Shown here: positions 1 to 64,000 of the stretch, one piece after another | Layout: each line of letters starts with the position of its first letter | Position numbering within the stretch: position 1 is the first letter of the stretch | Made by a program: the position numbers and the translations under genes | Notes under the pieces: generated by a model | Told to the model about the DNA's origin: nothing | The model's input: the letters and a program-made list of their open reading frames with translations, nothing else | Database searches by the model: none | Source: Sporosarcina sp. FSL W8-0480 | Lineage (GTDB): Bacteria > Bacillota > Bacilli > Bacillales_A > Planococcaceae | Length of the DNA: 64,000 nt | Direction of reading: 5' to 3' | NCBI RefSeq assembly: GCF_037963765.1 | Contig: NZ_CP150166.1 | Span: forward strand, 2,673,501-2,737,500

Positions 1-627
1 AAATTCGAGGCAGCACTTGCGCAAGATGGGGTACTCGGCATGTCAATCGCGACTCGACCGGATTGTTTGCCTGATGATGTCGTTGAATACTTGGCGGAGT
101 TAAATGAACGGACCTATTTATGGGTCGAATTAGGACTGCAAACGGTACACGAAAAAACTGCACAATTAGTGAATCGTGCACATGATTTTCCCACTTATGT
201 GGAGGGAGTAGAAAAGCTCAGAAAACATGGAATCCGAGTCTGCACGCATATTATCAACGGGCTACCTTTAGAAGACTATGACATGATGATGGAAACTGCG
301 AGACAAGTTGCAAGGCTTGATGTACAGGGAATAAAAATCCACTTGCTTCACCTTTTGAAAGGAACGCCAATGGTAAAGCAGTATGAAAAAGGAATGCTTG
401 AGTTCATGAAAATGGACGAATACATCAACCTCGTAGTCGATCAACTTGAATTACTGCCACCAGAGATGATTGTCCATCGAATTACAGGGGACGGACCGAT
501 TGATTTGATGATTGGACCAATGTGGAGTGTTACGAAGTGGGATGTACTGAACGGCATCGATAAGGAATTGGAACGCCGTAATAGTTATCAAGGAAAGTTT
601 TTTGAAAGGATGGTTGAACTCATTTGA
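1..627 (+). CDS. ytqA: Radical SAM protein, YtqA/MnmL type (5' end outside window)
   Basis: The frame is open from the first base, so this is the C-terminal two thirds of a radical SAM enzyme of the TIGR01212/YtqA family. The CxxxCxxC cluster motif should lie just upstream of the window. Visible family features are the WVELGLQT segment and the HIINGLPLE and HLLHLLKGTPM blocks typical of the SAM barrel. In Bacillus subtilis ytqA lies directly before ytqB, as here. From the literature as I recall it, YtqA (MnmL) and YtqB (MnmM) act on the wobble uridine of tRNA in making mnm5s2U; the exact reaction of YtqA is less certain. The stop codon overlaps the next start by 4 bases, indicating translational coupling. 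Confidence 0.85.
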   Translation, partial: KFEAALAQDGVLGMSIATRPDCLPDDVVEYLAELNERTYLWVELGLQTVHEKTAQLVNRAHDFPTYVEGVEKLRKHGIRVCTHIINGLPLEDYDMMMETARQVARLDVQGIKIHLLHLLKGTPMVKQYEKGMLEFMKMDEYINLVVDQLELLPPEMIVHRITGDGPIDLMIGPMWSVTKWDVLNGIDKELERRNSYQGKFFERMVELI

Positions 628-1223
628 GTAAAATACTATTGCATCGTGTCCTTCCGTTTTCCAAGCGATTGATTAGCGATACTGTTCTTCCTGGGGAAAC
701 GGTAGTTGACGCAACTGCCGGTAATGGAAATGACACTTTATTTTTAGCTGAGCAAGTTGGTGCAGAAGGCAAGGTTTTCGCATTCGATATTCAGGAAGCC
801 GCTCTTGTAGCAACTGCAGAGAGACTTGGAGATTTAACCGAGCGAGTGACTTTAATCTTGGATAGTCATGCGAATGTGGATCAGTATGTAAATGAACCGA
901 TTGGTGGAGCAATGTTCAACCTTGGTTATCTTCCTTATGCCGATGATAAGACAATTGTTACCAAACCGGATTCAACGATCACAGCTATCCATAAGCTATT
1001 AGGGATGCTTAAAAAGGGTGGAATCATCACGATATCCGTCTATGATGGACATGACGGCGGGAAGGAAGAGCGGGATGCGTTGCTTGAATATGTAAAAACC
1101 CTTCACCAGGCAGATGTTCATGTAATTCGTTATGAACTATTGAATCAAAGAAATAATCCCCCATTTTTAGTCGCAATCGAAAAAGTGAGGGATTTTGATG
1201 AGGTTGTACAAGTAGAGAATTAA
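624..1223 (+). CDS. mnmM: tRNA wobble-uridine methyltransferase MnmM (YtqB family)
   Basis: This 199-aa class I SAM-dependent methyltransferase is of the rRNA_methylase/YtqB family. The SAM-binding motif DATAGNGNDT is near residues 29-38, an FNLGYLPY motif follows near residue 98, and an NNPPF segment sits near the C-terminus. In B. subtilis this protein methylates 5-aminomethyl-2-thiouridine at tRNA position 34 to mnm5s2U. The start is TTG at 624, overlapping the stop of the upstream radical SAM gene, so the two are one operon. The pairing with ytqA is conserved in Bacillales and supports the assignment. The length is normal for the family, and nothing looks damaged. Confidence 0.9.
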   Translation: MSKILLHRVLPFSKRLISDTVLPGETVVDATAGNGNDTLFLAEQVGAEGKVFAFDIQEAALVATAERLGDLTERVTLILDSHANVDQYVNEPIGGAMFNLGYLPYADDKTIVTKPDSTITAIHKLLGMLKKGGIITISVYDGHDGGKEERDALLEYVKTLHQADVHVIRYELLNQRNNPPFLVAIEKVRDFDEVVQVEN

Positions 1224-1240
1224 CACACTATGAACAGAAA

Positions 1241-1386
1241 TTTCAGTTGATTGAAGTGGAAGGCGGCGAAGTGCAAAGATGTGCTCTCAACGCTTCGCTT
1301 TCGTTCGTAAAAGTGCAGCGTTACGAGCACCTGAGTTAGGATGCCCGACCCCCGGAAAGCGTCCGCCTGAAACGGAAATCAACGTT
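1241..1386 (-). repeat. Dispersed intergenic repeat, copy 1 (subfamily I centre)
   Basis: A non-coding repeat of about 145 bp. On the + strand it begins with TTGATTGAAGTGGAAGGCGG and ends with GGAAAGCGTCCGCCTGAAAC followed by GGAAATCAAC. The same end blocks occur at 50423-50571 in the same orientation, and inverted at 11354-11486 and 12991-13130; a fragment lies at 32364-32402. The centre (AGTGCAGCGTTACGAGCA) matches only the 50423 copy. It fills the gap between the convergent mnmM and SDR genes. Strand is given relative to the 11354 copy. Its mode of spread cannot be seen from the sequence. Confidence 0.8.
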
Positions 1387-1394
1387 TCACTATC

Positions 1395-2120
1395 TCACTC
1401 CCCTAATTGCCGTATATCAGCAATTGGCCCAATATCCTTAAAACCTTTCCTCTCCATCACAGCAATCAACTTACTTGCTGTTTCGGAAGCGCTGCTCAAA
1501 TGTCCTTGTTCCTTATATTCGATAAAGCGATCAAGCAACGGGAAATCTTCCGCTTCACTTGATCGGATCGTCTCCTGCATGCCTGTATCAATGATTCCCG
1601 GTGCAATCGAGATAATATCAACTGGATATTGTGCCTTCTTCTGTTCAAGTGAAACAACACGGGAGAAATGATCAAGTCCTGCTTTCGTTGTGCAGTAGAC
1701 ACCCCATCCTTCATACGGGTTCCTGCCTGCACCCGATGAAATATTGACAATCTTCTTTTCACCTTCAAAGTTTTTCAGACTTCCGATGAATGCATTGGAT
1801 AAAATCATCGGTGCAGTCAGATTGATCGACATAGCCCTTACAAGTTCATCCTCGTTAACGCTTCCGATTAGCCCTATCGGTTCAACAGTTCCAGCGTTAT
1901 TGATTAACGTAAATGAACTTGCCGATGAAAGATTCTCTTCAATAATTCGATTCATCAAATCAGCCAATCCACTTGTTTCCGATAAATCCGCAGTCTCAAA
2001 ATCTCCATGACCGGGATTGGTTCTTGCAATACCAATCACTTTCTCCCCTTTTTCTTTCAACTGATTCATCAACTCAAGGCCAATGCCTTTTGATGCGCCC
2101 GTAATGATAAAAATATTCAT
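1395..2120 (-). CDS. yueD: SDR-family NADPH reductase, benzil reductase ((S)-benzoin-forming) type
   Basis: A 241-aa classical short-chain dehydrogenase/reductase. The Rossmann motif TGASKGIG is at residues 7-14, NNAG at 74-77, the catalytic serine in the NISSGAG segment (about 128), and the YxxxK pair at about Y142/K146. Overall sequence resembles B. subtilis YueD, known as an NADPH-dependent benzil reductase giving (S)-benzoin; the natural substrate is unknown. The gene starts 2 bp after the stop of a 46-aa membrane protein gene, so the two are probably cotranscribed. The 3' side runs into a dispersed repeat, and I see no clear terminator there. Confidence 0.8.
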   Translation of the reverse strand: MNIFIITGASKGIGLELMNQLKEKGEKVIGIARTNPGHGDFETADLSETSGLADLMNRIIEENLSSASSFTLINNAGTVEPIGLIGSVNEDELVRAMSINLTAPMILSNAFIGSLKNFEGEKKIVNISSGAGRNPYEGWGVYCTTKAGLDHFSRVVSLEQKKAQYPVDIISIAPGIIDTGMQETIRSSEAEDFPLLDRFIEYKEQGHLSSASETASKLIAVMERKGFKDIGPIADIRQLGE

Positions 2121-2122
2121 CG

Positions 2123-2263
2123 TTATTCCCCTTTCAGTAGCTCTTGTTGTTGGGTTTCCTCCCCGATTTTCACTTTATTTGGGATCTCAAAATAAGCAAT
2201 CCAAATATACAATGCAATTGCTATGACTAAAACAAGTCCCAAAATCAATCTTCTTTTATCCAT
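2123..2263 (-). CDS. 46-aa single-pass membrane protein (short ORF)
   Basis: An ATG at 2263 is preceded by GGGGAG at good spacing and opens a 46-codon frame ending TAA at 2123-2125. The product starts MDKRRLILGLVLVIAIALYI: a positively charged N-terminus, then one hydrophobic helix (about residues 6-25), then a polar tail ending in EETQQQELLKGE. It is probably a membrane mini-protein with a cytoplasmic N-terminus by the positive-inside rule. It lies directly upstream of the SDR gene with a 2-bp gap, consistent with one transcript. I do not recognise a family. The support is the ribosome site, the topology and the operon fit rather than homology. Confidence 0.6.
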   Translation of the reverse strand: MDKRRLILGLVLVIAIALYIWIAYFEIPNKVKIGEETQQQELLKGE

Positions 2264-2341
2264 CCCATCTCCCCATTCCTAACTTTCCTTATAGTTTACC
2301 ATGTCACCATATCTATGGGACAAACAGGAAATATATTAAAA

Positions 2342-2373
2342 GCCGATTCCCCAATTATTTGGAAGGAATCGGC
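2342..2373 (-). terminator. Intrinsic terminator of the LysM-3D gene
   Basis: Inverted repeat GCCGATTCC (2342-2350) / GGAATCGGC (2365-2373), followed in the minus direction by a short T run (TTTTAATAT). It lies 8 bp beyond the stop of the LysM-3D gene. Confidence 0.8.
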
Positions 2374-2381
2374 CAAAGCTT

Positions 2382-2939
2382 TTATTTTAGTATTTTTATT
2401 TTCACGTTTTTTCTTCCCCATTTATATGCTTCGCTTTTTGTTGGGAAGAACACATCGATTTTATTCCCTTTAATAGAACCGCCTGTATCGCCCGCAATCG
2501 CATATCCATACCCCTCAACATACACTTTTGTTCCAAGAGGGATAACTGAAGGGTCTACGGCAATTACTTTCAGATCAGGATTTCGTTTTAGATTAATCCC
2601 AGTTGAAGTAATTCCTGAACAACCGTTACAATTAGCAGTATAGGCACTTGCAGAAACGGTTATTTCCTTCTCAACGTTATCGTCAGAAGATCGCGATGGT
2701 GTTTTCTTATTGCTTGTATCGGTTTTATTAACTTTTAAATTCTGATTCGGCTTTATTACAGTTGACTTTAAACCATTCCATGAAATTAATTCATTGACGG
2801 TGATATTATGCATTGCCGCAATTTTGTAAAGTGTATCACCTTTTTTGACTGTATACGTTGAAGAAGCCGCAAAACTTTCGGTCGTACCGCCGAACAATAA
2901 CACTACTGCAAATAAAATCGTTACAATATGTTTTCTCAA
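2382..2939 (-). CDS. Secreted LysM and 3D-domain cell-wall protein (YocH-like)
   Basis: A 185-aa exported protein. A signal peptide (about residues 1-25, ending near SFAAS) is followed by one LysM domain (about 28-72, YTVKKGDTLYKIAAMHNIT), a polar linker, and a C-terminal 3D domain (about 95-183). The 3D domain carries the conserved aspartates in AVDPSVIPLGTKV, AGDTGG and KIDVFF. The same architecture occurs in B. subtilis YocH, a peptidoglycan-binding autolysin with the MltA-like fold. It probably trims peptidoglycan outside the membrane. A perfect WalR-type box (2987-3004) lies upstream, as known for yocH, which supports cell-wall stress control. YocH itself usually has two LysM repeats; this one has one. 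Confidence 0.85.
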   Translation of the reverse strand: MRKHIVTILFAVVLLFGGTTESFAASSTYTVKKGDTLYKIAAMHNITVNELISWNGLKSTVIKPNQNLKVNKTDTSNKKTPSRSSDDNVEKEITVSASAYTANCNGCSGITSTGINLKRNPDLKVIAVDPSVIPLGTKVYVEGYGYAIAGDTGGSIKGNKIDVFFPTKSEAYKWGRKNVKIKILK

Positions 2940-2986
2940 GTTTTCTACTCCCCGCCTTTTAGTCTATTTATAGATTATCAGTGCAA

Positions 2987-3004
2987 TGTTACAGCAATGT
3001 TACA
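2987..3004 (-). promoter_or_regulatory. WalR (YycF) binding site
   Basis: The stretch reads TGTTAC-AGCAA-TGTTAC on the + strand. On the minus strand it reads TGTAAC-ATTGC-TGTAAC. Both match the WalR consensus TGTWAH-N5-TGTWAH. It is 48-65 bp upstream of the LysM-3D start, just upstream of a TATAAA -10-like hexamer (2968-2973). Confidence 0.7.
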
Positions 3005-3064
3005 AATTGCATTTATTCTGATTACAAAAGTCAGTCAATTGTTACAGTATAAGGAGGATTGAAA

Positions 3065-3580
3065 ATGAGCGAAATTTTAGTTAGATTTGCACGACAGGAT
3101 GAAGCAAAAGCCATATCCCATCTGCTTTCAAAATGCCAATGGTTCACTTATCGCACCCTCTATTCAGACGCATATATTGAACGGCTCATAAGTAAATATT
3201 ACAATGTTGAACGCATCGAGCGCGAAATCACAACAATCGACAAAAGTTGGCACGGGTATTTTGTTGCGGAAATGGATGGAAATCTCCTTGGAGTAATCGG
3301 AGGAGGAATGAGAGACGAGTCGGATGGGGAAATTTACGTCTTCTATATGGACCCGGATTATAGGGGAATGGGGATTGGTACAAGGCTACTTGCATTCTAT
3401 ACGAAAATTCAAAAGTTTACATATGGGGCTCATCGTCAATGGGTTTCCGTGGCGAAAGGCAATCAATATGGCATTCCCTTTTACGAGTCTAAAGGGTTTT
3501 CATTCAAGGGGGAGGAAATTGCTTACGGTTCAACAACTGAAGACCAGGATATTTCCCTTATATATTCAAGACAGATTTAA
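3065..3580 (+). CDS. GNAT-family N-acetyltransferase
   Basis: A 171-aa GCN5-related acetyltransferase. Acetyl-CoA-binding motif A is seen as VFYMDPDYRGMGIGTRLLAF (about residues 94-113), with the Q/RxxGxG/A-type signature RGMGIG. The substrate is not predictable. I start at ATG 3065, 7 nt after the AAGGAGG at 3051-3057; the in-frame TTG at 3059 is too close to that site to be used. The gene stands alone, divergent from the LysM-3D gene and convergent with brnQ, and ends in a shared bidirectional terminator. Confidence 0.8.
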   Translation: MSEILVRFARQDEAKAISHLLSKCQWFTYRTLYSDAYIERLISKYYNVERIEREITTIDKSWHGYFVAEMDGNLLGVIGGGMRDESDGEIYVFYMDPDYRGMGIGTRLLAFYTKIQKFTYGAHRQWVSVAKGNQYGIPFYESKGFSFKGEEIAYGSTTEDQDISLIYSRQI

Positions 3581-3583
3581 AAA

Positions 3584-3616
3584 GGAGCATTCCAGTTTAT
3601 GAGGAATGCTCCTTTT
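3584..3616. terminator. Bidirectional terminator between GNAT and brnQ
   Basis: A perfect 10-bp inverted repeat, GGAGCATTCC (3584-3593) / GGAATGCTCC (3603-3612), has T or A tracts on both sides. It can stop transcripts from both convergent genes. Confidence 0.88.
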
Positions 3617-3618
3617 AC

Positions 3619-4983
3619 CTATCGATGGGCCGGTGCCGGTTTCAAAATAAGTGCGATAAGGGCTGTGAAGATCATCACGACTAACACTGGAAGGATCCAG
3701 CCTAACCCATCGCTGTAAAACGGAAGGATTGAACTATAGAATGAATCAATAGACTTGAGATAGCTTGGCCATTCCGTTTTTTCGTAACCTAACGTGGAAT
3801 ATAATGTTTTTATCCCATCAAAGAGGCTGATTAATAATGCTGTAGCTGTTGCACCAACATAAACGATTCTTGCATGTCCGAACAGCGGTGAAGTGAATGT
3901 TAGTAACATAAGGACTACGGCCAATGGGTAAAGCAACATTAGAACAGGAATCGAATAGGTAATAATGTTAGCTAAACCAAAATTCGAGACAATGAAGCAA
4001 AAGACTGTGAACCCCGTTACGAATGTCTTGTATCCAACTTTTGGAATGATTGTATTGAAATATTCTCCGCATGCGGTGATGAGGCCGATACTTGTTGTCA
4101 AGCATGCAAGAATAATTACGACTGCCAGCAATACGGTGCCGATTGTGCCAAAGTAATAGGAAGCTGCCTCACTTAAAACAGGGCCACCAGTTTCAAATAA
4201 TCCGAACTTCTCAGCTGTCGTCGCTCCAAGATACGCAATCCCCACATATATTAATGCAAGGATACCTGAAGCTACGACTCCGGTTTTCACAGTTGCAGAA
4301 AAGATTTGCATCTTATTCCTAACTCCATATGAACGTAATACTTTAATGACGATAATCCCGAATACAAGTGAAGCTAAAGCATCCATCGTATTATAGCCTT
4401 CGGTTAATCCTTTTACAAAAGCACCTTCAGCATAAGCATCAACAGGGCTTTGAAATTCTCCGATAGGATTCAAAAACGCAACGACTAATAGGACAAGTAA
4501 CAATATTATGATAATTGGAGACATAAGTTTCCCGACACGATCCACAATTTTAGCAGGATTCAACGAAAGCCATAATGTTATTCCGAAAAATATTAATGTA
4601 AACAGTAACAGTCCAATTTTCGTATATTCTTCCGGAATAGAAGTCGCGATTCCAATTTCGTATGCAACTGCCCCGGTACGAGGTGCTGCAAAAAATGGAC
4701 CGATTGTTAAATATAGTATAGAGGTGAATAATAAACCGTATATGGGGTGTACCCGGCTTGCAAGTTCTTGTAAGTTTCTACTTCCTGAGAACCCCATTGC
4801 CAAGACCCCTAAAAGTGGTAGTCCGGCTCCGGTAATTAGAAATCCGATTGTTGCAGGCCAGAGATTATCGCCTGCATATTGTCCCAACTGTGCAGGGAAT
4901 ATTAGATTTCCCGCTCCAAAGAAGAGGGCAAATAGCATGACTCCTATAGCTAAATATGAAGAAAATGACAATTTTTTTTGCAT
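3619..4983 (-). CDS. brnQ: Branched-chain amino acid:cation symporter BrnQ (LIVCS family)
   Basis: A 454-aa integral membrane protein with about 12 hydrophobic segments. It has the family N-terminal block FALFFGAGNLIFPAQLG and the PRTGAVAYE segment. BrnQ imports leucine, isoleucine and valine with Na+ or H+ across the cytoplasmic membrane. I start at ATG 4983 (MQKKLSFSSY), preceded by GGGAG. The longer frame to 5091 would add about 36 residues unlike the family and would begin upstream of the likely transcription start. A consensus-like promoter and a 16-bp palindrome (5030-5045) lie upstream, suggesting repression near the start site. It is a single-gene unit between two terminators. Confidence 0.9.
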   Translation of the reverse strand: MQKKLSFSSYLAIGVMLFALFFGAGNLIFPAQLGQYAGDNLWPATIGFLITGAGLPLLGVLAMGFSGSRNLQELASRVHPIYGLLFTSILYLTIGPFFAAPRTGAVAYEIGIATSIPEEYTKIGLLLFTLIFFGITLWLSLNPAKIVDRVGKLMSPIIIILLLVLLVVAFLNPIGEFQSPVDAYAEGAFVKGLTEGYNTMDALASLVFGIIVIKVLRSYGVRNKMQIFSATVKTGVVASGILALIYVGIAYLGATTAEKFGLFETGGPVLSEAASYYFGTIGTVLLAVVIILACLTTSIGLITACGEYFNTIIPKVGYKTFVTGFTVFCFIVSNFGLANIITYSIPVLMLLYPLAVVLMLLTFTSPLFGHARIVYVGATATALLISLFDGIKTLYSTLGYEKTEWPSYLKSIDSFYSSILPFYSDGLGWILPVLVVMIFTALIALILKPAPAHR

Positions 4984-5029
4984 GTGTATTCTGCTCCCTT
5001 CATGATGTAATATGCAAATAATTGTGTTC

Positions 5030-5045
5030 AATTCCCTTGGGAATT
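5030..5045 (-). promoter_or_regulatory. Palindromic operator candidate of brnQ
   Basis: AATTCCCTTGGGAATT is a perfect 16-bp palindrome. It sits immediately downstream of the brnQ -10 box, in the early transcribed region about 46 bp before the start codon. The regulator is unknown; the site does not match the CodY consensus well. Confidence 0.5.
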
Positions 5046-5050
5046 TATTT

Positions 5051-5079
5051 ATAATACTCCCTGTTACTTTTAAATGCAA
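5051..5079 (-). promoter_or_regulatory. SigA-type promoter of brnQ
   Basis: Reading the minus strand: -35 TTGCAT (5079-5074), a 17-bp spacer, -10 TATTAT (5056-5051). The transcription start would fall at about 5044, in the palindrome. Confidence 0.65.
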
Positions 5080-5131
5080 TAGAAAATACAAAGATTTCTC
5101 ACTTTTTAATGGTGTTATTATTTGCCAATAG

Positions 5132-5162
5132 AAAAGTAGACGGCTTTTGGCCGTCTACTTTT
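5132..5162 (-). terminator. Intrinsic terminator of sbcDC
   Basis: GTAGACGGC (5136-5144) pairs with GCCGTCTAC (5150-5158), flanked by AAAA and TTTTT. It lies just past the sbcC stop and separates it from brnQ. Confidence 0.88.
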
Positions 5163-5166
5163 TGTT

Positions 5167-8100
5167 TTATTTAAGGATAAATTTAGTTTCACTATGGCCT
5201 TCTCTTGTCTTACGTACCTCAAGAATAGCTGGTAATGCTGCTTTTAACTCCTCAACGTGGGAAATGACCCCTATCATTCTGCCCGATTTTTGCAAGTCAA
5301 CGAGTGTATCAATTGCCTTCTGCAATGACTCTTCGTCCAATGTCCCAAACCCTTCGTCGATAAACATCGTATCAATCGATACCGACCCTTGGAAGCTTTG
5401 GATAACGTCAGCCATCCCTAACGCGAGACTGAGCGACGCATTAAACTTCTCGCCTCCTGATAACGTCTTCACATCCCTATTCTGGCCGGTATACCCGTCA
5501 TGCACATCCAATCCTAAACCACTCTGTTTTCCTCTCGTTTCCTGACGGTCACTTCGTAATAGCTGAAATTGCCCGTTCGATAAATCTTTAAGTCTCTCGT
5601 TTGCAGATTGAATGATGCGCTCCAAATAATCGATTTGGATGAATCGTTCAAATGAGAGCTTCAACTCATTTTGACCCCTAACCGTATCGTAAAGGTCGGC
5701 AATTTTACTTACCTTTCTTTCAAGCTCATCAATACCTTTACCAGTTCTTTTAATATTCTCTGCCAATGAAATCAAAGCCGTTTTATATTCTGTTGATTTG
5801 TTCATTTCCGTCCAGGCGGACTCATAAGATGCTTTCAAACTTTGTACAGTTTCTTGCATCTGCATCAAGTTCGCTTTTTCTTTTCCAAGCAAGCGGGCTT
5901 TTAGTTCAGCAATTTTTTCCCCTGTTGAATGGAGCCTTTGTTTGAAGTCCATCACTTGTTCCTTTAAAAGACGTCTATCTGATTCCGACATTTTCGCTTC
6001 CCGATATTCCGTTTCCGATACGAAATCGGAAGAATCTAAGGCTTCTTTGAATCTCATTTTTGCATTTTCCTTTTTAACGGAGCATTCGTCAAATGTCTTT
6101 TTGCAGTGAAACTCTGCAGATTCCGCCTTTGTTAGTTTCCCTCTCGCTTCCTCGCGTGACTTTTGAACGGACTGCCACGCATTATCCAAACGATTCTTAT
6201 AGGATTCAACTTCAGTAATTTTCATTTGCAAGGCGGGCAAGTTACGCATTTCTTCAGGAATTTGGGCTATTTCCCTTTCCAATAATGATGTCTCTTTGTC
6301 CAAAAGCGATTTTTGTTCAAGAGCCCTTTTTTCGTTTTCAATTTGAGCAATCTGCATGGCCGACGCTGTCTCTTCCTGTGTTTTTAGCATCTTTTTTAAG
6401 TTGGGCAGTTTATCCCTTATTGCACGTAAATGGGTTGCCTTTTCTGTTAACTCTTTTTTGATTGCCAACAGGCCATCAAGATTGTTTTCAATCCGAAGTT
6501 CCTTCATTTCAATCTCTTTTGCTTCCATTTGTTCGAGATACGTATCGTATTTTGCACAGACCGCTTGGTAAGAACCTTCTATTTTTGCTAATTCGATTTG
6601 TTTTTGGTCAAGTTCTTCACGAGTCACTGAATCTTCGCTATGTCTATGCGTTTTTGACGGGTGGTGCCCACTTCCGCAAACCGGACACGGCTCCCCATCC
6701 TTCAACGAATCTGCCAAAAGCGCGGCCTGATTATTCAACCACAAATTTTGCATTTGTGTAAAGTAATCTCTCATCTTACGTACAACAACGGATCCCTTTT
6801 CCTTTTGTTGCTTCCACTTCACGACTTCTGCACTAATTTTCATATGGTCTTGTACAATTTTCAAATCAGATTCCACTCGGCTCATTTTTTCAGCAATTTC
6901 TTCCAAAGGAATAACATCAAATTCCATTTTTTCGATTTGAGCCTTCATCTGCTCTAATTTTTCTTTTTCGACAGCTGCCCTTTTCGTCGAAACGATAAAT
7001 TCTTCCTGCATATGTTGAAGGCGCTGCTCCAAGCTTTTCACTGTCGATTCCTTAACTGATAATTCCATTACCGCCGGAAGAAAGTCGCGCAGACGGATAA
7101 GACGTTCTGTCACTTGCCCCCTTTCTTCCTGCTTGGATTCTTCTTGTTTATATAGTATTTCAATTGTTTCCAATGACATTTTTGCTTCTTGCGCTTCTTT
7201 TACCGCATGATTCCATTCTTTCAACCTTATTTCTGTCTCGTTACGCAACTGCTGAAAATGACCTTCGATTTCATGGATGATCGCAGCCCGCTCCGCATTG
7301 GATATGCGTTGTTCTTTAATCGTGACAGATGGAATTTCTGCCTTCAATGTCTCCATACTCTTTGTCAACTGTTCAAGCTGATCAAATTGTTCATTGATAT
7401 TTTTCGCTACATGATAGCCCGAAAGCATTTCGGCATGCTTTTCATATGCAAGTTTATATTTCTTTTCATCTTCCACCATTTTTTTTGAATAATATTGGGC
7501 TTCTTCTTCTATGCCGTCAAGTACTTGCGAAACATTCCTGTACTCACTCGAAAGCACTTCAAAGATCAATGAATCCCTTTCCGGTATGCTGGAAGGAATT
7601 TGACGAATAAACCCTTCAATCCTGCTTTTCTCTTCGGTTAAACGGACATGTGCCTCATCCCGTTTCATTTTCAATCGATTGACGACTTCACGGTATTCCT
7701 CCGTCTTGAAGATTTTTCTCATGATTGTTTCTTTATTCTCCGTGTCGGATGTCAAGAATTTCCTGAATTCCCCTTGTGGAAGCATAACAATCTGACTAAA
7801 TTGTGCTTGTGTAAACCCAACAAGTTCTTCGATTTTCCGATTAATTTCAGAGACGATTTGACGGTCGACAAACGGGATTTCCCCGTCTGTAGTCAGCTCA
7901 AAGAACTCACATCTTGCTGCTGTTTCTGTTTTATTGTTAGCTTTTAAATATGGGATTTGCCGCATGACTCGATATGTGCGTTGATTGATTTCAAAAATTA
8001 ATTCAACCGCTGTTTGAGTAGAATCGTCAGCGAAGTCACTTCGCATTGAGCGGGATTCTGATCGGTCTTCACCGCTCGCTTGTCCGTATAACGCAAAACA

Positions 8101-8244
8101 AATCGCATCGAAAATCGTTGTTTTTCCAGCTCCAGTAGCTCCAGATACAACGAATAACCTGTGATCCTCAAGGTTGCGGAAATCAACTACTTCTGTTCCC
8201 TTATAAGGTCCAAAAGCAGTCATCGTTAATTGAATGGGTTTCAT
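5167..8244 (-). CDS. sbcC: Exonuclease subunit SbcC (SMC-like ATPase)
   Basis: A 1025-aa ATPase subunit of the SbcCD nuclease, which opens hairpins and cleans protein-blocked DNA ends. The Walker A motif GATGAGKTTIFDAICFALYG is near residue 34. A long coiled coil follows, broken by the zinc hook CPVCG near residue 500 (EPCPVCGSGHHP). The C-terminal ABC signature is LSGGEKF, and Walker B/D-loop is FIDEGFGTLDEE. The hook dimerises two complexes through Zn2+. The start overlaps the sbcD stop by 4 bp (ATGA), so the pair is translationally coupled. The length is typical for Bacillales, and no defect is visible. Confidence 0.95.
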   Translation of the reverse strand: MKPIQLTMTAFGPYKGTEVVDFRNLEDHRLFVVSGATGAGKTTIFDAICFALYGQASGEDRSESRSMRSDFADDSTQTAVELIFEINQRTYRVMRQIPYLKANNKTETAARCEFFELTTDGEIPFVDRQIVSEINRKIEELVGFTQAQFSQIVMLPQGEFRKFLTSDTENKETIMRKIFKTEEYREVVNRLKMKRDEAHVRLTEEKSRIEGFIRQIPSSIPERDSLIFEVLSSEYRNVSQVLDGIEEEAQYYSKKMVEDEKKYKLAYEKHAEMLSGYHVAKNINEQFDQLEQLTKSMETLKAEIPSVTIKEQRISNAERAAIIHEIEGHFQQLRNETEIRLKEWNHAVKEAQEAKMSLETIEILYKQEESKQEERGQVTERLIRLRDFLPAVMELSVKESTVKSLEQRLQHMQEEFIVSTKRAAVEKEKLEQMKAQIEKMEFDVIPLEEIAEKMSRVESDLKIVQDHMKISAEVVKWKQQKEKGSVVVRKMRDYFTQMQNLWLNNQAALLADSLKDGEPCPVCGSGHHPSKTHRHSEDSVTREELDQKQIELAKIEGSYQAVCAKYDTYLEQMEAKEIEMKELRIENNLDGLLAIKKELTEKATHLRAIRDKLPNLKKMLKTQEETASAMQIAQIENEKRALEQKSLLDKETSLLEREIAQIPEEMRNLPALQMKITEVESYKNRLDNAWQSVQKSREEARGKLTKAESAEFHCKKTFDECSVKKENAKMRFKEALDSSDFVSETEYREAKMSESDRRLLKEQVMDFKQRLHSTGEKIAELKARLLGKEKANLMQMQETVQSLKASYESAWTEMNKSTEYKTALISLAENIKRTGKGIDELERKVSKIADLYDTVRGQNELKLSFERFIQIDYLERIIQSANERLKDLSNGQFQLLRSDRQETRGKQSGLGLDVHDGYTGQNRDVKTLSGGEKFNASLSLALGMADVIQSFQGSVSIDTMFIDEGFGTLDEESLQKAIDTLVDLQKSGRMIGVISHVEELKAALPAILEVRKTREGHSETKFILK

Positions 8245-9386
8245 TGGTCATTCCCCCCTTTCACTTCTTGCAAGACCTCATTGAAAATCTTTTCTGTTTC
8301 ATCGTCAGGTTCGTTTTCATTCATTTGAGTGTAAAAATATCGAAACAGGGTCATATCATCTGGTTTTTCCTGGATTGCAGAATCTTGCCGTTCAAGTGTT
8401 GCGGCAGTCCGACTCACTTTCCTTTCAATATGCATGGCATTCGGATAAATCGACTTCACTTTTTCCATCGGAAATAAGACAGGTGTGGCATCATGCAATT
8501 TCACAAAAACGTAGTCATCACTTGGCGGATGGGTGAGAATTTCCTCCATCTCCCCTTCGATGGTACGCATATCATGTTTTGGGACAAGTAGCCTCTTTTG
8601 GACATCGATGTTGCCCTCTCCATCCATTTCCACAATGTAAAAACCTTTTTTATGATGTTCTTCAGATATTGAATATTTCATCGGTGATCCCGAATATCGT
8701 ATCGATTCATTCAATACATGATGTGCCTGGTGCAGATGGCCCAAAGCCGTGTAATGGAACGGTTTGAAAAGTTGTGCAGACACATACTCCGCGCCACCTA
8801 TTGCCAAAGGGCGTTCTGAATCACTTGTATTCTCCTCTTCTTCACCGTGCGGAGTGACAAAAGCATGTCCTACAAAAACATGTCGGGCATCTTCTTTAAA
8901 TTCGATTTCCTGAATTACACTTTTCATAGCACTATTAAAATCTATTATGTTTTCATCCTCATAAACTTGTCTACAAATGGAAGGGTCAGCATATGGGACA
9001 AGGTGAAAATGAACCTCTCCGTATGAATCATTGAATACGATCGGTTCCACTTTATTTTTTAAACGGCCTTCAATATAGTAGCCATTTCTTCTCATCAATT
9101 CACTGCCAAAGTCTAATCGGCTTGGACTATCGTGGTTCCCAGCCACTGCAATTACAGGTGTTTTCAAATCGACAACAATTTCATTTAGCACTTCATCTAA
9201 CAATGATACTGCTTCAGTTGGCGGCACTGCCCGATCATACAAATCCCCTGCAATCACTATCACATCTGGTTTTTCTTCTTTAATGGCGTCGATGAATTGC
9301 CGAAGCACATGTCGTTGCCCCTCCGTCATGTATACTCCTTTAACTAATTTACCTAAATGCCAATCCGCCGTATGGAAAAACTTCAA
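8241..9386 (-). CDS. sbcD: Exonuclease subunit SbcD (Mre11-type nuclease)
   Basis: A 381-aa calcineurin-like metallophosphoesterase. Metal-binding motifs appear in order: HTADWHLGK (residues 5-13), GDLYDRAVPP (about 48), GNHDSPSRL (about 84) and GHLHQAHH (about 220). It supplies the Mn2+-dependent nuclease site of SbcCD, with SbcC as ATPase clamp. It is the first gene of the sbcDC operon, overlapping sbcC by 4 bp. The start is ATG 9386. The 353-bp gap upstream is shared with the divergent manganese transporter operon. Confidence 0.95.
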   Translation of the reverse strand: MKFFHTADWHLGKLVKGVYMTEGQRHVLRQFIDAIKEEKPDVIVIAGDLYDRAVPPTEAVSLLDEVLNEIVVDLKTPVIAVAGNHDSPSRLDFGSELMRRNGYYIEGRLKNKVEPIVFNDSYGEVHFHLVPYADPSICRQVYEDENIIDFNSAMKSVIQEIEFKEDARHVFVGHAFVTPHGEEEENTSDSERPLAIGGAEYVSAQLFKPFHYTALGHLHQAHHVLNESIRYSGSPMKYSISEEHHKKGFYIVEMDGEGNIDVQKRLLVPKHDMRTIEGEMEEILTHPPSDDYVFVKLHDATPVLFPMEKVKSIYPNAMHIERKVSRTAATLERQDSAIQEKPDDMTLFRYFYTQMNENEPDDETEKIFNEVLQEVKGGNDQ

Positions 9387-9533
9387 TTCCCCCGCCTCCC
9401 GTTTCTTCTTTTATCTTTTATTTTACAGGAAACTTGCTTGAATAGGCATCATATCCGACAAAATAGAAATATTATTATTTCATTAAATCGATTTCAACCG
9501 AAAAATTTATTGCCCCAAGGAAAGAAAAAAGGC

Positions 9534-9591
9534 TTTACTCTGAAAATAATTTATACTATACTTAAACAAAAGTTGTACGAAGGAAACTTTT
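9534..9591 (+). promoter_or_regulatory. Promoter P1 with MntR-like operator, mnt operon
   Basis: -35 TTTACT (9534-9539), a 17-bp spacer and -10 TATACT (9557-9562; a second TATACT overlaps at 9552) put the transcription start near 9569. An inverted repeat starts there: AAAAGTT (9568-9574) - 10 nt - AACTTTT (9585-9591). A near copy lies at 9688-9712. The shape resembles the Mn-responsive MntR/DtxR-type operator. The rest of the sbcD-mnt gap (9387-9533) is AT-rich, and I see nothing else in it. Confidence 0.6.
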
Positions 9592-9681
9592 CAAGAAAAA
9601 TAGGCTACTGCCTACACTGTTAGAAAAAGTCAGCAATAGACTACTAAAAATAACGTGATAGATTTGCAGTCATATTTTTTT

Positions 9682-9712
9682 TACACTAAAAGTTGCACAA
9701 GGGAAAGTTTTT
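9682..9712 (+). promoter_or_regulatory. Second MntR-like operator with -10 element
   Basis: A TACACT -10-like hexamer (9682-9687) is directly followed by AAAAGTTGCACAAGGGAAAG (9688-9707) plus TTTTT, closely matching the operator at 9568-9591. The same order (-10, then operator) is repeated, suggesting tandem promoters or a duplicated control unit. The -35 box here is poor. Confidence 0.5.
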
Positions 9713-9739
9713 ACATAATAAACTGTGAGGAGGATAAAT

Positions 9740-10483
9740 ATGTCAGATGTAATTTCATTGAAAAACGTTTCAGTTTCGTACTTCGGAAATCAAGTACTTG
9801 AAAACGTTTCTTTCGAATTCACTTCCGGTCATTTAATAGGAATTTTAGGTCCAAACGGAGCTGGTAAATCCACTTTGATGAAAGCGATGTTGGGATTAAT
9901 TCCAAGAGATGAAGGGTCAATCGAGATCAATTCCCAACCAATCAAGAATTTCAGGAAAAGGATTGCCTACGTTCCACAACGTTCCAACATCGACTGGAAC
10001 TTTCCAATCACCGTGAAAGATACTGTCGTCATCGGGACGTATCCAAAGATTGGACTATTACGTAGACCTAAGAAAAAAGATAAGGAGTGGGCAATGCGTT
10101 GCCTTGAACAGGTAGGTATGCAGGATTTCGCCAATAGACAAATCGGAGAACTATCAGGCGGACAGCAACAACGGGTATTTTTAGCGCGGGCTCTTGCGCA
10201 AAAGGCGGATTACTTCTTTTTGGATGAACCATTTGTCGGTATTGATGCTGCAAGCGAGGAAGTGATAATACGCATATTAAAAAGATTACAGGGAGAAGGA
10301 AAAATTGTCTTTGTTGTCCACCATGACCTAACAAAAGTGAAAAGCTATTTTGATGAACTGGTTTTGATCAATAAACAACTTATCGATGCGGGACCCGTTC
10401 AAAAAGTCTTCAAATCCGAAAATATGGTTCGTGCATACAATATGCCATTTTTAACGCTGAATGATTTGGAGGTTCAACTGTAA
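9740..10483 (+). CDS. mntB: Manganese ABC transporter, ATP-binding protein
   Basis: A 247-aa ABC ATPase of the metal (MZT/TroB-PsaB) family. Walker A GPNGAGKST is near residue 37, the signature LSGGQQQR near 141, Walker B YFFLDEP near 160, and the switch His in VVHHD. It powers uptake through the permease encoded next. The start is ATG 9740, 6 nt after GAGGAGG; the in-frame GTG at 9725 lies before that site and is rejected. The stop overlaps the next start (TAATG). The substrate is assigned as Mn2+ from the binding protein and the upstream operators; Zn2+ remains possible. Confidence 0.88.
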   Translation: MSDVISLKNVSVSYFGNQVLENVSFEFTSGHLIGILGPNGAGKSTLMKAMLGLIPRDEGSIEINSQPIKNFRKRIAYVPQRSNIDWNFPITVKDTVVIGTYPKIGLLRRPKKKDKEWAMRCLEQVGMQDFANRQIGELSGGQQQRVFLARALAQKADYFFLDEPFVGIDAASEEVIIRILKRLQGEGKIVFVVHHDLTKVKSYFDELVLINKQLIDAGPVQKVFKSENMVRAYNMPFLTLNDLEVQL

Positions 10484-11340
10484 TGGAGTTTTTACATGAT
10501 TTGCAAACGTACGCATTTTTACAAAAGGCCCTCATTACGTCGATAATGGTTGGAATCATTTGCGGGGTCATCGGCAGTTTTATCATACTCCGTGGAATGG
10601 CGTTAATGGGAGATGCCATATCACATGCCGTCTTGCCCGGTGTTGCCATTTCATACATGTTAGGCATCAATTACTTCTATGGTGCAGTGTTCACTGGAAT
10701 TTTAACAGCTTTCGGTATTGGGGCCATTACACAAAATAGCCGGATTAAAAGTGATTCGTCGATAGGGCTTGTTTTCTCGGCGTTCTTCGCACTTGGTATC
10801 ATTTTGATCACTCGTGTTGGAAGTGCAACAGATTTAACACAGATTCTATTTGGTAATGTTTTGGCCGTTAGGACGTCTGATATGTGGTTGACACTGGCAA
10901 TCGGGAGCCTTATTATCCTTGTCGTCATTTTGTTCTACAAGGAGCTGTTGGTCTCAAGTTTTGACGAAACGATGGCTGCAGCGTATGGTCTCAGAGTTCG
11001 CTTCATTCATTACTCCATCATGTTTCTTCTGACACTCGTAACAGTTGCTTCTTTACAAACAGTTGGTGTAATTCTTGTTGTTTCGATGTTGATTACACCA
11101 GCTTCTACGGCTTATCTTCTGACGAATCGGCTTTCGGTTATGGTTTTGCTTGCTGCGTTCTTTGGTGCATTGTCGGCTGTTATCGGGTTGTATTTCAGTT
11201 TTGAATACAATATGCCTTCTGGACCGGTTATTGCTTTGGCGACAACAGCGTTATTCCTTATAGCCTTCTTGTTTTCACCGAAACAAGGGATTGTATTAAG
11301 GAAAATCAAAGCGGTCAACAGGACGAAGAAACTTGCATGA
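10483..11340 (+). CDS. mntC: Manganese ABC transporter, permease
   Basis: A 285-aa ABC-3 family permease with about 8-9 hydrophobic segments (first near residues 15-40). It carries the family block RGMALMGDAISHAVLPGVAI near residue 40. It forms the membrane channel of the metal importer. Its start overlaps the ATPase stop by one base (TAATG). Downstream, before the binding-protein gene, a 133-bp dispersed repeat has entered the operon (11354-11486), lengthening the usual short gap to 198 bp. Confidence 0.88.
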   Translation: MEFLHDLQTYAFLQKALITSIMVGIICGVIGSFIILRGMALMGDAISHAVLPGVAISYMLGINYFYGAVFTGILTAFGIGAITQNSRIKSDSSIGLVFSAFFALGIILITRVGSATDLTQILFGNVLAVRTSDMWLTLAIGSLIILVVILFYKELLVSSFDETMAAAYGLRVRFIHYSIMFLLTLVTVASLQTVGVILVVSMLITPASTAYLLTNRLSVMVLLAAFFGALSAVIGLYFSFEYNMPSGPVIALATTALFLIAFLFSPKQGIVLRKIKAVNRTKKLA

Positions 11341-11353
11341 TAGAAATGAAAAA

Positions 11354-11486
11354 GTTGATTTCCGCTACAGGCGGACGCTTTCCGCGGGCACGGCTTCAAT
11401 CTCCTCGTCGCTTCGCTCCTGCGGGGCTTTCAGCTCGCGCTGTTCCCGCCGGAGTCGCCGCCTTTCGCTTCAATCAACGGAAAATC
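11354..11486 (+). repeat. Dispersed intergenic repeat, copy 2 (subfamily II centre), inside mnt operon
   Basis: Begins GTTGATTTCCGCTACAGGCG, continues GACGCTTTCCGCGGGCA, and ends GGAGTCGCCGCC..CAATCAACGGAAAATC. It has the same orientation and same kind of GC-rich centre as 12991-13130. It sits between the permease and binding-protein genes, with no gene of its own. Confidence 0.85.
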
Positions 11487-11538
11487 TTCTTACAGATAAA
11501 GGTTTAATAAACAAATCCTAAAAGGGGGAAAAATTAAA

Positions 11539-12483
11539 ATGAAGAAATATCTTGCGTGGATAGGTTTATCTTTAGTATCCATCTTTTCACTTGCGGCGTG
11601 TGGGGCGGATGACAATGAAGATACAGCAAACAGTGGTGATGGGCCTTTGAAGGTTGTGACGTCGTTTACGATTATTGCGGATATGGCGAGGGAGATTGGT
11701 GGGGAGTTTGTGGAGGTGCATAATCTTGTACCGACTGGAACGGATCCGCATGAGTATGAGCCATTGCCGAATGATATTAAAGCTGCTACTGATGCAGATG
11801 TGCTTTTTTATAATGGCCTGAATCTTGAGGGAGGAAAAAAAGGGTGGTTCTTTAAAATGATTGATACCGTCAATCAAAAAGAAGAGAATGTGTTCAGTTT
11901 GACCGAGCGCGTAGAACCAATGTATTTGACCGATAAAGATGGACGTGAAGAGGAAATCAATCCCCATGCATTCATTGATCCCGCTGTCGGTGTGAAAATG
12001 GCTGAGGATATGCGGGATATACTTGTGAAAAGACACCCTTCCAAAAGTGAGGAAATTCAGAAACGTGGAGATGCATATGTGCAACGATTGAAGGAAATCG
12101 ACAAAGAGTATGAAGAGAGGATCAAAGATATTCCAGAGAAGAATCGTATATTGGTCACAAGCGAGCGGGCTTTCCAATACATGGCCTCCCATTATGGATT
12201 GATGGAAGCGTATATTTGGGAAATCGATACGGAAGAGAATGGCTCGCCTACTCAAATAAAAAACTTAGTTGACTTTATCAAGTCGCATGACGTGTCAGTA
12301 CTGTTCATGGAATCCAACGTTGACCCCCGTCCGATGGAAACCGTCGCCAACGAAACGGGTGTGCGAATTGCCGAGAAGAAAATCTACTCAGATGAAATCG
12401 GAAAACCTAACGATGAAGTGAATACGTATATTAAGTATTTGAAATACAACATCAATCTGATACATGAGGAACTTAGCAAATAA
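11539..12483 (+). CDS. mntA: Manganese ABC transporter, substrate-binding lipoprotein
   Basis: A 314-aa cluster A-I (PsaA/TroA/MntA) solute-binding protein. A lipoprotein signal ends in the lipobox LAAC (Cys about 22), so it is anchored on the outer face of the membrane. Predicted metal ligands are His in DPHEYEP, His in NPHAFIDP, Glu in SERAF and Asp in YSDEIG. This His2-Glu-Asp set, and the absence of a His-rich loop, favour Mn2+ over Zn2+. The ribosome site is AGGGGG upstream of ATG 11539. The gene is separated from the permease by a dispersed repeat, so its expression may differ from that of the first two genes. A strong terminator follows. Confidence 0.9.
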   Translation: MKKYLAWIGLSLVSIFSLAACGADDNEDTANSGDGPLKVVTSFTIIADMAREIGGEFVEVHNLVPTGTDPHEYEPLPNDIKAATDADVLFYNGLNLEGGKKGWFFKMIDTVNQKEENVFSLTERVEPMYLTDKDGREEEINPHAFIDPAVGVKMAEDMRDILVKRHPSKSEEIQKRGDAYVQRLKEIDKEYEERIKDIPEKNRILVTSERAFQYMASHYGLMEAYIWEIDTEENGSPTQIKNLVDFIKSHDVSVLFMESNVDPRPMETVANETGVRIAEKKIYSDEIGKPNDEVNTYIKYLKYNINLIHEELSK

Positions 12484-12486
12484 GTC

Positions 12487-12530
12487 AAAACCCGCATTCA
12501 AACGGCTTCTTAGCCTGTATGCGGGTTTTC
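12487..12530. terminator. Bidirectional terminator after mntA
   Basis: AAAACCCGCAT (12487-12497) pairs with ATGCGGGTTTT (12519-12529). It serves both mntA and the convergent GIY-YIG gene. Confidence 0.85.
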
Positions 12531-12535
12531 TTTGA

Positions 12536-12913
12536 TCAGTCTTGGTAAAAGACTTTATCCGTATTGTATTTCGCGCGTAATGTGTTGATGATATACGTTT
12601 CATAAATTTCACGTTCCATCGGGTCTTCTACAATGATAACTGAAATCTTATTGATTTCATTGCGATGGTTTTTCACCGGTGATACAGTATCTTCAAGGTG
12701 TTTTTTCACACGTTGGCGCAGTTTGCGCGCTTTACCTGCGAAAAGCAGTTCATCGCTTTTATTGTAAAAAAGGATGAGTCCACCTTTGTCACGAGGGATT
12801 TCATGGATATCGATGAAGCCATTGATTGGCTTGATTGGAGCTTCGTCACCAGTTATTTTTTGTTCACGCTGGATGATTGTAACATCCGGTTTTGGTATTG
12901 TAATTGAAATCAA
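12536..12913 (-). CDS. GIY-YIG-fold nuclease-like protein
   Basis: A 125-aa protein with a divergent GIY-YIG domain. The GLILFYNKSDELLFAGKA strand-loop replaces the classical GIY-YIG, followed by RKLRQRVKKHL (catalytic Arg region), and EREIYETYIINTL holds the metal-binding Glu. Related small proteins are annotated as nucleotide excision repair endonucleases in Bacillales, by resemblance to the UvrC N-terminal domain. The true DNA substrate is unknown. The start is probably TTG 12913, but its ribosome site is weak, so the first residues are uncertain. A dispersed repeat occupies the upstream gap. Confidence 0.65.
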   Translation of the reverse strand: MISITIPKPDVTIIQREQKITGDEAPIKPINGFIDIHEIPRDKGGLILFYNKSDELLFAGKARKLRQRVKKHLEDTVSPVKNHRNEINKISVIIVEDPMEREIYETYIINTLRAKYNTDKVFYQD

Positions 12914-12990
12914 TTTACGCTCACGTCCTCTTCTTTTGTGAAGTTTTATCCTACCACAAAACGGAGTGGAAAGCGAAAAGTATTAATATA

Positions 12991-13130
12991 CAGTTGCTTT
13001 TCGTTCCAGACGGACGCTTTCCGCGGGCATGGCTTCAGCCTCCTCACTGCGCTAACGCTTCGTTGCGGGGTCTTCAGCTCATGCTATTCCCGCAGGAGTC
13101 GCCGCCTTCCACTACAAGCAACGGAAATCT
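12991..13130 (+). repeat. Dispersed intergenic repeat, copy 3 (subfamily II centre)
   Basis: About 140 bp, beginning CAGTTGCTTTTCGTTCCAGA, then CGGACGCTTTCCGCGGGCA, and ending GGAGTCGCCGCCTTCC..CAACGGAAATC. It is closely similar to 11354-11486 in order and orientation. It occupies most of the 311-bp gap 12914-13224; the remainder is AT-rich and holds the upstream regions of the divergent genes. Confidence 0.85.
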
Positions 13131-13224
13131 TATTAATATAAATCATTAATTCATCTATAAAGTTATCTTTCCATACATCCTTCTCATACACTATATAACT
13201 ACCTAAGAGGAAGGAAGTTATGTT

Positions 13225-13842
13225 TTGGAGGACTTTCCATTAATCATTCATACAAAGATGCTCCCGCATACATCGTCAAAAGTGAAAGTTTATTACCCAG
13301 TAATTTCGGACATGGAAGATGCCGCTATTCAACGGATACTCAATCACACGATTATCCATACTTTAAATGAAATGCTTGTGAACCAAGATTTCTTTAATGA
13401 AAATCTTGTAGAGATGGTCGCGAATTTTGAAATAAAAACGAATGAGCGCGGTGTTCTAAGCCTACTTCTTATCGTCTACTCATTTACCGGCGGGGCGCAT
13501 GGGATGACATTTACGAGGGCGTTGACATTTGACACTCGAACCGGCAAACAATATCAGTTGGAAGAGCTGTTCAAAGAAAATAGTGATTATGTGAAAAAGA
13601 TATCCGATATTATTCGTGAAGATATAAAGAAGTGGAAAGTCGATTTACTCGATCCCCCTTTCAAAGGGATCCGGAAAGATCAGGATTTCTATATAATGGA
13701 CACTTCAATCGTAATCTTTTTCCAGCTGTATGAAATCACTCCTTATTATTGGGGATTCCCATATTTCCCAATTCCACTTTTAGACTTGAGGGATATAATA
13801 AAACCAGACACCCCACTGGACAGGATGATGGCTTTCACCTAA
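13225..13842 (+). CDS. DUF3298/DUF4163 domain protein without signal peptide
   Basis: A 205-aa protein with a DUF4163-like N-terminal part and a C-terminal DUF3298 part (about residues 90-200). The DUF3298 landmark is FTGGAHGMTFTRALTFD near residue 87. In other bacilli this pair of domains is found in exported or anti-sigma proteins (for example RsiV and PdaC), where it can bind ligands such as lysozyme. Here I see no signal peptide or membrane segment, so the location is unclear. TTG 13225 is preceded by AGAGGAAGGAAG at about 7 nt. The nearer ATG at 13220 is out of frame and stops quickly. Confidence 0.7.
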   Translation: MEDFPLIIHTKMLPHTSSKVKVYYPVISDMEDAAIQRILNHTIIHTLNEMLVNQDFFNENLVEMVANFEIKTNERGVLSLLLIVYSFTGGAHGMTFTRALTFDTRTGKQYQLEELFKENSDYVKKISDIIREDIKKWKVDLLDPPFKGIRKDQDFYIMDTSIVIFFQLYEITPYYWGFPYFPIPLLDLRDIIKPDTPLDRMMAFT

Positions 13843-13868
13843 AGATTAAGTAGTAAGTAAAAAAACGC

Positions 13869-13898
13869 GAGCAGTGGATGTTAACTGCTCATGTTTTT
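13869..13898. terminator. Bidirectional terminator
   Basis: GAGCAGT (13869-13875) / ACTGCTC (13884-13890), followed by ATGTTTTTTT on + and GCGTTTTTTT on -. It separates the DUF3298 gene from the convergent TIMP-like pair. Confidence 0.8.
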
Positions 13899-14453
13899 TT
13901 ATTTTTTATATCGGTAGCCGATGAATATGGCGACTAACCCTAAAATGAATAGTGCAAAAGGCCATATTGGAAGGTTTTCTTCATCCTCTGTTTCAGCTTC
14001 TTCATGCGGACTACTCACTTCCTGTCCCTCACCTAATACGTTTATATCCTCTGTGGCATAGGCAAGTTCAGTTGTTCTATGGCAAATCGTGGTAGACAAT
14101 GTATTTGCCACATACATGTCGCTCATCGAAGCGTAAACAAGATACTTCTTGCCCTTTTCAAACGGAAGTCCGCAATCTCCATCATGAAGTCCCGTCGTAA
14201 CTACCGCTTCTGACCCTTCAATCCCCTTCCATACTTCATTAACCTTGAAGTGAATTGTCTTTCCATACCCCCGAATAAGTTTGCCGTTTTCAATAATCTC
14301 TACAACTTCACCGGTGAAAACAGCATCCGCCTGATCCAATGCTTCTTCAGGTGGCGGTGCCATTACGCATGAGCAAGCATATGCGTCCAACGGCTTCCAC
14401 CATAAAAACAGTATGAATAATAGTCCAAATGACAATAAGTATCTTACTTTCAA
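13899..14453 (-). CDS. TIMP/NTR-like exported membrane-anchored protein, paralog B
   Basis: A 184-aa protein. A signal peptide (residues 1-26) is followed by a mature N-terminus ACSCVMAPPP, an NTR/TIMP-like domain to about residue 130, an acidic linker (HEEAETEDEEN), and a C-terminal membrane helix (about 160-178, PIWPFALFILGLVAIFIG) with a YRYKK tail. In tissue inhibitors of metalloproteinases the mature N-terminal Cys-x-Cys is the functional edge; the same motif lies at the predicted cleavage site here. The bacterial function is unknown. It is a tandem duplicate of the next gene (14508-15077), with a nearly identical leader. Both are read leftward, separated by 54 bp. Confidence 0.75.
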   Translation of the reverse strand: MKVRYLLSFGLLFILFLWWKPLDAYACSCVMAPPPEEALDQADAVFTGEVVEIIENGKLIRGYGKTIHFKVNEVWKGIEGSEAVVTTGLHDGDCGLPFEKGKKYLVYASMSDMYVANTLSTTICHRTTELAYATEDINVLGEGQEVSSPHEEAETEDEENLPIWPFALFILGLVAIFIGYRYKK

Positions 14454-14507
14454 GCCGACTCCTCCCCTTTAAAGAGTAGACGAAGGCGATAGTGTTTCGT
14501 TTCAATA

Positions 14508-15077
14508 TTATCTGCGCGCGTTTTTTTGTGGTTTTTTATATCGGAAGCCGATGAATATGGCGACTAACCCTAAAATGAAAAGCACAAACGGCCAAATTGG
14601 TAGTACGGTTTTACCTTTATCTACTTTCAAACTACTAACTTCCTGCCCCTCACCTAATACGTTTAAATCCTCTGTTGCATAGGCAAGTTCCGTTGTTCTG
14701 CGGCAAATCGATGTAGCCAATGTATTCGCCACAAACCTATCACTCATCGTAGCGTAAACAAGATACTTTTTGCCCTTTTCAAACGGAAATCCGCAACCTT
14801 CAGTATCAAGTCCTGTTGTAACGACGGCTTCAGACTCGTCAATCCCCTTCCATACTTCATCAACCTTAAAGTGAATTGTTTTACCTTTCCCTCGAACGAT
14901 GATTTTAGGATTTTCAATAATCTCCACCACTTCACCGCTAAATACAGCATCCGCCTCTTTGAGTGCTTTTTTCGGTGGTGGCAGTGCGACGCATGAGCAA
15001 GCAGATGCGTCTAACGGCTTCCACCATAAAAACAGTATGAACAATAGACCAAATGACAATAAATATCTTACTTTCAA
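14508..15077 (-). CDS. TIMP/NTR-like exported membrane-anchored protein, paralog A
   Basis: A 189-aa protein with the same design as its neighbour: a leader almost identical over the first 23 residues, the mature ACSCVALPPP start, an NTR-like domain with paired cysteines (EGCGFPFEKG and SICRRTTELAYATED), and a C-terminal membrane helix (about 162-180) ending KKPQKNARR. It lacks the acidic linker of paralog B. I expect an extracytoplasmic domain tethered to the membrane. A metalloprotease-inhibitor role would be inference from fold similarity only. The gene is upstream of paralog B and may share its transcript. Confidence 0.75.
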   Translation of the reverse strand: MKVRYLLSFGLLFILFLWWKPLDASACSCVALPPPKKALKEADAVFSGEVVEIIENPKIIVRGKGKTIHFKVDEVWKGIDESEAVVTTGLDTEGCGFPFEKGKKYLVYATMSDRFVANTLATSICRRTTELAYATEDLNVLGEGQEVSSLKVDKGKTVLPIWPFVLFILGLVAIFIGFRYKKPQKNARR

Positions 15078-15135
15078 ACCGACCCCTCCCCTTCATTGAA
15101 TAGACGCTAACGCAAGTGTTTCGTTTCAATGTTAA

Positions 15136-15810
15136 TTAACAAACTGGAAGAATTAGAGATTCTTCATTATTCTTCGGAGAGTTGACCGCTGAAGAGACAC
15201 TGTACGCGTCCATTTGGTCTTTATCAAATGGCTTCAACAGATTCCCAAGGGATTGAATATCCATATTTCTTGGGTCTAACCAAATATGTTCATCCTCTTT
15301 TTTCAAAATGACAGGCATCCGATTATGAATCGGTTTCACCAACTCATTTGGTTCCGTCGTAATGGTGGTGCATGTATGGATCAGTTTACCGTCTGGCGAT
15401 TTCCACGTTTCCCATAGTCCAGCAATCGCAAAAAGTTCATCGGTTTTCAACTTGATACGCATTGGTATCTTTTCATTCCCATTCCTTTGCCATTCATAAA
15501 ATGAATCCGTCGGAATAATACAACGTTGTTTACTGAAGGCTTTTCGATAGCTTGGTTTTTCCGCTACTGTCTCTGCCCGAGCATTGATCATTTTGTAACC
15601 GATTTTTTCATCTTTCGCCCATGGTGGAATGAGCCCCCAACGTAAATGGCCCATACGATTTTTTTCTCCATCATTAATGATTGCTATAACTTGCTGCGAC
15701 GGAGCAATATTATAGCTTGGATTATATTCACTTTCTTCAAAAGCGGCTTCAATTCGAAATCGTTCCATGATTTCATAATACGGGGCAAATAAAGTAAAAC
15801 GACCACACAT
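15136..15810 (-). CDS. SRAP-family abasic-site processing protein (YedK/HMCES type)
   Basis: A 224-aa SOS response-associated peptidase family protein. Cys2 (MCGRFT), exposed after removal of Met1, is the residue that forms a thiazolidine crosslink with abasic sites in single-stranded DNA. Other family landmarks are YNIAPSQ (about 35), RWGLIPPWAKD (about 58), INARAET (about 76), SFYEW (catalytic Glu, about 108) and IHNRMPVIL (active-site His, about 165). The family protects abasic sites in ssDNA at stalled forks. It is monocistronic here, 5' of the PPP-phosphatase gene and divergent from it. I did not see a convincing LexA box in the 80-bp gap. Confidence 0.9.
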   Translation of the reverse strand: MCGRFTLFAPYYEIMERFRIEAAFEESEYNPSYNIAPSQQVIAIINDGEKNRMGHLRWGLIPPWAKDEKIGYKMINARAETVAEKPSYRKAFSKQRCIIPTDSFYEWQRNGNEKIPMRIKLKTDELFAIAGLWETWKSPDGKLIHTCTTITTEPNELVKPIHNRMPVILKKEDEHIWLDPRNMDIQSLGNLLKPFDKDQMDAYSVSSAVNSPKNNEESLILPVC

Positions 15811-15901
15811 AAGAATTCTTCCTTTCTTTTGAGACTATTTTGTTAATCGTATCACGAAAATGCGATAGAATCATGATAGGTGTTATGAAAGGATGATTTA
15901 T

Positions 15902-16669
15902 TTGAAAAGAACTTTGGTCATAAGTGATATTCACGGTGAACTGGATTTATTTGAAGAGCTTCTTAAACAAGTTAACTATGATCCTAATGAAGATCAACTA
16001 ATCCTTTTAGGGGACTATATCGATCGTGGAGCTAATTCCATTGGAGTTCTCGATAAAGTAATCCAGTTGAAGGAAGCAGGGGCAATTGTATTAAAAGGCA
16101 ACCATGAGGATATGATGGTTAAAGCAATGTTGACGGATGAAGAAAGAGCTTGGAAAAATTGGACGAACCGTAATGGCGGAAGCCAGACATTACAAAGCTA
16201 TGGATTTTCGGAAGAGCAGTTTATCATAAAAGAAGACGAGCCTTTTGAGAAGCCATCCATACATTCCGACAAGTTGGATGAACATCTTCAGTTCATACAA
16301 AGCCTCGATTATTTTGTTGAAACAGATGATGTGATATTTGTGCATGCGGGCGTGCATCCGGATAAGTCCATTACTGATACGGATCCTTATGAACTTATTT
16401 GGATCAGGGATATTTTCCATAATGGATACTGTGGAGAGAAAACTGTAATTTTTGGCCATACGCCAACGAAGAATTTACATAAGGACAAGGACAAGCAGGA
16501 CTACTCCGTCTACTTCGGTGACAATCGTATTATTGGTATCGACGGGGCGGCTGTCTACGGAGGACAACTGAATTGCTTGGAACTACCAAGTAGGACCGTG
16601 TATTTTGTTGAATCCGATAAGTTGAAAGAGATGAAAGAGGGAGAAATTCATGACAAACAAACCATATAA
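15902..16669 (+). CDS. PPP-family metallophosphatase (serine/threonine or Ap4A type)
   Basis: A 255-aa calcineurin-like phosphoesterase of the bacterial PPP group. Metal motifs are SDIHGE (near residue 7), GDYIDRG (about 39), GNHEDM (about 66) and the later His in VHAGVHPD and FGHTP. Such enzymes hydrolyse phosphoprotein or bis-nucleoside tetraphosphates in the cytoplasm; the substrate here is not determined. I choose TTG 15902 (MKRTLVISD), 8 nt after AAAGGA, because the ATG at 15893 overlaps that ribosome site. The gene overlaps the next one, a Cys-type phosphatase, by 20 bp, so the two are coupled. Confidence 0.8.
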   Translation: MKRTLVISDIHGELDLFEELLKQVNYDPNEDQLILLGDYIDRGANSIGVLDKVIQLKEAGAIVLKGNHEDMMVKAMLTDEERAWKNWTNRNGGSQTLQSYGFSEEQFIIKEDEPFEKPSIHSDKLDEHLQFIQSLDYFVETDDVIFVHAGVHPDKSITDTDPYELIWIRDIFHNGYCGEKTVIFGHTPTKNLHKDKDKQDYSVYFGDNRIIGIDGAAVYGGQLNCLELPSRTVYFVESDKLKEMKEGEIHDKQTI

Positions 16670-17072
16670 AGCATTGGTGACGGATCGAATCTTTTTCGGA
16701 GGAGTCGATGGAATTGAAGAGGTAATGGCTAACGAAAAGATTGATGTGATATATGACTTACGAGCAACTGTAAATGGCAAATTGCCGAGCGAAATCAGTG
16801 TCCATCAGCCTTTGTTGGATGATGCCGAATCACAGGACGACTCTATCCGCGAGGCTGTCGGTAAGGTGATGGAAGCTTACAAGGAAGGTAAAAACATCTA
16901 CTTCCATTGCAATACAGGCAGAGGGCGCGGGGGCACCCTTGCAGCAGCAACTTTGCTTGAGTTAGGGAAAGCAGAAAACATTGAAGAAGCCGAAATGATG
17001 ACTACAGCCATCCGACCGGAAACGAATATTAAACCTGCATTCAAGGAAGCTTTGAAAAGGTTATACAAGTAA
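16650..17072 (+). CDS. Dual-specificity/tyrosine phosphatase-like protein
   Basis: A 140-aa cysteine phosphatase fold. The P-loop is HCNTGRGRGG (about residues 90-99), fitting the CX5R signature with Cys91 and Arg97. The upstream general-acid region DDAESQDD (about 57-64) is rich in aspartate. It probably dephosphorylates a small molecule, RNA cap-like group or protein; the target is unknown. Its start lies inside the preceding PPP-phosphatase gene in another frame (20-bp overlap), so two phosphatases of different chemistry are made from one message. A clean bidirectional terminator follows. Confidence 0.75.
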   Translation: MTNKPYKALVTDRIFFGGVDGIEEVMANEKIDVIYDLRATVNGKLPSEISVHQPLLDDAESQDDSIREAVGKVMEAYKEGKNIYFHCNTGRGRGGTLAAATLLELGKAENIEEAEMMTTAIRPETNIKPAFKEALKRLYK

Positions 17073-17079
17073 AATGACT

Positions 17080-17110
17080 AAAGCCGGATTCAATTTGAAT
17101 CCGGCTTTAC
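17080..17110. terminator. Bidirectional terminator
   Basis: AAAGCCGGATTC (17080-17091) / GAATCCGGCTTT (17097-17108), a 12-bp perfect stem between the convergent phosphatase pair and MFS gene. Confidence 0.9.
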
Positions 17111-17118
17111 ATATTCAT

Positions 17119-18282
17119 TCAATTCACACGACGTCTTCGGATTGTCATTATATACATGGCAAGGACTGCAAGAACTAACAGAACCGATAACAAATATACA
17201 TTTTGGTATCCAAATTGGGATGCAATAATTCCTAATATAAAGGAACCGACGGCTAAACCAGCGTCAAACAACGTGAAAAATGTTGCTGTCGCATATCCGC
17301 TTCGAATATGAGAAGTCGACTGAATCGCCAGTGTTTGTAAACTTGGAACAAGCGCGCCATAACCAAGTCCGACACACGCTCCAGCAAGAAGGAAAGCCCA
17401 TGCGGAATTCATAAATGCCAATAGGATAAGCCCGATGAAAAACAATAAGAATCCAGGTATTAGTATAAACGCTGGTCCTTTTTCATCGAATATTTTTCCA
17501 GTTAACGGCCTCGTCATGAGCATGACAGCTGCGAAAACGACGAAAAAGAAGCTTGCCAGTGAAAGCAATCCTTTTTCCTGTGCATAGATCGATAAATAGG
17601 ATAGAACACTTGCATATGAAAAAGCGATTAAACTTGCCAACAATGCAATAGGAATTGCCTTCTTCTCGAAAAGATCATTCAGCGTAAAACGTTTTGACGA
17701 AGTAACTGCCCCCTCCACTTTCACATCCGGAATAAGAACAGCCACAACTGCACCTATCACCATGAGAATGCTCATTATGATGAATAATGCATCATACGAA
17801 TAGGTCTGGATGATGAACAATGCGATAAATGGACCGACTACAACAGCCAAATTGGTAGACATGACAAAGTAGCCAAGACCTGCTCCACGCCTTGTCACAG
17901 GAACGATATCAGCCGCGAGTGAGCCCGCTGCTGTTGTAACGATACTGAACCAAACACCTTGGAAGAAACGTAGCGCAAGTAAACCTTCGAATGGAGTGAT
18001 GAAATAGTAGAGGACGGTACAAATGAGGTAGAAGAATAAACTGATCCAAAGCATCCTTCGTTTCCCAACTATATCAAGCAACTTGCCTGAAAACGGTCGG
18101 ACAATGATTGCGGATAGTAGGAAAATGGTCATCAGAAGACCCGCTTCTTCATCTGTTCGACTTAATGCGTCTTTTGCATAGAGCGGTAATGTAGAAACCA
18201 ATCCATAAAACACGATGAAAACGGATAAATTAGTTAAAAATAAACTTATAAATGATTTTGTCCAAATCGGTTCCTTATTCAA
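17119..18282 (-). CDS. Major facilitator superfamily transporter
   Basis: A 387-aa MFS protein with 12 hydrophobic segments. The loop 2-3 signature is GKLLDIVGKRRM, with a weaker repeat GKIFDEKG in the second half. It resembles drug- or sugar-efflux MFS proteins of bacilli; the substrate is unknown. I choose TTG 18282 (MNKEPIWTKS), 7 nt after AAGGGGAG. The upstream ATG pair at 18306 has no ribosome site and would place that site inside the gene. It is followed on the same strand by a second MFS gene upstream (18433-19650), with a terminator between them, so they are separate units. Confidence 0.8.
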   Translation of the reverse strand: MNKEPIWTKSFISLFLTNLSVFIVFYGLVSTLPLYAKDALSRTDEEAGLLMTIFLLSAIIVRPFSGKLLDIVGKRRMLWISLFFYLICTVLYYFITPFEGLLALRFFQGVWFSIVTTAAGSLAADIVPVTRRGAGLGYFVMSTNLAVVVGPFIALFIIQTYSYDALFIIMSILMVIGAVVAVLIPDVKVEGAVTSSKRFTLNDLFEKKAIPIALLASLIAFSYASVLSYLSIYAQEKGLLSLASFFFVVFAAVMLMTRPLTGKIFDEKGPAFILIPGFLLFFIGLILLAFMNSAWAFLLAGACVGLGYGALVPSLQTLAIQSTSHIRSGYATATFFTLFDAGLAVGSFILGIIASQFGYQNVYLLSVLLVLAVLAMYIMTIRRRRVN

Positions 18283-18395
18283 TGAATAACTCCCCTTCTT
18301 CATCATTAATCATACTTTTGTTAACTTATGTAACTAAATTATTATACTTCGCGTATCGAAATATGTAAAGAATTTTGTTTTAAAACAATAATAAA

Positions 18396-18426
18396 AACCG
18401 CAACCGTATCCTGGTTACGGTGCGGT
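18396..18426 (-). terminator. Intrinsic terminator of fsr-like gene
   Basis: On the minus strand AACCGCACCGTAA pairs with TTACGG..TTGCGGTT (one bulge), followed by TTTTTATT. Confidence 0.75.
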
Positions 18427-18432
18427 TCACAA

Positions 18433-19650
18433 TTAATTTGCTGAAGCTGTAATCTTTTGGTCCTTTGGCAATGCAAGTCCGACCAAACCGATGAAAGGTA
18501 AAAAGGAAGAGATAACCATCGTCGGGAAAATGCCAATACTGTCCATCAATGCACCGATCACGACTGCACCGATTGCGCCCATCCCGAAAGCCAGTCCTAC
18601 CGTGAGTCCTGCCATCGTTCCAATTTTACTTGGAACAAGCTCTTGTGCATATATGACCGTAACTGAAAAACTAAGCATGATAAAGAATCCTATCAACGCC
18701 AACAATACACCAACTGCCCATAACGGCATATAGGGAAGCATTACACACAGAGGCAGCGGGACTATTAGAGAAAGCACAATTACATTTTTTCTACCGATAC
18801 GATCCGCCATCGGTCCACCGAAAAATGTACCTGCCGCACCTAATGCCATGAATAAGAAGATGTATAGCTGCCCTTGTTCAATCTTCAAACCATAATCATC
18901 CATCAAATAAAAAACGTAAAAGCTTGTAACATTCGTAACGTAGAAAGATCGGGCAAAAATAATGATTAACAACAGTGTCAATGCAAAGCCAATTTGTTTT
19001 TTCGTCAATTCCCCGATGGAAGATAGTAAAACTTTTTTACGATTATTTTGCTTTTCCAAGTCCAACTGTTTTTTGTACCAGGTTGAAATTCTTGATAATA
19101 TTATTATTCCAAGTGCTGCTACTACGATGAAAACAGCCGCACCCTTTTGCCCAAGCGGTACAAGAACAAACGCGCTGATCAAGGGAGCAAGAGCTTGTCC
19201 TGAATTCCCGCCGACTTGATATATCGATTGAGAAAGACCCCTTTTCGTACCTGCCGCAAGGAACGATACGCGGGAACCTTCCGGATGGAAGACCGCTGAT
19301 CCAAAGCCTAATAAAATGACCGATACGAGTATCAGCCAATAACTTGGAGCAATCGCTAAACCAGCCATACCGATAAGAGAAAACATCATACCGATGGGGA
19401 GAGCATAAGGCATCGGTTTCTTGTCACTAAAATATCCAACAACCGGTTGAAGAACTGAAGCAACCATATTTAATGCAAAGAAAATAAAGCCAAGTTGGGT
19501 GAAACTTAATCCTCTTTCTTTTTCCAAGACAGGAAACATAGCCGGAATAACGGCTTGAAGCGTGTCATTCAGTAAATGACAGGCGCCAATTGCAAACATG
19601 ATTGGATATACTGGGTTTGCGAGATTTTGCGTCTCTTTAGTTGAAGTCAT
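18433..19650 (-). CDS. MFS transporter, fosmidomycin-resistance (Fsr) type
   Basis: A 405-aa MFS protein with 12 predicted helices. The N-terminal ACHLLNDTLQAVIPAMFPVL block near residue 18 and GSAVFHPEGSRV near residue 118 are typical of the Fsr/YfnC group. Fsr of Escherichia coli exports fosmidomycin. The natural substrate in bacilli is unknown, so resistance is not implied. The loop signature ADRIGRKNVI is in the second half. Start ATG 19650; its promoter lies in the 164-bp gap shared with the divergent small membrane gene at 19815. Confidence 0.78.
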   Translation of the reverse strand: MTSTKETQNLANPVYPIMFAIGACHLLNDTLQAVIPAMFPVLEKERGLSFTQLGFIFFALNMVASVLQPVVGYFSDKKPMPYALPIGMMFSLIGMAGLAIAPSYWLILVSVILLGFGSAVFHPEGSRVSFLAAGTKRGLSQSIYQVGGNSGQALAPLISAFVLVPLGQKGAAVFIVVAALGIIILSRISTWYKKQLDLEKQNNRKKVLLSSIGELTKKQIGFALTLLLIIIFARSFYVTNVTSFYVFYLMDDYGLKIEQGQLYIFLFMALGAAGTFFGGPMADRIGRKNVIVLSLIVPLPLCVMLPYMPLWAVGVLLALIGFFIMLSFSVTVIYAQELVPSKIGTMAGLTVGLAFGMGAIGAVVIGALMDSIGIFPTMVISSFLPFIGLVGLALPKDQKITASAN

Positions 19651-19814
19651 ATGTATCCCCGCTTTTTTTCATTAAAATCGACAATATGTATAGTATACAG
19701 CAACAATTTTCCAGTGCGAGTACTTTCTTCATTTTTTCCGTTTCAATTATCGTTTTAGGATATGAAATTTCCGGGTAGATTGAAGGTAAAGTATTCGAAA
19801 GGATTGACGTTAAA

Positions 19815-20189
19815 ATGTCACTCTTTACTGATGTGTCGCTGATCGTTTTATTCCCCTCTACACTTCTTTTGTTGACGTTAGAAATTGTATTAGCCTCATA
19901 CAAAGCCCTTTATCCAAGGTGGACAACCAAGCTTGCTCTTAGTAATTTGGTGTTAAATATATTATGGATGCTGCTGATTGTCTATTTGCTTATTAATCCT
20001 AATCTGATTCGGCCGTATCTTGCGGAGTCCTTGGGAAGGGTTTTTCAAAGATCACCGGAAGATATCACTACCCAAGTTTCTCTAATAGTCATGCTTGTGG
20101 GTCTCGGCTCGATTGCAACAACTATTATTGACTCCTTCATGGGCTTCAAACATCTCAGGACGGAAAGGATTAAGCAGTTATTCAAATGA
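19815..20189 (+). CDS. Small integral membrane protein, unknown
   Basis: A 124-aa protein with three hydrophobic segments (about residues 6-28, 41-62, 84-106) separated by short charged loops. The C-terminus GFKHLRTERIKQLFK is basic and probably cytoplasmic. ATG 19815 follows AAAGGA at about 11 nt. I do not recognise a named family with confidence; it resembles the membrane halves of small HAAS/DUF-type Bacillales proteins. It is divergent from the Fsr-type MFS gene and convergent with the glutamate symporter. Confidence 0.65.
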   Translation: MSLFTDVSLIVLFPSTLLLLTLEIVLASYKALYPRWTTKLALSNLVLNILWMLLIVYLLINPNLIRPYLAESLGRVFQRSPEDITTQVSLIVMLVGLGSIATTIIDSFMGFKHLRTERIKQLFK

Positions 20190-20199
20190 CATGAAAAAG

Positions 20200-20232
20200 G
20201 GATTGGATTCTTCTTGGAATCCAATCCTTTTT
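20200..20232. terminator. Bidirectional terminator
   Basis: GGATTGGATTC (20200-20210) / GAATCCAATCC (20217-20227), then TTTTT on +, and AAAAA preceding on the other side. Confidence 0.9.
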
Positions 20233-20234
20233 AG

Positions 20235-21443
20235 TCAATCCTCTCTACCTTTTTCGGTGCCGGCAACAACTACCGCTGCAGAAGCATCTCCAACAACATT
20301 CACTGTCGTACGCATCATATCTAAGATTCTATCAATCCCTGCAATAAGTGCAATTCCTTCAAGTGGCATATTGACAGAAGTCAATACCATCGCAAGCATT
20401 ACCATTCCTGCACCCGGAACTCCAGCTGTTCCAATTGAGGCCAAAATCGTAATGAGAACAACTGTTAACAATTGCATAAACGAGAGTTCCAAACTATAGA
20501 ATTGTGCGATGAATATAACAGCAACTCCTTGATAAATCGCAGTACCATCCATATTGACAGTTGCGCCTAATGGAAGGACAAAACTTGAAATCTTATTAGG
20601 GACGCCCAAGTTTTCATTCGTATTTTTAATGGTTACAGGCAATGTTCCGGAACTGCTACACGTACTAAATGCGACAAGCGCAGCCGGAGATATTCCTTTG
20701 AAAAAAGCTTTAGGGTTCATGTTTGAAAATGTTTTAACAGCGGTTGAATATACAAATACCGCATGCAGGATACAGGCGATATAAACTGCAAGAATCACTT
20801 TCACTAACGGCAATAGCACCGATAATCCGTATTGCCCGATAACCGGCGCGAGCAATCCTAAAATACCGATTGGTGCTACTTTCATAACAATCCCCGTTAC
20901 TTTGTACATGATTTCAGCGAAACCTTCGAAGAACGCATATACCGGCCGTGCCTTTTCACCGACCAATGTAATGGCAAGACCAATGAACAATGCGAAGAAA
21001 ATGATTTGCAACACATTGCCGGAAGATAATGCTGTAAATGGATTTTCAGGTACGATGTTCAATAAGGTCGTAATTGCACTTTGCGGCTCATTAGTTGCAG
21101 CTTCAGGTGCCACAAGTCCCTCTGATGAAACATCTACTCCTTTCCCTGGCGAAATAATAAATGCCACAGCAAGACCAATGACAATTGCAATTGCGGTAGT
21201 CACCAAATAATATGAAACCGTTTTGAATCCAATCCTACCTAATGCCTTCGGATTTGATGTACTCGCTACACCAACTACTAGTGTTGATAAAATGAGCGGT
21301 GCAATGATGAACTTAATAAGTCTTAAAAATAAATCCCCGAACGGCTTTAGAAAATTGATGGAGCTTCCGAAAACACTACCCAAAATAATAGCTAAAACGA
21401 AGGCGATGAAAATCTGCGTGACAAGATTAAACTTAATCTTCAT
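20235..21443 (-). CDS. Dicarboxylate/amino acid:cation symporter (GltP/GltT type)
   Basis: A 402-aa DAACS-family secondary transporter. It has about eight membrane helices, the serine-rich hairpin motif STCSSSGTLPVT (about residue 265) and the substrate/cation motif NMDGTAIYQG (about 300), followed by the VPGAG hairpin HP2. Members import glutamate, aspartate or C4-dicarboxylates with H+ or Na+. The exact substrate is not fixed by sequence here. The gene stands alone, starting ATG 21443 with GGGGAG just upstream. Confidence 0.88.
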   Translation of the reverse strand: MKIKFNLVTQIFIAFVLAIILGSVFGSSINFLKPFGDLFLRLIKFIIAPLILSTLVVGVASTSNPKALGRIGFKTVSYYLVTTAIAIVIGLAVAFIISPGKGVDVSSEGLVAPEAATNEPQSAITTLLNIVPENPFTALSSGNVLQIIFFALFIGLAITLVGEKARPVYAFFEGFAEIMYKVTGIVMKVAPIGILGLLAPVIGQYGLSVLLPLVKVILAVYIACILHAVFVYSTAVKTFSNMNPKAFFKGISPAALVAFSTCSSSGTLPVTIKNTNENLGVPNKISSFVLPLGATVNMDGTAIYQGVAVIFIAQFYSLELSFMQLLTVVLITILASIGTAGVPGAGMVMLAMVLTSVNMPLEGIALIAGIDRILDMMRTTVNVVGDASAAVVVAGTEKGRED

Positions 21444-21556
21444 TCCTCTCCCCTTTCTTTTGATTACTCCAATGCCACGTCAAAAAAACTGCTTATACCA
21501 ACATATACAATTTGGGAGAACAACATGACCAAATAGTTAATTAATTTAAACTAACA

Positions 21557-21593
21557 AAAAAATCCCCCTCTCACATTTGTAAGAAGGGGCTGG
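21557..21593 (-). terminator. Intrinsic terminator of DUF4870 gene
   Basis: On the minus strand CCCCTTCTTACA and TGTGAGAGGGG form an imperfect stem, followed by ATTTTTTTGTT. Confidence 0.65.
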
Positions 21594-21601
21594 AAATTGA
21601 A

Positions 21602-21907
21602 TTAAATCCATCTACCAACGATTGGGTAATTGTATGTCTCCCCACCAAGGGCTTTTACAATACCAATAATAGGTACAATAATTGTCATCAAAATAAATAC
21701 AATAAGCATCGGAATTCCAATAAGGAAAATGATTAATATTGCCGATATGAATATTAATGCACCCATTACCAATTGAAACAATAATGCCTGGATGGATAAT
21801 CTTTTTATCTCCGAATCATCAATAACTAAATAAAGTACGAATGGGACTAAAAAAGGAGCAAAAAATGCGCTTGCATGTACTAACACTTTTAGACCAGTTT
21901 TTTCCAT
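21602..21907 (-). CDS. DUF4870-family membrane protein
   Basis: A 101-aa protein with three hydrophobic segments (about residues 8-28, 40-66, 68-88). It ends in KALGGETYNYPIVGRWI, a C-terminal motif characteristic of DUF4870 (Tic20-like) proteins. The function is unknown. GGAGG lies upstream of ATG 21907. It is separate from its neighbours, with a terminator downstream. Confidence 0.75.
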   Translation of the reverse strand: MEKTGLKVLVHASAFFAPFLVPFVLYLVIDDSEIKRLSIQALLFQLVMGALIFISAILIIFLIGIPMLIVFILMTIIVPIIGIVKALGGETYNYPIVGRWI

Positions 21908-21973
21908 GAATGAAACCTCCTTTTATGCGAATCTATATTATTTTACGGATAAGAGATTAGGAAGTTTCGTTTT

Positions 21974-23200
21974 TCAACCCATTAATTCATCATATTTTTG
22001 ATTTAGTTTTTTCACGTCAATATCTTGAATAATTTTATCGTCCAATTCATAACGATTTTTCAGCTCCAAAATCCGTCTTACACTTTCATCGAGCCTTTCC
22101 ATGGATATAATTCCTGATTCCACGGCTTCCACTAACGTATCAAACGTGTCTATTTGATTTGTGTAATCCCCAGCTACTAATAAGAGGTCACTGCCTGCCA
22201 TAAATGATTGAATAGCCGCTTCAGCCACTGAATACTCATTGACGATTGCACCCATTGTCAAATCATCAGTTATGACGACCCCATTATAATGCATTTCGTT
22301 CCGTAAAAGATCTGTAATGATTTTCTTTGATAATGAAGAGGGAAACTCTTTGTCCAACTCAGGAAAAAGTATATGGGCTACCATAATCATATCAACATTC
22401 TCATCAATCGCCTTTTCAAATGGCACTAACTCTGTTTCTTGAAGCTGCTGCAAGCTCTTTTGAATTACAGGCAATGATTTATGGGAGTCGATATGGGTGT
22501 CACCATGTCCCGGAAAATGCTTAACAACGGAGATGATTCCGTTATCGTTCATTCCTTTCCTAACAGACATCCCTAAAGAAGCTACCTTTTGAGGGTCGGA
22601 AGAGAAGGATCGATCCCCGATCACGGGGTTTTGTGGATTACTATTCACATCCAATACCGGGGCAAAGTTCATATTGTAACCGAATGCGTGAAGTAGTTCG
22701 GCAAGATAAACCCCTGTATCATAGGCAAATGATTCATTATTCTTTTGTCCGACCAAAGAGGCTGCCGGCAATTTTTTCAAGCCTGCTGGCACACGGGAAA
22801 CTCGTCCTCCCTCTTCATCAACCGACAGAAATAATGGAATTTTATTTCCTTCATTCGCCTTTTTACTTTCGTTCAATATTTGTACGATGCCGGAAGGTGT
22901 AGAAATATTTTTTCCTAATAAAATAATTCCTCCAACTTTGCGTTGGCGGATAAGACGCTCAATATCGCCATTGAATGTTTTACCCGACATACCGACCACT
23001 AATAATTGCCCTACCTTTTCCTCTACGGACATTTCTTCCATCATTAAATCGATTCCGGAAAACTCCACTTCAACTGTATCCGAAACCGATTGTCTTTCAG
23101 TGAAGTCCGGAACCGGCTGAAGATCCGTTTCAACATTCAATTTAGAACAGCCTGTAAAAAGAAAAAGGGAAAGAACGATTATCCAGCCCATTTGCTTCAT
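21974..23200 (-). CDS. nagZ: Beta-N-acetylhexosaminidase NagZ (GH3), lipoprotein
   Basis: A 408-aa lipoprotein with signal and lipobox FTGC (Cys about 18), so it works outside the membrane. The GH3 domain spans about residues 50-390. The NagZ signature KHFPGHGDTHIDSH (about 225) supplies the His-Asp general acid/base dyad, and the nucleophile Asp is in VITDDLTMGAI. It removes N-acetylglucosamine from muropeptides in cell-wall recycling, as NagZ/YbbD does in B. subtilis. I choose ATG 23200, 8 nt after GGAGG; the ATG at 23206 is too near that site. Unlike B. subtilis ybbD it has no mur-recycling cluster around it and lacks the C-terminal extra domain. Confidence 0.88.
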   Translation of the reverse strand: MKQMGWIIVLSLFLFTGCSKLNVETDLQPVPDFTERQSVSDTVEVEFSGIDLMMEEMSVEEKVGQLLVVGMSGKTFNGDIERLIRQRKVGGIILLGKNISTPSGIVQILNESKKANEGNKIPLFLSVDEEGGRVSRVPAGLKKLPAASLVGQKNNESFAYDTGVYLAELLHAFGYNMNFAPVLDVNSNPQNPVIGDRSFSSDPQKVASLGMSVRKGMNDNGIISVVKHFPGHGDTHIDSHKSLPVIQKSLQQLQETELVPFEKAIDENVDMIMVAHILFPELDKEFPSSLSKKIITDLLRNEMHYNGVVITDDLTMGAIVNEYSVAEAAIQSFMAGSDLLLVAGDYTNQIDTFDTLVEAVESGIISMERLDESVRRILELKNRYELDDKIIQDIDVKKLNQKYDELMG

Positions 23201-23216
23201 CGTCATTCCCTCCTAT

Positions 23217-23606
23217 CTATTTCCAAATTTCCTTCGCACGGTCAAGTGTGTCTATTGAAATACGTCCTTTTAACATCGGGGGCGGACAATGTTTATTATG
23301 TTCCGCAATTTTTTCATTTACTTTTCCGATTCTTTCTTCCAGATCTGCCCGTTCTCCGCTCATTCTAGCCCTATCGATTTCATATACCATATCACGAATC
23401 TCATGCTGTAATTTCAACCAATGCGGTTTATATCCAGCATCTTTCGCGATGCGTTGAAAATGTTGGTAGGTGTCACCTGAAAAATATTCCTTCGGTAGTG
23501 GTTTTCCGAATCCTTTCAGGTTTTCCATACCGCCTTCATCCGACTTCTTTTTAAGCATATCACCGATCAGGTCATTATATGGTGGCATTGAATTATTATC
23601 TGACAT
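23217..23606 (-). CDS. DUF1992 (DnaJ-C28-like) protein
   Basis: A 129-aa soluble protein of the DUF1992 family. The N-terminal EGGMENLKGFGKPLPKEYFS motif is followed by a charged helical region (about 55-110) and a C-terminal PPMLKGRISIDTLDRAKEIW. The function is unknown; the family name comes from a region shared with the human DnaJ homolog C28. It lies 16 bp upstream of nagZ on the same strand and just downstream of the two PspB-like mini-genes, so a single transcript is likely. Confidence 0.8.
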   Translation of the reverse strand: MSDNNSMPPYNDLIGDMLKKKSDEGGMENLKGFGKPLPKEYFSGDTYQHFQRIAKDAGYKPHWLKLQHEIRDMVYEIDRARMSGERADLEERIGKVNEKIAEHNKHCPPPMLKGRISIDTLDRAKEIWK

Positions 23607-23624
23607 CTTGCTCCCACGCTTTCA

Positions 23625-23864
23625 TCAGATTTTCATGATATCATTTTTTCCAGATGTATAATCGAGTTTCATCTGCTCAAGTTCAAGCTTCATTTTTTCC
23701 GTCTCAATGATGAAATTCTGCTGCTTCACTTTCTCGAGTTCGATTTCATCACGAACCATATCAGCTCTGAATTTCAATGTTTTTCGCTTATAATCCGTAA
23801 TAATTGCAGTGATTGGAACACACATGACAATCCCGACAATTAAAATACCTGTAATGTAACCCAT
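23625..23864 (-). CDS. PspB-like membrane-anchored coiled-coil mini-protein, paralog 2
   Basis: A 79-aa protein with one N-terminal membrane helix (about residues 3-24), then a highly charged helical tail. The tail includes the segment QQNFIIETEKMKLELEQMKL, which is nearly identical in the upstream paralog. Topology and size resemble PspB of the phage-shock system, but the sequence does not identify it as PspB. It probably forms a membrane-tethered coiled coil. It is 18 bp from the DUF1992 gene and 46 bp from its twin, all on the minus strand. Confidence 0.65.
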   Translation of the reverse strand: MGYITGILIVGIVMCVPITAIITDYKRKTLKFRADMVRDEIELEKVKQQNFIIETEKMKLELEQMKLDYTSGKNDIMKI

Positions 23865-23910
23865 TCCTATGTTTCCCTACCCTTCTCTCAGATCACACAC
23901 TCACCTATTC

Positions 23911-24141
23911 TTAAACTTTCATGACATCATTTTTATCTGATGAATAATCAAGCTTCATCTGTTCCAATTCAAGTTTCATTTTTTCAGTTTCAATAATGAA
24001 ATTCTGCTGCTTCAATTTCTCTAATTCAAGCTCTTCCCGAACCAATTCAGTTTTGTATCTAAATGTCTTTTCCCGATGTTCAGTTATGATCGCTACTATT
24101 GGAACAACCATTACAACTGCTACTATCCAGAATCCAATCAT
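23911..24141 (-). CDS. PspB-like membrane-anchored coiled-coil mini-protein, paralog 1
   Basis: A 76-aa protein with the same plan as 23625-23864: an N-terminal helix (about residues 2-20, IGFWIVAVVMVVPIVAII) and a charged coiled-coil tail. The tail is nearly identical to the twin over roughly the last 35 residues, including both KLELEQMKLDY and the KND-MK end. AAAGG lies upstream of the ATG. This is a clear tandem duplication. The N-terminal helices diverged more than the tails, suggesting that the coiled-coil surface is the constrained part. Confidence 0.65.
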   Translation of the reverse strand: MIGFWIVAVVMVVPIVAIITEHREKTFRYKTELVREELELEKLKQQNFIIETEKMKLELEQMKLDYSSDKNDVMKV

Positions 24142-24229
24142 CGTTTTCCACCTTTCCTTTATTCTTTCAGTCCATCGCAGCTTCCATACCTACTAATACG
24201 GAATTACTTTCTAAAGGTTTCGTCTTCTT

Positions 24230-24712
24230 TTACTTTGTGATAAATGTAGCTGGCATAACAACTCCAACCACTTCACCGGTTGCGCAAAGAACTTCTCCCG
24301 CATATACCTCTACGTTCACTTTCCATTTCTTCGGATGGATCTCCTCAACCGTCCCTACAGCCTTCAACATAACCCCTTGTGGTGTCGGCTTCAAATAGTT
24401 TACATTCAAGGAAGCGGTTACAAAACGTGGAACCTCAGCCCCGTCCCCAGGTTCATGTCCATTCTTACGATGTAACGCCAATGCGCAAGATCCGGTTCCA
24501 TGACAATCTACTAGGGATGCAATAACCCCTCCATATACGAAACCTGGTATCGCTGTATGCTTTTCCGAAGGCTCATAATATGTAACCGTTTTTTCTCCAT
24601 CCCAGCCTGTCCGGAAATGATGTCCGTCCTCATTTAATCGTCCACATCCATAACACCAAGCAAAATCATCAGCATATCCATCTTGTATTGCATTTACCAT
24701 CTTAGTAGTCAT
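24230..24712 (-). CDS. PaaI/YiiD-type hotdog thioesterase
   Basis: A 160-aa hotdog-fold protein. CYGCG (about residue 20) and HTAIPGFVYGGVIASLVDCH (about 50) match the acyl-CoA thioesterase 4HBT arrangement, with the glycine-rich GFVYGG turn before the central helix. It probably cleaves an acyl- or aryl-CoA thioester in the cytoplasm; the substrate is unknown. I choose ATG 24712, 9 nt after GGGAGG; the ATG at 24721 overlaps that site. It stands alone and is divergent from the gene at 24870. Confidence 0.8.
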   Translation of the reverse strand: MTTKMVNAIQDGYADDFAWCYGCGRLNEDGHHFRTGWDGEKTVTYYEPSEKHTAIPGFVYGGVIASLVDCHGTGSCALALHRKNGHEPGDGAEVPRFVTASLNVNYLKPTPQGVMLKAVGTVEEIHPKKWKVNVEVYAGEVLCATGEVVGVVMPATFITK

Positions 24713-24869
24713 ATCTCTCATCCTCCCTTAATTCACTATAGTTAGAATACTATTATAACATCTAATTCAACATTGTTAATTTTTCTTTCCCTTATAACAT
24801 AACATGAGTACTAATCCACATGAGCGACGTCTGCGTATACTATAGAAACAGTGACTGGAGGAATTGAAT

Positions 24870-25310
24870 ATGAGAATGCGAGCCGTATTGCTCATTGCGC
24901 TCTTAATCGGAGGAACTTATGCAATGCTTGAGTCCATAAATGATTATTATGAAAAAAGTTTTAATGAATTATACGAAGCCATGAATGCTGATTTCGATTC
25001 GCTCACCTTCAATAAACCCGCAATGAATGGATCCCCTGCGGAAACTTGGAAAGTCAAAGATGAACTCGAAGTGGATGAATTGCTTAACTTTCTGCAAAAA
25101 TACAGTGTAAAAAAAATCAAATCAGAGGACGTTAATTCTTACGGTTCTCTTGATGAGTTGTCAATTAGTTTACAAGACTCAGAAGGGAATAGCCTGACAA
25201 TTATAGTTGCAGAAAACCTTATTATCCAAAACTCGATCAATTATTATGAGATTATTGATGGACCTCTTGATATGAATTGGATCGTTCGTTTTATTGTCAG
25301 TAATAAATGA
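24870..25310 (+). CDS. Exported or membrane-anchored hypothetical protein
   Basis: A 146-aa protein with a short N-terminal hydrophobic segment (residues 4-18) that may be a signal anchor, then an acidic, soluble domain. I do not recognise a family. The soluble part contains LQKYSVKKIKSEDV and a likely beta-rich C-terminal region (NSLTIIVAENLIIQ). I choose ATG 24870, 8 nt after GGAGG; the in-frame TTG at 24864 is too close. A 20-bp-period repeat array begins within 8 bp of its stop, with no separate terminator seen. Confidence 0.6.
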   Translation: MRMRAVLLIALLIGGTYAMLESINDYYEKSFNELYEAMNADFDSLTFNKPAMNGSPAETWKVKDELEVDELLNFLQKYSVKKIKSEDVNSYGSLDELSISLQDSEGNSLTIIVAENLIIQNSINYYEIIDGPLDMNWIVRFIVSNK

Positions 25311-25317
25311 TAAAGGC

Positions 25318-25452
25318 TCATTAAAATCATACATTTACGCATAAACTATTAAATTCACGCATAAGTAGCCTTAATCACGCATAAACTACCCGAAAAACTC
25401 ATAATTGCACTTAAAAGCGCATAAAAGCTGCCAAAGACGCATAAATTTTTTG
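25318..25452 (+). repeat. 20-bp-period array A, core CGCATAA/CTCATAA
   Basis: Core hexamers (GCATAA or TCATAA) start at 25339, 25359, 25379, 25399, 25419 and 25439, exactly 20 bp apart; a weaker unit begins about 21 bp earlier at 25318. Between cores about 13 bp vary. It fills the gap between the convergent hypothetical and Nudix genes. The same core family occurs inverted at 60660-60799. Confidence 0.85.
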
Positions 25453-25485
25453 TTGCATCTATGCAGCTTCAGCGCTTGCAAACGA

Positions 25486-25938
25486 TTATTTACCTTGTGA
25501 TTTATATTGAAGTATCATCGACTTAATCATAGGATTTAGATTTTCCGGAAGTTCTTGCAGGTTAAAATAACCGACTTCCAATGTCTCTATTCCGTCAGAC
25601 TTCAAATTCCCGCCACGAATATCCCTCGACACATACACGAGCGTAACTGAAAAATACTCATGCCCATTTTTCAATACCGTATGGGTATGCGCGCCCGAGA
25701 CAACTGTTACAAGGTCCAGCCTCCCGATTTCAATCCCCGTCTCTTCAAGCACTTCTCTTCGACCTGTTTCTTCAGCGGATTCACCTAACTCCATGAAGCC
25801 TCCAGGAATTCCCCATCGGCCATCCAAATTCCGTTGTAAAAGGATCTCCCCTTTTTCATTGAACACCCCTACGCCAACCCCCGTAAGCAATAACGGCCGA
25901 TTCCCGACAACTTCCCTAATATCTTCTATATAACCCAT
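25486..25938 (-). CDS. Nudix hydrolase
   Basis: A 150-aa Nudix protein. The Nudix box is GGFMELGESAEETGRREVLE followed by ETGIEIG (about residues 46-72), fitting GX5EX7REUXEEXGU. It hydrolyses a nucleoside diphosphate linked to another group; the substrate is not predictable. The N-terminal MGYIEDIREVVGNRPLLL segment is common among ADP-ribose pyrophosphatase-like Bacillales Nudix proteins. A second Nudix gene starts 28 bp upstream on the same strand, so the two are probably one operon, though the sequences are not recent duplicates. Confidence 0.88.
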   Translation of the reverse strand: MGYIEDIREVVGNRPLLLTGVGVGVFNEKGEILLQRNLDGRWGIPGGFMELGESAEETGRREVLEETGIEIGRLDLVTVVSGAHTHTVLKNGHEYFSVTLVYVSRDIRGGNLKSDGIETLEVGYFNLQELPENLNPMIKSMILQYKSQGK

Positions 25939-25966
25939 AATTATATCCCCCTATTTCCCCTCTAAA

Positions 25967-26383
25967 TTAAGCCTGAACTCCCTGATAAACGTACGGAATC
26001 GAGGTTTCCAACAACCTTTTTATCCCGCCTTCATAATAAGGGAGCTCTTCATCCGCTTCATCGAGATCCTTCCACTGAACATCCAAAATTCCGTCTTTAT
26101 CCTGTATAGCAACTTCTCCACCAATCAATTCCGTACTGAATGTAAAAAATAAAACATGATTATTTTCCTTCTGCCTAAACGTCTCATTCACCGCAAGCAG
26201 CTTCCCAATCTCAACCGTCAGCCCAGTTTCTTCCCACACCTCACGGATTGCCGCTTGTTCCAATGTCTCCCCTTTCTCCACTCCCCCTCCCGGCAACGTC
26301 CAATTATTATATTTCTTGTTCTTCACCATAAGAACTTTTCCTTCTTTGAAAATCAATGCATACACAACATCCACACGATTCAT
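25967..26383 (-). CDS. Nudix hydrolase
   Basis: A 138-aa Nudix protein with the box GGGVEKGETLEQAAIREVWE then ETGLTVEIG (about residues 32-60). It is MutT-like in size. It is the first gene of a two-Nudix operon (with 25486-25938). The ATG at 26383 is preceded by GGGGGA. The exact nucleotide substrate is unknown. The gene is divergent from the small gene at 26444. Confidence 0.88.
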   Translation of the reverse strand: MNRVDVVYALIFKEGKVLMVKNKKYNNWTLPGGGVEKGETLEQAAIREVWEETGLTVEIGKLLAVNETFRQKENNHVLFFTFSTELIGGEVAIQDKDGILDVQWKDLDEADEELPYYEGGIKRLLETSIPYVYQGVQA

Positions 26384-26443
26384 TAGTAAAATCCCCCATT
26401 TCGTTTATACTAAAATAATAGCTTATCGATGGAGGTCATAACA

Positions 26444-26746
26444 ATGGAATTCAAAAATATCAATGAACAAATTATTCAAAAGTATAAAGAGGACGAAACA
26501 CTCATGATTCGATTATTCGTTCAATGGTGTAAAAATCATGACCTTGATCCCAACGCCCTTTACAAAAAAGCATATCCATACCAAGTGGAAAACGAAGCAT
26601 TAAAGAATGTCATCGAAACTGATGATGGCTTTGATGAATTTCACATTGATAATGAAACTATCTTAGATGTCCTTCAGCTTTTTGGAAATGAAGATTTGGC
26701 GTTTGTTGTATCCGATGAAATTCAACTTTTACAAAGAAAAAAATAA
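26444..26746 (+). CDS. Small acidic hypothetical protein
   Basis: A 100-aa soluble, acidic protein (MEFKNINEQIIQKYKEDETL...), mostly helical by composition, with a central QWCKNHDLDPNALY segment. I do not recognise a family. ATG 26444 is 8 nt after GGAGG (26431-26435); an in-frame ATG at 26429 precedes that site and is not used. It lies upstream of pepF on the same strand with a 96-bp gap holding an AT-rich promoter-like region, so cotranscription is uncertain. Confidence 0.65.
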   Translation: MEFKNINEQIIQKYKEDETLMIRLFVQWCKNHDLDPNALYKKAYPYQVENEALKNVIETDDGFDEFHIDNETILDVLQLFGNEDLAFVVSDEIQLLQRKK

Positions 26747-26842
26747 ATTTGCTGAAATTGCCATTCATTTTTACTTTTCTATTAGTTTACTATATACTAT
26801 AATTAGTTCGACTACCGTAATATTAAAAGGGAGAGATGATGA

Positions 26843-28663
26843 ATGGTTAAAAGTTTACCACCACGTTCAGAAGTAAAAATCGAAGAAACATGGAATTTGG
26901 AAGACCTCTTTAAAACCGAAGACGACTACAATGCTGCACTTGTCCAACTTGAAAGCGAAGTCACTTCCTTTGAAGAACGTTTCAAAGGCAAAATGACAGA
27001 TGAAACAGCAGTTCTTGAAGCATTAGATGGATACGCATCCATCATGGGCAAAATGACACCGATTGGCACATACCAAAGCCTATCACTTAGCGTAGACCAA
27101 ACAAATGACGAATCACAAATGCGATCAAGCAAGTACAGTTCTATCTCTTCTAAACTTGGAAGTAAACTTTCATTCTTCACAAGTGAACTTTCCGAAGTTT
27201 CCAGTGAAATCCTTGAAAAAGCTAAAGAAAAATCTTCGGAATACAAAAATTATATCGAAGAACTGATTCGACAAAAGCCATACAAACTTCATCCAGAAGT
27301 TGAAAAAACATTGGCTGCATTCTCTTCCGTCTTAAATGCTCCTTATGGCATTTATAATACGACGAAATTAGTCGACATGAAATTCGATGATTTCGAAGTG
27401 AACGGGGAGCAATTCCCTCTAAGCTATACTACTTTTGAAGGTGGATGGGAATCCGAAGTTGACACAGAGAAAAGAAGAGCTGCATATGACGCATTCCATG
27501 CAAAATTAAGAGAATACCAACATACGACTGCAAAAGCATACGACACGCATTTGCAAAAGGAGAAAACAACTTCCGACCTTAGAGGACATGACAATGTTTT
27601 CGATTATCTTCTGTTCAACCAAGAAGTTGACCGCTCCATGTATGACCGTCAAATCGACTTGATCATGGAAGGCCTTGCACCGCATATGCGTAAATATGCA
27701 AAACTTCTTCAAAAGGTTCACGGACTTGATGAAATGACATTCTCTGATTTGAAGATTCCTTTGGATCCAAATTATGAGCCAAAGATTACAATTGAAGAAT
27801 CCAAGAAATACATCGATGATGCCCTATCAATCATGGGTGAGGATTATATCAACATGGTTGACCGTTCCTATAAAGAGCGTTGGACAGACTTTGCTCAAAA
27901 CGTAGGAAAATCTACAGGAGCATTCTGTTCAAGCCCGTATGGCGTGCATCCATATATCTTGATTTCCTGGACAGGCAGTATGGAAGATGTCTTCGTTTTA
28001 GCGCATGAGCTTGGACATGCAGGACATTTCTATAACGCGCATCAACACCAAAACATTTTCAATTCACGTCCTTCGATGTACTTTATCGAAGCTCCATCAA
28101 CGATGAATGAAATGCTTGTGGCGAACCACCTGCTATCCAATTCGGATGATCCGAAGTTCAAACGTTGGGTCATTTCGTCCATCGTTGCACGTACGTATTA
28201 CCATAACTTCGTTACACATTTACTTGAAGCGGCATACCAACGTAAAGTGTATGAGCGTATCGATGCAGGCGGCAGCGTAAATGCCAACGTATTGAATAAC
28301 TTGAAACGCGGTGTATTGGAAGAGTTCTGGGGCGATGACGTGAAGATCAATGAAGGTGCAGAATTGACTTGGATGCGCCAGCCTCACTACTACATGGGCT
28401 TGTATCCATACACATACAGCGCAGGATTGACGATTTCAACACAAGTATCCAAGCGTATTCTTTCTGAAGGTCAACCGGCTGTAGACGACTGGTTGAAAGT
28501 ACTTCAAGCAGGTGGTACAAAATCTCCTGCTGAACTTTCAAAAATGGCAGGCGTTGATATTACAACGGAACAACCATTGAAAGATACAATCGCTTATATC
28601 GGCGAATTGATCGATCAGCTTGTCGAATTGACTGATGAAATCGAAGCAGCGCAAGTGAAATAA
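26843..28663 (+). CDS. pepF: Oligoendopeptidase F (M3 zinc peptidase)
   Basis: A 606-aa cytoplasmic zinc metallopeptidase of the M3B family. The catalytic motif is HELGH in VLAHELGHAGHF (about residues 389-400), with the third zinc ligand Glu in FIEAPSTMNEML about 25 residues later. Family N- and C-terminal helical halves are complete. It trims peptides of roughly 7-17 residues and has been linked in bacilli to control of sporulation when overproduced. ATG 26843 follows GGGAG. It is terminated by a strong hairpin at 28675-28710. Confidence 0.93.
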   Translation: MVKSLPPRSEVKIEETWNLEDLFKTEDDYNAALVQLESEVTSFEERFKGKMTDETAVLEALDGYASIMGKMTPIGTYQSLSLSVDQTNDESQMRSSKYSSISSKLGSKLSFFTSELSEVSSEILEKAKEKSSEYKNYIEELIRQKPYKLHPEVEKTLAAFSSVLNAPYGIYNTTKLVDMKFDDFEVNGEQFPLSYTTFEGGWESEVDTEKRRAAYDAFHAKLREYQHTTAKAYDTHLQKEKTTSDLRGHDNVFDYLLFNQEVDRSMYDRQIDLIMEGLAPHMRKYAKLLQKVHGLDEMTFSDLKIPLDPNYEPKITIEESKKYIDDALSIMGEDYINMVDRSYKERWTDFAQNVGKSTGAFCSSPYGVHPYILISWTGSMEDVFVLAHELGHAGHFYNAHQHQNIFNSRPSMYFIEAPSTMNEMLVANHLLSNSDDPKFKRWVISSIVARTYYHNFVTHLLEAAYQRKVYERIDAGGSVNANVLNNLKRGVLEEFWGDDVKINEGAELTWMRQPHYYMGLYPYTYSAGLTISTQVSKRILSEGQPAVDDWLKVLQAGGTKSPAELSKMAGVDITTEQPLKDTIAYIGELIDQLVELTDEIEAAQVK

Positions 28664-28674
28664 TTTATCGAGAT

Positions 28675-28710
28675 AAAGCTGTCCCTTCCTTTTTTAGGGA
28701 CAGCTTTTTC
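28675..28710 (+). terminator. Intrinsic terminator of pepF
   Basis: AAAGCTGTCCC (28675-28685) pairs with GGGACAGCTTT, then a T run. Confidence 0.9.
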
Positions 28711-28784
28711 ATTGTTCCATTGTCATTCATGTTACCTTCGGATATGATAATACATATATTATTCTATTGAAATGAGGGGTTCTT

Positions 28785-29531
28785 TTGCCTTCCACACAAT
28801 CCAATTGGTACGTACGCCTTGGCTGCCTGGCACCGATTATAGGAACCATTGCCCTTTTCACCCTTGTTAGGCAAGATCGATTGCTTCCTGCTTTTATTTT
28901 TTTCGCAATCTTTTTTGGATTCGCAGCCCTATTCCTGTCTTTAGCAACACGTACCGAAAACAAACTAAAAGCAAAACAACTTGCACATCTTGAAACATAT
29001 AAACCAAAAAGATCAACCTATCATGAAACACATGCATTCGTTTCTGATGACCTTCTCTCAAAAATTGCCATCGATGAACGAAACCGTAGAATTCATTTTT
29101 GGGAACCCTCTTTGCTTGCTGATGGCAAGCGAGTATCCAAGGCTTATTTAAAAATGCCTTATGAAATCTTTGACTATTCTTATGACCAGTTATTGGCCAT
29201 AGAAACGTACGAAAACGGAATCCGGAAAAAAGTTATTTTTAATGAGGCTGAAGGGACAAAGGACCGTCTTGAAGCGATAGGACAATCCCTCAATCCGGTG
29301 ATTGATGAAAAAGTGTCATTAGCGAGAAAAGCAATCCTTCGTAAAACCGTTACGGTTGAAATGAAAATTGTAGTTGATAATGAAAAAAAGCCATTCCATA
29401 TTATCCGTTTTTATTCGAATCTCGATAAACGGCTTAGAAAGGATTCTACTGAATACATAGGGGTGTATCGCAAAATGGATCATTGGGTGACACTTTTAAC
29501 ATATATTATGGATGATAAGCGAAGATATTAA
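28785..29531 (+). CDS. Hypothetical protein with two N-terminal membrane helices
   Basis: A 248-aa protein with two hydrophobic segments (about residues 12-28 and 35-53) and a long cytoplasmic domain of mixed alpha/beta character. The domain contains HFWEPSLLADG and YDYSYDQLLAIETYENG-like stretches, which resemble the PH-like folds of some Bacillales membrane proteins. I do not recognise a named function. TTG 28785 follows GAGGGG at about 6 nt. Monocistronic: it starts after the pepF terminator and ends before its own hairpin. Confidence 0.65.
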   Translation: MPSTQSNWYVRLGCLAPIIGTIALFTLVRQDRLLPAFIFFAIFFGFAALFLSLATRTENKLKAKQLAHLETYKPKRSTYHETHAFVSDDLLSKIAIDERNRRIHFWEPSLLADGKRVSKAYLKMPYEIFDYSYDQLLAIETYENGIRKKVIFNEAEGTKDRLEAIGQSLNPVIDEKVSLARKAILRKTVTVEMKIVVDNEKKPFHIIRFYSNLDKRLRKDSTEYIGVYRKMDHWVTLLTYIMDDKRRY

Positions 29532-29543
29532 TGAAATCATGTT

Positions 29544-29572
29544 GCCGCCCTATTTTACTGGGGCGGCTTTTT
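29544..29572 (+). terminator. Intrinsic terminator
   Basis: GCCGCCC (29544-29550) / GGGCGGC (29561-29567) then TTTTT. Confidence 0.85.
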
Positions 29573-29675
29573 CTATCCTCCTAAAATCATGTTGAGTTCG
29601 TTCTATTGCATATAGTAGAATGATAATAAATGGTATTCTGATGAATCCCAAAAATATGAAAACGGGGTTGTTCAT

Positions 29676-30851
29676 ATGATTTCAAATCGATTAAAAAACA
29701 TGCCGCCTCACTTTTTCTCCGGATTGGTAAAGAAAGTGGAGGCTGCAAAGCAATCTGGTATGGACATTATCAATCTTGGAAGAGGTAATCCCGACCAACC
29801 AACACCCGATCACATTATTAAAGCCTTGCAGCAAGCCGCGGAACGTCCCGAAAATCATGGGTACTCTCCATTCAATGGTATTCCAGAATTGCGAAAGGCA
29901 GTTGCAGATTTTTATAAGCGGGAATACGGCGTGGACGTGAACCCTGATACGGAGGTTGCTATTTTAGGTGGTTCAAAAATAGGGTTAGTGGAAATTCCCC
30001 TTGCGATGATGAATGAAGGCGACCTACTCTTATTACCGGATCCGGGTTACCCCGATTATTTGTCCGGTGTTAGTCTTGCTAACATTGAGTATGATACGAT
30101 GCCGCTTCTTAAGGAAAATGGGTTCATGCCAGACTTCTCTTCTATTGCGGATGAGTCGAAGCAAAAAGCTAAGATCATGTATTTGAACTATCCGAACAAC
30201 CCTACAAGTGCTGTCGCAACCATTCCTTTTTTTGAAGAAGCTATTTCCTTTGCGAGAGAGAATGGAATATTTATTGTGCATGATATGGCGTATGGAGGGA
30301 TTGGATTTGACGGAGTTAAGCCGATAAGTTACCTTCAAGCGGATGGAGCTAAGGAAATCGGAATAGAAATGTACACCTTATCGAAAACGTATAATATGGC
30401 TGGATGGAGGGTCGCCTTCGCAGTAGGGAATTCAAAGATGATTGAAGCCATAAGCAGATTGCAAAGTCAGCTGTTCATCGGAATGTTCCCTGGAATCCAA
30501 CACGCGGCAATTGCAGCTTTAGGTGCAGATCAATCATGTGTGAGAGAACTGACGGCGCTATATGAGAATCGTAGAAATGTCTTGATAAGGGAATGTCAGC
30601 GTATCGGTTGGAACGTGGAAGCGCCGAAAGCCTCTTTCTTCGCCTGGTTACCTGTTCCTGAAGGCTATACGAGTGAATCATTTTCGGATATCCTTCTTCA
30701 ACAAGCAGGGGTGGTCGTTGCTGCAGGCAATGGCTTTGGTAAATATGGAGAGGGCTTTGTCCGTGTCGGATTATTAGAGAGTGAGGAACGGATTGCAGAA
30801 GCAGTCGGGAGAATTGAAGCTTTGGGGATATTTACAGCGAGCGAAGCGTGA
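29676..30851 (+). CDS. mtnE: PLP-dependent class I/II aminotransferase, MtnE-like
   Basis: A 391-aa fold-type I aminotransferase. Family blocks are INLGRGNPDQPTP (about residue 30), NYPNNPTSAVAT (about 170), and the PLP lysine in YTLSKTYNMAGWRVAFAVGN (about Lys 233), followed by GNGFGKYGEGFVRVGL near the end. The sequence closely resembles B. subtilis MtnE (YkrV), which transaminates ketomethylthiobutyrate to methionine in methionine salvage. No other salvage gene is nearby, so a broader aromatic or methionine aminotransferase role is possible. GGGG precedes ATG 29676. The gene ends in a hairpin right before repeat array B. Confidence 0.75.
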   Translation: MISNRLKNMPPHFFSGLVKKVEAAKQSGMDIINLGRGNPDQPTPDHIIKALQQAAERPENHGYSPFNGIPELRKAVADFYKREYGVDVNPDTEVAILGGSKIGLVEIPLAMMNEGDLLLLPDPGYPDYLSGVSLANIEYDTMPLLKENGFMPDFSSIADESKQKAKIMYLNYPNNPTSAVATIPFFEEAISFARENGIFIVHDMAYGGIGFDGVKPISYLQADGAKEIGIEMYTLSKTYNMAGWRVAFAVGNSKMIEAISRLQSQLFIGMFPGIQHAAIAALGADQSCVRELTALYENRRNVLIRECQRIGWNVEAPKASFFAWLPVPEGYTSESFSDILLQQAGVVVAAGNGFGKYGEGFVRVGLLESEERIAEAVGRIEALGIFTASEA

Positions 30852-30854
30852 CTT

Positions 30855-30888
30855 ACAAAAAGGCTGCCAACGATGGCGGCCTTTTTGT
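30855..30888 (+). terminator. Intrinsic terminator of the aminotransferase gene
   Basis: ACAAAAAGGCTGCCA (30855-30869) pairs with TGGCGGCCTTTTTGT (30874-30888) with one G-T pair and a T run. It is followed 21 bp later by array B. Confidence 0.85.
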
Positions 30889-30908
30889 ATGCTCATGGGG
30901 ATGCTTTG

Positions 30909-31408
30909 TCTTGGGCGCGAAACGCATTTCTTGAGCGCTTGGCACAATTCTTGAGCGCATAATGAGAATCTTGAGCGCGGATACATTTTCTTGAGCGCGA
31001 AATGCTAATCTTGAGCGAAAAACGCTATTCTTGAGCGCTTGGCACAATTCTTGAGCGCATAATGAGAATCTTGAGCGCGGATACATTTTCTTGAGCGCGA
31101 AATTCAATTCTTGAGCGAAAAGTATAATTCTTGAGCGTATGGCACAATTCTTGAGCACATAATGAGAATCTTGAGCGCGGATACATTTTCTTGGGCGCAT
31201 AATGAGAATCTTGAGCGCGAATACATTTTCTTGAGCGCGAAATGCTATTCTTGAGCACAAAACGCTATTCTTGAGCGCTTGGCACAATTCTTGAGCGCAA
31301 AATGCTAATCTTGAGCGAAAAGTACAATTCTTGAGCGCGAATACACTTTCTTGAGCGCGGATACACTTTCTTGAGCGCAAAACACAATTCTTGAGCGCAG
31401 CATATGCC
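30909..31408 (-). repeat. 20-bp-period array B, 25 units, core TCTTGAGCGC
   Basis: Twenty-five contiguous 20-bp units start at 30909 and every 20 bp to 31389. Each is a near-constant TCTTGAGCGC (variants TCTTGGGCGC, TCTTGAGCGA, TCTTGAGCAC, TCTTGAGCGT) plus a variable 10-mer. Variable halves recur in order: TTGGCACAAT, ATAATGAGAA, GGATACATTT open units 2-4 and 7-9, and nearly 12-14, a 100-bp higher-order period. The array fills the 563-bp gap between the aminotransferase terminator and the convergent GNAT stop at 31415. Confidence 0.95.
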
Positions 31409-31414
31409 TCCCCC

Positions 31415-32263
31415 TTATTTCTGAAATCCAATATGAATCGAATCAGCAATATGCTTATATCCAATCTCCTTATAAATCTTATTAGAGGTAGGATTCATCA
31501 TATCCGTATATAGAACACAGAAATTATACTCCTTTAATAGCTCCATGGAACCGCATGCCACCATCGTCCGAGCGTAGCCTTTCCTGCGCTCCTCTTTCGG
31601 TGTGAAAACTAATGAGACCGTGACACCATTCCTTGTCGGTCTTGATTTCTTCATCATTGAAACAACTTTTCCTTCATTTTCCCACAAGAATACCTCCTGC
31701 GATTCAATGAATTGCTTGACTATATCATTAACACGTTCAATTGGAGTCCGATTCAAATTCGCATCATCTTCAAACTTCGAATACCAGCTTACAACCAATG
31801 AATGATCGTCCATTGATGCATACCGCCAACTGCCCGGACTCATTTCAATTGTTTCATCAACCTGATCCAATCGATACAGCCCCTGATCCATTAAAAGTTT
31901 TTGCTGTTCCCCTGTGTATGCCGTCCATTTTTCAGCAAAAGCTGTCGCCCATTGCTTCAAACTAATAACCGATGTGACAGTGACCGCAGTCTCGTTAAGT
32001 TCCTGGATTATGAAATCGATCACTTCATCAATTTTACTTTCATCCACAATGACAAGGTTTACAGGATGTGGAGGAGTCATTTGCAGTAGCGCAAGCACCT
32101 CATCCCCTTCCATAATTGCAGCCATGAAAGGATTATCGTACTTCCCCGCCTTAATTGCCTGCAAAACGCCATAAAACAAACTAAAAACATCCTCTTGTTT
32201 TTCGACTACCGGTTCCGCAACCACTGCAAATCGCTTTGCATCATCAAATCGAATAAATTCCAT
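31415..32263 (-). CDS. GNAT-family N-acetyltransferase, two-domain
   Basis: A 282-aa protein. The C-terminal half is a typical GNAT domain with the acetyl-CoA loop VFTPKEERRKGYARTMVACG (about residues 215-234, motif A RRKGYA). The N-terminal half (about 1-140) is a second, degenerate GNAT-like domain without a clear CoA loop. The substrate is unknown. ATG 32263 is preceded by GGGGGAT. The stop codon is only 7 bp from repeat array B, leaving no room for a terminator, so transcripts may enter the array. Confidence 0.8.
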   Translation of the reverse strand: MEFIRFDDAKRFAVVAEPVVEKQEDVFSLFYGVLQAIKAGKYDNPFMAAIMEGDEVLALLQMTPPHPVNLVIVDESKIDEVIDFIIQELNETAVTVTSVISLKQWATAFAEKWTAYTGEQQKLLMDQGLYRLDQVDETIEMSPGSWRYASMDDHSLVVSWYSKFEDDANLNRTPIERVNDIVKQFIESQEVFLWENEGKVVSMMKKSRPTRNGVTVSLVFTPKEERRKGYARTMVACGSMELLKEYNFCVLYTDMMNPTSNKIYKEIGYKHIADSIHIGFQK

Positions 32264-32363
32264 TCCCCATCCCCCATTTCTTTTCCAGCATTATACAGCT
32301 TATTTATTGGACTGTCATCCTGTTTTTTGATTATTGTTTGAAATAGACTCTTCGTGATTCGAT

Positions 32364-32402
32364 TGGAAAGCGTCCGCCTGGAACGGAAATCAACAGTTTT
32401 AC
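32364..32402 (-). repeat. Dispersed intergenic repeat, copy 4 (one end only)
   Basis: TGGAAAGCGTCCGCCTGGAA followed by CGGAAATCAACAGTTTT matches the right-hand end of copies 1 and 5. The centre and other end are missing, so this is a truncated copy. Confidence 0.75.
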
Positions 32403-32462
32403 TCAATATAAAAAGAACATGCAACATAGCATGTCCTTCACAATATGTAATCACTATTCACT

Positions 32463-32903
32463 TCACCACAACATCGGCTTTTGAACCATTAACCAAAGCA
32501 TGATGAGCATTAGCCCAATATAAATCCATGAAGTCCGATTTAGTACAGTAAGAATTTCTCCTTTATCACTATCCGGAAGATGATACCTTCTTAACACTCT
32601 CGTAAATCCGGTCGAAAGAAAAACGCCCGACAATAGCATCACGGCAAGTGTAGCAATCACCCATGAAGTATACCAAGGCCATGGCCCAGTCAGAATAAGA
32701 AGCGCCCCCGACACGACTAACGCATGTCCTGCGTGCATGACAATTCGAATAATGACTTTGATGACCGATAAATAAGCGCTCTCAGATGAAGTGTCGACAT
32801 TCCGCAGCCTTTTAATCGAAGGCATTAAAAGGAATAGCGGTCCGATTGAAAGGACTGCGGAGACGACGTGGACAAAGACGATTGTCCCGTACATGTATTT
32901 CAT
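32463..32903 (-). CDS. Four-helix integral membrane protein (DUF2269-like)
   Basis: A 146-aa protein with four hydrophobic segments (about residues 6-26, 50-70, 77-97, 125-143). Histidines in the first and second helices (VFVHVVSAV and MHAGHALVVSG) recall DUF2269/CopD-type membrane proteins that can bind haem or metal; that is inference. It lies 4 bp after the ASCH gene on the same strand, so the two are cotranscribed. ATG 32903 has only a weak ribosome site. No terminator is obvious. Confidence 0.6.
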   Translation of the reverse strand: MKYMYGTIVFVHVVSAVLSIGPLFLLMPSIKRLRNVDTSSESAYLSVIKVIIRIVMHAGHALVVSGALLILTGPWPWYTSWVIATLAVMLLSGVFLSTGFTRVLRRYHLPDSDKGEILTVLNRTSWIYIGLMLIMLWLMVQKPMLW

Positions 32904-32907
32904 AACA

Positions 32908-33240
32908 TTAGTTTGTAACCGGGCTGAATTCGTGTACCCACACGCTCATTTTTGGAAGCCAAGGCATATTTGGGTGTAAGGCTAAGATGGATTGTTTGTA
33001 TTCTTCCATATTGGTAAACCCTTCTTGGACCGCATGTTCATCGGTCATTTCGCCGAGAGTTTGCTTGTAGAGCTTATCAATTTTGAACTCCTTCCCATCC
33101 AAGATCATAATCTCGTCCGGATATGCATAGACTCCATTTCGTCTCGTAGCAGTTTTTTCCCCTCTTAACACCTTTTGTACATCTTCAGGTACTGTAACAA
33201 GACGTTCAATTGAGCACGACTTTTCTGGTAGTTCATTCAC
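32908..33240 (-). CDS. ASCH-domain protein
   Basis: A 110-aa ASCH (PUA-like fold) protein. Landmarks are the opening RLVTVPEDVQKVLRGEKTAT with RRNG (about residues 13-36), matching the KTATRR signature, and the later strand SVWVHEFSPV. ASCH domains are thought to bind RNA or modified nucleosides, and some are esterases for acetylated cytidine; the role here is unknown. It is the first gene of a likely two-gene unit with the membrane protein at 32463-32903. GGAG lies upstream of ATG 33240. Confidence 0.75.
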   Translation of the reverse strand: MNELPEKSCSIERLVTVPEDVQKVLRGEKTATRRNGVYAYPDEIMILDGKEFKIDKLYKQTLGEMTDEHAVQEGFTNMEEYKQSILALHPNMPWLPKMSVWVHEFSPVTN

Positions 33241-33354
33241 ACTGCATCGCTCCTCTTCTTAATCTACTTCTATCATAGCGATTTCACGCTATTTTATCCA
33301 ATGAAAACGGGTGATTCCTATCCCATTTCACATTTCAGTCATACTTTTGTTGAG

Positions 33355-34107
33355 TTACTGAACTTCAAACGTAAACTCTTCATGTTCATGCAAACCATTA
33401 TCATCTTTTACATGAATTTTAACTGTATATGTTCCTGCATCAGCGAAACTATGAGAGGCAGTGTATTCACCAGCTTTCAATTCAGTCGCATCAATCCATA
33501 AATGCTTTTCACCAAGGCTATCGCCCCATACTTCGTAGCGAACATTCGCGTTTTCAAGAGGTTGTCCGTCGATTTGCAAATGAGTCATCATTTCAGTGTC
33601 GGTTCCAGCTTTTGCATGCTCAGGCTTTACGAAATGAAGGGAAAAACCATCTGTCTGGCCATGCTCATGACCTTCTTCAGCGTGCTCATCATCATGTCCT
33701 TCGGAATTAGGACCTTCACCAATTATCACTTCTTTAACGGGCATCGAATGCAAACGTTTAGCATCGACATGGACTTGGATATGATAAAGTCCATCCTTTT
33801 CAAATATCGTTTCAGCTGTATATAAACCGTTTTTTTCATTAACCGAGTCAATCATGATAGAATCGTCCTTCATACCATCTTCCCATACTTCATATACGAC
33901 TTTATCTGCATCTTCGACCTTTTCTCCACCATATGTGACAAGGGCTTCCATTTTCACGGTTTCCCCCACTTCAGCATGTTCAGTGACGGAAAGTTCGACA
34001 AGAAGCGGTAGGACTTCCATCGAAGAGCCGTCGTCTGCTTCTTTTCCACAGGCGGATAAAACCATTAACCCTAAAATCACTAATAGCGCTCTAACATTTT
34101 TCTTCAT
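33355..34107 (-). CDS. Lipoprotein with two YtkA/FixH-like domains and His-rich linker
   Basis: A 250-aa lipoprotein (lipobox LSAC, Cys about 20). Two tandem YtkA-like/FixH-type beta domains (about residues 30-125 and 150-250) share the pattern of YEVW followed by GLY or GEYTA and a closing HV strand. They are joined by a linker rich in His and acidic residues (HDDEHAEEGHEHG). This suggests extracellular metal handling. It is divergent from a two-component system and a SCO1/SenC gene, which deliver copper to cytochrome oxidase; a copper or respiratory role is inferred. I choose ATG 34107, 7 nt after GGAGG; the ATGs at 34110 and 34113 are too close. Confidence 0.8.
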   Translation of the reverse strand: MKKNVRALLVILGLMVLSACGKEADDGSSMEVLPLLVELSVTEHAEVGETVKMEALVTYGGEKVEDADKVVYEVWEDGMKDDSIMIDSVNEKNGLYTAETIFEKDGLYHIQVHVDAKRLHSMPVKEVIIGEGPNSEGHDDEHAEEGHEHGQTDGFSLHFVKPEHAKAGTDTEMMTHLQIDGQPLENANVRYEVWGDSLGEKHLWIDATELKAGEYTASHSFADAGTYTVKIHVKDDNGLHEHEEFTFEVQ

Positions 34108-34175
34108 CATCATGCCTCCAGTTTTTTTACTTAACGTTTTAAATTTTCTTCAGTATGATAGTATCAATCAATTAA

Positions 34176-34203
34176 GAAGTAATTATGAAGTACTTCTTCA
34201 TAA
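34176..34203. promoter_or_regulatory. Operator between lipoprotein and two-component genes
   Basis: A perfect inverted repeat TTATGAAG-TACTT-CTTCATAA (34183-34203) overlaps a direct repeat of GAAGTA at 34176 and 34187, 11 bp apart as OmpR-type regulators often use. For the + strand genes it lies at the -35 position of a TATTAT -10 (34223-34228) that lacks a good -35. Confidence 0.6.
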
Positions 34204-34260
34204 GTATTTCACAACAGTTTCCTATTATATATGTAAAAACATTCGAAATGAGGTTTTTCT

Positions 34261-34938
34261 ATGAACCCCTATTCAATTTTAATAATAGATGATGAGCCGC
34301 AAATGAGGAGGCTGATACGCACTTTCCTTGCACGTGATGGCTATTCCATCGAAGAAGCTACCGATGGACTCGATGCTCTATCTAAGATAAAAGTAAAGCA
34401 ACCCGATTTATGTATTGTCGATGTTATGATGCCCTATATGGATGGCTTTCAATTCGCTAAAGAATTGAAACAAAACGCAAATATTCCCCTAATTTTTTTA
34501 TCCGCAAAAGGTGAGGAATGGGATAAAATCGAAGGACTGAAACTTGGCGGCGATGATTATATCGTCAAACCTTTCATGCCGGGTGAATTATTGGCAAGAG
34601 TTGAATCCGTTCTTAGAAGATCATATCAAAACAACCCAATGAGACAAGCTTTTGTCGTAGGCCCCCTTGTTATTGATTCCGATGCGCATACGGTCACTTT
34701 GAATGATCAACCGCTCCCTTTAACACTTAAAGAGTTTGGAGTCCTTGAAACATTGGCTAAGAATAAAGGGCGGGTCTATTCACGTGAACAGCTTCTTGAA
34801 TTAGTATGGGGAAATAACCACCATAGTACGGATCGGACAGTCGATACACATATCAAAACACTACGCTTGAAAATGGGCGAAGCGGGAAGCATGATTGAAA
34901 CCGTATGGGGAATCGGCTATAAATTTGAGGCCAAATGA
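34261..34938 (+). CDS. OmpR/PhoB-family response regulator
   Basis: A 225-aa two-domain regulator. Receiver domain (about 1-120): acidic pair IDDE at 9-12, phospho-acceptor Asp in CIVDVMMPYMDG (about 54), SAK (about 83), and KPF (about 104). The C-terminal winged-helix DNA-binding domain (about 130-225) contains RTVDTHIKTLRLKM and ends VWGIGYKFE. It overlaps the sensor kinase gene by 4 bp. It probably binds the 11-bp direct repeat and palindrome at 34176-34203 just upstream, controlling its own operon and the divergent lipoprotein. Confidence 0.92.
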   Translation: MNPYSILIIDDEPQMRRLIRTFLARDGYSIEEATDGLDALSKIKVKQPDLCIVDVMMPYMDGFQFAKELKQNANIPLIFLSAKGEEWDKIEGLKLGGDDYIVKPFMPGELLARVESVLRRSYQNNPMRQAFVVGPLVIDSDAHTVTLNDQPLPLTLKEFGVLETLAKNKGRVYSREQLLELVWGNNHHSTDRTVDTHIKTLRLKMGEAGSMIETVWGIGYKFEAK

Positions 34939-36347
34939 TGAAAAGGTTTACCTTAAGTAAAAAATTATTTACCGTCTTTCTCTCAAGTATCGCATTCACG
35001 ATTCTATTTTCATTTTTCTTTATTCACTTCCTTTATTCACAACTTTATATTTCAAGTATCGAGGAATCTATAGTTTACCAAGGGAAACGGACAGCCTCCC
35101 ACTATCATTATGGTGAACTAAGCGACGAAATCATCGAGAAAATCCAATGGTATAATATTATTTCCGAATATGAAATCATCGTTGTCGATCGATTGGATGA
35201 CCTTTCCTCCTATTTCCCCTACAAGATCAACTATGAAAACTTGGTTGGCAATGCAGACCGGAAAAGGCTGGAAAATGGAGCATATTTGCTTAAAAAAGGG
35301 TATGTCAATGAGCTTGGCCGCGAAATCATTGGTGCCATTTTTCCTATTAAAGGTGAGTCAGGTTTAATTGGATTCATTTATATTTATGTCCCATTGGCTG
35401 CGATACAAGACGTATTCCGCGAAAGCATACCGCTAATGGTAACTGTTGGCACACTGTTCTTTTTTGCCCTCTTTATGGTCATGAATAAAATTTTAAACTC
35501 TATGTTCAATCCATTACGTGATTTACAAAGACTGTCTTCGGAAGTATCCAAAGGGAACTATAGCAGCCGAATCGAAACAGATCGAGAAGATGAAATCGGA
35601 CAATTGACGAATGCCTTTAATTCAATGAGTCTATCGCTTGAGGAGCAGGAAAAAAGGAAGAAGGAATTCACATCCAATATCGTCCATGAACTCCGGACGC
35701 CGTTGACGTATATAGGCGGATACACACATGCCTTAAAAGCAAAAATCTACTCTTCCCCTGAGGAAGCAGAGAGCTATTTAACGACCATTGAAAAAGAAAC
35801 AGTCCGTTTAAATAAACTTGTCAATGATCTCGTCGAATTAAACCACTTACAGGAAAATCTGTATACCCTTCATAATGAGCCCATTGCAATTGCGCAACTC
35901 ATATTGGATACAATGGATTTATTCAAAATATTGGTTGCCGAAAAAGGGCTGCAGCTTTCTATGAACATTGAAGAAAACAGCATTATTACAGGGGATCCGC
36001 AAAGGATTCAACAAGTATTCTATAATGTTATCGACAACGCAATTAAGTATTCCCGTGAAGCCGGGAGATTGAATATCACATTGAAGAAATCCGGGAAATA
36101 CATCGAATTTCAAGTCGACAACGAGGGAATCCATATCCCGAAGGAAGACATCGATCGAATTGGCGAGCGCTTTTTCAGAACAGATAAAGCAAGGAATCGA
36201 ACGACTGGCGGAACGGGACTCGGGCTTTCGATTGTTAAGGAAATTATACGGTTGCATGGAGGAACTTTTTCCATAGAAAGCGATCCATCCATAGGAACTT
36301 CTGTTAAAATCCATTTGAAAGAGAGGACGAAAGATGAGGTCAATTAA
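34935..36347 (+). CDS. Sensor histidine kinase
   Basis: A 470-aa membrane sensor. TM1 is about residues 11-35, an extracytoplasmic domain about 36-165, TM2 about 167-188, and HAMP about 190-245. The HisKA phospho-acceptor is in IVHELRTPLTYIGGY (His about 251). The HATPase_c domain has N-box NVIDNAIKYS and G-boxes DRIGERFF and GGTGLGLSIV. It starts within the regulator gene (ATGATGA overlap) and its end overlaps the SCO gene by 14 bp, so all three are translationally coupled. The extracellular domain has no recognised ligand fold; copper or redox signals are suggested by the neighbours only. Confidence 0.9.
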   Translation: MMKRFTLSKKLFTVFLSSIAFTILFSFFFIHFLYSQLYISSIEESIVYQGKRTASHYHYGELSDEIIEKIQWYNIISEYEIIVVDRLDDLSSYFPYKINYENLVGNADRKRLENGAYLLKKGYVNELGREIIGAIFPIKGESGLIGFIYIYVPLAAIQDVFRESIPLMVTVGTLFFFALFMVMNKILNSMFNPLRDLQRLSSEVSKGNYSSRIETDREDEIGQLTNAFNSMSLSLEEQEKRKKEFTSNIVHELRTPLTYIGGYTHALKAKIYSSPEEAESYLTTIEKETVRLNKLVNDLVELNHLQENLYTLHNEPIAIAQLILDTMDLFKILVAEKGLQLSMNIEENSIITGDPQRIQQVFYNVIDNAIKYSREAGRLNITLKKSGKYIEFQVDNEGIHIPKEDIDRIGERFFRTDKARNRTTGGTGLGLSIVKEIIRLHGGTFSIESDPSIGTSVKIHLKERTKDEVN

Positions 36348-36900
36348 AATAATCTGTTTCCTTGTTCCACTTCTCCTCCTTGTCGCATGTGATTCTTCAC
36401 AACAAACAGGCAGAGAGGTCACCTCTTTTTCTTTCACAGATCAAAATGGAAATCCATTTGGAACAGACCAATTGGCCGGAAAAGTATGGATTGCGGATTT
36501 CATCTTCATCGGCTGTACAACAGTTTGCCCACAGATGACAAGTGAAATGGCCAATTTGCAAAAAAAAGTCAATGAGAGAGGCCTTGATGTTGAATTTGTA
36601 TCTTTTACAGTAGACCCGGACATTGATTCTCCAATAGTCTTGAAAGATTATATTAGTCAATTCACGGAAGATGAATCGAATTGGCATCTGCTGACCGGCT
36701 ATTCACAGGAAACCATCGAGAGTTTAGCGTTAAATCAATTCCAAACAATTGTCCAAAAGCCCAAAACTTCGAGCCAGGTTATTCACGGAACAAACTTTTA
36801 TATCATCAATCAGGATGGTCAAATCGTCAATGAATTCAACTATGTGGAGGAAAATTTTGTTGAGCAAGTATTGGAGCAGGTAACTAAACTTCTGAAATAA
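36334..36900 (+). CDS. SCO1/SenC-family thioredoxin-like lipoprotein
   Basis: A 188-aa SCO protein. The lipobox LVAC (Cys about 19) anchors it outside the membrane. A thioredoxin-like fold carries the copper-binding CTTVC of the CxxxC motif (GCTTVCPQM, about residues 66-74) and the conserved His in VIHGTNFYIIN (about 150). SCO proteins insert copper into the CuA site of cytochrome c oxidase or keep its thiols reduced. Being coupled to a two-component system is unusual for SCO genes and suggests signal-dependent oxidase assembly. Its start lies inside the kinase gene (14-bp overlap). Confidence 0.9.
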   Translation: MRSIKIICFLVPLLLLVACDSSQQTGREVTSFSFTDQNGNPFGTDQLAGKVWIADFIFIGCTTVCPQMTSEMANLQKKVNERGLDVEFVSFTVDPDIDSPIVLKDYISQFTEDESNWHLLTGYSQETIESLALNQFQTIVQKPKTSSQVIHGTNFYIINQDGQIVNEFNYVEENFVEQVLEQVTKLLK

Positions 36901-36929
36901 TTGGCATAATTATGAAAAACTGATACGAT
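36901..36929 (+). promoter_or_regulatory. SigA-type promoter
   Basis: TTGGCA (36901-36906), a 17-bp spacer and TACGAT (36924-36929), directly after the SCO stop, driving the gene at 36961. Confidence 0.6.
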
Positions 36930-36960
36930 TAGAGCAATAATAATTTCAAGGAGGATGCAC

Positions 36961-37272
36961 TTGAAAGATTCAATAAATGAATGTATTGCTTCTCTACATT
37001 ATTTTACAGTAAATCGATCCATCGATTGGTTTGAGCAAAAACATCAGCAATCATCCAATACCATCCAGTTATTTCAGGACTCCATCAAAACAGAGCAAAA
37101 CACTTTTTCTCTTGAACATGTACATGATTTATCCTACCGCCCTTTTTCAAATGGAACAGGCTTGTTTTACCTCCATACAAACAGAGGGGTTATCACATTC
37201 GAACTGAAAACCAATCCAAATGAGTTCATCGAATCGTATCGGAAGTTAAAAGGGAATTATTATTCATTTTAA
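36961..37272 (+). CDS. Small hypothetical protein
   Basis: A 103-aa soluble protein (MKDSINECIASLHYFTVNRS...) with no membrane segment; the C-terminal half is beta-rich (FYLHTNRGVITFELKTN). I do not recognise a family. I choose TTG 36961, 6 nt after AAGGAGG; the ATG at 36955 directly abuts the ribosome site. A SigA-type promoter at 36901-36929 supports an independent transcript. Confidence 0.6.
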   Translation: MKDSINECIASLHYFTVNRSIDWFEQKHQQSSNTIQLFQDSIKTEQNTFSLEHVHDLSYRPFSNGTGLFYLHTNRGVITFELKTNPNEFIESYRKLKGNYYSF

Positions 37273-37292
37273 CGAACCAACATTTGCTATTT

Positions 37293-37318
37293 GTTTAATT
37301 ATGCCCTGTTAGAGGTAT
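37293..37318 (+). promoter_or_regulatory. SigB-type promoter of yflT
   Basis: GTTTAA (37293-37298), a 14-bp spacer and AGGTAT (37313-37318) match the general-stress sigma-B consensus GTTTAA-N12-14-GGGWAW. It lies 34 bp before the yflT start. Confidence 0.75.
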
Positions 37319-37351
37319 ATAAAAACAAATACGTTTGGGAGGTAATTTAAA

Positions 37352-37672
37352 ATGGTAATCAAAAAAATCGTAGAAAATGCTGTTCAAGCTAAAAATGAAA
37401 TCGAGGAATTGACAAAACAAGGATATACTCACGATGACATTTATATTTTCGCACATGATAAAAAAAGATCCGATGATATTACTGAGGCACTGGATACTGA
37501 AAAGGTCGGTATGAAGGAGCAGGGATTCCTTGACAGCATGAAAAACATGCTCACTTCACGTGGGGATGAACTTCGAAGCAAAATGGAAGCTGCCGGCTTA
37601 ACTGCCGAGGATGCTGCAGATGCTGAACGTGAACTTGACCACGGGAAGCTTGTCCTGATTGCTAAAAAATAA
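37352..37672 (+). CDS. yflT: General stress protein YflT (GSP 17M)
   Basis: A 106-aa heat-induced stress protein of the YflT family. The N-terminal domain VIKKIVENAVQAKNEIEELT (residues 2-21) and the GYTHDDIYIFAHDKKRS segment are typical; the C-terminal half is helical and acidic (AAGLTAEDAADAERELDHG). B. subtilis yflT belongs to the sigma-B general stress regulon. Its molecular role is unknown. Here a sigma-B promoter lies at 37293-37318, and GGGAGG precedes ATG 37352. It is monocistronic with its own terminator. Confidence 0.88.
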   Translation: MVIKKIVENAVQAKNEIEELTKQGYTHDDIYIFAHDKKRSDDITEALDTEKVGMKEQGFLDSMKNMLTSRGDELRSKMEAAGLTAEDAADAERELDHGKLVLIAKK

Positions 37673-37683
37673 AAATTGATTAT

Positions 37684-37730
37684 GGCTGTTTCATTGGATG
37701 GTTTTTCTGATGGGACAGCCTTTCTTCTTT
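37684..37730 (+). terminator. Intrinsic terminator of yflT
   Basis: GGCTGTTTCAT (37684-37694) pairs with ATGGGACAGCC (37710-37720), followed by TTTCTTCTTT. Confidence 0.7.
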
Positions 37731-37787
37731 TTCTACCCTTTCATCGCTTTTTCCGTTATGATATGTACTGAAGGTGGGTGCAGGTCA

Positions 37788-38162
37788 ATGGATAAAAAGT
37801 TATGGAAAATTGGGTTCTTTACAGGTTTGACTTCCTTCTGTCTCTTAATATTAGGAATTCGAACGATTTTAGGGACGGAATTGGTTCTAAAAAACTACTT
37901 AACTTTTGGTGTATTTAGCTTAACAGTCGGAATTCTTGCTTCATCACTACTATTTTATAAGTTTAAAATCGCCTTCAGAATTTTTATGGCAGCCCTTGTT
38001 TTAGGATTCGCTGAGTTCTTTAGAAGTTTTCTTATGGACACGAATGGATTCGGTGATTTGATTGGTGTTCTTTCTCTTTTCATCATCACAACATTCGGAT
38101 TTGGGATTGCGGTGATCGTTCAATTTATCGTTATCGCTATTCGAAAAATGAAAAATAAATAA
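37788..38162 (+). CDS. Four-helix membrane protein, unknown
   Basis: A 124-aa integral membrane protein with about four hydrophobic segments after MDKKLWKIGFFTGL (about residues 6-27, 38-58, 64-83, 92-118) and a basic end IAIRKMKNK. I place the start at ATG 37788; the longer open frame from 37698 would run through the yflT terminator. The ribosome site (AAGGTGGG) is only moderate. I do not recognise a family. It is convergent with rlmN across a shared terminator. Confidence 0.6.
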   Translation: MDKKLWKIGFFTGLTSFCLLILGIRTILGTELVLKNYLTFGVFSLTVGILASSLLFYKFKIAFRIFMAALVLGFAEFFRSFLMDTNGFGDLIGVLSLFIITTFGFGIAVIVQFIVIAIRKMKNK

Positions 38163-38165
38163 GAA

Positions 38166-38204
38166 AAAACGCATGCCCTTCAAATAAGGAGAGCATGCGT
38201 TTTT
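38166..38204. terminator. Bidirectional terminator before rlmN end
   Basis: AAAAACGCATGC pairs with GCATGCGTTTTT (12-bp perfect arms). Confidence 0.9.
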
Positions 38205-38205
38205 G

Positions 38206-39276
38206 TTAATTTGCTTTGACTTTTTCTTTCTTAATTTGCTTACTACGCAATTGACCACAAGCTGCGTCGATGTCTGTACCGTGTTCGAGACGGACACCAC
38301 AGTTGATCCCACGCTTTTTCAATGTTTCGTAAAACGCTTTGATCGCCTCTGGTTTGCTTCGCTTGTATTGCCCGTGTTCATCGACTGGATTATACGGAAT
38401 TAGGTTTACATAAGACAAATGGCGTTTATTATGAAGCAGTTTCGCCAATTGTTCAGCTTCCGTCACATGATCATTCACGTCATCCAACAGGATGTACTCG
38501 AATGTAATCCGGCGATTTTTCGCTTCCAAATAGTAATCAATAGCATCCATCAATTTCTCGATTGGGAAAGCTTTATTGATTTTCATAATTTGACTGCGCA
38601 ATTCATTATTCGGTGCATGTAAGGATACTGCCAAATTGATCTGAATATTTTCTTCCGCGAACTCACGGATTTTCGGTGTTAAGCCACTTGTTGACACGGT
38701 GATATGGCGTGCACCAATTGACAGACCATTTTGGTCATTGACGACACGTAGGAAATTCATCAAGTTCGTGTAATTATCAAACGGCTCACCAATCCCCATT
38801 ACAACGATATGGCTGACACGTTCGCCACCACCCAAATTATCAAGATGCTCTTGCACTTTCATAATTTGGCCGACAATTTCACCAGCTTCCAAATCGCGGT
38901 TTTTCCGCAATAGACCACTTGCACAGAAACTGCAGCCGATATTGCATCCGACTTGTGTCGTTACACAAACCGATTGCCCGTAAGGAAATTTCATCAAAAC
39001 AGTTTCGATCAAGTTCCCATCCTGCATTTTGAAGAGGAACTTAATCGTTCCGTCATCCGAAACTTGTTTCACCGACTCCTCAAGAGTCTGTATAGCAAAG
39101 TTCTCATCTAATAATTGAAGGCATTCTTTATTTATATTTGTCATGTCCGCAAAGTTGATGACACGCTTCTTATAAAGCCAGTCCCACACTTGTGCAGCAC
39201 GGAATTTCTTTTGTCCATTATCTACAAGGAAAGCTGTCAGCTGTTCCAATGTTAACCCGTAAATTGATTTTTTCAT
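38206..39276 (-). CDS. rlmN: 23S rRNA (A2503)/tRNA (A37) C2-methyltransferase RlmN
   Basis: A 356-aa radical SAM methyltransferase. The cluster motif CNIGCSFC (CxxxCxxC) is near residue 116. The [20 protein letters not shown] block follows, and the catalytic cysteine is in [10 protein letters not shown] near residue 340. The enzyme makes C2-methyladenosine at 23S rRNA A2503 and tRNA A37. The N-terminal segment [20 protein letters not shown] (HhH-like region) identifies RlmN rather than Cfr. It is monocistronic, bounded by hairpins on both sides. Confidence 0.95.
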
Positions 39277-39340
39277 GTCAATTCCTCACCTCTAAGCTTG
39301 GCATTCAGTCATTATATCATGAAAATGGACAAAACAGAAG

Positions 39341-39369
39341 AAAAAAAGCTGCATTTTTAAATTTGCAGC
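39341..39369 (-). terminator. Intrinsic terminator of small membrane gene
   Basis: On the minus strand GCTGCA pairs with TGCAGC, followed by TTTTTTT. Confidence 0.75.
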
Positions 39370-39371
39370 CT

Positions 39372-39560
39372 TTACTTTATTTTGAGTCTTTCACATGTTT
39401 TTTTATCCTGCTTGATCTTCATAATTAAAACAAAAACATTCATCAAAGACAGAACAGTGAACATGATTGCAATGCCTGTTTGTCCTTTTGAAAAACGATC
39501 AATTGCAAAATAGCCCAAGAAAATGATGAGTGCAATATCGATATATTTTGGTGTAGTCAT
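39372..39560 (-). CDS. 62-aa two-helix membrane protein
   Basis: A 62-aa protein with two hydrophobic segments (about residues 6-22 and 28-48) and a basic tail (KIKQDKKTCERLKIK). It is probably a real small membrane protein: it lies in a gap with its own terminator and its ATG is preceded by an AAGGAAGG-type purine run. I do not recognise a family, and its function cannot be stated. Confidence 0.55.
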   Translation of the reverse strand: MTTPKYIDIALIIFLGYFAIDRFSKGQTGIAIMFTVLSLMNVFVLIMKIKQDKKTCERLKIK

Positions 39561-39706
39561 CTACATGCCTGCCTTCCTTAACCTATGCATTTTACATAAG
39601 TATAACAGCTTTTCAGTTTGCATTGTATTCTATTTTACACTTCCTTAGATTCACGAATTCATCAATGTTATGATAAAAGTACAAATTCGTTTTGGAGGAA
39701 AATACA

Positions 39707-40501
39707 ATGTTTGATTATCATATGCATAGCTCGTTTTCAAAGGATTGCAAAGTTGAGATGGAAGATATGGTCAAAGGCTCCATTGCAAAAGGTCTCTCTG
39801 AAATCTGCTTTACTGAACATATCGATTATGATTATCCGGATGAGTTAATCGAATTTGATTTTGATAAACAACAATACACGGAGCGGATTGAGGAGTTACG
39901 CCAGATTTACGGTGGACAAATCATCATTCGTAAAGGCGTAGAAATCGGTGTTCAGCCACATCTATTGCAACGATATGATGATATGCTGAATGGGGAATCG
40001 TTCGATTTCATCATCTGTTCGATGCATACTGTTGAACGAAAGGGTTTGCATTACGGAGAGATTTTCAAGGGGAAATCAGCTGGAGAGGCTTTTCTAAGTT
40101 ATTATAATGAATTGCTTTATTGCGTGAAAAACTTCGATAACTACTCGATTTTAGGGCATTTAGATTTGATAAAGAGATCTACTCCGGAGATTGTCCAAAA
40201 CAATTTCCATGAACTTTTATCTGAAATCTTCAATCACATCATTCCCGCAGGTAAAGGGATCGAATTAAATACATCGGGTGTGCGTTATGGTTTGCCGAAT
40301 GGTTTGCCAAGTGATGATATTCTTAAGCTTTACAAACAACACGGTGGCGAAATAATTACATTGGGATCAGACGCCCATAAACCCAAGGATATCGCTTTTC
40401 AATTCAAGGAGTCGCTTGAGTTATTAAAGTCGATTGGATTTTCATATATAACAACATTTAATAACAAGGAACCCATTTTCCACTCGATAGACAAATTATG
40501 A
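39707..40501 (+). CDS. hisJ: PHP-family histidinol-phosphatase HisJ
   Basis: A 264-aa PHP phosphatase. Metal-binding motifs are DYHMHSSFS (His4 and His6), TEHIDYD (about 37), GVEIG (about 78), CSMHT (about 104), GHLDL (about 150) and GSDAHKP (about 225). HisJ dephosphorylates histidinol phosphate in histidine biosynthesis; related PHP proteins have other substrates, but the motif order fits HisJ. I choose ATG 39707, 8 nt after GGAGG; the in-frame TTG at 39692 is rejected. No other his genes are nearby, as is usual for hisJ in Firmicutes. Confidence 0.85.
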   Translation: MFDYHMHSSFSKDCKVEMEDMVKGSIAKGLSEICFTEHIDYDYPDELIEFDFDKQQYTERIEELRQIYGGQIIIRKGVEIGVQPHLLQRYDDMLNGESFDFIICSMHTVERKGLHYGEIFKGKSAGEAFLSYYNELLYCVKNFDNYSILGHLDLIKRSTPEIVQNNFHELLSEIFNHIIPAGKGIELNTSGVRYGLPNGLPSDDILKLYKQHGGEIITLGSDAHKPKDIAFQFKESLELLKSIGFSYITTFNNKEPIFHSIDKL

Positions 40502-40506
40502 ACAAA

Positions 40507-40545
40507 AGTAAAGCTGTATTCTCCAAATTAATGGAGATACAGCTT
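40507..40545. terminator. Bidirectional terminator
   Basis: AAGCTGTATTCTCC pairs with GGAGATACAGCTT (one bulge) between convergent hisJ and the DUF218 gene. Confidence 0.75.
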
Positions 40546-40547
40546 AT

Positions 40548-41132
40548 TCATTTACCAACGATATATGTCTTAATGATTGCGAGTCTCTCTCGAATATGTT
40601 GTTGGACCTTCACCGATTCCGGTGTTTTTGCTGCCAATGCATCAGTCTTCAGTCCAAGGCTATCCGCAAGCATACGTGCACGTGCCAAATGGAAGTCGCT
40701 TGTTATAATTGTTATCGATTCAACATCTTCCGGAAGAAGCTTTTTAGAATAGAGGAGATTTTCATATGTCGATGTTGATTGGGCTTCGATCAGCAATCGA
40801 TCTTCATCAATTCCATGCTCTGTCAGATATCTCCTCATTGCTTCCGCTTCCGCAATATCTTCATCTGGACCTTGCCCTCCTGACAAAATGAACCGGACAT
40901 CAGGGTGAGTTTCCGCATATGAGAGCGCCGCTTTTAGTCGATAGTGCAAAGTAAGTGATGGGGTTTCTCCATTCACTTTAGCGCCAAGAATAATTGCGTA
41001 TTCATTCGTACCGTCGGCCACGGGCTCTTGTCCTTCGGCAATCCACTTCCCTATCAAAAACCATACTAATACTCCTCCAAATAATACAAGTGCAATCCCT
41101 ATCGCTATCCCCATCTTCTTTGATTTTCTCAC
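40548..41132 (-). CDS. DUF218 (SanA/YdcF) membrane protein
   Basis: A 194-aa DUF218 protein. One N-terminal membrane helix (about residues 7-27) is followed by the DUF218 domain, with the opening IILGAKVNGETPSLTLHYRL and the later ILSGGQGPDEDIAEAEAM and ITSDFHLARARMLA motifs. E. coli relatives SanA/ElyC/YdcF affect envelope integrity; the enzyme activity is uncertain. I choose GTG 41132 (MRKSKKMGI), after AGGTGA. The ATG at 41174 lacks a ribosome site. Monocistronic. Confidence 0.75.
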   Translation of the reverse strand: MRKSKKMGIAIGIALVLFGGVLVWFLIGKWIAEGQEPVADGTNEYAIILGAKVNGETPSLTLHYRLKAALSYAETHPDVRFILSGGQGPDEDIAEAEAMRRYLTEHGIDEDRLLIEAQSTSTYENLLYSKKLLPEDVESITIITSDFHLARARMLADSLGLKTDALAAKTPESVKVQQHIRERLAIIKTYIVGK

Positions 41133-41282
41133 TGCATCACCTGCTATTGTTAATTTAAATATATGAGAATCCATCGTCGTATATAAATCAAAAGCAATCT
41201 ATCAATTAATCTATATAACCTTAGACGATGCGCAGTGGAAGATAGTTCCATTCTTCAAAAATATTTATATTATAAAATCAAA

Positions 41283-41312
41283 AGCCCCCTACTTTGTCAG
41301 TAGGAGGCGAAT
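41283..41312 (-). terminator. Intrinsic terminator of argG
   Basis: On the minus strand GCCTCCTAC pairs with GTAGGGGGC, then TTTT. Confidence 0.8.
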
Positions 41313-41316
41313 TAAA

Positions 41317-42528
41317 TCAGTTTTTGACTTTTTGTTGTTTATTCACAGTACTATGCACTTCAGTTGGCAATCCCCATAGTTGAATGAATCCGACTGCAGC
41401 GGATTGGTCAAATTGGTCATCAGAAGTATATGTTGCAAGCTTTTCATCATAAAGGGAGTTTGCTGACTTTCTTCCTTCAACAATTGCATGCCCCTTGAAT
41501 AATTTCACGCGAACAACGCCGTTGACGTATTGCTGAGTCTCCTTCACAAAAGCTTCGAGTGCATTTCTCAATGGAGAGAACCATAGACCGTTATAGATCA
41601 ATTCGCTCAGTTTTTGTGAAACAATCGGTTTAAAGTGTGCGATGTCTTTAACAAGTGTCAAATCTTCGAGCTCTTTATGTGCTTTCAATAACGTCACAGC
41701 ACCCGGGCATTCGTACACTTCACGCGATTTGATGCCGACAAGTCGGTTTTCCACATGATCGATTCGTCCGACGCCATGTTTGCCGGCAATTTCATTTAAT
41801 TTCAAAATAAGCTCGCTTAAAGGGTAATGCTTTCCGTCAATGCTCACCGGTACCCCCTTTTCAAATCCAATCTCAATAATATCCGGTTTGTCCGGGGAGT
41901 TTTCGATGGAAGTTGTTAAGCCGTATGCCTCTTCAGGAGGTGCTGCCCATGGATCCTCCAAGATTCCACATTCATTGCTTCGACCCCATAAATTTTGGTC
42001 GATGGAATACGGACTGTCGAGATCAACCGGTATAGGAATGTTTTTCTCCTTCGCATATGCAATCTCTTCTTCACGAGACCAGCTCCATTCACGAACAGGT
42101 GCAATGACTTCAAGTGTCGGATCCAATGCCTTTATCGCTACTTCAAATCGGACTTGGTCATTCCCTTTCCCAGTGCAGCCATGTGCCACGGCAGTTGCGT
42201 TTTCCTTATGTGCAACTTCGACCAATTTTTTGGAGATTAAAGGACGAGATAATGCCGAGACAAGCGGATATTTATCTTCATAATACGTACGTGCTTGTAA
42301 TGCAAGGAGTGCATATTCCTGAGCAAATTCTTCTTTCGCATCGATCACATAACTATTCACAGCACCGACTTGTAAAGCTTTCTGCTGGATGAAGTTCAAG
42401 TCTTTCCCTTCCCCAACGTCCAAACAACAAGCTACAACGTCGTACCCTTTATCTGTTAACCATTGCACAGCAACCGAAGTGTCTAACCCACCTGAATAAG
42501 CCAAAACCACTTTTTTATTTCCCATCAT
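41317..42528 (-). CDS. argG: Argininosuccinate synthase
   Basis: A 403-aa ATP-dependent ligase joining citrulline and aspartate in arginine synthesis. The PP-loop [10 protein letters not shown] is at residues 10-19, the citrulline/aspartate site block [16 protein letters not shown] near 115, and [13 protein letters not shown] near 175. The length is typical. ATG 42528 or 42525 both fit the AGGAGG site; I keep the longer. argH, the usual partner, is absent: downstream is only a terminator. An ARG box at 42549-42568 lies just after the promoter, so AhrC/ArgR repression by arginine is expected. Confidence 0.95.
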
Positions 42529-42548
42529 CTCATCCTCCTAATTCACAT

Positions 42549-42568
42549 ATATGCATCTTTATTCATTT
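42549..42568 (-). promoter_or_regulatory. ARG box (AhrC/ArgR operator) of argG
   Basis: On the minus strand AATGAATAAAGATGCATA matches the ARG-box pattern WNTGAATWWWWATTCANW with one or two changes. It lies just downstream of the -10 box, about 20-40 bp before the start codon. Confidence 0.6.
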
Positions 42569-42580
42569 AAGTGTATTTTT

Positions 42581-42608
42581 ATGATATCACAGATGTTTTG
42601 AATTACAA
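42581..42608 (-). promoter_or_regulatory. Promoter of argG
   Basis: Minus strand: -35 TTGTAA (42608-42603), 16-bp spacer, -10 TATCAT (42586-42581), placing the start at the edge of the ARG box. Confidence 0.55.
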
Positions 42609-42633
42609 GTGAAATTATTAAAATTAACCTTGA

Positions 42634-42676
42634 AAACGCTCGTTTATTCCCGGAAACGCTCGTTAATAAGCGTAAA
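42634..42676 (-). repeat. Two-unit 20-bp remnant, core CGCTCGTT
   Basis: Cores AACGCTCGTT start at 42636 and 42656, exactly 20 bp apart, next to the gdhA terminator. It looks like a minimal member of the periodic-array class. Confidence 0.5.
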
Positions 42677-42699
42677 AAAACTACCCATGAGGTAGTTTT
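42674..42699 (-). terminator. Intrinsic terminator of gdhA
   Basis: On the minus strand AACTACC-TCAT-GGGTAGTT then TTTTT. Confidence 0.75.
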
Positions 42700-42703
42700 C
42701 AGA

Positions 42704-44083
42704 TTATCGAATTCCGTGGGCGACCATTGCGTTTGCGACTTTTAGGAATCCGGCAATGTTTGCGCCCATTACAAGATTACCCGGCTTGCCAAAACTCTCC
42801 GCTGCATCCTTACAGCTGCCATAGATATTTTTCATAACAATTTTCAATCGCTCGTCGACTTCTTCCGCCGTCCAAGCAAGACGCATACTATTTTGAGACA
42901 TTTCCATAGCTGAAACTGCAACTCCACCAGCATTTGCAGCTTTTGCAGGTGCGAAGAGCGTTCCATTCTTCAGGAATAATTCAATCGCTTCAATCGTACA
43001 TGGCATATTAGCCCCTTCACCAATCGCTTTCAGACCATTCTTGATAAGCAGTTTTGCCGAAGCTTCATCAATTTCGTTCTGAGTAGCGCAAGGAAGTGCT
43101 ATATCACAAGGGATCGACCAGATTTTCGAACAATCCTCAACGTATTCGGCGTGTGGATGGGTTTTCCGGTATTCCCAAATCCGCTTGTTCTCAACCTCTT
43201 TCAGACGCTTAACCGTTTCAAGATCAATACCATTCTTGTCGTATATATAGCCGCCTGAATCGCTACAAGCAACAACTTTTGCACCTAAATGCTGCGCTTT
43301 TTCCATCGCATAAGTCGATACATTCCCCGATCCCGACACAATTACCGTACTATCTTTGAATGACATTCCACTCTCATTCAACATTTCCTCCACAAAGTAC
43401 ACGGTGCCATATCCCGTTGCTTCCTTCCGGCCAAGAGATCCGCCATAATTCGGGTCCTTACCGGTCAAGACACCCGCTTCAAAACCGCCCTTCAAGCGAT
43501 TATATTGACCAAACATATAACCGATTTCTCGTTTTCCTACACCAATATCACCTGCAGGAACGTCCATGTCGGAACCTATATGTTTGCTTAATTCGGTCAT
43601 GAAACTTTGGGTGAACCGCATAATTTCCCGCTCCGATTTTCCTTTAGGATCAAAGTCAGATCCGCCTTTTCCAGCACCTATCGGTTGTCCAGTCAATGCA
43701 TTTTTAAAGATTTGTTCGAATGCAAGAAATTTCATAATGCTACTGTTTACAGAAGGATGAAAACGGATACCGCCTTTATACGGACCTAATTCACTATTAA
43801 ACTGCACACGGTATCCACGGTTAACATGCACTCTTCCTTGATCGTCCTCCCAAGCCACCCGAAATGAGATGATTCTCTCTGGTTCGGTTATACGTTCTAA
43901 AATTCCGTCTCGTATGTATTCGGGATGTTTGGCAAAGACCGGCCGTAGCGAGACAAAAATCTCCCTAATGGCTTGTAAAAATTCCTTTTCATCGGTGTTT
44001 CGTTTTTTAACTAACTCGTATACTTCATGCACATAATCATTTGCCCGACTCTTGTTATTATGGCTAATTTCTACATTTTTCAT
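42704..44083 (-). CDS. gdhA: Glutamate dehydrogenase, NADP-type (hexameric)
   Basis: A 459-aa glutamate dehydrogenase of the GdhA group (longer than the 420-aa RocG/GudB type). Catalytic landmarks are GPYKGGIRFHPSV (about 85), PIGAGKGGSDFDPKG with active-site Lys (about 125), and the Rossmann part VIVSGSGNVSTYAMEK (about 243). It makes glutamate from 2-oxoglutarate and ammonium, normally with NADPH. I choose ATG 44083, 9 nt after AAAGGG; the ATG at 44092 is too close. A gdhA of this type is absent from B. subtilis but present in several Planococcaceae. A terminator follows. Confidence 0.92.
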   Translation of the reverse strand: MKNVEISHNNKSRANDYVHEVYELVKKRNTDEKEFLQAIREIFVSLRPVFAKHPEYIRDGILERITEPERIISFRVAWEDDQGRVHVNRGYRVQFNSELGPYKGGIRFHPSVNSSIMKFLAFEQIFKNALTGQPIGAGKGGSDFDPKGKSEREIMRFTQSFMTELSKHIGSDMDVPAGDIGVGKREIGYMFGQYNRLKGGFEAGVLTGKDPNYGGSLGRKEATGYGTVYFVEEMLNESGMSFKDSTVIVSGSGNVSTYAMEKAQHLGAKVVACSDSGGYIYDKNGIDLETVKRLKEVENKRIWEYRKTHPHAEYVEDCSKIWSIPCDIALPCATQNEIDEASAKLLIKNGLKAIGEGANMPCTIEAIELFLKNGTLFAPAKAANAGGVAVSAMEMSQNSMRLAWTAEEVDERLKIVMKNIYGSCKDAAESFGKPGNLVMGANIAGFLKVANAMVAHGIR

Positions 44084-44228
44084 TTCTATCATCCCTTTCG
44101 AAGAACGGCTGCATCAATTCACAATTTAAATAATAAATATTCAAAAAATACTTCCGTTGTTCATTATTATTACTGAAAATATGAAGCTATTCAACATTTT
44201 TTTCAAAAACAGATAAATTCTTAACATA

Positions 44229-44258
44229 ATTATGTCGAATTTTTAAAATAATGTCGAA
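44229..44258. promoter_or_regulatory. Direct repeat upstream of gdhA
   Basis: ATTATGTCGAA (44229-44239) and ATAATGTCGAA (44248-44258) repeat 19 bp apart in the 280-bp AT-rich gap between gdhA and the divergent 46-aa gene. It is a candidate regulator site; I see no other feature in the gap. Confidence 0.35.
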
Positions 44259-44363
44259 AGGTATTTTGTGAAAATAAAATCATTTTGCGGTTTTAAAACA
44301 TAGATTATTATTAGGCTTTCACATTATTGGAAAACAAATTCAAGGAGAAAGAGGAGATGCTTT

Positions 44364-44504
44364 ATGAAATTCACCAAATTTTTGCGTGCTGTCATCGGAG
44401 CCAATGTAATGATCGTTATGGCTTTTGCATTCCTACCTGCTCTGTTGATCAATCCTAACGTGGATATTTTCCAAAACATGATAGACTATATTTCAGGCGA
44501 CTAA
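44364..44504 (+). CDS. 46-aa membrane mini-protein (short ORF)
   Basis: ATG 44364 lies 7 nt after GAGGAG, opening a 46-codon frame to TAA 44502-44504. The product starts MKFTKFLRAVIGANVMIVMA and has one long hydrophobic helix (about residues 8-30, ending FAFLPALLI) and an acidic tail ending MIDYISGD. A strong hairpin with a T run follows within 20 bp. The ribosome site, membrane design and dedicated terminator argue that it is real. I do not recognise a family. It is divergent from gdhA. Confidence 0.65.
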   Translation: MKFTKFLRAVIGANVMIVMAFAFLPALLINPNVDIFQNMIDYISGD

Positions 44505-44520
44505 ATTATGATGATAAAAT

Positions 44521-44560
44521 GAACCATATGTGCAAAGATGCACATATGGTTCGATTTTTT
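44521..44560 (+). terminator. Strong terminator after the 46-aa gene
   Basis: GAACCATATGTGCA-AAGA-TGCACATATGGTTC (44521-44552), a 14-bp perfect stem, then TTTTTT. It also abuts the convergent sleL stop. Confidence 0.9.
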
Positions 44561-45849
44561 CATCTCTTTCTAACAATAAAGTTGTCATGGAGTAACAACC
44601 AATTTTGAGGGAATGATAATCCTAACTTCCAGTACATGATCCCTCTTAAATTAAATTCCTTTATCAAGTTGAACTTAGCTTGAATGCTTCGCGCGTCCTC
44701 AAACCAAACATCGTGACGTACGCCATTATCATCCCAATAAAGGAAGAATGGTGCCTGCGCAGTTGTATCGAATTGGATACCAACATTTCTTGAGATCGCC
44801 AAATTAACTGCCTGTTGAGGGCTGAGCGCTCTTGCCGCCACCCCGGTTTCCGGTGGATACGGAAAGGTCCAATCGTACCCATATAGATTCTGTCCAAGGA
44901 AGATTTTTTCGGATGGTATTTGACTAACCGCAAATTCCACAACCCGACGAACTTGATTTAGCGGACTGACAGCCTGCGGATCACTGTACGTATACCCCCA
45001 TTCATAGGTCATCAATGTGACAAAATCACATATTTCACCAAGGGATTTATAATCGATACCACCATAAATACTAGTCGTACTGTCACTTGTTTTTGGTGGT
45101 AACGCCACGGATATCGTTAGACCAACCGCATGAAAGCGCGCTCGGGCACTGCGTATGAACTGAATATACAATTGCCTATCGGAGGGTCTTATAAACTCAA
45201 AGTCGAAGTGGATATCGCTAAACCCTATTCTTTTCGCTGTTTGGACGATATTTTCAAAAAGGCGATTCTGGACTTGTAGGTCAGAGAATAGGACATGCGC
45301 CAATTCAGGGCTGAAAGAAAATTCCTCCATGTTAGTTATGACCATTGCATTCAATACGTTAGCTTGTGTAGCGATAGCAGGTATATCATCCATCGGTGGA
45401 GCTTTTAACGATCCATCCCGCTGCGCTTCATAACTGAACATGCCCAAATACGTTAAATCGCGAAGCCTTCTCCTGACTTCTGCGACGGTAGACTCCATTA
45501 TCGCTTCCCTTGGCTCAACATAGAGGAAGACATCGATTATCGTCTTTTCCCTTTGAGGTATATACAATCGCTGTCCTACATATAAAACGCTATTTGGCGA
45601 AATTCCATTTAACCTTGCCAGTTCCTCAAATGTCAATCCATACAATTGCGAAATGGTATAAAGCGTTTGACCCGCTTGAACCCAGTGATAACTTCCTACA
45701 ATCGGAATGACCAATGCTTGACCAACCGCAAGCCGAGACGGATCCTCCAATTCATTAGCCTTTGCAATTTCCTCATAGGATATTCCATATGTCTGACCGA
45801 TTCCATATAAGCTTTGTCCTGATTGCACAACATGGATTTGCAAATTCAT
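44560..45849 (-). CDS. sleL: Spore cortex-lytic N-acetylglucosaminidase SleL/YaaH
   Basis: A 429-aa protein with two N-terminal LysM domains (about residues 3-48 and 52-97) and a GH18 catalytic domain (about 105-425). The GH18 acid motif is GFSDIHFDFEFI near residue 215 (Glu as acid/base). SleL/YaaH digests cortex fragments during spore germination by hydrolysing GlcNAc linkages. I choose ATG 45849 (MNLQIHVVQ), preceded by AAAGG, giving almost the same length as B. subtilis YaaH (427 aa). The longer frame from GTG 45933 has no ribosome site and delays the first LysM. It is divergent from the coat-protein gene at 46000. Confidence 0.88.
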   Translation of the reverse strand: MNLQIHVVQSGQSLYGIGQTYGISYEEIAKANELEDPSRLAVGQALVIPIVGSYHWVQAGQTLYTISQLYGLTFEELARLNGISPNSVLYVGQRLYIPQREKTIIDVFLYVEPREAIMESTVAEVRRRLRDLTYLGMFSYEAQRDGSLKAPPMDDIPAIATQANVLNAMVITNMEEFSFSPELAHVLFSDLQVQNRLFENIVQTAKRIGFSDIHFDFEFIRPSDRQLYIQFIRSARARFHAVGLTISVALPPKTSDSTTSIYGGIDYKSLGEICDFVTLMTYEWGYTYSDPQAVSPLNQVRRVVEFAVSQIPSEKIFLGQNLYGYDWTFPYPPETGVAARALSPQQAVNLAISRNVGIQFDTTAQAPFFLYWDDNGVRHDVWFEDARSIQAKFNLIKEFNLRGIMYWKLGLSFPQNWLLLHDNFIVRKR

Positions 45850-45999
45850 CCTCTGCCTTTCGTAGACAAAATGTCCTTTCTCCCATGCTATTTTTAAAAG
45901 CTCATGATTATGCTTGATTTTCGTTTTTTTCACGCATATACCACTTCGTCAAAGCCATACTACTTGCGATTGATAACATCTACTGAAGGAGGAAATTAA

Positions 46000-46641
46000 T
46001 TGACACAAAATCAATTTGGCGGAGAAATGCACCAAAATATGCACACTGGAACCGTTCCCCCGACTATGAACCATGGTGGCCATGAATTATTCGACGTCCA
46101 TGAAGTCCTTTCAAGCGCAATCGCAGGGTTGAATCTGGCAATGATTTTGCGACCTCATGTAAAGGACCCCGAATTATTGGACATCCTCGATAGACAATAT
46201 CGATTTGCATTGGATGAATACAATATTACCGTCGAGTGCTTTAAAACGGGACAGGATCCTTCCCATCCAACCGGAAGTTATAAAATGAAACAAAGCAATG
46301 ATTTCATATATGGGATGAAACAATCACAACCGAAAAAGCCAATGCAAAATTCAAATGAAATAACGGATGAAATGATTTCTGGTTATCTTCTTGGCAGTGC
46401 AAAAGCAAATGCGACTGGTAAGACTGCGGCAGCACTTGAGACGTGCAACCCTGTCGTAAGACGCGTTTTACAAGACTCTATACCGAACTGCATTGAAATG
46501 GCTTACGAGCTTGCCCTTTACCAGAACAAGCATCATTATTACCAAGTACCGCAGCTTGCACAACAGGACATGCAGCAAATCGTAAATTCCTATGCATCTG
46601 CTCAAGGGCAACCAGCATTGCCGCCAAACCCCTTACAATAA
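46000..46641 (+). CDS. CotF-family spore coat protein
   Basis: A 213-aa protein with a CotF domain. The N-terminal His/Met/Gln-rich tail (about residues 1-28) is followed by a helical ferritin-like domain carrying HEVLSSAIAGLNLAMILRP and later DEMISGYLLGSAKANATGKT and ELALYQNKHHYYQVPQLAQQ. These match coat proteins of the CotF/YhcQ group, expected to be deposited on the forespore. TTG 46000 follows AGGAGG at 8 nt. It is divergent from sleL, another spore gene. I could not assign a sporulation sigma promoter with confidence. Confidence 0.82.
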   Translation: MTQNQFGGEMHQNMHTGTVPPTMNHGGHELFDVHEVLSSAIAGLNLAMILRPHVKDPELLDILDRQYRFALDEYNITVECFKTGQDPSHPTGSYKMKQSNDFIYGMKQSQPKKPMQNSNEITDEMISGYLLGSAKANATGKTAAALETCNPVVRRVLQDSIPNCIEMAYELALYQNKHHYYQVPQLAQQDMQQIVNSYASAQGQPALPPNPLQ

Positions 46642-46691
46642 ACTAAAGCGTAGGGCGGCGGTTTTGCCTCTCGAACCTGGATGATAAGTGT

Positions 46692-46726
46692 AAAAGCCGC
46701 CACGACATTGATCGTGGCGGCTTTCA
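46692..46726. terminator. Bidirectional terminator
   Basis: AAAGCCGCCACGA pairs with TCGTGGCGGCTTT, 13-bp arms, between the coat gene and the RluA-type gene. Confidence 0.9.
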
Positions 46727-47620
46727 TTACAGTGATTTATGAAGAAACGATTTCGGAATTTCTGATTCGAACTTCATAATTTCTTTAGATATCGGATGGA
46801 CAATCGTTAACGCAGTTGCATGAAGTCCAAGGCGCTTAATAGGATTGACGGTGGAACCATATTTCTTATCCCCTACAACCGGATGCCCGATTTCCTCCAT
46901 ATGAACACGAATTTGGTTTTTCCTCCCTGTTTCCAAACGAACTTCCAACAATGAATATTGAGGGTTTGAACGGATTTTACGGTAATGGGTAATGGCAAGT
47001 TGCCCGCCGTTATCTGTAGGATTCGAATAGACCTTATACGTCCTTGTCTCCTTCAACCAAGATTTTATCGTATCTTTGTCTTTCTTAACATTTCCTTGGA
47101 CTAATGCAGTATAGATTCTCTCTTTCACAAATTCATCCCAGTTGTCTTGCAATTGCATTTTCACTTTTTCACTTTTCGCGAATAAAAGCACTCCGGATGT
47201 ATCCCTGTCCAATCGATGGACGATGAAAATTCTTTGCTGAGGATTTTGTTTCTTCACATAGGACGAAACTTCACTGAAAGCTGTTTTCTCATTCTTATCT
47301 TTTGCAGCCATTGATAAGAGACCTGCTTCCTTCTCGATAACAATAATAGACTCGTCCTCATAGATAATTGAAAGGCCCGTGAGTGAGCTTTCATTCCGCG
47401 CTGATTTATTGTTAAGGATTTCGACCTTCTGTCCCGCAACTAATTTATGATTATGTTTCGTAACTAATTGGCCATTTACCGATACTTGTCCTCTCGTTAA
47501 CATGGACTTAATGGAGTTACGGCTATTCTTTTTCATATTTTCGAGTAAAAAAGGTAATAGTTCCGCTTCTTCAGTCACCTGAAAAAAGAAAGAGTCTTCC
47601 CTCGTTTTCTTGTGATTCAT
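46727..47620 (-). CDS. RluA-family rRNA/tRNA pseudouridine synthase
   Basis: A 297-aa pseudouridine synthase. An S4 RNA-binding domain (about residues 12-75, KSMLTRGQVSVNGQLVTKHN) precedes the catalytic domain with the signature HRLDRDTSGVLLFAK (catalytic Asp, about 134) and the later ETGRKNQIRVHMEEIGHPVV. It isomerises uridine in structured RNA; the exact site is not determined. It resembles B. subtilis YhcT. I choose ATG 47620 (MNHKKTRED), after GAGAGGAG/GGAAGG; the longer frame from 47683 is not supported by a better ribosome site. Confidence 0.85.
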   Translation of the reverse strand: MNHKKTREDSFFFQVTEEAELLPFLLENMKKNSRNSIKSMLTRGQVSVNGQLVTKHNHKLVAGQKVEILNNKSARNESSLTGLSIIYEDESIIVIEKEAGLLSMAAKDKNEKTAFSEVSSYVKKQNPQQRIFIVHRLDRDTSGVLLFAKSEKVKMQLQDNWDEFVKERIYTALVQGNVKKDKDTIKSWLKETRTYKVYSNPTDNGGQLAITHYRKIRSNPQYSLLEVRLETGRKNQIRVHMEEIGHPVVGDKKYGSTVNPIKRLGLHATALTIVHPISKEIMKFESEIPKSFLHKSL

Positions 47621-47727
47621 TTCCTTCCAATCTCCTCTCTTTACTCCTTCATTATCCATAATTTGTACTCTGAAAACAAACACTGTATCATCTTATACAA
47701 AGCTCATAAACTAATTGGGGGAATTTC

Positions 47728-48390
47728 ATGCGCATTGCAATATTCGATTTCGATGGCACTTTGTATTCAAAGGAAACATTTCAATTATTGATGGACCATT
47801 TGAAACACCATCCGCAACATGGCCCAAAATACAAATCTTTTTTTCGTAAAATCCTGCCTCTATACATAGGGTATAAATTAAAGCTTGTTCCCGAACCAAC
47901 AATGAAGGAACGGTCCATGCAAATTTATGCAAATGCTTTACATACTTTATCAAAAAAAGAGTTAGACGACTATTTTTTTGAAATGAAAGAAAGTATGCGT
48001 GAGGGCTTTAATAAAGATGTCATTAACCGACTGAATCAACATAAAGATGACGGCGTCCATGTCATGCTTGTTTCCGGCGCCTATACATCCTTACTACATG
48101 CCGCTACAGGGGATCTGGGCTTTGATACAATAATAGGAACGGATATCCCGTTTACCGAAGACGGCATGTTCAATCGCGAAATTTCCATTTATCATATACA
48201 AGGAAGACGAAAAAACGATAAAATCACGGAATCTCTTGCCGGGAAGAATATCGACTGGAAAAACAGCTTTGCCTACGGCGATAGCATATCCGATCTGCCA
48301 GTCCTTGAACTTGTCGGCAAACCAGTGGCTGTGAAGCCTGAAGAGAGGCTTGAAAGAGTTGCAATTGAAAGGGACTGGGCAATTCTTTAA
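47728..48390 (+). CDS. HAD-IB family phosphatase
   Basis: A 220-aa haloacid dehalogenase-superfamily hydrolase. Motif I is IFDFDGTLYS (nucleophile Asp7, Asp9), motif II VMLVSGAY (about 112), and motif IV AYGDSISDLPVLE near residue 190. The subclass IB cap (about 20-90) suggests a SerB-like phosphomonoesterase; the substrate is unknown. ATG 47728 follows TGGGGGA. It is divergent from the pseudouridine synthase gene and ends in a terminator shared with the DUF421 gene. Confidence 0.85.
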   Translation: MRIAIFDFDGTLYSKETFQLLMDHLKHHPQHGPKYKSFFRKILPLYIGYKLKLVPEPTMKERSMQIYANALHTLSKKELDDYFFEMKESMREGFNKDVINRLNQHKDDGVHVMLVSGAYTSLLHAATGDLGFDTIIGTDIPFTEDGMFNREISIYHIQGRRKNDKITESLAGKNIDWKNSFAYGDSISDLPVLELVGKPVAVKPEERLERVAIERDWAIL

Positions 48391-48406
48391 CCGATAACAA
48401 AAAATT

Positions 48407-48442
48407 GCCCGAAATGAGGAGTAATCATCTCGGGCCTTTTAT
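48407..48442. terminator. Bidirectional terminator
   Basis: GCCCGAAATGA pairs with TCATCTCGGGC (one G-T), with A and T tracts outside. Confidence 0.8.
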
Positions 48443-48446
48443 TGAA

Positions 48447-49163
48447 TCACTTTTCTTCTGTCCGCTGATCGATATGGAGAGTTCCGTTTTCAAGAATCTC
48501 GGCATAATAAACATGGTCTACTTTATTAATCCCATTTTTCTTAAGCTGCTCATATACCCATTCTTCAGTCAAAGCAAGTTCAGTCAGATTTTCTTTTATC
48601 AATTTCCCGTCAGAAATAATTTCCGTAGGAATATATTTCGGATCTTTTCCTGGTGCTTTTACATCTTGGCGTGTTGCGGCCTCCTTGTTAGCCTTCTTCA
48701 TGACACTTAATTGACCATTCGTCTCAAGGATTGCATAATTCACATCTGCAACTGCAAATATACTTTGCTCACGTAGCATCATATTTAAATCATTCAAAGT
48801 GATCCGTGCCTTTTTCATGCCCTTTTCACTAATTTTACCTTTATGGATAATAATCGTCGGGGAGTCATCGAAAAGAACTCTTGCTTTCTTCGATTTCACG
48901 GTTAATAAATTCACTAAAATTGTTAGAACGCCCCACCAAATCATTGCAATTGCACCATTAAGAAATGGGGTTTCTGATTGTCCGGCAATCTCCGCAGCAA
49001 TTGAACCTATTGTAATCCCAGTGACGTAGTGGAAAAAAGTAAGTTGTGAAATCTGTTTCTTTCCCATCATCCTTGCAAGGATCATTAATATTATGAATGA
49101 GAGAGTTGTTCGAAGCATCATTTCCCAGAAGTCCATTTTATCAATTATGTCATGCAATTCCAC
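48447..49163 (-). CDS. DUF421 membrane protein (YetF/YdfR family)
   Basis: A 238-aa protein. Two or three membrane helices lie in the first 90 residues (about 15-35, 43-62, 72-90), including RMMGKKQISQLTFFHYVTGI. Two soluble DUF421 lobes follow, with KARVLFDDSPTIIIHKGKIS and MLREQSIFAVADVNYAILET. Family members such as YetF are spore- or membrane-associated proteins of unknown activity. GGAGG lies upstream of ATG 49163. Monocistronic, between metA and the HAD gene. Confidence 0.85.
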   Translation of the reverse strand: MELHDIIDKMDFWEMMLRTTLSFIILMILARMMGKKQISQLTFFHYVTGITIGSIAAEIAGQSETPFLNGAIAMIWWGVLTILVNLLTVKSKKARVLFDDSPTIIIHKGKISEKGMKKARITLNDLNMMLREQSIFAVADVNYAILETNGQLSVMKKANKEAATRQDVKAPGKDPKYIPTEIISDGKLIKENLTELALTEEWVYEQLKKNGINKVDHVYYAEILENGTLHIDQRTEEK

Positions 49164-49245
49164 ACACCTCCATTAGAGGATAGTGTGTAACTTAACACGG
49201 ACAATATACGGAGAAAATAAACGCTCCCCGAATATTACAGTCGTT

Positions 49246-50154
49246 TTACTCCCATTCGTAAGGAGTTTCTTGGTAAACGTAGTAGTTAAGCCAATTCGAG
49301 AATAGCAAATGTGTATGAGACCGCCATGTATTGAGTGGTTCTTTTGTTATGTCGTTATTCGGATAATAATTTTCCGGCATCTCAATATCGATTCCCTTTT
49401 TCAAATCACGTTCATATTCTTCTCCAAGTGTACAAGCATCATATTCCAAATGACCAGTTATCATAATATGTTTTTCATCTTTGGATAAAATGATGAACGC
49501 ACCCGCATCCTTGGATACCGCCAATAACTTCAAGTCGTCATTTCGCTCAATCTCGTCAATTGATACAGATGTGTATCGGGAATGCGGCGCTTCGAAAATA
49601 TCATTAAACCCCCTTACTAATCGAACTGTTGGATCTGTCAATGTATGTCGGAACACGCCGGATAGCTTCGTCGACAACTCAAATTTATTAAGGCCAAAAT
49701 GGTGATATAATGCAGCCTGAGCACCCCAACAAATATGTAATACGGAAGTAACATTCGTCTTAGACCAATCCATAATCTCTTTTAACTCATCCCAATAAAG
49801 GACATCCTCAAATTCAAGATGCTCAATAGGCGCTCCTGTAATAATCAGTCCGTCAAAACGACGATTTTTAACAGAATCAAATGTCGTGTAAAATGAATCC
49901 AAGTGATTCTTACTAACGTTCTTTGATTCATACGAAGCTGTGTTCAAAAAGGTGATATTCACTTGTAATGGCGTATTTCCAAGCAGCCGAAGTAATTGAA
50001 GCTCCGTTTTTTCTTTCTCGGGCATTAAATTTAATATAAGTATGTTCAACGGACGGATATCTTGACTTGATGCACGCCCTTCATCCATGACAAAAATCTT
50101 TTCCTCTTTCAAGATTTCCCGTGCTGGCAAATGCTCTGGTATATTTATCGGCAT
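49246..50154 (-). CDS. metA: Homoserine O-acetyltransferase MetA
   Basis: A 302-aa MetA-family acyltransferase, the first committed step of methionine synthesis. The catalytic Cys is in [13 protein letters not shown] (about 142), and the His/Glu in [13 protein letters not shown] (about 235-237). At the acyl-CoA specificity site the sequence is [13 protein letters not shown], with Glu where succinyl-specific E. coli MetA has Gly. This pattern is known to select acetyl-CoA. I therefore call it an acetyltransferase. The ribosome site is AAGGGGG. A SAM-I riboswitch with its terminator (50174-50335) precedes it, so it is shut off by S-adenosylmethionine. Confidence 0.92.
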
Positions 50155-50173
50155 TAGAATTCCCCCTTAATAT

Positions 50174-50205
50174 TAAAAAAACCTCGTTCCAATGATAGGA
50201 ACGAG
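50174..50205 (-). terminator. Riboswitch-controlled terminator
   Basis: CCTCGTTCC (50181-50189) / GGAACGAGG (50197-50205) with a TTTTTTT run in the minus direction. Confidence 0.92.
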
Positions 50206-50335
50206 GATATATCGAATTTTCTTCGTTCTTATCTTTCAAGATTGACATCTTGTTGGAGGTAGCACCTTCCTGCTAATGCAGAGGTTGCTGAAGCGTCATC
50301 GGGCCAAATCCCTCAGCTTCTCTTAATAAGAATTA
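50174..50335 (-). promoter_or_regulatory. SAM-I (S-box) riboswitch of metA
   Basis: Minus strand: TTCTTATTAAGAGAAGCTGA, then GGGATTTGGCCCGATGACGC, then CAGCAACC, AGGTGCTACCTCC and GATAAGAA. These are the ordered S-box blocks: P1 (TTCTTAT about 50332-50326 with ATAAGAA about 50231-50225), the kink-turn GATGA, the P3/P4 pseudoknot loops. A terminator hairpin (50181-50205) follows. SAM binding should favour termination before metA. Confidence 0.92.
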
Positions 50336-50422
50336 TTCAATTGTGAACTATTATATCATTCTTTTAAAGATTGTATACCTTTATTCATTAATCCATTAAT
50401 GAAAGAATATACGTGGTTTGTA

Positions 50423-50571
50423 ATTTCCGTTGCTTGAAGTGGAAGGCGGCGACTCGAGCGAAAGCCGTTACGAAGAACGGCTTTTGCGAGTAAAAGCGCA
50501 GCGTTACGAGCAGGGAGTGGTTAGCGGAAGCCGTGAGCGCGGAAAGCGTCCGCCTAAAACGTAAAGCAACA
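50423..50571 (-). repeat. Dispersed intergenic repeat, copy 5 (subfamily I centre)
   Basis: About 149 bp, from TTTCCGTTGCTTGAAGTGGA (50424 on) to GGAAAGCGTCCGCCTAAAAC followed by GTAAAGCAAC. It has the same ends as copies 1-3. The centre resembles copy 1 (AGCGCAGCGTTACGAGCA) and has an extra hairpin, AAAGCCGTT / AACGGCTTT (50460-50485). It lies between the riboswitch and the stop of yitT. Confidence 0.85.
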
Positions 50572-50577
50572 GTTTTA

Positions 50578-51435
50578 TTATTGATGAATCTTTGCTTTTG
50601 AGAATCCAAGACCTAATATTTCTGAGGCGTTTAGAAAAATGACAAATGACGAAGGCTCAGCTGCTTGTAAAACCTTTTTCAAATAAACTGCCTCCGATTG
50701 CTCCACAACACAAAAAATCATCGTCTTCTCATCATTCGAAAATCCACCCGTCGACTTCACCTTCGTTAAACCACGATCAATCTCATTCTTAATAATCGAT
50801 TGGACTCTCTCTTCATTATCAGTAATAATAAGCACTAACTTCGTTGGCGACGTTTGCAACTGAACAAAGTCGATTACTTTACTCGTGACATAAATCGACA
50901 TCAACGCATACAATGCAAGTTCAAAGTTGAAAACAAAAGCGGATGTAACAACAACCACCCCATCAACAATCAATTGCGAGAAACCACTGGAAATGCCTGT
51001 ATACTTCTTCAACAACTGAGCGATTAACGCCGTACCACCAGTCGACCCATTCCCTCGATAAACAATTCCAAGACCAATACCAAGCACAATTCCACCATAA
51101 ATAGAGCTCAATAACGGATTATCAATTGGCACATCAAGACCCGCCGTCAAATAAATGACAAGTGGAACGCAAAAAGTGCCAACAATCGTTTTTGCACTAA
51201 ACTCTTTCCCCGCAAGAAGCAGTCCTAATACAATCAACGGAATATTAATTAACCATTGAACAATTGCGGGATTATACCCAAATAACTCGTAAAGAATCGT
51301 ACTAACACCAGATATTCCTCCCGCCGCAATCCTTGAAGGCAATAAAAATATATTAAAAGCAAGGGCAACCAATGCAGAGCCGAATATGATTTGGACATAG
51401 TCAAAAACAACCGACTTTTTATGGATAAAAGACAT
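50578..51435 (-). CDS. YitT-family membrane protein (DUF161/DUF2179)
   Basis: A 285-aa protein with five or six membrane helices (about residues 12-32, 55-75, 80-100, 108-128, 150-172). The family glycine block LPSRIAAGGISGVSTILYEL is near residue 32 and YRGNGSTGGTALIAQLLKK near 127. A C-terminal DUF2179 domain follows (about 220-280, STGGFSNDEKTMIFCVVEQS). The function is unknown; a transport role is often suggested. The stop codon is 7 bp from a dispersed repeat, so the repeat may affect termination. The start is ATG 51435. Confidence 0.85.
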   Translation of the reverse strand: MSFIHKKSVVFDYVQIIFGSALVALAFNIFLLPSRIAAGGISGVSTILYELFGYNPAIVQWLINIPLIVLGLLLAGKEFSAKTIVGTFCVPLVIYLTAGLDVPIDNPLLSSIYGGIVLGIGLGIVYRGNGSTGGTALIAQLLKKYTGISSGFSQLIVDGVVVVTSAFVFNFELALYALMSIYVTSKVIDFVQLQTSPTKLVLIITDNEERVQSIIKNEIDRGLTKVKSTGGFSNDEKTMIFCVVEQSEAVYLKKVLQAAEPSSFVIFLNASEILGLGFSKAKIHQ

Positions 51436-51630
51436 GTGTACTCAATTCCCCTCTCTTAGAAAAGCCTTAACTATTTTAACAGAAAAACGTGTTTAGAATA
51501 GTTTTAAAGCTTGTGAAAAGGGCATAGTTATATCTAATGGAAAATATATTCATATTTTTGTATTTTTTATAATCGTCTGATATGATATAAGTAACAATAT
51601 ACTAAAAATTCCAATGTTAGGGAGGATATT

Positions 51631-51909
51631 ATGCAAAGTCTGGGTATCGTACGGAAAGTAGACCACCTTGGTAGAATTGTAATCCCGAAGGAACTAAGAA
51701 GGAGTTTGGGGTTAGATCAAGGAGTACCGATGGAAATTTTCGTTGACAATGACAAAATAATCCTACGAAAATATGTAGTCGACGAGGCTTGCGTGATTAC
51801 AGGAGAAATATCACTCCAAAACAAAAAACTCTCCAATGGAATGTATATCAGCCCAAGGGGAGCAGAACTTCTAAAAAAGGAAATTGAAGACTATAACACA
51901 TGGGAATAA
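51631..51909 (+). CDS. AbrB/Abh-family transition-state regulator
   Basis: A 92-aa DNA-binding protein with an N-terminal SpoVT-AbrB swapped-hairpin domain (about residues 4-50). The block VRKVDHLGRIVIPKELRRSL ending in the RRSLGL helix is clear, then DQGVPMEIFVDNDKIILRKY. The C-terminal half (about 52-92) is the multimerisation region and carries CVITGE as in AbrB. AbrB proteins repress post-exponential genes in growing cells. AbrB versus its paralog Abh cannot be decided here. GGGAGG precedes ATG 51631. Confidence 0.88.
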   Translation: MQSLGIVRKVDHLGRIVIPKELRRSLGLDQGVPMEIFVDNDKIILRKYVVDEACVITGEISLQNKKLSNGMYISPRGAELLKKEIEDYNTWE

Positions 51910-51914
51910 CAAAG

Positions 51915-51953
51915 TGGGCAACGGAGTTTTCTTCTCCGTAGCCCTTTTTTTAT
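51915..51953. terminator. Bidirectional terminator
   Basis: GGGCAACGGAG pairs with CTCCGTAGCCC (one mismatch), then TTTTTTT. Confidence 0.85.
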
Positions 51954-52279
51954 TATTTAGAGATTGACCCCAACCCATTTATAAACTCCTCAATTTCCTC
52001 ACGAGTCTTCCGATCCTTACTTACAAAACGCCCCACTTCTTTCCCTTCATGAAACGCGATAAAACTTGGAATTCCAAAAACATCCAATTCCTGACAAATA
52101 TCAATAAACTCATCACGATCCACAGAAACAAACTCATACTCCGGATAATCCGCCTCAAGTCCAGGTAATATCGGATCAATCACTCGGCAATCCGGACACC
52201 AACCCGCTGTAAACATAAACATTGTACGTTCACCATTCTTTAATTCCTCAAATTGTTCAACTGATTGAAGTTTTTCCAT
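51953..52279 (-). CDS. Thioredoxin-family protein
   Basis: A 108-aa thioredoxin fold. The active site is GWCPDC (about residues 26-31), with Asp in place of the usual Gly-Pro between the cysteines. The cis-Pro is in FGIPSFIAF (about 73). The fold is complete from the QSVEQFEEL helix to the C-terminal KTREEIEEFINGL helix. It is probably a cytoplasmic disulfide reductase with altered redox potential compared with TrxA (WCGPC). I choose ATG 52279 after GGGGG; the TTG at 52282 is one codon upstream. Convergent with abrB-like. Confidence 0.85.
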   Translation of the reverse strand: MEKLQSVEQFEELKNGERTMFMFTAGWCPDCRVIDPILPGLEADYPEYEFVSVDRDEFIDICQELDVFGIPSFIAFHEGKEVGRFVSKDRKTREEIEEFINGLGSISK

Positions 52280-52421
52280 CAAAAAATGCCCCCTTTTTTA
52301 TTCACCTTGAGTATAGCACTAAAAAACAAATCCATCCTACGGCAAAGATTGAAAAATCGACAATATATTCATGAAAAACAATGATCGGGGAATTCTATAA
52401 CCATACAAAGGAGGTTTCCCC

Positions 52422-53405
52422 TTGCGTATCCATTTTAAAACTGTATCTTTCTGTATATTGATGAGTCTGTTTTTGCCGCTTCAACTAACTTCCGCCTCGG
52501 AAAAACTGCAAGAAGTAACCATTGAAGCGGAGCGAATGGAGTATTATTTACGGTATTCCAACGAGCTTGTGCCTTGGTATCATTTGGCTGCAATCGATCA
52601 ATACGAGCGGAATATCCGTCAAGTGCGTACGGATTTGCCCAAGCCAGACGGTGCAATTTCAATTATAATCCCGTCACATGATTGGTCGGGTTTATTAAAT
52701 CCTATTACAACTGACAATGACCCTCATTCAATTGCATTTTTTGGAGGAATTGGGTTGGACGGGAATGGCGACGGGAATGCTGACCGGAACGATTTCGGGG
52801 ATATTTTAATGACTATGAGCTCGCATTTATCCTTTTACGGTCCAGCTGAAGAAGATTTCAAGGCAGCCCTATGGCATTATTACAAACGGGAACAGACCGT
52901 CAATCAGATTGCAACCATCGCTAAACTATATAAGCACTTTGAGACGATTGAATTGGATGAACACGTTTTCCCAGTACCGAAAGGATACCATTATACGTAT
53001 CGTGGTACTTGGGGTTCAAGTAGAGGATGGGGTGGACGGAGAATCCATGAAGGAACTGATATTTTTGCTGGGTATGGTGTACCCGTTGTCTCCACTTCAT
53101 ATGGCGTCATTGAAGTGATGGGATGGAATGAATATGGTGGCTGGCGTGTTGGTATACGGGATAATCATAATACGTATCATTATTTTGCCCATCTGGCTTA
53201 CTTTGATAAAGGCATCAAGGAAGGTGATGTTGTTAAACCAGGAACACTTCTTGGATTTGTTGGAAGTTCCGGCTATGGAAAAGAAGGGACGTCCGGAAAA
53301 TTCCCACCACATCTTCATTATGGTGTTTATAAATATAATGGCAAAACTGAATGGGCATTTGATCCGTATCCAGCTCTTTTGAATTGGGAGCGGCAAAAAA
53401 GGTAA
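52422..53405 (+). CDS. lytH: L-Ala-D-Glu endopeptidase LytH-like (M23 metallopeptidase)
   Basis: A 327-aa secreted M23/LytM peptidase. A signal peptide (about residues 1-25, ending near TSASE) and a helical region (about 30-170) with an EF-hand-like GLDGNGDGNADRNDFGD segment (about 112-128) precede the catalytic domain. Its zinc ligands lie in RRIHEGTDIFA (His and Asp, about 210), and HLHYG near 302. The length matches B. subtilis LytH (YunA, 326 aa), which trims spore-cortex side chains late in sporulation. TTG 52422 follows GGAGG at 8 nt. The gene ends in a strong terminator. Confidence 0.82.
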   Translation: MRIHFKTVSFCILMSLFLPLQLTSASEKLQEVTIEAERMEYYLRYSNELVPWYHLAAIDQYERNIRQVRTDLPKPDGAISIIIPSHDWSGLLNPITTDNDPHSIAFFGGIGLDGNGDGNADRNDFGDILMTMSSHLSFYGPAEEDFKAALWHYYKREQTVNQIATIAKLYKHFETIELDEHVFPVPKGYHYTYRGTWGSSRGWGGRRIHEGTDIFAGYGVPVVSTSYGVIEVMGWNEYGGWRVGIRDNHNTYHYFAHLAYFDKGIKEGDVVKPGTLLGFVGSSGYGKEGTSGKFPPHLHYGVYKYNGKTEWAFDPYPALLNWERQKR

Positions 53406-53410
53406 AACAC

Positions 53411-53452
53411 AAACAGGTGACGACAAACAAAATGTTTATCGTCACCTGTTTC
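53411..53452. terminator. Bidirectional terminator
   Basis: AAACAGGTGACGA pairs with TCGTCACCTGTTT, 13-bp arms, between lytH and the prolyl oligopeptidase gene. Confidence 0.9.
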
Positions 53453-53455
53453 AAT

Positions 53456-55504
53456 TTAATTAATTTCCACGCCTAATGTTTTAATTAGGAATGAATAGAC
53501 ATCCGTTAGCTCTTCAATTATCTTGGCAGTTGGCTTTCCGAGTCCGTGGCCCGCATTTTTTTCTACACGAAGCAAGATTGGGTTTTCCCCTTCATGTCCC
53601 GCCTGTAATGTAGCAGCAAATTTCTTTGCATGAGCCGGTACAACACGGTCATCTGTATCCGCGGTTGTGATTAGAGTCGGTGGATATTCGACACCTTCCT
53701 TGACATTATGAAGTGGTGAATACTTAATCATAAATTCGAAGTCCTTGGCATTCTTTTCCGCATTGCCATAATCTGTCACCCAATAGCGACCAACTGTAAA
53801 TTTATGATAACGGAGCATGTCTGTTACTGGAACTTGGCAAATTGCCGCTCCGAATAGGTCTGGACGTTGAGTGATGGACGTTGCAACAAGCAATCCACCG
53901 TTACTTCCACCCATAATTGCAAGTTTGCTCGTTTTTGTGTATTTCTGTTCAATAAGCCATTCTGCAGCTGCAGCGAAATCATCGAATACATTTTGTTTCC
54001 GCTCTAACGTTCCTGCCTTATACCAATCTTCTCCGAATTCGCCTCCACCTCTTAGGTTAGCGACTGCATAGACTCCACCTTCTTCAATCCACACCCGAAC
54101 AGCTGGTGAAAAGGCAGGAGTCAGACTCACATTGAAACCGCCATATCCATATAGTAAAACCGGATTTTCACCATTCAGTTCCAAGCCTTTCTTATGAGTC
54201 AAGTACATCGGAATTTTCGTTCCGTCCTTGGATGGATAAAAGACTTGAGTTGTTTCAAACCCTTCGGTATCGAACTTATTATTTTGTTGGAAGACCTGAA
54301 CAAGTTCTCCTGAGTTGAAATCATAGCTTCCAATTGAATTTGGCGCAAGATAGGACGTATATCCGATAAACATCGTTTCGTCCTCTTTCTTTCCATTCAG
54401 TCCAGTCAACGAGTTGAATCCAGGCAAAGAAATATCCTTTACATGCTTGCCATCCAGACTATAAATCTTCAATTCATCATGTGCATTATGTAGATAAGAA
54501 ACTACGAATTGTTGATTGATAATTTTTCCGAACGACAGAACATCTTCACTTTCTGGGATGACATCCACCCAATTTTCTTTCGTAGGGTTGTCCAAATCGA
54601 CCGCAATGATTTTCTCTTTAGGTGCATCAACATTTGTAATGAAATAGAAAGTACGTCCTTCATTGCCAATAAATGAATACTCACCATCGCCCTTGCCAAA
54701 CAAATGGACAAAATCCCCACCATTTTGAAGGTCTTTATAATAAATCCGGCTCTTATTTTCTGTACCTTTCCAAACATTTAATAGCAAATAGCGGTAATCA
54801 TCCGAGAAAATCGGATTGAATGAGAACTCCTTATTTGCAGGATCCTCGTATATCAAAACATCTTCGTCTTGCGTTGTACCTAATTCATGCCAATACACTT
54901 TATTGTTGAAGCTTTGCTCATCTGCCGGAACTGTGGAGGGATCTGGAAAACGATTGTAGTAAAATCCTGTTCCTTCCTCATTCCACGCAATATTACTGAA
55001 CTTGCAAAATTGAATTAGGTCGGACTCATCCTTGCCTGTTTCCAAATTTCGCACTTTAATTTCTTGCCAGTCACTTCCATTCAACGAAATACCATATGCC
55101 AAACGTTTGCCGTCTTTCGTAAATGATAGGTTCGTAATCGCCGCAGTTCCTTCCTCATTCATCGTGTTCGGATCGAGGATAACTTCCAACTGATCAGAGT
55201 TAAGATCCTTAACTCGGTAAAATACTGCCTGATTTTGCAGCCCATCATTTTTATGGAAGTAATAATAATCCCCTTCTTTACGAGGAACAGTATACTTTGG
55301 AAAATTCCAAGTTTCCGTCAATTTCGCCTTTACTTTATCCCTATGAGGGTAAAGTGATAGGAATGCCTGCGTCTTTTCATTTTGTAAATCCACCCATTCC
55401 TGTACTTCCGGATTTTTCGGGTCCTCCAACCATCGGTATGGATCGGCAATTTCAGTTCCATGAAAATTATCAACAACTACCTCTTTTTTCGTAAATACTA
55501 CCAT
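53456..55504 (-). CDS. Prolyl oligopeptidase (S9A family)
   Basis: A 682-aa serine peptidase. A seven-bladed beta-propeller (about residues 70-410) precedes the alpha/beta-hydrolase domain. The catalytic Ser is in MGGSNGG (about 530), Asp in TADTDDRVVP (about 617) and His in KNAGHG (about 650). The opening block DNFHGTEIADPYRWLEDPKN is the S9A N-terminal signature. It cleaves short peptides after proline in the cytoplasm. I choose ATG 55504 (MVVFTKKE), 8 nt after GGGGG; an in-frame upstream start would add only a non-conserved leader. Monocistronic. Confidence 0.9.
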   Translation of the reverse strand: MVVFTKKEVVVDNFHGTEIADPYRWLEDPKNPEVQEWVDLQNEKTQAFLSLYPHRDKVKAKLTETWNFPKYTVPRKEGDYYYFHKNDGLQNQAVFYRVKDLNSDQLEVILDPNTMNEEGTAAITNLSFTKDGKRLAYGISLNGSDWQEIKVRNLETGKDESDLIQFCKFSNIAWNEEGTGFYYNRFPDPSTVPADEQSFNNKVYWHELGTTQDEDVLIYEDPANKEFSFNPIFSDDYRYLLLNVWKGTENKSRIYYKDLQNGGDFVHLFGKGDGEYSFIGNEGRTFYFITNVDAPKEKIIAVDLDNPTKENWVDVIPESEDVLSFGKIINQQFVVSYLHNAHDELKIYSLDGKHVKDISLPGFNSLTGLNGKKEDETMFIGYTSYLAPNSIGSYDFNSGELVQVFQQNNKFDTEGFETTQVFYPSKDGTKIPMYLTHKKGLELNGENPVLLYGYGGFNVSLTPAFSPAVRVWIEEGGVYAVANLRGGGEFGEDWYKAGTLERKQNVFDDFAAAAEWLIEQKYTKTSKLAIMGGSNGGLLVATSITQRPDLFGAAICQVPVTDMLRYHKFTVGRYWVTDYGNAEKNAKDFEFMIKYSPLHNVKEGVEYPPTLITTADTDDRVVPAHAKKFAATLQAGHEGENPILLRVEKNAGHGLGKPTAKIIEELTDVYSFLIKTLGVEIN

Positions 55505-55636
55505 TCTTTCTCCCCCTTTAATAGAACTTCCACTATATATTACCACATTCTTCTGAAAAGAGGCACCAGTTAATCAAGTAAAACTTTTAGCATATTGGGA
55601 TACAATAGAAGGAAAGAAATTTATAAGGAGGGCTTT

Positions 55637-56179
55637 ATGAGTTACCATTATTTTATTGGGATTAAAACACCAACATCTATCGAAGATACAGTCCGTTTTT
55701 TCAGAGAGAAATACAATCTTTCCACTGCCTACAAGGCGATTCCCCATATGGATGACTTACATATCACTTTACTGTTCATCGGTGCACTACCTGAGGGGGA
55801 AATCGCGGATTTGGTTCAAGGCCTTACGACTGTGGCAAGTCAGCAAACAGCATTCAATTTATCCGTAAGTGGACTTTCATATTTTGGATCACCAAAAGGT
55901 CCAAGAGTCGTCTATTTGTCTGTAGAACCTTCCACCGAACTTGATAAATTACAACAGTCAATCGCTCTGATTGGAAGAAGTGATTTAGGTATTGAAAGTG
56001 ACAAACATTTCACTCCACATATTACAATTGCAAAAAAACGTAAACTTACAAGTGATTTTGCCATTCCAAAGGAATCATATGCACCCATTGAATTTACTGT
56101 GAATGGATTTTCCCTTTTTAGGATTCATCCATCGGAAACTCCAAAATATGAGATCATTGAACATTTTTCATTAGGATAA
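55637..56179 (+). CDS. thpR: RNA 2',3'-cyclic phosphodiesterase ThpR (LigT family)
   Basis: A 180-aa 2H phosphoesterase with the paired HxTx motifs HITLLF (about residue 43) and HITIAKK (about 128). The opening HYFIGIKTP is typical. It opens 2',3'-cyclic phosphate ends of RNA to 2'-phosphate. AAGGAGGG precedes ATG 55637 at good spacing; the longer frame from 55595 is not supported. It is divergent from the prolyl oligopeptidase gene and convergent with corA. Confidence 0.9.
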   Translation: MSYHYFIGIKTPTSIEDTVRFFREKYNLSTAYKAIPHMDDLHITLLFIGALPEGEIADLVQGLTTVASQQTAFNLSVSGLSYFGSPKGPRVVYLSVEPSTELDKLQQSIALIGRSDLGIESDKHFTPHITIAKKRKLTSDFAIPKESYAPIEFTVNGFSLFRIHPSETPKYEIIEHFSLG

Positions 56180-56182
56180 AAA

Positions 56183-56213
56183 CAGCCGCCCCCAATCGTT
56201 GGTGCGGCTGTCT
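56183..56213. terminator. Bidirectional terminator
   Basis: ACAGCCGC pairs with GCGGCTGT between thpR and corA. Confidence 0.75.
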
Positions 56214-56216
56214 ACA

Positions 56217-57179
56217 TTAGGTTTTATCAATACCAAACCAACCCTTCTTTTTGAACCAAACAATCATAGATAATGCTATCAAAGCCATGACAATAATGAC
56301 GATCAGGTAACCATGCCGCCAATGTAATTCTGGCATATGGTCAAAGTTCATCCCGTAGACACCTACGATGAAGGTCAATGGAATAAAAATTGAAGAGATG
56401 ATTGTCAATGTTGTCATGATGCTGTTCATACGATTGGAGTTAATGGAAAGCTGACTATCCCGGATGTCTGCTGTCAGCTCACGATTGGAGTCAATCATAT
56501 CTCCAAGTCGGATCAAATGATCATAAACATCTGAAAAATAGGCTTGTTCCTGTTGGCTAAAATGCAGCCGTTGCGAGTTTAGCATTCTGTAAAGCAATTC
56601 CCTCATAGGAAAAATCGTTCTTCGCAAACGTAGTAAATCACTTCGCACTTCAAATACGTAATCCATGGATAGATGAACAGTTCTTGGTGAAAGTTCTTCA
56701 TCAATTTCATCCAAATGATCTTCGATATTATAAAGGATTGGAAAGTACTGGTCGACTACTTTATCGATAATTTGATAGGTAATAAATTTATGGCCCTGGT
56801 CCCAAGTTTTTGAGGTTGTTAAAATCAATTCACGCGCCTTCTCCATTTCCTGGAGCTTTCCTCTATGAAATGTTACGATGAAATTTTTACCAAGGAACAT
56901 GTTCAGTTCCTCTGCTTCAAGGTCATCGCTACAAATTGAATGCAGAACAAAGAATGTGTATCCATCATAATAATCCATTTTCGGCCTTTGCAACCGGCCC
57001 AAGCAATCTTCTATTGCCAATGGATGGAAATCGAAGTAGCTTCGCAAAAGTTCACTTTCCTCTTCCGATGGCCGGTCAAAATCCACCCAGTACCATTTAA
57101 GTGGAAGTGACTCAATCTCCTCAAGTCTAAAATCGAAAATCATTTCATCCGCATTGGTCATTCCGATTGTCCTTAGCAT
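56217..57179 (-). CDS. corA: CorA-family magnesium/divalent cation channel
   Basis: A 320-aa CorA protein. A large cytoplasmic funnel domain (about residues 1-250) is followed by two C-terminal membrane helices with the selectivity motif YGMNF between them (FIVGVYGMNFDHMPELHW, about 270-290). It forms a pentameric Mg2+ channel; some relatives carry Co2+ or Zn2+. I choose ATG 57179 (MLRTIGM) after AGGTGG, giving nearly the length of B. subtilis YfjQ (319 aa). It is separated by a terminator from the TauE gene upstream. Confidence 0.88.
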   Translation of the reverse strand: MLRTIGMTNADEMIFDFRLEEIESLPLKWYWVDFDRPSEEESELLRSYFDFHPLAIEDCLGRLQRPKMDYYDGYTFFVLHSICSDDLEAEELNMFLGKNFIVTFHRGKLQEMEKARELILTTSKTWDQGHKFITYQIIDKVVDQYFPILYNIEDHLDEIDEELSPRTVHLSMDYVFEVRSDLLRLRRTIFPMRELLYRMLNSQRLHFSQQEQAYFSDVYDHLIRLGDMIDSNRELTADIRDSQLSINSNRMNSIMTTLTIISSIFIPLTFIVGVYGMNFDHMPELHWRHGYLIVIIVMALIALSMIVWFKKKGWFGIDKT

Positions 57180-57238
57180 TTTTCCACCTACATTTCGAAA
57201 CATTCTTTCCTAAGTGTTCCCCTTTTAAGCAGAAATAA

Positions 57239-57270
57239 AGCCTCGAAGGACCCAACTGATCCCCGAGGCA
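57239..57270 (-). terminator. Intrinsic terminator of tauE-like gene
   Basis: On the minus strand GCCTCGG pairs with TCGAGGC around an 18-nt loop, then TTTATTTC. Confidence 0.65.
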
Positions 57271-57281
57271 ATTGCTATAAC

Positions 57282-58022
57282 TCAAATATTCCCGATAACA
57301 ATCTGGATGATCAAAGCCACAGTAACAACCCGTAATAACGGTTTTACAAATTTCGGTTTTAATTTTTCCGCAATCCGTACTCCGGTTTGGGCTCCAGTAA
57401 TCGAACCAAGCATTAGCATAATCGTTAACGGCCAGATGATCTTTCCAGCAAGAATGTAGGTGATTGCCGCCCCGAGACAACTGGAAAAAGTAGCAAGGCG
57501 TACATATGCGACTGCACGGATATAGGCAACTTTCAAATGCCCGAATAAATAAAGCATCAGCGTCCCTTGTCCTGGTCCGAACAGACCATCATAGATACCA
57601 ATTCCGTATAAACCCGGAATACTGAGTTTCGAAATCTTCAATTTCTCCTGTCCGCTAAAATCACCTTTGCCGATGAATGACGTGATGAATGCAAATGACA
57701 GAAGAATGATTGCCAATATATATAAGCGGTCTTCGGAAAGCATCGTCGCGATGAAGCCCCCACTTATCCCACCGATTAAGCTGACAGGAATGATCCAAAA
57801 AGATTCACGTAAAGAGATTTGCTTATGTTTCAATAGGAAAAGAAAGCTTGAAAATGAACTAACTGTATTTGAAACTTTATTCGCACCAATTGCCGAATGA
57901 ATCGGTACACCGAAAAGCAACATTGCCGGAAGACTAATCAATCCTCCCCCTCCCGCTAATGTGCCAAGAGTTGTAGCGATAGCTCCAATAAAAAACATGA
58001 AGAAATACTCCAAAACGAACAC
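57282..58022 (-). CDS. TauE/SafE-family sulfite/anion exporter
   Basis: A 246-aa integral membrane protein with seven or eight helices. The internal repeats GTLAGGGGLISLPAMLLFGV (about residue 20) and GLYGIGIYDGLFGPGQGTLM (about 140) are characteristic of TauE/SafE (DUF81). Members export sulfite, sulfoacetate or similar anions; the substrate here is unknown. The start is GTG 58022, or TTG 58013 three codons in, because the GGGGG site is close. It is divergent from the cyanase gene with a shared palindrome (58090-58108), so a link to anion or cyanate metabolism is possible. Confidence 0.8.
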   Translation of the reverse strand: MFVLEYFFMFFIGAIATTLGTLAGGGGLISLPAMLLFGVPIHSAIGANKVSNTVSSFSSFLFLLKHKQISLRESFWIIPVSLIGGISGGFIATMLSEDRLYILAIILLSFAFITSFIGKGDFSGQEKLKISKLSIPGLYGIGIYDGLFGPGQGTLMLYLFGHLKVAYIRAVAYVRLATFSSCLGAAITYILAGKIIWPLTIMLMLGSITGAQTGVRIAEKLKPKFVKPLLRVVTVALIIQIVIGNI

Positions 58023-58089
58023 CCCCTGTTGATAACTTTAGTATACTCCTTTAGGGGTGATAAGAAAATTCGATAGTTATTATAATAAA

Positions 58090-58108
58090 TGATAATTATT
58101 TGTTATCA
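58090..58108. promoter_or_regulatory. Inverted repeat between tauE-like gene and cynS
   Basis: TGATAA-TTATTTG-TTATCA has perfect 6-bp arms and lies between the two divergent genes. It recalls a Fur/PerR-like half-site pair, but the spacing does not fit their 7-1-7 rule. Confidence 0.45.
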
Positions 58109-58191
58109 CCGAGTGGGCAAATCTATTTTTTCTAAATAATGCTTTACGTCATATAAGATTCATATATGCAGAATTTTACTGCTTACAGAAA

Positions 58192-58200
58192 TGCTATACT
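58192..58200 (+). promoter_or_regulatory. Extended -10 promoter of cynS
   Basis: TGC-TATACT is an extended -10 element; transcription would start near 58207, 25 bp before the TTG start. The -35 region is poor. Confidence 0.5.
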
Positions 58201-58231
58201 AATTGTAACAAGTCTAAAGGAGATGATTCGT

Positions 58232-58693
58232 TTGGGCAAAAAAGAGCGGTACACGAGGGAAACAGCTACAGAGGCAATTTTACTAGCGAAGAGGGATAAA
58301 GGGTTAACTTTTGACGATATTGCCGATTCGGTCGGCCGTCATCCAGTTTGGGTCGCCTCTGCGATTATGGGGCAAGCTTCGATGAATGGTGAAGAAGTTC
58401 AAGCATTGGTCAAGTGCTTAGATTTAGATCCGTCGATTACTTCAATATTACAGGAAATCCCCTTGAAAGGATCTTTGGATGAGCGTATCCCAGTCGATCC
58501 ATTGTTGTATAGATTCCATGAAATTTTACAGGTTTATGGAACAACGATGAAAGCCGTTATTCATGAGAAATTCGGTGACGGCATTATGAGTGCAATTGAT
58601 TTTACAATGGATATTGATAAAGAAGAGAATCCAGCCGGAGACCGGGTAGTCGTAACGTTGAATGGAAAGTTTTTACCTTATAAAAAGTGGTAA
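58232..58693 (+). CDS. cynS: Cyanate hydratase (cyanase)
   Basis: A 153-aa cyanase that converts cyanate and bicarbonate to ammonia and CO2 via carbamate. An N-terminal helix-turn-helix-like domain (about residues 1-75) precedes the catalytic domain. Active-site residues lie in PLLYRFHEILQVYGTTMKAV (Arg and Glu), EKFGDGIMSAIDF (Ser) and the end motif LNGKFLPYKKW. I choose TTG 58232 (MGKKERYTR), 9 nt after AAAGGAG and downstream of the extended -10 at 58192-58200. Upstream in-frame ATGs (58166, 58223) precede the transcription start or touch the ribosome site. No carbonic anhydrase or CynX partner is adjacent. Confidence 0.92.
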   Translation: MGKKERYTRETATEAILLAKRDKGLTFDDIADSVGRHPVWVASAIMGQASMNGEEVQALVKCLDLDPSITSILQEIPLKGSLDERIPVDPLLYRFHEILQVYGTTMKAVIHEKFGDGIMSAIDFTMDIDKEENPAGDRVVVTLNGKFLPYKKW

Positions 58694-58707
58694 GATAAAT
58701 AGTTAAA

Positions 58708-58743
58708 GGGGACTGGCATGTAAATAGCCGGTCCCCTTTTATC
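58708..58743 (+). terminator. Intrinsic terminator of cynS
   Basis: GGGGACTGGC pairs with GCCGGTCCCC (one G-T), then TTTTAT. Confidence 0.85.
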
Positions 58744-58751
58744 CTTATCAC

Positions 58752-59153
58752 TCAAAATCCGATTTCGTACTCTTCCCCATCTTCATTGACCACCTTGAAT
58801 TTACTCACTGGTTTATCCAGCCCGATGAGGATATACGGATTTATCTCATCACTATCCGCCTCGATTTCTTTCACTGTGACGACTGTTTGATTCTCCAAAT
58901 ACTCTACACTCACAGCTTCCAGCTCAACTTTACTTGATCCAGTAGATACAACGACTAACTTTTTCCCCTCGTTAATATCAATGACTTTGAAACCTCTTCG
59001 ATCCGGCTTTTCATTTTGTAAATAATTAACATGCGCCCTGACCCCAGGCTCCTCATCCAATTTCGATTTTTTCATTACCCAATATCCTTTACCGCACCCA
59101 CTCAGTATCATCATCATTACAAATAGGCCAACCAACGCTTTTCTCAAATTCAA
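58752..59153 (-). CDS. Small lipoprotein, unknown
   Basis: A 133-aa lipoprotein with signal (about residues 1-18) and lipobox LSGC (Cys about 20). The mature part is beta-rich and acidic (VNEDGEEYEIGF at the end). I do not recognise a family. Its start lies 1 bp after the stop of the upstream GNAT gene, so the two form an operon. The weak ribosome site overlaps the GNAT end. It is convergent with cynS across its terminator. Confidence 0.65.
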   Translation of the reverse strand: MNLRKALVGLFVMMMILSGCGKGYWVMKKSKLDEEPGVRAHVNYLQNEKPDRRGFKVIDINEGKKLVVVSTGSSKVELEAVSVEYLENQTVVTVKEIEADSDEINPYILIGLDKPVSKFKVVNEDGEEYEIGF

Positions 59154-59154
59154 T

Positions 59155-59613
59155 TTAATTCACTTCCCTATTTTCTATTAGGCTTTTCACCAGTGTAATT
59201 CGGTGAATTCCTTCATCGTCATAAAAAGTTTCAGTTATATCAAACCCATGTTTAAGATTTAATATCAACATATTCCGCCACATATTTCTTGTCTTTGTTT
59301 CAATCTCTTTATATCCCGCTTTTTTCACGAGACGGTGTTGATAGTCCATAAGCATGGAGCCAATTCCTTTTCCTCTATAATTCTCTTGAACGGCTCCATA
59401 CCAACTATAATAGCGATCTGCAGAAAGCTCATAACCGATTTTATAGCCTATTACTTGATTCATGTCAGTGGCGACGATAAATAGGATATTCGGTCGTTTC
59501 ACCGCGTTCTCAAGTAACCCATCGGCATTGTTGAAAACATCATTATGTAGTTGTAATAGCCCGTCTACTATTTCTTCATCGGGCATTCCCCAAAAATGGT
59601 GGATCTGTGGCAT
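59155..59613 (-). CDS. GNAT-family N-acetyltransferase
   Basis: A 152-aa acetyltransferase with motif A WYGAVQENYRGKGIGSMLMD (about residues 71-90; RGKGIG loop) and the later ETKTRNMWRNMLILNLKHGF typical of the GNAT C-terminal strand. The substrate is unknown. ATG 59613 follows GGGGGAGG at 6 nt, and a TATAAT -10 lies at 59641-59636. It heads a two-gene unit with the lipoprotein at 58752-59153. Its upstream gap carries repeat array C. Confidence 0.82.
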   Translation of the reverse strand: MPQIHHFWGMPDEEIVDGLLQLHNDVFNNADGLLENAVKRPNILFIVATDMNQVIGYKIGYELSADRYYSWYGAVQENYRGKGIGSMLMDYQHRLVKKAGYKEIETKTRNMWRNMLILNLKHGFDITETFYDDEGIHRITLVKSLIENREVN

Positions 59614-59701
59614 ATGTTACCTCCCCCTTAATCAGATTATACTACAAATACTATTTATTCATATTCTAATATTCATATATCTTTGTAATTAGGAGGAGAA
59701 T

Positions 59702-60058
59702 GAGAACTATTCCACGATAAACGAGAACTTTTTGGACATGAACGAGAACTTTAGGGCGGTAAAGGAGAACTCTTTGTACAAGAATGAGAACTCTACAGTG
59801 TTAAAGGAGAACTCTTTGTGCAGGAACGAGAACTCTACAGCGATAAACGAGAACTCTTTGTGCAGGAACGAGAACTCTACATCGTTAAAGGAGAACTCAT
59901 TGCTCAAGAACGAGAACTCTATAGCATTAAAGGAGAACTCTTTGCTCAATAACGAGAACTCTATAGCGTTAAACGAGAACTCTTTGTGCAGGAACGAGAA
60001 CTCTACAGCGTTAAAGGAGAACTCTTTGCTCAAGAGCGAGAACTCTACAAAAAAAACG
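59702..60058. repeat. 21-bp-period array C, 17 units, core GAGAACTC
   Basis: Seventeen contiguous 21-bp units start at 59702 and every 21 bp to 60038. Each begins GAGAACT (mostly GAGAACTCT). From unit 4 onward two unit types largely alternate, one with TTTGT-CA-GAA and one with TACAG-GTTAAA, giving a 42-bp double period. Because 21 is a multiple of 3, long frames stay open through it on both strands, but they are low-complexity and unsupported. It lies between the GNAT promoter and the downstream terminator of the Nudix gene. The rest of the 538-bp gap (59614-60151) holds only the GNAT upstream region and that terminator. Confidence 0.95.
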
Positions 60059-60094
60059 GATGAAGAATAGCATTTTTGCTATCTTTCACCCGTT
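60049..60094 (-). terminator. Intrinsic terminator of Nudix gene
   Basis: ACGGATGAAGAATAGCA (60057-60073) pairs with TGCTATCTTTCACCCGT (60078-60094), mostly matched; the minus-strand T run TTTTTTTT overlaps the last unit of array C. Confidence 0.75.
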
Positions 60095-60151
60095 ATATTG
60101 ATTCAATTAAATTATTGATTATTAAATGGTTAGATACGGAATCGTAATGCC

Positions 60152-60625
60152 CTAACTTCTATTCGAATTTTCAATTTCATAATTCAGTGTACTTTCCCAC
60201 CAGATGTCCTTTTTCCCGTTCATATAATCTTTTAACAGATTTCTAAAAGGATAAGGTTGTAGGTTACAATCTTCAAGATCATCTGCCCTACACCAGAAAA
60301 ATTGGAGATGGGATTCACGTGATTGCGGGTTAATACCTGCTGTTAAATTATTACAGGCAACTTCAAACACCTGGTTTACTTCGCAATTTAACACGCCTTT
60401 TCTTTCCCATCTATGTTCTACTAAACCAAGGAAATCAACTACTGTACAACTTATACCTAATTCCTCTTCAATTTCCCTAACGAGTGCATCTTTTGCACTT
60501 TCGCCAAATTCAATATGACCTCCCGGTAAAAACGTGTTTTTTTCTCCAATGGCCTGTGCAAGTAAAACATGATTATCTTTTATGAAAATCCCTCTAGCCA
60601 AATGATGGAACGGATACGGCAACAA
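60152..60625 (-). CDS. Nudix hydrolase
   Basis: A 157-aa Nudix protein with the box GGHIEFGESAKDALVREIEE then ELGISCTVV (about residues 35-62). The region EHRWERKGVLNCEVNQVFEV follows. The substrate is not predictable; it is longer than MutT and not a close relative of the two Nudix proteins at 25-26 kb. ATG 60625 follows GGGGGA. The 3' end has a good terminator and then array C; the 5' side faces array D. It is thus flanked by periodic arrays of two different kinds. Confidence 0.85.
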   Translation of the reverse strand: MLPYPFHHLARGIFIKDNHVLLAQAIGEKNTFLPGGHIEFGESAKDALVREIEEELGISCTVVDFLGLVEHRWERKGVLNCEVNQVFEVACNNLTAGINPQSRESHLQFFWCRADDLEDCNLQPYPFRNLLKDYMNGKKDIWWESTLNYEIENSNRS

Positions 60626-60659
60626 ACTCTCCCCCTTTTTACGAAGAACAAATTCATGT

Positions 60660-60799
60660 TTATGTGTAAATTTTATCGATTATGAGCTTTTGAAGCGGTT
60701 TATGCGTTTTTAGGCGGCTTTATGCGTACTTTTCTTCGTTTATGAGCTTTTCGCCGAAGTTATGCGTGATTTCGGCAGTTTATGCGTTTTTCGGTGATA
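60660..60799 (-). repeat. 20-bp-period array D, core CGCATAA/CTCATAA (inverted)
   Basis: On the + strand TTATG starts at 60660, 60680, 60700, 60720, 60740, 60760 and 60780, exactly 20 bp apart. On the minus strand these read CGCATAA or CTCATAA (CACATAA at 60660), the same two variants as array A. The TAA of the first unit is the stop codon of helD, so the array grows out of the gene end. Confidence 0.9.
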
Positions 60800-63014
60800 T
60801 CAACGGCATTAGTGAGTCTGAAAGCAGGTGTAATTCATGCATTGGCCTTGTCATCGCTACGTACAGCAATTTTCGATCGATTGGATGGTCACGGAATGGT
60901 TCATCGAAGGCGGCGATGATGACTGCGTCGAATTCGAGCCCTTTGGATAAGTGGCTCGGCACGATCAATAGGCAATCCCCGTTTATATCGGAGTTTTCAC
61001 CTAATAATTGAACAGGCATTCCTGATTGTTCAAGCTGCTTATGGATGGCCGCTGCTTCTTTACGCGTTTTGCAAATCAATGCAATCGAACGGTGACCCCT
61101 GTTTAATATCGCTTCATAGATTTCATTCACTTTCACGGAATCGAGTGCTCGCAGGTCATAAAACGCCGGGTCCCTGCCGTGGCGTACAACCGGTTCGACT
61201 AAAGGCAAGTCTTCGTCCATTTGGGCAAGGACTTTATTTGCAAGCTGCATGATTTCAATTGTGGTTCGGTAACTTTTCTGCAACGTTGTATAGGTGGCTC
61301 GCGGAAACATTTCTTGTACGGGTTCCCATGAGGTCAACGCCCGGTAGCTATGGATACCTTGAGCCAAATCCCCAACCATTGTGAACATATCGGTTTCGAG
61401 TCCGTCTTGAAGCGCTGCAAGTTGGAATTCGCTGTAATCTTGAACTTCATCGATGAAGACGACACGCATTTTCCATTTATCCTCCACGCCTTTCAGTTTT
61501 GCATGAAGAAAATAGATGGCTGCCAAATCCTCGGTCTCATAGGTCTCCTTTATATGCGCACCAAAAAAAGCATCCCTTTCCGAATCGGACCAGTGGCATG
61601 CCAGTTCATTATGTAATTGGGAATCTGTAAGCCAACTCCTATATAGCTTTTTGCAATTAAACTTTTTGAATCTCCGCATATAGGTGGCGACTTTTTGTTT
61701 CCCTTCCTTTTCAATAGAAGGTAGACGTTCGTCACGCTCGTCCATGATCCTTGTAATTCGTGATCTGCGCTTTTCATCGTCCCGAATTCCGTATAGCGCT
61801 TTATCGAGTGCTTCCTCGTATTTATCGGACAGAATCTTGTAAAGTTGTTTCCTTTTCCGATTCACTTCACTAAGCATAATGGCGCGAATCCGTTCAATTC
61901 GTTTCTCAAGAGGCATATAGTTGAAGTCCTCTAAAAACAGTTTTTTGAGTCGAGTCCCCCTCATAATGCGATATTTATCAATGTAGACGTCTTCAAATAA
62001 TTCTGCTGTCTCAAGCTCTATCTTTTCCACATACCTTTTCATAATTTCCCGGTACTGAAGTGTTCCTTTCATTTTCGCAATCGAAATCACTTCTTCATTC
62101 AAGGAGGAATTTGTCGTTAACATCTCCAACTTTTCGTTCGGATCGGCGAGTTTCAGCTTCAAACAAGTAGCGTTCAACACATATTCTGCGAAGGTTGTTT
62201 GGCATATCCGCCCGACGCCTAACTCGGGTAAAACATCGCCGATATATTCCATGAAAAGCTTACTTGGAGCTAAAATCATTAATTTATCTGAAGGGAAATC
62301 TGCACCCATTGTATAGAGAAAGTAGGAAATACGGTGAAGGGCGATTGTCGTTTTTCCGCTTCCGGCTGCTCCTTGAACGATGATTGGCTGTTTTAGATTT
62401 GCTCGGATGATCTCATTCTGCTCGGCTTGGATTGTCGAAACGATTTCTGTTAGGCGGACATCCGCCTTTCCCGCCAATGCTTCCTGTAGCAATTCGTCAT
62501 TCGTCGTCAGATCAATATCCAGGATATCGAGCAATTCACCCTCTTCGATCTTGTATTGCCGTTTCGAATAAAGATGGCCACTTATTTCTTCGTCACGCAC
62601 TTTATACGTCAAGTCTCCGAGTCTACCATCATAGTAAACATTCGCAACTGGAGAACGCCAATCAACAATGACCGGCTCTTGTGTTTCCTGATGAAACACC
62701 GATGTTTTTCCGATATAAAGGAATTCATCTTTTTCCCCGTCCGCCTTAAAATGGATTCGAGCGAAATAAGGCTTTTGCTGTATCGCTTCTAATCCTTCCT
62801 TATAGGTTCTTGCCATTTCAAAAAAGCGGGTATTCGTCAAAATGTTAATGTAACTCAAACTTGAATCTAAATAATCCAAATCAGCCATCGCGTGACGGAT
62901 TTCATCTTGTGAGGATTGCACGTCACGCACCGACTCCTCAAGGAGCTTCTGCATATAGTGCTTCGTGTAGTCAAGGCGCTGCAATTCAAACTCAAAATCG
63001 GGATGTTTCTGCAT
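60780..63014 (-). CDS. helD: RNA polymerase-recycling ATPase HelD
   Basis: A 744-aa UvrD/Rep-like superfamily I ATPase of the HelD type. The N-terminal coiled-coil region (about residues 1-120) is followed by Walker A GAAGSGKTTIALHRISYFLY (about 213), a long insertion, FIDEVQDYS (about 515) and the C-terminal motifs LSKGLEFDAVII and LLYVAMTRPMHEL. HelD pries RNA polymerase off stalled complexes and helps recycling. I choose ATG 63014 (MQKHPDFEFE), 7 nt after GGAGG; the longer frame to 63137 is not supported. Its stop codon is formed by the first unit of array D, and no terminator is seen. Confidence 0.9.
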   Translation of the reverse strand: MQKHPDFEFELQRLDYTKHYMQKLLEESVRDVQSSQDEIRHAMADLDYLDSSLSYINILTNTRFFEMARTYKEGLEAIQQKPYFARIHFKADGEKDEFLYIGKTSVFHQETQEPVIVDWRSPVANVYYDGRLGDLTYKVRDEEISGHLYSKRQYKIEEGELLDILDIDLTTNDELLQEALAGKADVRLTEIVSTIQAEQNEIIRANLKQPIIVQGAAGSGKTTIALHRISYFLYTMGADFPSDKLMILAPSKLFMEYIGDVLPELGVGRICQTTFAEYVLNATCLKLKLADPNEKLEMLTTNSSLNEEVISIAKMKGTLQYREIMKRYVEKIELETAELFEDVYIDKYRIMRGTRLKKLFLEDFNYMPLEKRIERIRAIMLSEVNRKRKQLYKILSDKYEEALDKALYGIRDDEKRRSRITRIMDERDERLPSIEKEGKQKVATYMRRFKKFNCKKLYRSWLTDSQLHNELACHWSDSERDAFFGAHIKETYETEDLAAIYFLHAKLKGVEDKWKMRVVFIDEVQDYSEFQLAALQDGLETDMFTMVGDLAQGIHSYRALTSWEPVQEMFPRATYTTLQKSYRTTIEIMQLANKVLAQMDEDLPLVEPVVRHGRDPAFYDLRALDSVKVNEIYEAILNRGHRSIALICKTRKEAAAIHKQLEQSGMPVQLLGENSDINGDCLLIVPSHLSKGLEFDAVIIAAFDEPFRDHPIDRKLLYVAMTRPMHELHLLSDSLMPLISPKNA

Positions 63015-63149
63015 AGACAGTCCTCCATTTTGCGTATTTTGCGTCCTGCTTTTGTAGAGATGTTGGGGTTTTAAGGAAACAGAAATTGATTGTACCATTA
63101 CGACATGTTTTAGGCAATACAATTTATTCAGAATCATTGAACGTATAAA

Positions 63150-63182
63150 AAAATCCCCACACCCTGAATAGGCGTGGAGATT
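63150..63182 (-). terminator. Intrinsic terminator of the chemotaxis receptor gene
   Basis: On the minus strand CTCCACGCC pairs with GGGTGTGGGG (G-T allowed), then ATTTTTTT. Confidence 0.75.
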
Positions 63183-63185
63183 TCG

Positions 63186-64000
63186 TTATACCGTAAAGCG
63201 TTTCATATCATTTTGAAGCTTCTCAGCAACTTCCGAAAGGGTTTGGGCACTTGAAGCGATTTCTTGGTGTGTGGCCAATTGCTCTTCAGTAGCTGCACTT
63301 GTTGACTGAGCCTCCGCCGAGGTTTGCATCGCAAGCTCCTCAACTTTTTCAGCCCCAAGTGTTACACTATTGGTCATTGAACGAATCTTTACGATTGCCG
63401 CAGAAACTGTTTCAACTTTTGCGCTTACATCAGTAGTCGCCAACTTTATCTCATTGAACACATTATTCGTCTTACCGGTAATTGCCAGTCCTTGTTTTAC
63501 CAAACCGGTTCCAACTTCTGAACTGTTCACCGCAAGTGAAACATTTCGAATGACTGCGTCAATCATTCGGCCGATTTCTTCCGAAGACTTTTTCGATTGC
63601 TCCGCCAAATTTCGTACTTCATTAGCGACTACTGCAAACCCTCTTCCTTGTTCCCCCACACGGGCAGCTTCTATTGCCGCATTCAATGCAAGGAGATTTG
63701 TCTGCTCAGCAATCCCAGTAATAATTTCTGTGACTTTGCGAATACTTTCCGAATGGACAGCAAGGTCAGTAATGATATCGGCGGACTGACTGAAAGAATT
63801 AGATATGCTTGTCATTTGAGTTGTTACTTCCTTCATCAGATCAGCGCCATCCTCCACAAGTTGCAATACCTGCTCTGATGACTTCAGCATCGCTGCATTA
63901 TCAGTCGTGATTTGATTAATATCATTCACCATTTCACCCATTGCCTCATTTGAAGAATTCACGAGATTCACTTGCATATCGCTTGCCAGCAAGTTCTTTT
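63186..64000 (-). CDS. Methyl-accepting chemotaxis protein, C-terminal part (5' end outside window)
   Basis: The frame is open to the window edge. The visible 271 residues are the cytoplasmic signalling domain, a long antiparallel coiled coil. The hairpin tip [20 protein letters not shown] followed by [16 protein letters not shown] (about residues 95-130 of the visible part) binds the CheA/CheW machinery. Flanking Glu/Gln/Ala-rich helices carry methylation sites ([15 protein letters not shown] at the C-terminal side). The sensor part lies upstream, outside the window. A terminator follows. Confidence 0.93.

Follow-up and report, generated by a model that had tools for sequence, protein, structure and literature searches.

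Intergenic arrays of 20-bp units with a shared core, oriented with respect to replication, in Sporosarcina

The window analysed here is a stretch of 64,000 nucleotides (positions 2,673,501-2,737,500) of the 3.25-Mb contig of Sporosarcina sp. FSL W8-0480. Between two convergent genes, one for an aminotransferase and one for a GNAT-like acetyltransferase, it contains a tandem array of short units, which we assign to a repeat family called family A (Table 1). A symmetrical, terminator-like hairpin separates the aminotransferase gene from the array, and its RNA fold has a z-score of about -7.8 to -7.9. With an A run before its stem-loop and a T run after it, the hairpin should be able to end transcription arriving from both sides; the terminator scan missed it, probably because part of the T run is taken up in the pairing of the stem. 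The first-pass annotation had placed the array between a terminator and a convergent gene end, and both features are indeed found at these borders. The mRNA of the GNAT gene, transcribed from the minus strand, would cross the array before reaching the hairpin. An Rfam search of the window returned nothing at the array, only a SAM riboswitch elsewhere (50226-50332, minus strand; RF00162, 91.3 bits).

Table 1. Coordinates of the array, its flanking features and the related arrays in the window
Feature	Position	Strand	Remarks
Family-A array	30909-31408	+	TCTTGAGCGC-N10 repeated 25 times, unit length 20 bp throughout
Symmetrical terminator-like hairpin (A run, stem-loop, T run)	30854-30889	both	RNA folding energies of -25.3 and -23.4 kcal/mol on the two strands
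Aminotransferase class I/II gene, left neighbour, lagging-strand	29676-30851	+	Pfam PF00155, E 7.5e-69
GNAT-like acetyltransferase gene, right convergent neighbour, leading-strand	31415-32263	-	Pfam PF08445, E 3.1e-05
203-codon open frame spanning the array, judged spurious	30853-31464	-	no Pfam match
Related array, family B	59697-60049	+	AAMGAGAACTC core, 21-bp units
Related array, family C	60659-60787	+	TTTATGCGT core, 20-bp units
Short related array of family C, located in a different convergent gap	25337-25445	-	

The unit starts run from 30909 to 31389 in constant steps of 20 bp with zero phase slip, which bears out the initial description of 25 in-phase units. The TCTTGAGCGC core is exact in 17 of the 25 units and carries one mismatch in the other 8; its information content reaches 1.6-2.0 bits at nine of ten positions and 1.24 bits at the tenth, while each position of the variable half holds 0.2-1.1 bits. 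TTGGCACAAT, ATAATGAGAA and GGATACATTT are recurring variable halves, and TRF detected a 100-bp period (4.3 copies, 81% matches), so that the ordered recurrence of these halves and the duplication of 100-bp blocks, both noted in the first pass, are upheld. Among 24 variable halves 16 are distinct, and they are related by drift and duplication. A chance origin of the array is excluded, since the exact core pair at array spacing has 303 occurrences in the genome (172 and 131 on the two strands), against none for its letter-reversed control.

The array is clearly not unique. It had been argued in advance that a single array, with no similar cores elsewhere, would make a conserved function unlikely; a pattern search of the same genome and of other Planococcaceae instead recovered the same core at no fewer than 22 loci in this genome. 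In 1.19 Mb of targeted stretches, 27 family-A segments were merged into 22 independent loci, as some loci are split by insertion sequences, degenerate units or contig ends; about 37% of the genome was read, and the locus count is therefore at least 22. The exact core is also present in the named relatives Sporosarcina luteola, S. highlanderae and S. thermotolerans. Within the family, the exact core pair was found in 6 of 261 genomes, and related cores were more widespread, with TTKRGCGC triplets in 28 and TGAGCGC triplets in 32. The reversed control gave zero matches in nearly all family genomes and larger counts in a few, which may reflect arrays of other words. In three genomes of another genus (G033, G034 and G057), the reversed control CGCGAGT has dozens of matches at the same spacing, and these look like an independent array family of that genus. 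Ten pattern matches lay on viral contigs.

The core and the variable half behave very differently across these loci. Core identity is 95.0% within and 94.2% between arrays, somewhat inflated because units were picked by a core match with at most two mismatches, while the identity of the variable half falls from 62.9% within to 39.8% between arrays. Such selection of units does not explain locus-specific spacers beside a common core. Because the core is about as well kept between loci as within them and the other half is specific to each locus, the core is constrained. The first-pass annotation had offered selection on the core or gene-conversion-like spread; the former is in line with these values, and the latter, as a process between loci, is not, since conversion would have copied the variable halves too. 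Within a locus, duplication is supported, and neither slippage alone nor conversion between loci would yield a common core with locus-specific spacers. Core words are almost confined to arrays (413 inside, and 3 outside against 2.0 expected). The core must be recognised by something, presumably a protein. Of 493 core-to-core steps, 456 measure 20 or 21 bp, and most of the remaining steps are multiples thereof. As 20-21 bp correspond to two turns of B-DNA, all cores would lie on about the same side of the DNA.

The arrays also have a direction relative to replication. The origin of this genome was placed near 455 kb by parS sites, on which the origins in all six genomes compared here rest. In every family-A array of the genome TCTTGAGCGC lies on the minus strand to the right of the origin and on the plus strand to the left, and across six Sporosarcina genomes GCGCTCA reads from origin to terminus in 64 of 64 array loci listed. 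Among the listed loci there is no exception in G191 (parS at 960 kb; 11 loci), G224 (0.50 Mb; 7), G226 (2.41 Mb; 2), G193 (1.76-1.85 Mb; at least 10) or G198 (2.75-2.88 Mb; at least 12). The family-A core likewise has a single orientation in all its arrays within 360 kb of G180 that are syntenic with the left arm. A relaxed core search returned one degenerate array of contrary orientation, at about 1.0117 Mb in G191; family J, which is related, has the opposite orientation at two loci of the own genome. Around the expected terminus of this genome (about 1.65-2.45 Mb) no exact-core family-A array was among the matches listed, so family A may be depleted there.

Part of this polarity follows from co-orientation with genes. 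In the tandem gaps of the own genome, all 17 cases have GCGCTCAAGA running in the direction of both flanking genes; the leading orientation is in any case that of 88% of tandem gaps. The probability of 64 of 64 would be 0.0003 if all loci lay in tandem gaps and merely followed the genes, and 1e-19 without a gene effect. In convergent gaps, where the genes give no direction, all seven own-genome arrays are polar (7/7, two-sided P 0.016). Polarity is lacking in most other families (C 12:12, H 4:4, E 5:3, B 11:6); the TTTACCACCGA family may show it, on few loci.

Family A is one of several array families built to a common unit length. TRF periods in the sampled genome are almost exclusively 20, 21, 40-42 and 60, and at least ten core families were distinguished, including AAMGAGAACTC, TTTATGCGT, GAATGGACC, TATCACAACGTAA, CCGCTCGTTTAT, TTTACCACCGA and TATCGATCATTTCCC. 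Of the sampled sequence, 2.35% consists of arrays, a share biased upward because family-A arrays guided the choice of the first stretches. Family H is a fixed element of five 21-bp units of TATCGATCATTTCCC, the central one usually the variant TATCGATCAATTGG, followed by a conserved hairpin, ATATATGGTCATTTTGTGACCTTTG; in this genome it occurs near 124844, 489934, 510909, 524540, 531130, 534729, 549666 and 1634026, and family L (TATCTATTGAATA) is built in the same way. Families B (GAGAACTC) and D (GAATGGACC) stand side by side in opposite orientations, about 20-70 bp apart (96063-96480, 98268-98565, 507551-508076 and 1592402-1593051). A Sporosarcina genome lacking family A (G218) carries long 21-bp arrays of other words, such as GGTAGTCGAGTTTGCCTAAAA, for instance on L159 at 1251-1683, 9113-9358 and 11747-12163. 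Insertions of about 1.5 kb with the same ends lie inside family A and K arrays (898567-900096, 2494108-2495637, 2496246-2497795 and 3108437-3109987); the one that was read encodes a transposase of the IS256/Mutator family (Pfam PF00872), and the flanks suggest 8-bp target duplications. Arrays may thus be tolerant or preferred insertion sites.

Unit number and even family identity change between species. The gap orthologous to that of the window holds about 9 units in G176, 11 in G178, 5 in G179 and a 1-kb array in G180; G171, the nearest relative, has two units and species further away have none, so that related species have from 0 to about 45 or more units of a slightly different core, numbers to be read with the caveat that assemblies may collapse repeats. 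Both ends of the own contig (1-250 and 3249357-3249597) lie inside a family-A array; this is therefore probably where the assembly was cut, with a possible collapse of unit numbers. In orthologous gaps one family can stand in the place of another: in G180, a TTTAGGCGCGG array corresponds to an own J array and TTATGCG arrays to own E arrays, and TTGAGCGC-type arrays in S. luteola, G176 and G178 correspond to own C, E and L arrays.

Among described elements, the nearest kind is the STAR element of Staphylococcus, the only relevant one found in the literature on 20/21-bp intergenic repeats in Bacillales. STAR elements are intergenic direct repeats of a short, conserved, GC-rich core, of unknown function, with spacers distinct at each locus, a variable unit number and a patchy distribution between species (PMC3532100). 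Their 14-bp core, T(G/A/T)TGTTG(G/T)GGCCC(C/A), alternates with spacers of about 40 bp (PMC3532100). Family A shares with them the intergenic location, the locus-distinct spacers and the variable unit number; it differs in having an unrelated core and spacers of 10 bp each, a phasing of two helical turns and a polarity with respect to replication. The words orientation, terminator and convergent are absent from that article, and STAR polarity is not discussed there (PMC3532100). The STAR motif, full or truncated, had 0 matches in the 1.19 Mb searched, and the arrays are not members of the STAR family.

Other known systems share single properties with family A. Like VNTRs and minisatellites, it has tandem units, block duplication and a variable unit number; unlike them, it has one core at many loci whose spacers differ, a fixed unit of 20-21 bp and a polarity. 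Iterons and plasmid centromere repeats are protein-binding direct repeats set in helical phase, but they sit at one origin or centromere, whereas family A occupies dozens of chromosomal loci. KOPS and SRS are not known to form tandem arrays, while the family-A core is confined to them and outside them is not polar (6 vs 10); the usual skew is shown by GAGAAGGG (24:8) and GGGAAGGG (40:7). KOPS and SRS, octamers that guide FtsK and SpoIIIE, are short words oriented from origin to terminus (PMC2680272, PMC5869595). This class was rejected for family A, whose core is at chance level and non-polar outside arrays. A plasmid or phage origin was likewise rejected, as BLAST of the array against plasmid or phage records gave no match.

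The reading we favour, with a probability of roughly 0.45, is that family A is a STAR-like dispersed intergenic repeat, in which a readable core (about TTGAGCGC, here TCTTGAGCGC) returns every two helical turns and is read by a trans-acting factor. It is supported by the many loci per genome, the preservation of the core across loci and species, the near confinement of core words to arrays, the 20-21-bp spacing, the origin-to-terminus reading of GCGCTCA, the placement of arrays in gaps that lack divergent promoters and the fast change of unit number between species. A sequence-specific factor acting in trans would bind the core on one face of the DNA, and its action would be coupled to the direction of replication, or to transcription running with replication. 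Changes in unit number would arise from slippage, with the conserved core as anchor and one to five units affected at a time. In the own-genome sample no expanded family of DNA-binding paralogues was seen, and no binding protein for the core was found. At least ten unrelated cores at a common unit length imply either many factors or a unit length that is set otherwise. The lack of polarity in most other families and the contrary orientation of the degenerate G191 array and of family J also speak against this reading, as does the inflation of core identity by the way units were picked.

A further step would be to suppose that the host benefits, rather than that the repeat only maintains itself. 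According to this explanation, which we regard as unlikely, the arrays are polar signals selected by the host, and a coated array would form a one-way element in each arm, for example a stop for read-through beside terminators, or a boundary for SMC, FtsK/SpoIIIE or the replisome. Polarity and two-turn phasing fit such a role, as does the position of arrays next to terminators. Array placement fits as well: in gaps of at least 60 bp, with genes called by a codon-usage heuristic of this analysis, arrays are present in 34 of 75 gaps between convergent genes, 58 of 344 between tandem and only 5 of 103 between divergent ones (P 2e-11). Orthologous gaps moreover tend to retain an array, the presence of one in one species predicting one in the other with odds ratios of 20 (G171) and 23 (G180), gap length being uncontrolled. 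However, gap length and the absence of promoters may account for the placement, many sister species showed no such arrays, either in the sampled sequence or in the pattern search, the gap of the window has just two units left in the nearest relative, and the core has no polarity outside arrays.

It is improbable, in our estimate, that the arrays are neutral minisatellites with no reader of the core, arising by slippage and drift in tolerant gaps and owing their orientation to strand-specific instability or gene direction. Block duplications and the fast change in copy number would be expected of them, and the predominance of leading orientation among tandem gaps supplies a direction in any case. 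A folding model, which expects the nascent lagging strand to be the one that folds more readily, fits 22 of 25 arrays in family A; in other families it fits only 31 of 69, and strand foldability as the cause of polarity was rejected. Neutral turnover also leaves unexplained the common core beside fully diverged spacers across loci, and the polarity of all seven convergent arrays, which lack a gene direction to follow.

Distinctly doubtful is a more general scheme, a polarity system of Sporosarcina chromosomes in which helically phased intergenic array families would be interchangeable and the GAGCGC family, oriented with the fork, would provide a one-way nucleoprotein boundary in each arm. Still harder to credit is an element acting in RNA, with the arrays functioning in transcripts as GCGCUCAAGA repeats of 3' regions. 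The co-direction of family A with its neighbours in all 17 own tandem gaps that hold it and the predicted crossing of the window's array by the GNAT transcript would suit it, but many arrays begin beyond the terminator of the co-directional gene, Rfam has no family at the array, the polarity extends to convergent gaps and one array of G180 lies in a divergent gap.

A protein-coding repeat or a CRISPR-like array can be dismissed: the spanning frame and the alternation of constant and variable parts are set against a 20-bp period, no Pfam match, stop codons depleted in both directions rather than one, a stop codon in every unit of TTATGAGCGC-type arrays, spacers that repeat and drift, and the absence of Cas1 from the genome (controls positive). 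The frame is open across the array because the minus-strand core holds no stop codon. A CRISPR array was also rejected on structure, given a 10-bp core instead of longer repeats and spacers that are not unique; the first-pass annotation, which had judged the array neither coding nor CRISPR-like, was right on both counts.

Tandem repeats in bacterial intergenic regions usually serve as typing markers or pass for junk. The family described here unites a conserved core, a two-turn spacing and an origin-to-terminus polarity in six species. With it, open questions about STAR-like repeats become testable: what reads the core, what determines the unit length and why orientation follows replication.
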